From contig CANGXK010000068.1 in NCBI GenBank assembly GCA_947457715.1, positions 1-9,647 of the forward strand: a DNA stretch of 9,647 nucleotides, read 5' to 3'. Within the stretch, counting starts at the first letter, position 1. Each line of letters opens with the position of its first letter. The notes beneath the pieces are model-generated. The model searched no databases. It was not told the origin of the DNA and saw only the letters and a list, made by a program, of their open reading frames with translations. The position numbers and the translations under genes are program-made. This document shows positions 1 to 9,647 of the stretch, in pieces. This stretch comes from Gemmatimonadota bacterium (GTDB lineage: Bacteria; Gemmatimonadota; Gemmatimonadetes; Gemmatimonadales; Gemmatimonadaceae).

Positions 1-251
1 CCATGGGCCACGACCGCTGTCGCGTCGTGTTCGACTGGTACGCCACGAATCCGCCAGCCGATGCCGCCACCGATCCGGCATGGACGAAGCTGATGGCCTT
101 CAGTGCCGAAGTGCAGGACGAAGACATCGAGATCTGCGAGACGGTGCAGCGCAATCTCCGCTCGCGCGTGTACGATCGCGGCCGCTACTCGGCGCGCCAT
201 GAGAATGGCGTGCATCATTTCCATTCGCTGCTTCACGAATTTCTGACCTGA
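1..251 (+). CDS. Rieske non-haem iron oxygenase alpha subunit, C-terminal end (partial)
   Basis: This is the last 82 or so codons of a gene that begins upstream of the window; the ATG at base 3 is internal and the TGA is at 249-251. The sequence matches the end of the catalytic domain of aromatic-ring-hydroxylating oxygenases (Ring_hyd_A, PF00848). It has the pattern VQDEDIEICETVQRNL followed by SRVYDRGRYSARHENGVHHF, as in choline monooxygenase/CntA/GbcA-like members. In this family an Asp in the D-x3-E-x2-Q helix usually completes the 2-His-1-carboxylate iron site. The Rieske [2Fe-2S] domain and the two iron-binding His would lie upstream and cannot be checked. Such enzymes use electrons from a reductase partner to hydroxylate or demethylate a substrate; the substrate cannot be told from this tail. 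The next gene starts 4 bases after the stop, so the two are probably co-transcribed. Confidence 0.85.
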   Translation, partial: MGHDRCRVVFDWYATNPPADAATDPAWTKLMAFSAEVQDEDIEICETVQRNLRSRVYDRGRYSARHENGVHHFHSLLHEFLT

Positions 252-255
252 GTCG

Positions 256-1329
256 ATGTCCGCTCTGTTCTCTCCACTCACGCTGCGCTCGCTCACCCTG
301 CGCAATCGCGTGGGCGTGTCGCCGATGTGTCAGTACTCCAGCGACAACGGCTTCGCCTCCGACTGGCACTTCGTGCATCTGGGGGCGTTCGCCACCGGTG
401 GTGCCGGGCTGGTGATCACGGAGGCTGCCGCCGTCACGCCAGAGGGGCGCATCAGCCCGCAGGATTTGGGCATCTGGGATGATGCGCACATTCCCATGCT
501 GCGGCGCATCAATGATTTCTGTCGCGCGCAGGGGGCGGCCATGGGCATTCAGCTGGCCCACGCCGGCCGCAAGGCCAGCACGCGGCGCCCGTGGGAACAG
601 CCCAGCGGCACCGTACCGGTAGTCGAGGGTGGGTGGGACAACGTGATGGCACCGAGCGCGGTCGCGTTCGCGCCGAACTATCCGTCGCCGCATGCCCTCT
701 CGCTCGACGGCATCGCGCAGGTGATCGCCTCGTTCGGGGCTGCGGCACAGCGGGCATTCCGCGCGGGCTTTCAGGTGGTCGAGCTGCACGCCGCGCACGG
801 ATACCTGCTGCACGAGTTCCTGTCGCCGATCGCCAACGAACGCACCGATCACTACGGCGGGTCGTTCAAGAATCGCACGCGCCTGCTGCTCGAGGTAACC
901 GACGCGGTGCGCGCCGTGTGGCCGGCCGAGCTGCCGCTCATTGTGCGCATCTCAGCCACCGACTGGACGGCGGGGGGGTGGACCGTCGAGGAGTCGGTGC
1001 AGCTCGCCACGCTGCTGCAGGCCCGCGGCGTGGATCTCATCGATTGCTCGTCGGGTGGCCTGGCCGCGCATCAGCAGATCACGATCGGCCCCGGCTATCA
1101 GGTCCCGTTTGCGCGTCGCATTCGCGCGGAGGCGGGTGTGCCCACGGCGGCCGTGGGGCTCATCACCGACGCGGCGCAGGCCGAGCAGATCGTCGCTGAA
1201 GGAAGCGCCGATGTGGTACTGCTGGCGCGTGAGCTTCTCCGCAATCCGCGGTGGCCGTTGGCGGCGGCGCATCAGCTCGGAGCGGCCGTAGCCTGGCCGC
1301 CGCAGTATGAGCGTGCGCGGCCGCGCTGA
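256..1329 (+). CDS. NADH:flavin oxidoreductase, old yellow enzyme family (YqjM type)
   Basis: A 357-residue FMN-dependent ene-reductase, the usual length for the YqjM/thermophilic-like old yellow enzymes. A single TIM barrel spans the protein. Visible signatures are SPMCQYS with Cys25 and Tyr27 (the YqjM Cys26/Tyr28 pair that tunes FMN and binds substrate), GIQLAHAGRKAS with Gln99, and ELHAAHGYLLHEFLSP with His178 and His181, the pair that binds the substrate carbonyl. ERTDHYGGSFKNRTR follows, then Arg231 in VRIS, and the phosphate-binding end around VGLITDA and VLLARELLRNP. Known members reduce activated C=C bonds with NAD(P)H in the cytoplasm; the natural substrate is unknown. The ATG at 256 lies 4 bases after the preceding stop with no clear ribosome binding site, so translation is likely coupled to the Rieske gene. 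The pair may form one catabolic or detoxification unit, which is inference. Confidence 0.95.
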   Translation: MSALFSPLTLRSLTLRNRVGVSPMCQYSSDNGFASDWHFVHLGAFATGGAGLVITEAAAVTPEGRISPQDLGIWDDAHIPMLRRINDFCRAQGAAMGIQLAHAGRKASTRRPWEQPSGTVPVVEGGWDNVMAPSAVAFAPNYPSPHALSLDGIAQVIASFGAAAQRAFRAGFQVVELHAAHGYLLHEFLSPIANERTDHYGGSFKNRTRLLLEVTDAVRAVWPAELPLIVRISATDWTAGGWTVEESVQLATLLQARGVDLIDCSSGGLAAHQQITIGPGYQVPFARRIRAEAGVPTAAVGLITDAAQAEQIVAEGSADVVLLARELLRNPRWPLAAAHQLGAAVAWPPQYERARPR

Positions 1330-1596
1330 CGCCATGACGACGAACCGCGTCGTCGGCTGCCCGCGGCTTGGTCTCGACGTCCGCCGGAGATGAGGAATTC
1401 CCACGGATCGCCTCCCCAGCGGTGCCACCAGCTTTTTTTGCAAGACCAACGGAGTAGCTGCGGGACCGTGGGCCGAAATGGCTGTTGGCCGACGGAGTCG
1501 GGAATCCAATCCTGAGCCAGTTGCTGGGCATTCCAGTTTCCGATACGTACCTTGCAGAAGCCCCGGTTCCTCGCCTTCTGTCCTTGGTCGACGCCC
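1330..1596 (+). promoter_or_regulatory. Intergenic leader of the inorganic-carbon operon
   Basis: This 267-base gap separates the oxidoreductase pair from the SulP-dab operon and is the only large non-coding gap upstream of it, so the operon promoter most likely lies here. I could not find a convincing -35/-10 pair; the best guess, TTGCTG at 1521-1526 followed by GATACG at 1542-1547, has a spacer of only 15 bases. Other visible features are a run of seven T at 1433-1439 and a stem of GGAAT (1501-1505) with ATTCC (1530-1534), with CCAG/CTGG nested inside. A smaller stem lies near 1472-1482. The region is visibly less GC-rich than the flanking genes. No tRNA, known riboswitch or repeat was recognised. 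Its regulatory role is inferred from position only. Confidence 0.35.
1336..1354 (+). terminator. Perfect 7-bp hairpin just after the old yellow enzyme stop
   Basis: GACGACG and CGTCGTC form a 7-bp stem around a 5-base loop (AACCG), starting 7 bases after the TGA of the upstream gene. No T run follows directly, so this is not a classical intrinsic terminator. It could stabilise the 3' end or assist Rho-dependent termination. In a GC-rich genome a stem this short can also arise by chance. Confidence 0.3.
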
Positions 1597-3084
1597 ATGC
1601 CGCATTATCCCTCAATGTTCAGCCACCCGAAGGAAGACACGGTCGCTGGCTTCGTCGTGTTTCTGGTGGCCCTGCCGCTATGCCTCGGCATCGCGATCGC
1701 CTGCGGCGTTCCCCCCGTGTCCGGCCTGATTGCCGGCATCGTCGGTGGACTGGTGGTGCCGTTCATCAGTCGCTCGCCGCTTTCGGTGACGGGACCGGCC
1801 GCTGGTCTGACGTCGATCGTGCTGGTGGAAGTGCAGCGGCTCGGGGGTGTCAATCCCTTCCTGACGGCGGTGATCATCGCCGGGCTCCTGCAGTTCGCGT
1901 TGGGCATCATCAAGGCCGGCCGCTTCGCCGCGCTTGTCCCGTCGTCGGTGATCAAGGGAATGCTGGCCGCGATCGGTATCACCATCATCCTGAAGCAGCT
2001 GCCGGTTGCCGTGGGCTCGGATGGCGGCTTGCCGACAATGGTTGCCCAGCACAACGCCGGTGCGGTCACGATCGCACTCGTCTCGCTGGCCATCCTCTAC
2101 GGGTGGAAGCACACGCCGCTGGCGAAGATCAAGCTCCTCTCGCCCGCGCTCGTGGTGGTGCTCGCGGCCAGCGGACTCGCGGCGGCCTTCGCGTCGTCGC
2201 CAACGTTCGCACTGGACGCCCGTCACTTCGTCGACGTGCCACTCGGCGGACTCGGCGCGCTGTACTCGGCGCTGCCCCGCCCTGACTGGGCCGCGATCAC
2301 CAGTCCGGCGGTGTGGATCGCCGGTGCGACGATCGCCGTCGTGGCCAGCATCGAAACGCTCCTGTCGCTGCAAGCCGTCGACCGGCTCGATCCGCTCAAG
2401 CGTCACAGCCCGCCGGACCGTGAACTGCTGGCGCAGGGTACGGCCAACGCGGTGTCCGGTTTCCTCGGCGGCCTGCCGGTCACGGCCGTCATCGTGCGCA
2501 GTGGCGCCAACGTCTCGGCCGGCGGACGCGATCGCATGTCGTCGCTGGTGCACGGTGTGCTGTTGCTGGTAGCTGTACTGTTCGCCGGTGCGCTGCTCAA
2601 TCGCATTCCACTTGCCGCACTCGCCGCCGTGCTCATTCAGGTTGGCCTGAACCTCTGCAAGCCGGCGCTGTTCACGACACAGGTTCGCCTCGGCATGACG
2701 CAGCTGTTGCCGTTCGGCATCACGATTGCCGCCGTGCTGGCACTCGATCTGCTCAAGGGTGTCATTGTCGGCATCTTCATGGGTATCGCCTTCGTGCTGT
2801 ATGAGAACTCGAAGCGCGCCGTGGTGGCCGAAAGGGACGAGGCCGGGGTATGGCAACTGCGCTTCCGCCGGGACGGCACCTTCGTGTCGAAGCCGGGCAT
2901 CGTCTCCACGCTCGAAGAGGTCGATGACGGCGAGACTGTGGTCATCGACGGCACTGGCGAATACATCGATCATGACGTGAAGGAGGTGCTGGCCACCTTC
3001 ATCGCAGACGCGGAGCATCGCAACATCACGGTGAGCGTGCGCGGGATTGATATGACGCACGCTCAGGGCGGCGGCGGACACTGA
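1597..3084 (+). CDS. SulP-family anion permease, probable bicarbonate transporter
   Basis: A 495-residue inner-membrane permease. Residues 13-405 or so hold about ten to twelve hydrophobic segments of the SulP/SLC26 fold (Sulfate_transp), with the family signatures LVALPLCLGIAIACGVPP near residue 25 and VTGPAAGL at 64-71. This subtype is the one found fused or linked to carbonic anhydrases in many bacteria and proposed to carry bicarbonate. The C-terminal part, from about residue 429 (FVSKPGIVSTLEEV, VVIDGTGEYIDHDVKEV), looks like a short, divergent STAS domain, and the protein ends in a Gly/His tail. There is no fused carbonic anhydrase domain. The reading frame is open from a TTG at 1552; I chose the ATG at 1597, and the ATG at 1615 is equally plausible because neither has a clear ribosome binding site. 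The stop is 2 bases before dabA, which supports an HCO3- role, but sulfate or another anion cannot be excluded. Confidence 0.88.
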   Translation: MPHYPSMFSHPKEDTVAGFVVFLVALPLCLGIAIACGVPPVSGLIAGIVGGLVVPFISRSPLSVTGPAAGLTSIVLVEVQRLGGVNPFLTAVIIAGLLQFALGIIKAGRFAALVPSSVIKGMLAAIGITIILKQLPVAVGSDGGLPTMVAQHNAGAVTIALVSLAILYGWKHTPLAKIKLLSPALVVVLAASGLAAAFASSPTFALDARHFVDVPLGGLGALYSALPRPDWAAITSPAVWIAGATIAVVASIETLLSLQAVDRLDPLKRHSPPDRELLAQGTANAVSGFLGGLPVTAVIVRSGANVSAGGRDRMSSLVHGVLLLVAVLFAGALLNRIPLAALAAVLIQVGLNLCKPALFTTQVRLGMTQLLPFGITIAAVLALDLLKGVIVGIFMGIAFVLYENSKRAVVAERDEAGVWQLRFRRDGTFVSKPGIVSTLEEVDDGETVVIDGTGEYIDHDVKEVLATFIADAEHRNITVSVRGIDMTHAQGGGGH

Positions 3085-3086
3085 TC

Positions 3087-5999
3087 ATGTCGGCCTCGGC
3101 GCATCACGGCACGGCCGACGCACACGAGGCCGATCCGGTCGTACGCGCCCTCGCCGCGGCGCATGGCATTCTCCCCGATCAGGGACCGATCGGGGTGTTC
3201 ATCCACCACAATACGCTGCACGCCTTTCAGCATCTGCCGTTTCACGAAGGCGTGCAGGCCGGTGCCACTGCGCTCGGCGCGCGACCGTATCTGAGCCTGC
3301 GCGAGTTCCGCGACGCGCTCGCCGTCGGACGCGTGGCGGAGTCGGACGTCCGGCACGAGATCGGGCGCGCACTGGGACATCGGGGCGCTGAGGCCGTGAT
3401 CACGGGGCTGTCACGCGCCGAACTCTGGGCGCAGCTCGTGCTTTCCGACGCGGACACCGACGATGCCGCCGCGCTGCACTATATGATTGCCTCCGGCAGC
3501 GCACCGCCATGTCGTGACGAGCCGCGCTGGCAGGCGTGCGTGGAGCGGGTGTCGCGCGGCCCGCGTCTCGCGCCGCGCGACACCCGACGACTGCAGCGTC
3601 ATCGGGACGTGCTCGTGGAGCTCCGACAGTCCGACACCGATGTCGCGGTCCATGGCGAGTTGATTCGCCTGTCGTCGGGATTCCTCGATCAGGGGCAGGC
3701 GCAGGTCAGTGCCCCCTATCGCGAGAAAGGGTTTCTGCGCGCGGTCTCTCAGGCCTACGCGGATGGTGCGTCACCGCCACGCGCCTGTCGCGGCGTCGAG
3801 CACGACATGCGCGCCGTCTTCGCGGCCAATGAATCCGCCGGCTCGGTGATTCGGCGTATGCTGAGCGCGTTCGGTGTCCACGGTGACGCGACCGAACCGT
3901 TGCTGCTCGCCACCGCGCTCGCCCTGCCGGGATGGAGCGGCATGTTCGCGCGGCTCGAACGACATCCGGAAGAACACCCGGATGGGGCGGCGGTGTCACT
4001 CGAAGAATTCCTCGCCGTGCGGCTGCTCTTCGAGGTGCATGCCGTAAAGCGCGCCTGCACCGAAGCGGGAATCCCGTACGAGTGGCCCGCGCTCCAGCGC
4101 CTCACGCCTGCGCCGCCGGCACGCGATGCCGTACTCGATGCGTCGTTGCTGTTCACACTGACCGGCGCTGCGCGTCTCGATGCCGCAGCGGTCCGCGCGC
4201 TCGATGACGCGACCGTGTCCACGCTGTGGACGGAGTGCGTGGCCTGCACCGACATCGCGCGCCGGCAGCTTTTCCAGGAAGCCTACGAGCGCTCCTATCG
4301 CACGGTGATTCTCGATGCGGTGGCGGCCCGACGTGCACTCCCCGATGATGCCGTGACGACGGAACGGCCACGAGGCCAGTTCGTGTTCTGCATCGATGAA
4401 CGCGAAGAGTCGATCCGTCGCGCGCTCGAGGAGCAGCATTCCGGCTACATCACGTTTGGGACGGCGGGCTTTTTCGGCGTGGCGATCGACTACATGGGGC
4501 TCGACGACCATGCGGTCGCCGCGCACTGCCCGGTGGTGGTGACTCCCGCTCACGAAGTGCACGAGCAGCCGGTGTACACGGCGCGCGGACGGCATGCACT
4601 CCGGCAGCGCGTCCGCGATCGCTGGCTCGGCTGGGAACGCCGCGCCGCCGTGGCGTCGCGCACGCTCACGGGTGGTGCGGGCCTCTCGTTTCTGCTCGGT
4701 CCGATCTCTGGCCTCAAGACGCTGGCGCGCGTAGCTGCGCCCCGTTCGTCGCTGCAGTGGGGACAGCGCCTGGTGTCGCGGCTCGCGCCGGTGCCCTCCA
4801 CACGCCTCTCGGCCTTTCGCGTGGACGACAGCGCCCGTATCACCGATGGTGGCAAACCGGTCGGCTTCTCACTCGACGAGTCGATCGACCGGGTCACGGC
4901 CGTACTCACGAATCTCGGACTGGTGCGTGACTTCGCCCCGATCATCGTCTTTCTGGGTCACGGGTCCACCAGCCTGAACAATCCGCACGAGTCGGCGCAC
5001 GACTGCGGCGCCTGCGGCGGTCGGCGCGGCGGCGCGAATGCGCGCGTATTCGCCGACATGGCCAACCGCCCCGATGTCCGTGAGGGTGTGCGGCGGCGTG
5101 GCATCAATATCCCGAACGACACGTGGTTCGTGGGCGCGTTGCACGACACCGCCAGCGACAGCGTGCGCTACTACGATCTCGAAACGCTGCCGACATCGCT
5201 GGTGTCGGCGTTCGAGGAGGTGTTTGGGGCGCTGGAGGTTGCGCGCCGCGAAGACGCCCTCGAGCGCAGCCGGCGTTTCGACGATGCGCCGCTCGACCTC
5301 ACCCCTGAGGCGGCGCTCCTGCACGTCGAGGCGCGCTCGTCGCACCTCGCGCAGCCGCGGCCGGAGTATGGGCATTGCACCAACGCCATCTGCATCGTGG
5401 GCCGGCGACAGCTCACCCGCGGACTGCACCTCGATCGCCGCGCATTTCTGGTGAGCTACGACCCCGCCGTCGACGAGAACGACAAGGTGCTCGAACGCAT
5501 TCTCGCCGCCGTGGGCCCCGTCGGGGCGGGCATCAGTCTCGAGTACTACTTCTCATCGGTGGACAACGAGACGTTCGGCTGCGGCACCAAGCTGCCGCAC
5601 AATGTCACGGGACTCATCGGCGTGATGAACGGGCATCAAAGCGATCTCCGTACCGGTCTGCCGCGACAGATGGTGGAAATCCATGAGCCGATGCGTCTGT
5701 TGCTCATCGTGGACGCGTCTCCGGAGTCGTTGTTGACGGTGGCATCGCGTCAGGCCGAGGTGGCCGAGTTGGTGACGAAGCAGTGGATTCAGCTGGTCGC
5801 GGTGCATCCGGACACCGGGGCGATGTCGCTCTTTCAGGACGGCGGATTCATGCCGTACGAGCCGCAACCCATGCTGCTGCCCGTCGTGGAACGCTCGCCC
5901 GAGTGGCATATGCAGAGTCGCGCGCACTTGCCCCCGGCACTCGTGCGCAGTGCCTTGCCGCTGTCGGCTGTCGGCCCTCGACTTCACCAACCGACATGA
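3087..5999 (+). CDS. dabA: DabA (DUF2309), carbonic-anhydrase-like subunit of an energy-coupled inorganic carbon pump
   Basis: A 970-residue soluble or peripheral protein of the DUF2309/UPF0753 family (DabA, MpsB), longer than the roughly 830-residue Halothiobacillus DabA. Known DabA binds zinc in a beta-carbonic-anhydrase-like site and works only with its membrane partner, giving one-way CO2 hydration at the cytoplasmic face. All expected ligands are present: Cys435 and Asp437 in FCIDERE (with Arg439 completing the Asp-Arg dyad), His625 in FLGHGS and Cys640 in HDCGACGG. The spacings (+2 and +15) match Cys351/Asp353/His524/Cys539 of the characterised protein. The N-terminus carries FIHHNTLHAFQHLPF (38-52). 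The C-terminal third holds the conserved EYYFSSVDNE, GCGTKLPHNVTGLIGVMNG and LPRQMVEIHEPMRLL. There is no signal peptide or transmembrane segment. Its stop overlaps the dabB start in ATGA, implying translational coupling and a shared complex. Confidence 0.95.
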   Translation: MSASAHHGTADAHEADPVVRALAAAHGILPDQGPIGVFIHHNTLHAFQHLPFHEGVQAGATALGARPYLSLREFRDALAVGRVAESDVRHEIGRALGHRGAEAVITGLSRAELWAQLVLSDADTDDAAALHYMIASGSAPPCRDEPRWQACVERVSRGPRLAPRDTRRLQRHRDVLVELRQSDTDVAVHGELIRLSSGFLDQGQAQVSAPYREKGFLRAVSQAYADGASPPRACRGVEHDMRAVFAANESAGSVIRRMLSAFGVHGDATEPLLLATALALPGWSGMFARLERHPEEHPDGAAVSLEEFLAVRLLFEVHAVKRACTEAGIPYEWPALQRLTPAPPARDAVLDASLLFTLTGAARLDAAAVRALDDATVSTLWTECVACTDIARRQLFQEAYERSYRTVILDAVAARRALPDDAVTTERPRGQFVFCIDEREESIRRALEEQHSGYITFGTAGFFGVAIDYMGLDDHAVAAHCPVVVTPAHEVHEQPVYTARGRHALRQRVRDRWLGWERRAAVASRTLTGGAGLSFLLGPISGLKTLARVAAPRSSLQWGQRLVSRLAPVPSTRLSAFRVDDSARITDGGKPVGFSLDESIDRVTAVLTNLGLVRDFAPIIVFLGHGSTSLNNPHESAHDCGACGGRRGGANARVFADMANRPDVREGVRRRGINIPNDTWFVGALHDTASDSVRYYDLETLPTSLVSAFEEVFGALEVARREDALERSRRFDDAPLDLTPEAALLHVEARSSHLAQPRPEYGHCTNAICIVGRRQLTRGLHLDRRAFLVSYDPAVDENDKVLERILAAVGPVGAGISLEYYFSSVDNETFGCGTKLPHNVTGLIGVMNGHQSDLRTGLPRQMVEIHEPMRLLLIVDASPESLLTVASRQAEVAELVTKQWIQLVAVHPDTGAMSLFQDGGFMPYEPQPMLLPVVERSPEWHMQSRAHLPPALVRSALPLSAVGPRLHQPT

Positions 6000-7333
6000 C
6001 CGACTCGTTGATCGACACCCCGTCCCTCGTCCGCGGCGCGCTCGCCCTGACGGTGCTCGCGCCACTCCTCAGTGTCTTCATCATCGGCATCCAGGTCCTG
6101 CTCTGGCGGAAGCATGCGTCTGAGCGGTTCGTCACGCTCGTCGTGCACGGCGGACTCATGGCATCCATCGGTGCCGGTGCCGTCGTGCTGACAGGATACC
6201 TCGGCCTGATCGGGGCACCGGTACGCGGCGATATCGAGTTCGGAGACTGGCTGCGCATTCGTGACTTCCGCATTCCGGCCGTGTTGCTCGTCGATCGCAT
6301 CTCGATCACGATCGCCCTCTTCGCGTCCGTGCTCACGGCGCTGGTCGCGCGCTTCTCCCGCACCTATTTGCACAAGGAGCCCGGCTTCACGCGCTTCTTC
6401 ACGCTGCTCGGACTGTTCGCGACGGGCACGCAGTTGGTGGCGCTGGCCGGTGCGCTGGAGCTGTTCTTCGCGGGATGGGAGCTGATCGGCATTTCGTCGG
6501 CCTTCTTCATCGGCTTCTTCCACGAGCGCGACGAGCCGGTGCGCTCCTCGGTGCGCGCCTTCGCCACCTATCGCTTCTCCGATGCCGGCCTGCTCATCGC
6601 CACGGTGATGACCTTCGACGCGCTCGGTTCGGCGCGCTTCTCGGCGCTGGGCAGTGCGGCAACGCTGCCGGCCATGCAGTCCACCGCGATTGCGCTGCTC
6701 TTCCTGCTGTCGGCGATGGGGAAGTCCGCGCAGCTGCCGTTCTCCGGCTGGCTACCGCGCGCGATGGAAGGGCCGACCCCGTCGAGTGCGCTGTTCTACG
6801 GTGCCGTCTCGATTCATGCCGGCCTGTTCCTGCTCCTGCGCGTCTGGCCGATGCTTGAAGTGTCAATGATCGCCCGGACGATGGCGGTGATCGTCGGTCT
6901 CGCCACCGCGGTCTATGCGGCGGCGGTCGTGCGCGTGCACACCGATGCCAAGGGCGCGCTCGCCCACGCGACGCTGGCGCAGGTTGGCTTGATCCTGGCT
7001 GAAATCGGCATGGGCTGGACGACGCTCGCGCTCGCGCATCTGGTGTGCCATGCGTTTCTGCGCCTGGGGCAGTATCTCAAGGCGCCGAACATGATCCACG
7101 ACAGCCACCGCCTCGGGCACGCCAACCGCGCGCCGAGCCTGATCGAGCGGTGGTCGCCCAAAGTGGCGGCGCGAGTCTATGCGGCGTCGCTGCATCGCTT
7201 GCGGCTCGACGACCTCATTGACACCATGCTGGTACCGATGCTCGGCGTGGCCCGACTGCTCGACCGCGCCGATCAGCGCTTCCGGCGCGCGCTGTCAGCC
7301 GACGAGCGAACCACGCCACGGGGTGACGCGTGA
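5996..7333 (+). CDS. dabB: DabB, NuoL/MrpA-like proton-conducting membrane subunit
   Basis: A 445-residue polytopic membrane protein of the Proton_antipo_M family (PF00361), related to NuoL and to DabB/MpsA. The ATG at 5996 overlaps the dabA stop, so I prefer it to upstream in-frame starts. By eye it aligns with E. coli NuoL without gaps over the core. Glu162 in FAGWELIGISS matches NuoL Glu144, and Lys243 in GKSAQLPFSGWLPRAM matches Lys229. His348 and His352 match His334/His338. Two changes stand out: Arg356 replaces the TM11 Lys342, and Tyr268 replaces His254. The tail (RLDDLIDTMLVPMLGVA, LLDRADQRF) resembles the end of NuoL, but the long lateral helix is absent. In DAB pumps this subunit couples ion movement to the DabA reaction. 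A respiratory complex I role is unlikely without other nuo genes nearby. Confidence 0.92.
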   Translation: MTDSLIDTPSLVRGALALTVLAPLLSVFIIGIQVLLWRKHASERFVTLVVHGGLMASIGAGAVVLTGYLGLIGAPVRGDIEFGDWLRIRDFRIPAVLLVDRISITIALFASVLTALVARFSRTYLHKEPGFTRFFTLLGLFATGTQLVALAGALELFFAGWELIGISSAFFIGFFHERDEPVRSSVRAFATYRFSDAGLLIATVMTFDALGSARFSALGSAATLPAMQSTAIALLFLLSAMGKSAQLPFSGWLPRAMEGPTPSSALFYGAVSIHAGLFLLLRVWPMLEVSMIARTMAVIVGLATAVYAAAVVRVHTDAKGALAHATLAQVGLILAEIGMGWTTLALAHLVCHAFLRLGQYLKAPNMIHDSHRLGHANRAPSLIERWSPKVAARVYAASLHRLRLDDLIDTMLVPMLGVARLLDRADQRFRRALSADERTTPRGDA

Positions 7334-8451
7334 GCGATGTCATGACGACCTTTTCGGCCCCGTGGGAAGCGTTGCTGTTCTGCATGGTGCTGCTGGCGGC
7401 GCCGGTGATCGCCCAGCCAGGGCGGCGCCAGGCCATACCGCTGCTGGCGATGATCCTCACGCAGGGCATCGCGTTCTTTTCAGGGCACGGCGCGATTGCC
7501 TACGGAGCGGTAGCCGGCAGCGCCCTGATTCATGCGGCCAGTGCGTGGCCTCTCGCGCGCACCGGCGCCTGGATGCTGCTCACGACCGCTGGCCTGGCTG
7601 CGGCCGCCGCCGTCAGTATCCATCTGGGGCATCTGACCGTCGCGTTGGTCCTCTCCGGCCTCGCCATCGCGATGCGCACGGGGGTGATGCCGCTGCACGT
7701 CGGCGTGGCGAGTCTCTGCGACCGGGCACCGTCGGTGCAGACGCAGCAACTCGCGTCGGCCATTGCGCTCGTCTTCGTACACCTGCGCTTCGTCGATCAT
7801 CACGAGGCGGCGATCATCCTGGCACCGTGGTTCATCCGCGGCGGCGCGGTCGCCGCTATCGTGGCGGCGCTGATCACGCTCGTTCAGAAGGATCTGCGCG
7901 GCTTCTATCGCGGCACGACCGCCATGCACGGCGGCATGGTGCTGGCCGCCATCGGCACCGCCAGCTACGGCAGCTTCGCGGCCGCGTTGCTGGTCATGGT
8001 CACCATGGGCCTCGCGCTCGGCGGCATCGGCATCATGACGAGCGCGCTCGAGTCGCGCGTGGGACCGGTGTCGTTCAGCGGCCCGGGCGGGCGCGTGGTG
8101 GCATTCCCCGTGCTGGCGGCCGCCTTCGCGTTGTTCGGTGGCGCCGGCGTGGGCCTGCCCGGCATGGCAGGCTTCGTAGCCGACGATCTGCTGCTCCACA
8201 CACTGTGGATGGAGAGCCCGATCAGCACGGTGGCGATCATCCTGGCCAGCGCCTTCCTCGCCGTCGCCACGCTCACCGGCTACTCGAAGACGTTCCTCGG
8301 CCGTGGCATGCCGTCGATGGCGCCGGATCTGCTCACCCGCGAACGCCTAGTCGCCGCCACGCTCCTCGCGCTCCTGCTGGTGCTCGGCTTCATGCCGGGC
8401 GTGTTGCTCACGCCGGCCGACGCCTTCCTGAGTGTGACGCCACCAGCGTAA
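7330..8451 (+). CDS. Second antiporter-like subunit, short NuoM/MrpD-like membrane protein
   Basis: A 373-residue, very hydrophobic protein whose GTG start overlaps the dabB stop (GTGA); an ATG at 7342 is an alternative. It resembles NuoM (about 510 residues) from TM5 onward. Residues 12-13 (Trp-Glu) followed by a hydrophobic helix look like the TM5 WE motif. AMRTGVMPLH (114-123) and DRAPS (131-135) match the TM7-TM8 region. LVQKDLRGFYRGTTAMHGG around Lys187 matches the DIKRxxAY segment, and GLPGMAGFVADDLLLH matches the GFxGE segment. By ungapped alignment NuoM Lys234 becomes Arg116, Lys265 becomes Leu147, and Glu407 corresponds to the Asp285/286 region. The four N-terminal helices of NuoM appear to be missing. 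It may be a structural or second ion-path subunit of the DAB complex; the function is inference. It is the last gene of the operon. Confidence 0.8.
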   Translation: MSDVMTTFSAPWEALLFCMVLLAAPVIAQPGRRQAIPLLAMILTQGIAFFSGHGAIAYGAVAGSALIHAASAWPLARTGAWMLLTTAGLAAAAAVSIHLGHLTVALVLSGLAIAMRTGVMPLHVGVASLCDRAPSVQTQQLASAIALVFVHLRFVDHHEAAIILAPWFIRGGAVAAIVAALITLVQKDLRGFYRGTTAMHGGMVLAAIGTASYGSFAAALLVMVTMGLALGGIGIMTSALESRVGPVSFSGPGGRVVAFPVLAAAFALFGGAGVGLPGMAGFVADDLLLHTLWMESPISTVAIILASAFLAVATLTGYSKTFLGRGMPSMAPDLLTRERLVAATLLALLLVLGFMPGVLLTPADAFLSVTPPA

Positions 8452-8455
8452 CGAT

Positions 8456-8485
8456 TTCCGGACGCTAGGCCGTGACGTGCCGGAA
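8456..8485 (+). terminator. Hairpin after the inorganic-carbon operon
   Basis: Starting 4 bases past the TAA, TTCCGG (8456-8461) pairs with CCGGAA (8480-8485). ACG (8462-8464) pairs with CGT (8476-8478) across a one-base bulge, leaving an 11-base loop. No T run follows, so any termination would be Rho-dependent or the stem may only protect the 3' end. Its position at the operon end is the main support. Confidence 0.35.
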
Positions 8486-8624
8486 CAGGAACGTGAGCAA
8501 CCGCGCGTTGATCGCCCTCGTCGCATCGCGCGGATGAAGACCGAGATGCCAGCCACGCCCACCGTTCCGGCGAAAGCCGCCCGATCGGTGGACGATTGCC
8601 CTCCCCTCCGGTAAGCTCTCCCCT

Positions 8625-9401
8625 ATGACCTCCTCCGCAAGACCCGTCTGCCTCATCACCGGTGCGGCCACCGGTATCGGCGCCGCCTGCGCCCGCACCT
8701 TCGCTAGCCACGGCTGGGACGTCGGCATCTGCTCGCTCGACGACGACACCCGCCCCGCCGCGGACGCCGTGGCCGCCGAATGCACCGCGCTCGGGGCGCG
8801 GGCCGAGGTAGTGTTGCTCAACGTCACCAGTGATGACAGCTGCCACGCCGCCGCCGCGACCATGCGCGAGCATTTCGGGCGCACCGACGCGTTGGTGAAC
8901 TGCGCCGGCACCACGCGCTTCATTCCCCACGCCGATCTCGACGCCTTACACGAGAGCGAGTTCGCGCGCACGTACGACGTGAATCTCACCGGCACCTTTC
9001 GCATGATCCGCGCCTGTCGCGATCTGCTGCGGGAGTCGGGGCGCGGTGCGGTGGTGAACCTGTCCAGCATCGCCGGCACGGCCGGTCTAGGGTCGAGTGT
9101 GGCCTATGCCGCATCGAAGGGCGCCGTGAGTACCCTCACGCTGTCGCTGGCCCGCGCACTCGCCCCGCATATCCGCGTGAACGCGATCGCCCCCGGCTAC
9201 GTGAGCGGTGGCTTGCCCAGTCGCGTGCTCGACGGCGACAAGCTGAAAGCGGTGGAAGAGAAGTATCTGGTCACGCAGGCGCTGCCGCGGCTGCTGCAGG
9301 TGGACGAGGTGGCGGGGCTGGCGTATTTCCTCGTGGCCGGCGCCCCCGGCATCACAGGCGAAGTGATTCGCATGGACAACGGGTTGCACCTGTATGCCTG
9401 A
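8625..9401 (+). CDS. Short-chain dehydrogenase/reductase (FabG-like 3-oxoacyl reductase family)
   Basis: A 258-residue classical SDR of normal length with a single Rossmann fold. The cofactor-binding TGAATGIG has Gly13, Gly17 and Gly19, and NCAG is at 92-95. The catalytic tetrad is complete: Asn120 (YDVNLTG), Ser148 (NLSSIAG), Tyr161 and Lys165 (YAASK). RVNAIAPGYV and the closing GITGEVIRMDNGLHL are also typical. It is cytoplasmic and NAD(P)H-dependent, reducing a keto group or oxidising an alcohol. The substrate cannot be predicted, although such proteins are often named 3-oxoacyl-ACP reductase. The ATG at 8625 starts the conserved N-terminus and has no evident ribosome binding site. It is separated from the dab operon by 173 bases and overlaps the next dehydrogenase gene by 8 bases, so those two form their own unit. 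Confidence 0.93.
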   Translation: MTSSARPVCLITGAATGIGAACARTFASHGWDVGICSLDDDTRPAADAVAAECTALGARAEVVLLNVTSDDSCHAAAATMREHFGRTDALVNCAGTTRFIPHADLDALHESEFARTYDVNLTGTFRMIRACRDLLRESGRGAVVNLSSIAGTAGLGSSVAYAASKGAVSTLTLSLARALAPHIRVNAIAPGYVSGGLPSRVLDGDKLKAVEEKYLVTQALPRLLQVDEVAGLAYFLVAGAPGITGEVIRMDNGLHLYA

Positions 9402-9647
9402 CACAGGCACTGCGGGTTCGCCTCGCATAGGATTCATCGGCACGGGGCTCATCGGCACGCCGATGGTACAGCGATTGCTGGAGTGCGGACTGTCGGTGAC
9501 GGTGTGGAACCGTACGCCCGACAAAGCCGCCCCGCTCGTGCTCGACGGCGCGACGTTGGCCGAGTCGCCGCGGGCGCTGGCCGAGTCGTGCGACATCGTG
9601 TGTCTGTGTCTCACGAATACGACGGCGGTCCACGACGTGGTGTTCGG
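9394..9647 (+). CDS. NAD(P)-dependent beta-hydroxyacid dehydrogenase family protein, N-terminal part (partial)
   Basis: The first 84 codons of a gene that continues past the window. The ATG at 9394 overlaps the SDR stop by 8 bases. After a short leader of about 10 residues comes a Rossmann motif, IGFIGTGLIGTPM, with glycines at 16, 18 and 21. Next are VTVWNRTPDKA (Asn39-Arg40-Thr41, the type of beta-2 end often associated with NADP binding) and then ESCDIVCLCLTNTTAV. This is the N-terminal NAD_binding_2 domain of the 6-phosphogluconate dehydrogenase/3-hydroxyisobutyrate dehydrogenase/tartronate semialdehyde reductase family. The catalytic Lys and the C-terminal helical domain lie outside the window, so the exact member cannot be named. 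Overlap with the SDR suggests translational coupling and possibly sequential steps of one carbonyl or hydroxyacid pathway (inference). Confidence 0.9.
   Translation, partial: MPDTGTAGSPRIGFIGTGLIGTPMVQRLLECGLSVTVWNRTPDKAAPLVLDGATLAESPRALAESCDIVCLCLTNTTAVHDVVF

Follow-up and report, generated by a model that had tools for sequence, protein, structure and literature searches.

Coupling of proton flow to one-way CO2 hydration by DABs, reportedly so named by Desmarais in 2019, has so far been argued from one structure. The solved system, DAB2 of Halothiobacillus neapolitanus, has two subunits (DabA2/DabB2, PDB 9rd0; PMC13144422). The cytoplasmic half-channel lies in its DabB, while DabB TM12–13 and a DabA finger with Glu444 together form the periplasmic one; E444A and E444Q abolish activity (PMC13144422). 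Changes of Leu658, which is reported as strictly conserved in the homologues sampled, are tolerated, and L658Q is without potential-free catalysis (PMC13144422). DAB1 has three subunits, DabA1, DabB1 and the small membrane protein hneap_0908 (PMC13144422).

The sequence-only reading of the DNA considered here left it in doubt whether the order sulP-dabA-dabB-nuoM-like had been described. It had: a 2017 paper reported dabA lying ahead of a NuoL homologue, often in company with SulP and NuoM genes (PMC5700660). COGNAT clade C of ybcC/COG3002 in that paper has the same layout, including SulP (COG0659) and NuoM (COG1008). The window has dabA upstream of a nuoL homologue and the NuoM and SulP genes by which the clade is recognised, and its operon is very probably a member. 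The account of clade C there is one of layout, with no function, residues or complex given. Judged by its residues, the sulP-dabA-dabB-ORF4 order appears to mark a second DAB type, apart from the solved DAB2 type. No published account of the residue split, of the link of a second type to this gene order or of the half-channel idea below was found in a search that had subscription papers mostly, and preprints wholly, outside it.

The four-gene operon

The window (the whole 9,647-nucleotide stretch of DNA analysed) carries sulP, dabA, dabB and a NuoM-like gene, ORF4, on one strand at 1597–8451.

1597..3084, forward strand: sulP, SulP-family anion transporter, 495 aa from the ATG at 1597; PF00916 (Sulfate_transp) 160.4 bits, cut-off 23.2; probable bicarbonate porter
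3087..5999, forward strand: dabA, type B, beta-CA-like zinc subunit, 970 aa; PF10070 762.4 bits, cut-off 25
4575..4736, forward strand: DabA membrane-finger hairpin, residues 497–550, helices 497–524 and 527–550; from predicted model, alignment and residue list
5996..7333, forward strand: dabB, type B, NuoL-like subunit, 445 aa; PF00361 136.7 bits
7330..8451, forward strand: ORF4, NuoM-like subunit, 373 aa; PF00361 39.1 bits; proposed outer half-channel
8155..8208, forward strand: ORF4 TM12 motif GLPGMAGFVADDLLLHTL, its Asp pair aligning with NuoM 407/408 (NuoL K399/D400); approximate codon positions

The run of four genes claimed earlier is confirmed by four same-strand ORFs, their Pfam matches and recurrence in several phyla. 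Joining within 2 bases holds for sulP-dabA (+2) but not for dabA-dabB and dabB-ORF4, each a 4-base overlap (−4, −4). The mechanical ORF list starts sulP at TTG 1552, as against the ATG at 1597 taken here. The operon contains two terminator-like sites, both within dabB, a count below that of shuffles; a search for RNA families found none. The four genes would be co-transcribed.

The zinc ligands Cys351, His524 and Cys539 and the Asp353–Arg355 dyad are kept in window DabA and in every row with coverage. On alignment to DabA2 the Glu444 column is Phe, the finger core is without an acid, position 658 is His and position 356 is Glu; D511 and E517 are near the base of the finger hairpin. Foldseek with the DabA model gave no match at E 0.001 (the best was CsoSCA, E 8.4e-3), and the DAB2 entry was not among the 50 matches listed. 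Window DabB is similar to DabB2 (E 2.5e-29) and carries Glu at the site of NuoL E144 (DabB 151). After TM11 its tail is 77 residues with no hydrophobic segment; DabB2 has four. The predicted model of ORF4 has the NuoM fold along most of its length, and about the first 47 NuoM residues are missing. At NuoM key sites K234 is replaced by Arg and E407 by Asp, and neither K265 nor the Glu of the E144 site is present; by these residues ORF4 is a degenerate NuoM.

Two DabA types and the finger acid

The comparison took in 80 named loci, those of 192 whose DabA most resembles window DabA, and 79 further and 49 later regions, mostly full-length matches; these regions were hand-picked, so type A and B shares are not natural frequencies. 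The DabA tree, like the pairs test and SulP counts based on 133 non-redundant rows, has two types with full support, and the split holds without the trait columns too. Residue counts are on all rows, near-duplicates included, with types assigned by residue 658. On that assignment, L658 and S356 are each present in 65/65 type A DabA and an acid at 444 in 64, while the 146 of type B have H658 in 145/146, E356 in 141/144 and an acid at 444 in 7/144. Finger residues come from the full alignment (a simple pattern missed 51/165 sequences). In L267, a DabA of type A, the 444 residue is Gly; its contig ends early. Asp at 444 is kept in 8 DabA accompanied by ORF4, and 22 finger sequences, those listed being from Myxococcota, have Glu 7 residues ahead of the 444 column.

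The partner proteins follow the same division. Glu at DabB 151 is in 112/112 type B versus 1/56 type A, and the tail lacks a hydrophobic segment in 87/89 window-type DabBs as against 3–5 segments in 53/56 canonical ones. With L073 and L218 dropped, window-type ORF4s have lost K265 in 62/62 and the E144-site Glu in 62/62, and have an acid at NuoM column 408 in 59/60. A separate ORF4 residue count on the later sample left out L296, which has several antiporter-like ORFs.

At every assessable locus where the finger acid is gone, DabA is accompanied by ORF4 or by an extended DabB. The assessable DabA without the acid number 82 with ORF4 and 7 with an extended DabB. Lineages without an ORF4 gene have a DabB that bears the C-terminal half of ORF4 or a look-alike: the half itself on the 653-aa kind (i-E about 1e-17) and a weak ORF4 match on the 665-aa extension (i-E 0.0008–0.005), the L310 and L313 extensions being called by motif and hydrophobic segments rather than by HMM. 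Whole DabB-ORF4 fusions occur at three loci (L049, L220, L221). The later sample (49 DabA, 40 distinct at 90% identity) gave 9 loci with acid and no ORF4, 35 with ORF4 and no acid, 2 with an extended DabB and no acid, and 0 exceptions. A rule fixed beforehand thereby fitted 45/45 new assessable loci (46 minus L300, a copy of L033); of its parts, those on finger acid versus ORF4-or-extension, DabB, ORF4 and SulP were scored and gene order was left out. Type A and type B part only once, deep in the tree, so the association does not amount to repeated events, and an independent-pairs test of it, with 2 pairs only, gave no signal.

SulP linkage and the host genomes

The dab cluster has a SulP gene no more than 400 bp away at 34/44 assessable window-type loci (33 on the same strand, 1 on the opposite) and none at 10; a further 16 that run into a contig end are outside the 44, and one locus with an over-long ORF (L177) was counted as type B. 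Same-strand SulP genes are upstream in 21 cases and downstream in 12. Canonical loci have SulP at that distance in 1/41 assessable, with 2 more within 5 kb and 8 more at contig ends; an odd canonical locus with SulP (L207) was counted apart from the 41. In the later sample SulP was linked at 34/37 window-type loci (32 same strand, 2 opposite) versus 0/6 assessable canonical ones, 6 more of the latter being cut by contig ends. SulP is best read as a frequent, dispensable partner of the DAB complex. As a core subunit it is ruled out by the 10/44; because ORF4 or a DabB extension is at every assessable locus without the acid, the core extra subunit is likely ORF4, not SulP.

The SulP tree groups the window protein with SulPs adjoining or fused to beta-CA, on which ground it is probably a bicarbonate porter. 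BicA is elsewhere on the tree, and identity with it is ruled out also by the NCBIfam BicA match, 122 bits against the required 880. In loci related to the window the dab cluster is joined by a beta-CA gene or by a gene fusion, either SulP::beta-CA or SulP::P-II.

These results bear on most of what the sequence-only reading proposed. An inorganic-carbon operon is well supported by the zinc ligands, all present in DabA, and by the beta-CA genes and SulP fusions of related loci. The SulP linkage also stands, but the place of core extra subunit goes to the NuoM-like protein. As to the guess of a bicarbonate-subtype SulP, the tree places the protein with carbonic-anhydrase-linked SulPs, not with BicA. 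Repeated linkage, upstream or downstream, favours a SulP that is a working partner over one merely carried along, and in the dabA neighbourhoods sampled the order with SulP and a NuoM-like gene recurs in several phyla. One module may take up both forms of carbon.

Two general roles were considered for DABs and rejected. As for substituting for carbonic anhydrase, beta-CA is in 13/14 DAB-bearing Gemmatimonadota versus 147/235 without DAB; that beta-CA would work against a bicarbonate pool. As for serving RuBisCO, PF00016 matches are in 4/33 DAB-bearing genomes (both types), 3 of them over the cut-off. For one such match, of 464 aa (G055), true RuBisCO and RuBisCO-like protein were not told apart.

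Proposed mechanism and comparison with known systems

In complex I, NuoL E144 is in contact with NuoM TM12. The analysis itself shows how the genes are ordered and linked, which residues go together, what folds are predicted and which fusions occur in nature; from these we infer subunit contacts, proton path, reaction direction, SulP substrate, co-transcription and all function. The reading favoured, with somewhat better than middling confidence, is a three-subunit proton-driven CO2 hydratase, DabA-DabB-ORF4, with ORF4 as periplasmic half-channel, and a SulP porter beside it. DabA would hydrate CO2 on the cytoplasmic side, at its beta-CA-like zinc site, with proton flow through the membrane part as the driving force. 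In place of the finger acid and the post-TM11 DabB helices, both gone, the ORF4 TM12 acid would provide the periplasmic half-channel, with DabB Glu151 facing ORF4 as NuoL Glu144 faces NuoM. SulP would, most likely, move bicarbonate across the same membrane. Against this reading stand the tolerance of Leu658 changes in DAB2, the DabA that keep Asp at 444 beside an ORF4, and the beta-CA of most DAB-bearing Gemmatimonadota.

That ORF4 is instead a complete second ion channel, with more ions moved per CO2, is quite unlikely. The NuoM fold along most of its length would suit this, and a 2017 suggestion has the number of membrane subunits set the number of ions (PMC5700660). Yet K265 and the Glu of the E144 site are missing from all 62 window-type ORF4s, of which 59/60 retain the TM12 acid, and fused DabBs bear the C-terminal half of ORF4 only. 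In the multi-antiporter group, where ORF4-like proteins keep K265 in 63/63, the second-channel reading may hold. It is also improbable that the residues merely drifted apart after a single old split, with no mechanistic meaning and ORF4 an accessory. The tree does have essentially a single split, but functionally placed sites shift jointly in three proteins and are then nearly invariant, and where the ORF4 gene is missing, DabB has retained the C-terminal half of ORF4 or a motif resembling it.

Anion exchange is known from other members of the SulP family. A reverse cycle, in which SulP swaps DAB-made bicarbonate for another anion for the sake of anion uptake or pH balance and not carbon gain, is unlikely, though nothing speaks directly against it; it accords with RuBisCO in few hosts (3/33 over the cut-off) and beta-CA in most (13/14), while the SulP::P-II fusions and beta-CA linkage indicate inorganic carbon, though no direction. 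Carriage of sulfate or some other anion, the linkage to dab being without joint function, is distinctly doubtful: the SulP clade has no characterised member among the sequences examined and the BicA match is far short, but linkage, up- or downstream, recurs in several phyla and the clade is shared with SulPs adjoining or fused to beta-CA.

An extension of the hydratase reading, put forward tentatively and with less than even confidence, is that type B is a second mechanistic kind of energy-coupled carbonic anhydrase. As in complex I, the proton path would be divided between two antiporter proteins, a neighbour subunit would replace the coupling by the finger Glu, and the active-site His at 658 would be the residue usual in ordinary beta-CAs. 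With both replacements, type B may link proton flow to CO2 chemistry in another way, one that might even be reversible, and SulP may supply or remove the bicarbonate. A whole side of the family is without Glu444 or Leu658 and keeps the zinc site, and the missing acid appears to sit in another subunit. This counsels caution in extending the DAB2 mechanism to every DAB and provides naturally occurring variants on which the coupling model can be tested. Work on carbon concentration also gains another kind of compact module, and the SulP-dab link, its layout known since 2017, is now testable.

Among known systems, MpsAB (PMC6689103) is made of homologues of DabB and DabA and supplies bicarbonate to Staphylococcus aureus, which is not an autotroph; it is proposed there as a Na+/bicarbonate cotransporter, and the passages on it mention no NuoM-like or SulP partner. 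The can2-sulP pair of Acidithiobacillus ferrooxidans (PMC6458275) resembles the window in pairing SulP with a CO2-hydrating enzyme, but the partner in the SulP-beta-CA pairs described there is a free carbonic anhydrase and in the window an energised DAB. NDH-1MS, the cyanobacterial CO2-uptake complex, provides in its NuoM-type chain D (6tjv) the best Foldseek match of window ORF4 and the best sequence match of L041 ORF4. DAB1 has a third membrane protein as the window has, but a small hypothetical one, not NuoM-like, and loci resembling DAB1 by layout (a gap between dabB and dabA) have the finger Glu. DAB2 is homologous in DabA (phmmer E 1.1e-68, 163/485 aligned residues identical, zinc ligands and Asp-Arg dyad common) and in DabB (E 2.5e-29). 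It differs in having Glu444, Leu658 and Ser356, where window DabA has no acid, His and Glu; in DabB TM12–15, absent from the window, and Ile151, there Glu; and in a locus of reversed gene order, to which the window adds the NuoM-like subunit and the linked SulP.

Gene order and SulP linkage

The run of four genes called from the sequence alone is confirmed by coordinates and Pfam matches, and has a gene on either side.

256-1329, upstream of the operon: old-yellow-enzyme-like gene
1597-3084, + strand: sulP (Pfam Sulfate_transp, 160.4 bits)
3087-5999, + strand: dabA (Pfam DabA, 762.4 bits)
5996-7333, + strand: dabB (Pfam Proton_antipo_M, 136.7 bits)
7330-8451, + strand: NuoM-like gene, here ORF4 (Pfam Proton_antipo_M, 39.1 bits)
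8625-9401, downstream of the operon: short-chain dehydrogenase

The spacing of 2 bases claimed for the whole run holds for sulP and dabA; the dabA/dabB and dabB/ORF4 joins are 4-base overlaps instead. In surveys DabA was found in 14 of 249 Gemmatimonadota genomes, 55 of 229 genomes of one Gammaproteobacteria class sample and 27 of 199 Planctomycetota genomes. The 160 loci compared comprise the window, 80 named DabA loci (the best 80 of 192 confirmed) and 79 regions around survey matches, drawn from Gemmatimonadota, the Gammaproteobacteria sample, Planctomycetota and single genomes. Among the best 80 of 192 confirmed, those closest to the window DabA carry the Gemmatimonadota label. The gene order that the sequence-only reading had singled out for a neighbourhood check recurs: loci of five phylum labels (Gemmatimonadota, Acidobacteriota, Planctomycetota, Myxococcota and Pseudomonadota) share sulP-dabA-dabB-NuoM. 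One locus titled Sphingomonadales (L005, 8455-15356), whose proteins match those of the window operon at 60-75% identity, may reflect transfer or a mis-binned contig.

The layout is not new, having been described since 2017. Passages of the COGNAT study (PMC5700660) report ybcC (= dabA) upstream of a nuoL homologue, with COG0659 (SulP) and COG1008 (NuoM) frequent nearby; the function of the neighbourhood was then unknown and outward ion pumping was proposed. In sections of the DAB2 cryo-EM paper (PMC13144422) the terms operon, gene cluster and genomic context are absent, and SulP occurs solely in a reference.

SulP linkage was counted on 133 non-redundant DabA rows, adjacency meaning within 400 bp of the dab cluster. 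Loci of the window type (dabA-dabB-ORF4) have an adjacent SulP in 34 of 44 assessable cases and none in 10, 16 more being cut by a contig edge; in 33 it is on the same strand, 21 upstream and 12 downstream. Canonical loci (dabB-dabA) have it in 1 of 41 assessable; in 2 others it lies no more than 5 kb away, and 8 are cut by a contig edge. The odd locus L207, which also has it, is counted apart. For the multi-antiporter group the figures are 4 adjacent, 7 more within 5 kb, 5 with none and 4 at a contig edge, and for the three rows with ORF4-like DabB extensions, zero. In a later sample SulP adjoins 34 of 37 loci whose DabA lacks the finger acid (the column of DabA2 Glu444 on the membrane finger), versus 0 of 6 assessable canonical loci.

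SulP affiliation and host role

The SulP had been assigned to a bicarbonate-associated subtype; it does not group with BicA or SLC26Dg, which fall elsewhere in the tree. In the FastTree phylogeny the window clade (25 rows, support 100) is nested in a 40-row clade (support 100, inner forks partly open) that includes SulPs adjoining a beta-CA gene in five genomes (G055, G151, G090, G103 and G004) and the beta-CA-fused SulP of L022. That fusion (6022-8304, PF00484 123 bits) lies immediately ahead of a window-type sulP-dabA-dabB-ORF4 cluster, and L014 (5769-15251) has SulP, beta-CA, SulP, dabA, dabB and ORF4 in a single run. Two SulPs carry a C-terminal P-II domain, which suggests control of the porter by nitrogen/carbon status: one beside a type B cluster (L041, 6386-8398, PF00543 44.1 bits) and one separated from a type A cluster by 2.3 kb (L169, 14765-16846, minus strand, 39.5 bits). 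Because of the beta-CA neighbours and fusions, the L014 run and the P-II domains, a SulP role in inorganic carbon is favoured, and its substrate is most likely bicarbonate. The proposed reading, a module taking up both carbon forms or a SulP working with the DAB complex, is partly supported; bicarbonate transport stays a prediction.

Beta-CA is present in 13 of 14 DAB-bearing Gemmatimonadota, and 3 of 33 DAB-bearing genomes, including G055, pass the RuBisCO cut-off. In most of these hosts the operon therefore probably provides bicarbonate to other carboxylases, or helps to balance pH and ions.

Two DabA types and the finger acid

The DabA tree (FastTree) splits into two fully supported sides of 50 and 83 rows, and the split is retained in a 57-row tree built without the trait columns. 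One side is mostly dabB then dabA without a second antiporter gene; the other is dabA, dabB, ORF4. When all DabA rows are sorted into types by residue 658, type A (the DAB2-like side, 65 DabA) has Leu658 in 65/65, Ser356 in 65/65 and an acid at 444 in 64/65, and type B (the window's side, 146 DabA) has His658 in 145/146, Glu356 in 141/144 and an acid at 444 in 7/144, all seven being Asp and from the Nitrotoga/Methylobacter group. Every row with letters at those positions keeps the zinc ligands and the Asp-Arg dyad. A literature search, with most subscription papers outside its reach, found no published account of residue patterns separating two DAB types.

Two type A loci have unusual DabA contexts or residues. 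L207 (574-12481; Asp444, Leu658) has mixed features: SulP precedes its dabA by 3 bp, and about 2.4 kb beyond dabA comes an ORF4-DabB-ORF4-like block. L267 (23-2797), with Gly at the Glu444 column and an early contig end, may be a genuine exception, a product of decay or an error in the sequence. L157 (5415-7991) and L170 (5391-7937) have type A DabB ORFs of 858 and 848 aa, with 11-12 hydrophobic segments after TM11.

In a first set of 165 DabA ORFs, those with ORF4 number 82 without the finger acid and 8 with it, all Asp; assessable DabA without ORF4 number 52 with the acid and 7 without, leaving 12 acid-less ones at a contig edge and 4 with no letter at the column. The 7 are all from L188-L192, which have DabB proteins of 653-666 aa in two kinds: that of 653 aa bears the ORF4 C-terminal half (i-E about 1e-17), the other a GVPG...WEY motif and only a weak ORF4 match (i-E 0.0008-0.005). 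L049, L220 and L221 have complete DabB-ORF4 fusions. The rule, acid or else ORF4 or a like extension, was fixed before 49 further loci were gathered from Myxococcota and Acidobacteriota (DabA in 45 of 193 and 3 of 247 genomes). It fits all 46 assessable ones: 9 with acid and no ORF4, 35 acid-less with ORF4, and 2 acid-less without ORF4 (L310 and L313) with a like DabB extension, assigned by motif and hydrophobic segments. As L300 is a copy of L033, this makes 45/45 new; at contig edges are two rows with acid and one without (L267). The later ORF4s have the 408 acid and lack K265 in 34/34 (L296 excluded), and DabB E151 is present in 35/35 acid-less, 2/2 extended and 0/7 canonical loci. As a caveat, a Glu stands 7 residues before the 444 column in 22 fingers, and 110 of 139 acid-less fingers are acid-free from -12 to +6. 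Because the types are essentially one tree split, the association is not testable as repeated events; the DabB-extension lineages form two clades, both within type B.

Among other arrangements, L188, L189 and L190 (Planctomycetota) each hold two adjacent, divergent dabA-dabB pairs, every DabB with a C-terminal extension. L194 (5067-11016), a decaying cluster with stop-split dabA, has the sole ORF4 with letters there that lacks the 408 acid. L049, L050, L052, L055, L065, L074 and related loci (Rhodocyclaceae, Magnetococcales, Nitrotoga, Methylobacter) have up to 3 further antiporter-like genes around dabA-dabB, and their ORF4-like proteins keep K265.

A proposed split channel compared with DAB2

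The finger hairpin is retained in the predicted DabA model as two helices, 497-524 and 527-550 (mean pLDDT 85.4). By sequence the window ORF4 matches E. coli NuoM best, whereas its top Foldseek hit is 6tjv chain D, from the cyanobacterial CO2-uptake complex. By analogy with the NuoL-NuoM arrangement, E151 of DabB (at the NuoL-E144 site) would face ORF4. The cytoplasmic half-channel would come from DabB. ORF4 would form the periplasmic half, taking the part that the finger Glu of DabA and TM12-13 of DabB play in DAB2, and proton flow would power hydration at the DabA zinc.

For DAB2, the sections of PMC13144422 place Glu444 on the DabA2 finger in the position of NuoL K399/D400, with activity abolished by E444A and E444Q, and Leu658, termed strictly conserved among 150 homologues, in place of the beta-CA Gln/His. 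Leu658 changes are tolerated and L658Q has no potential-free catalysis, hence caution on the meaning of His658. Neither the essential Glu444 nor the strictly conserved Leu658 of DAB2 holds for type B, and the advance lies in this second kind of DAB and in a split-channel model open to test.
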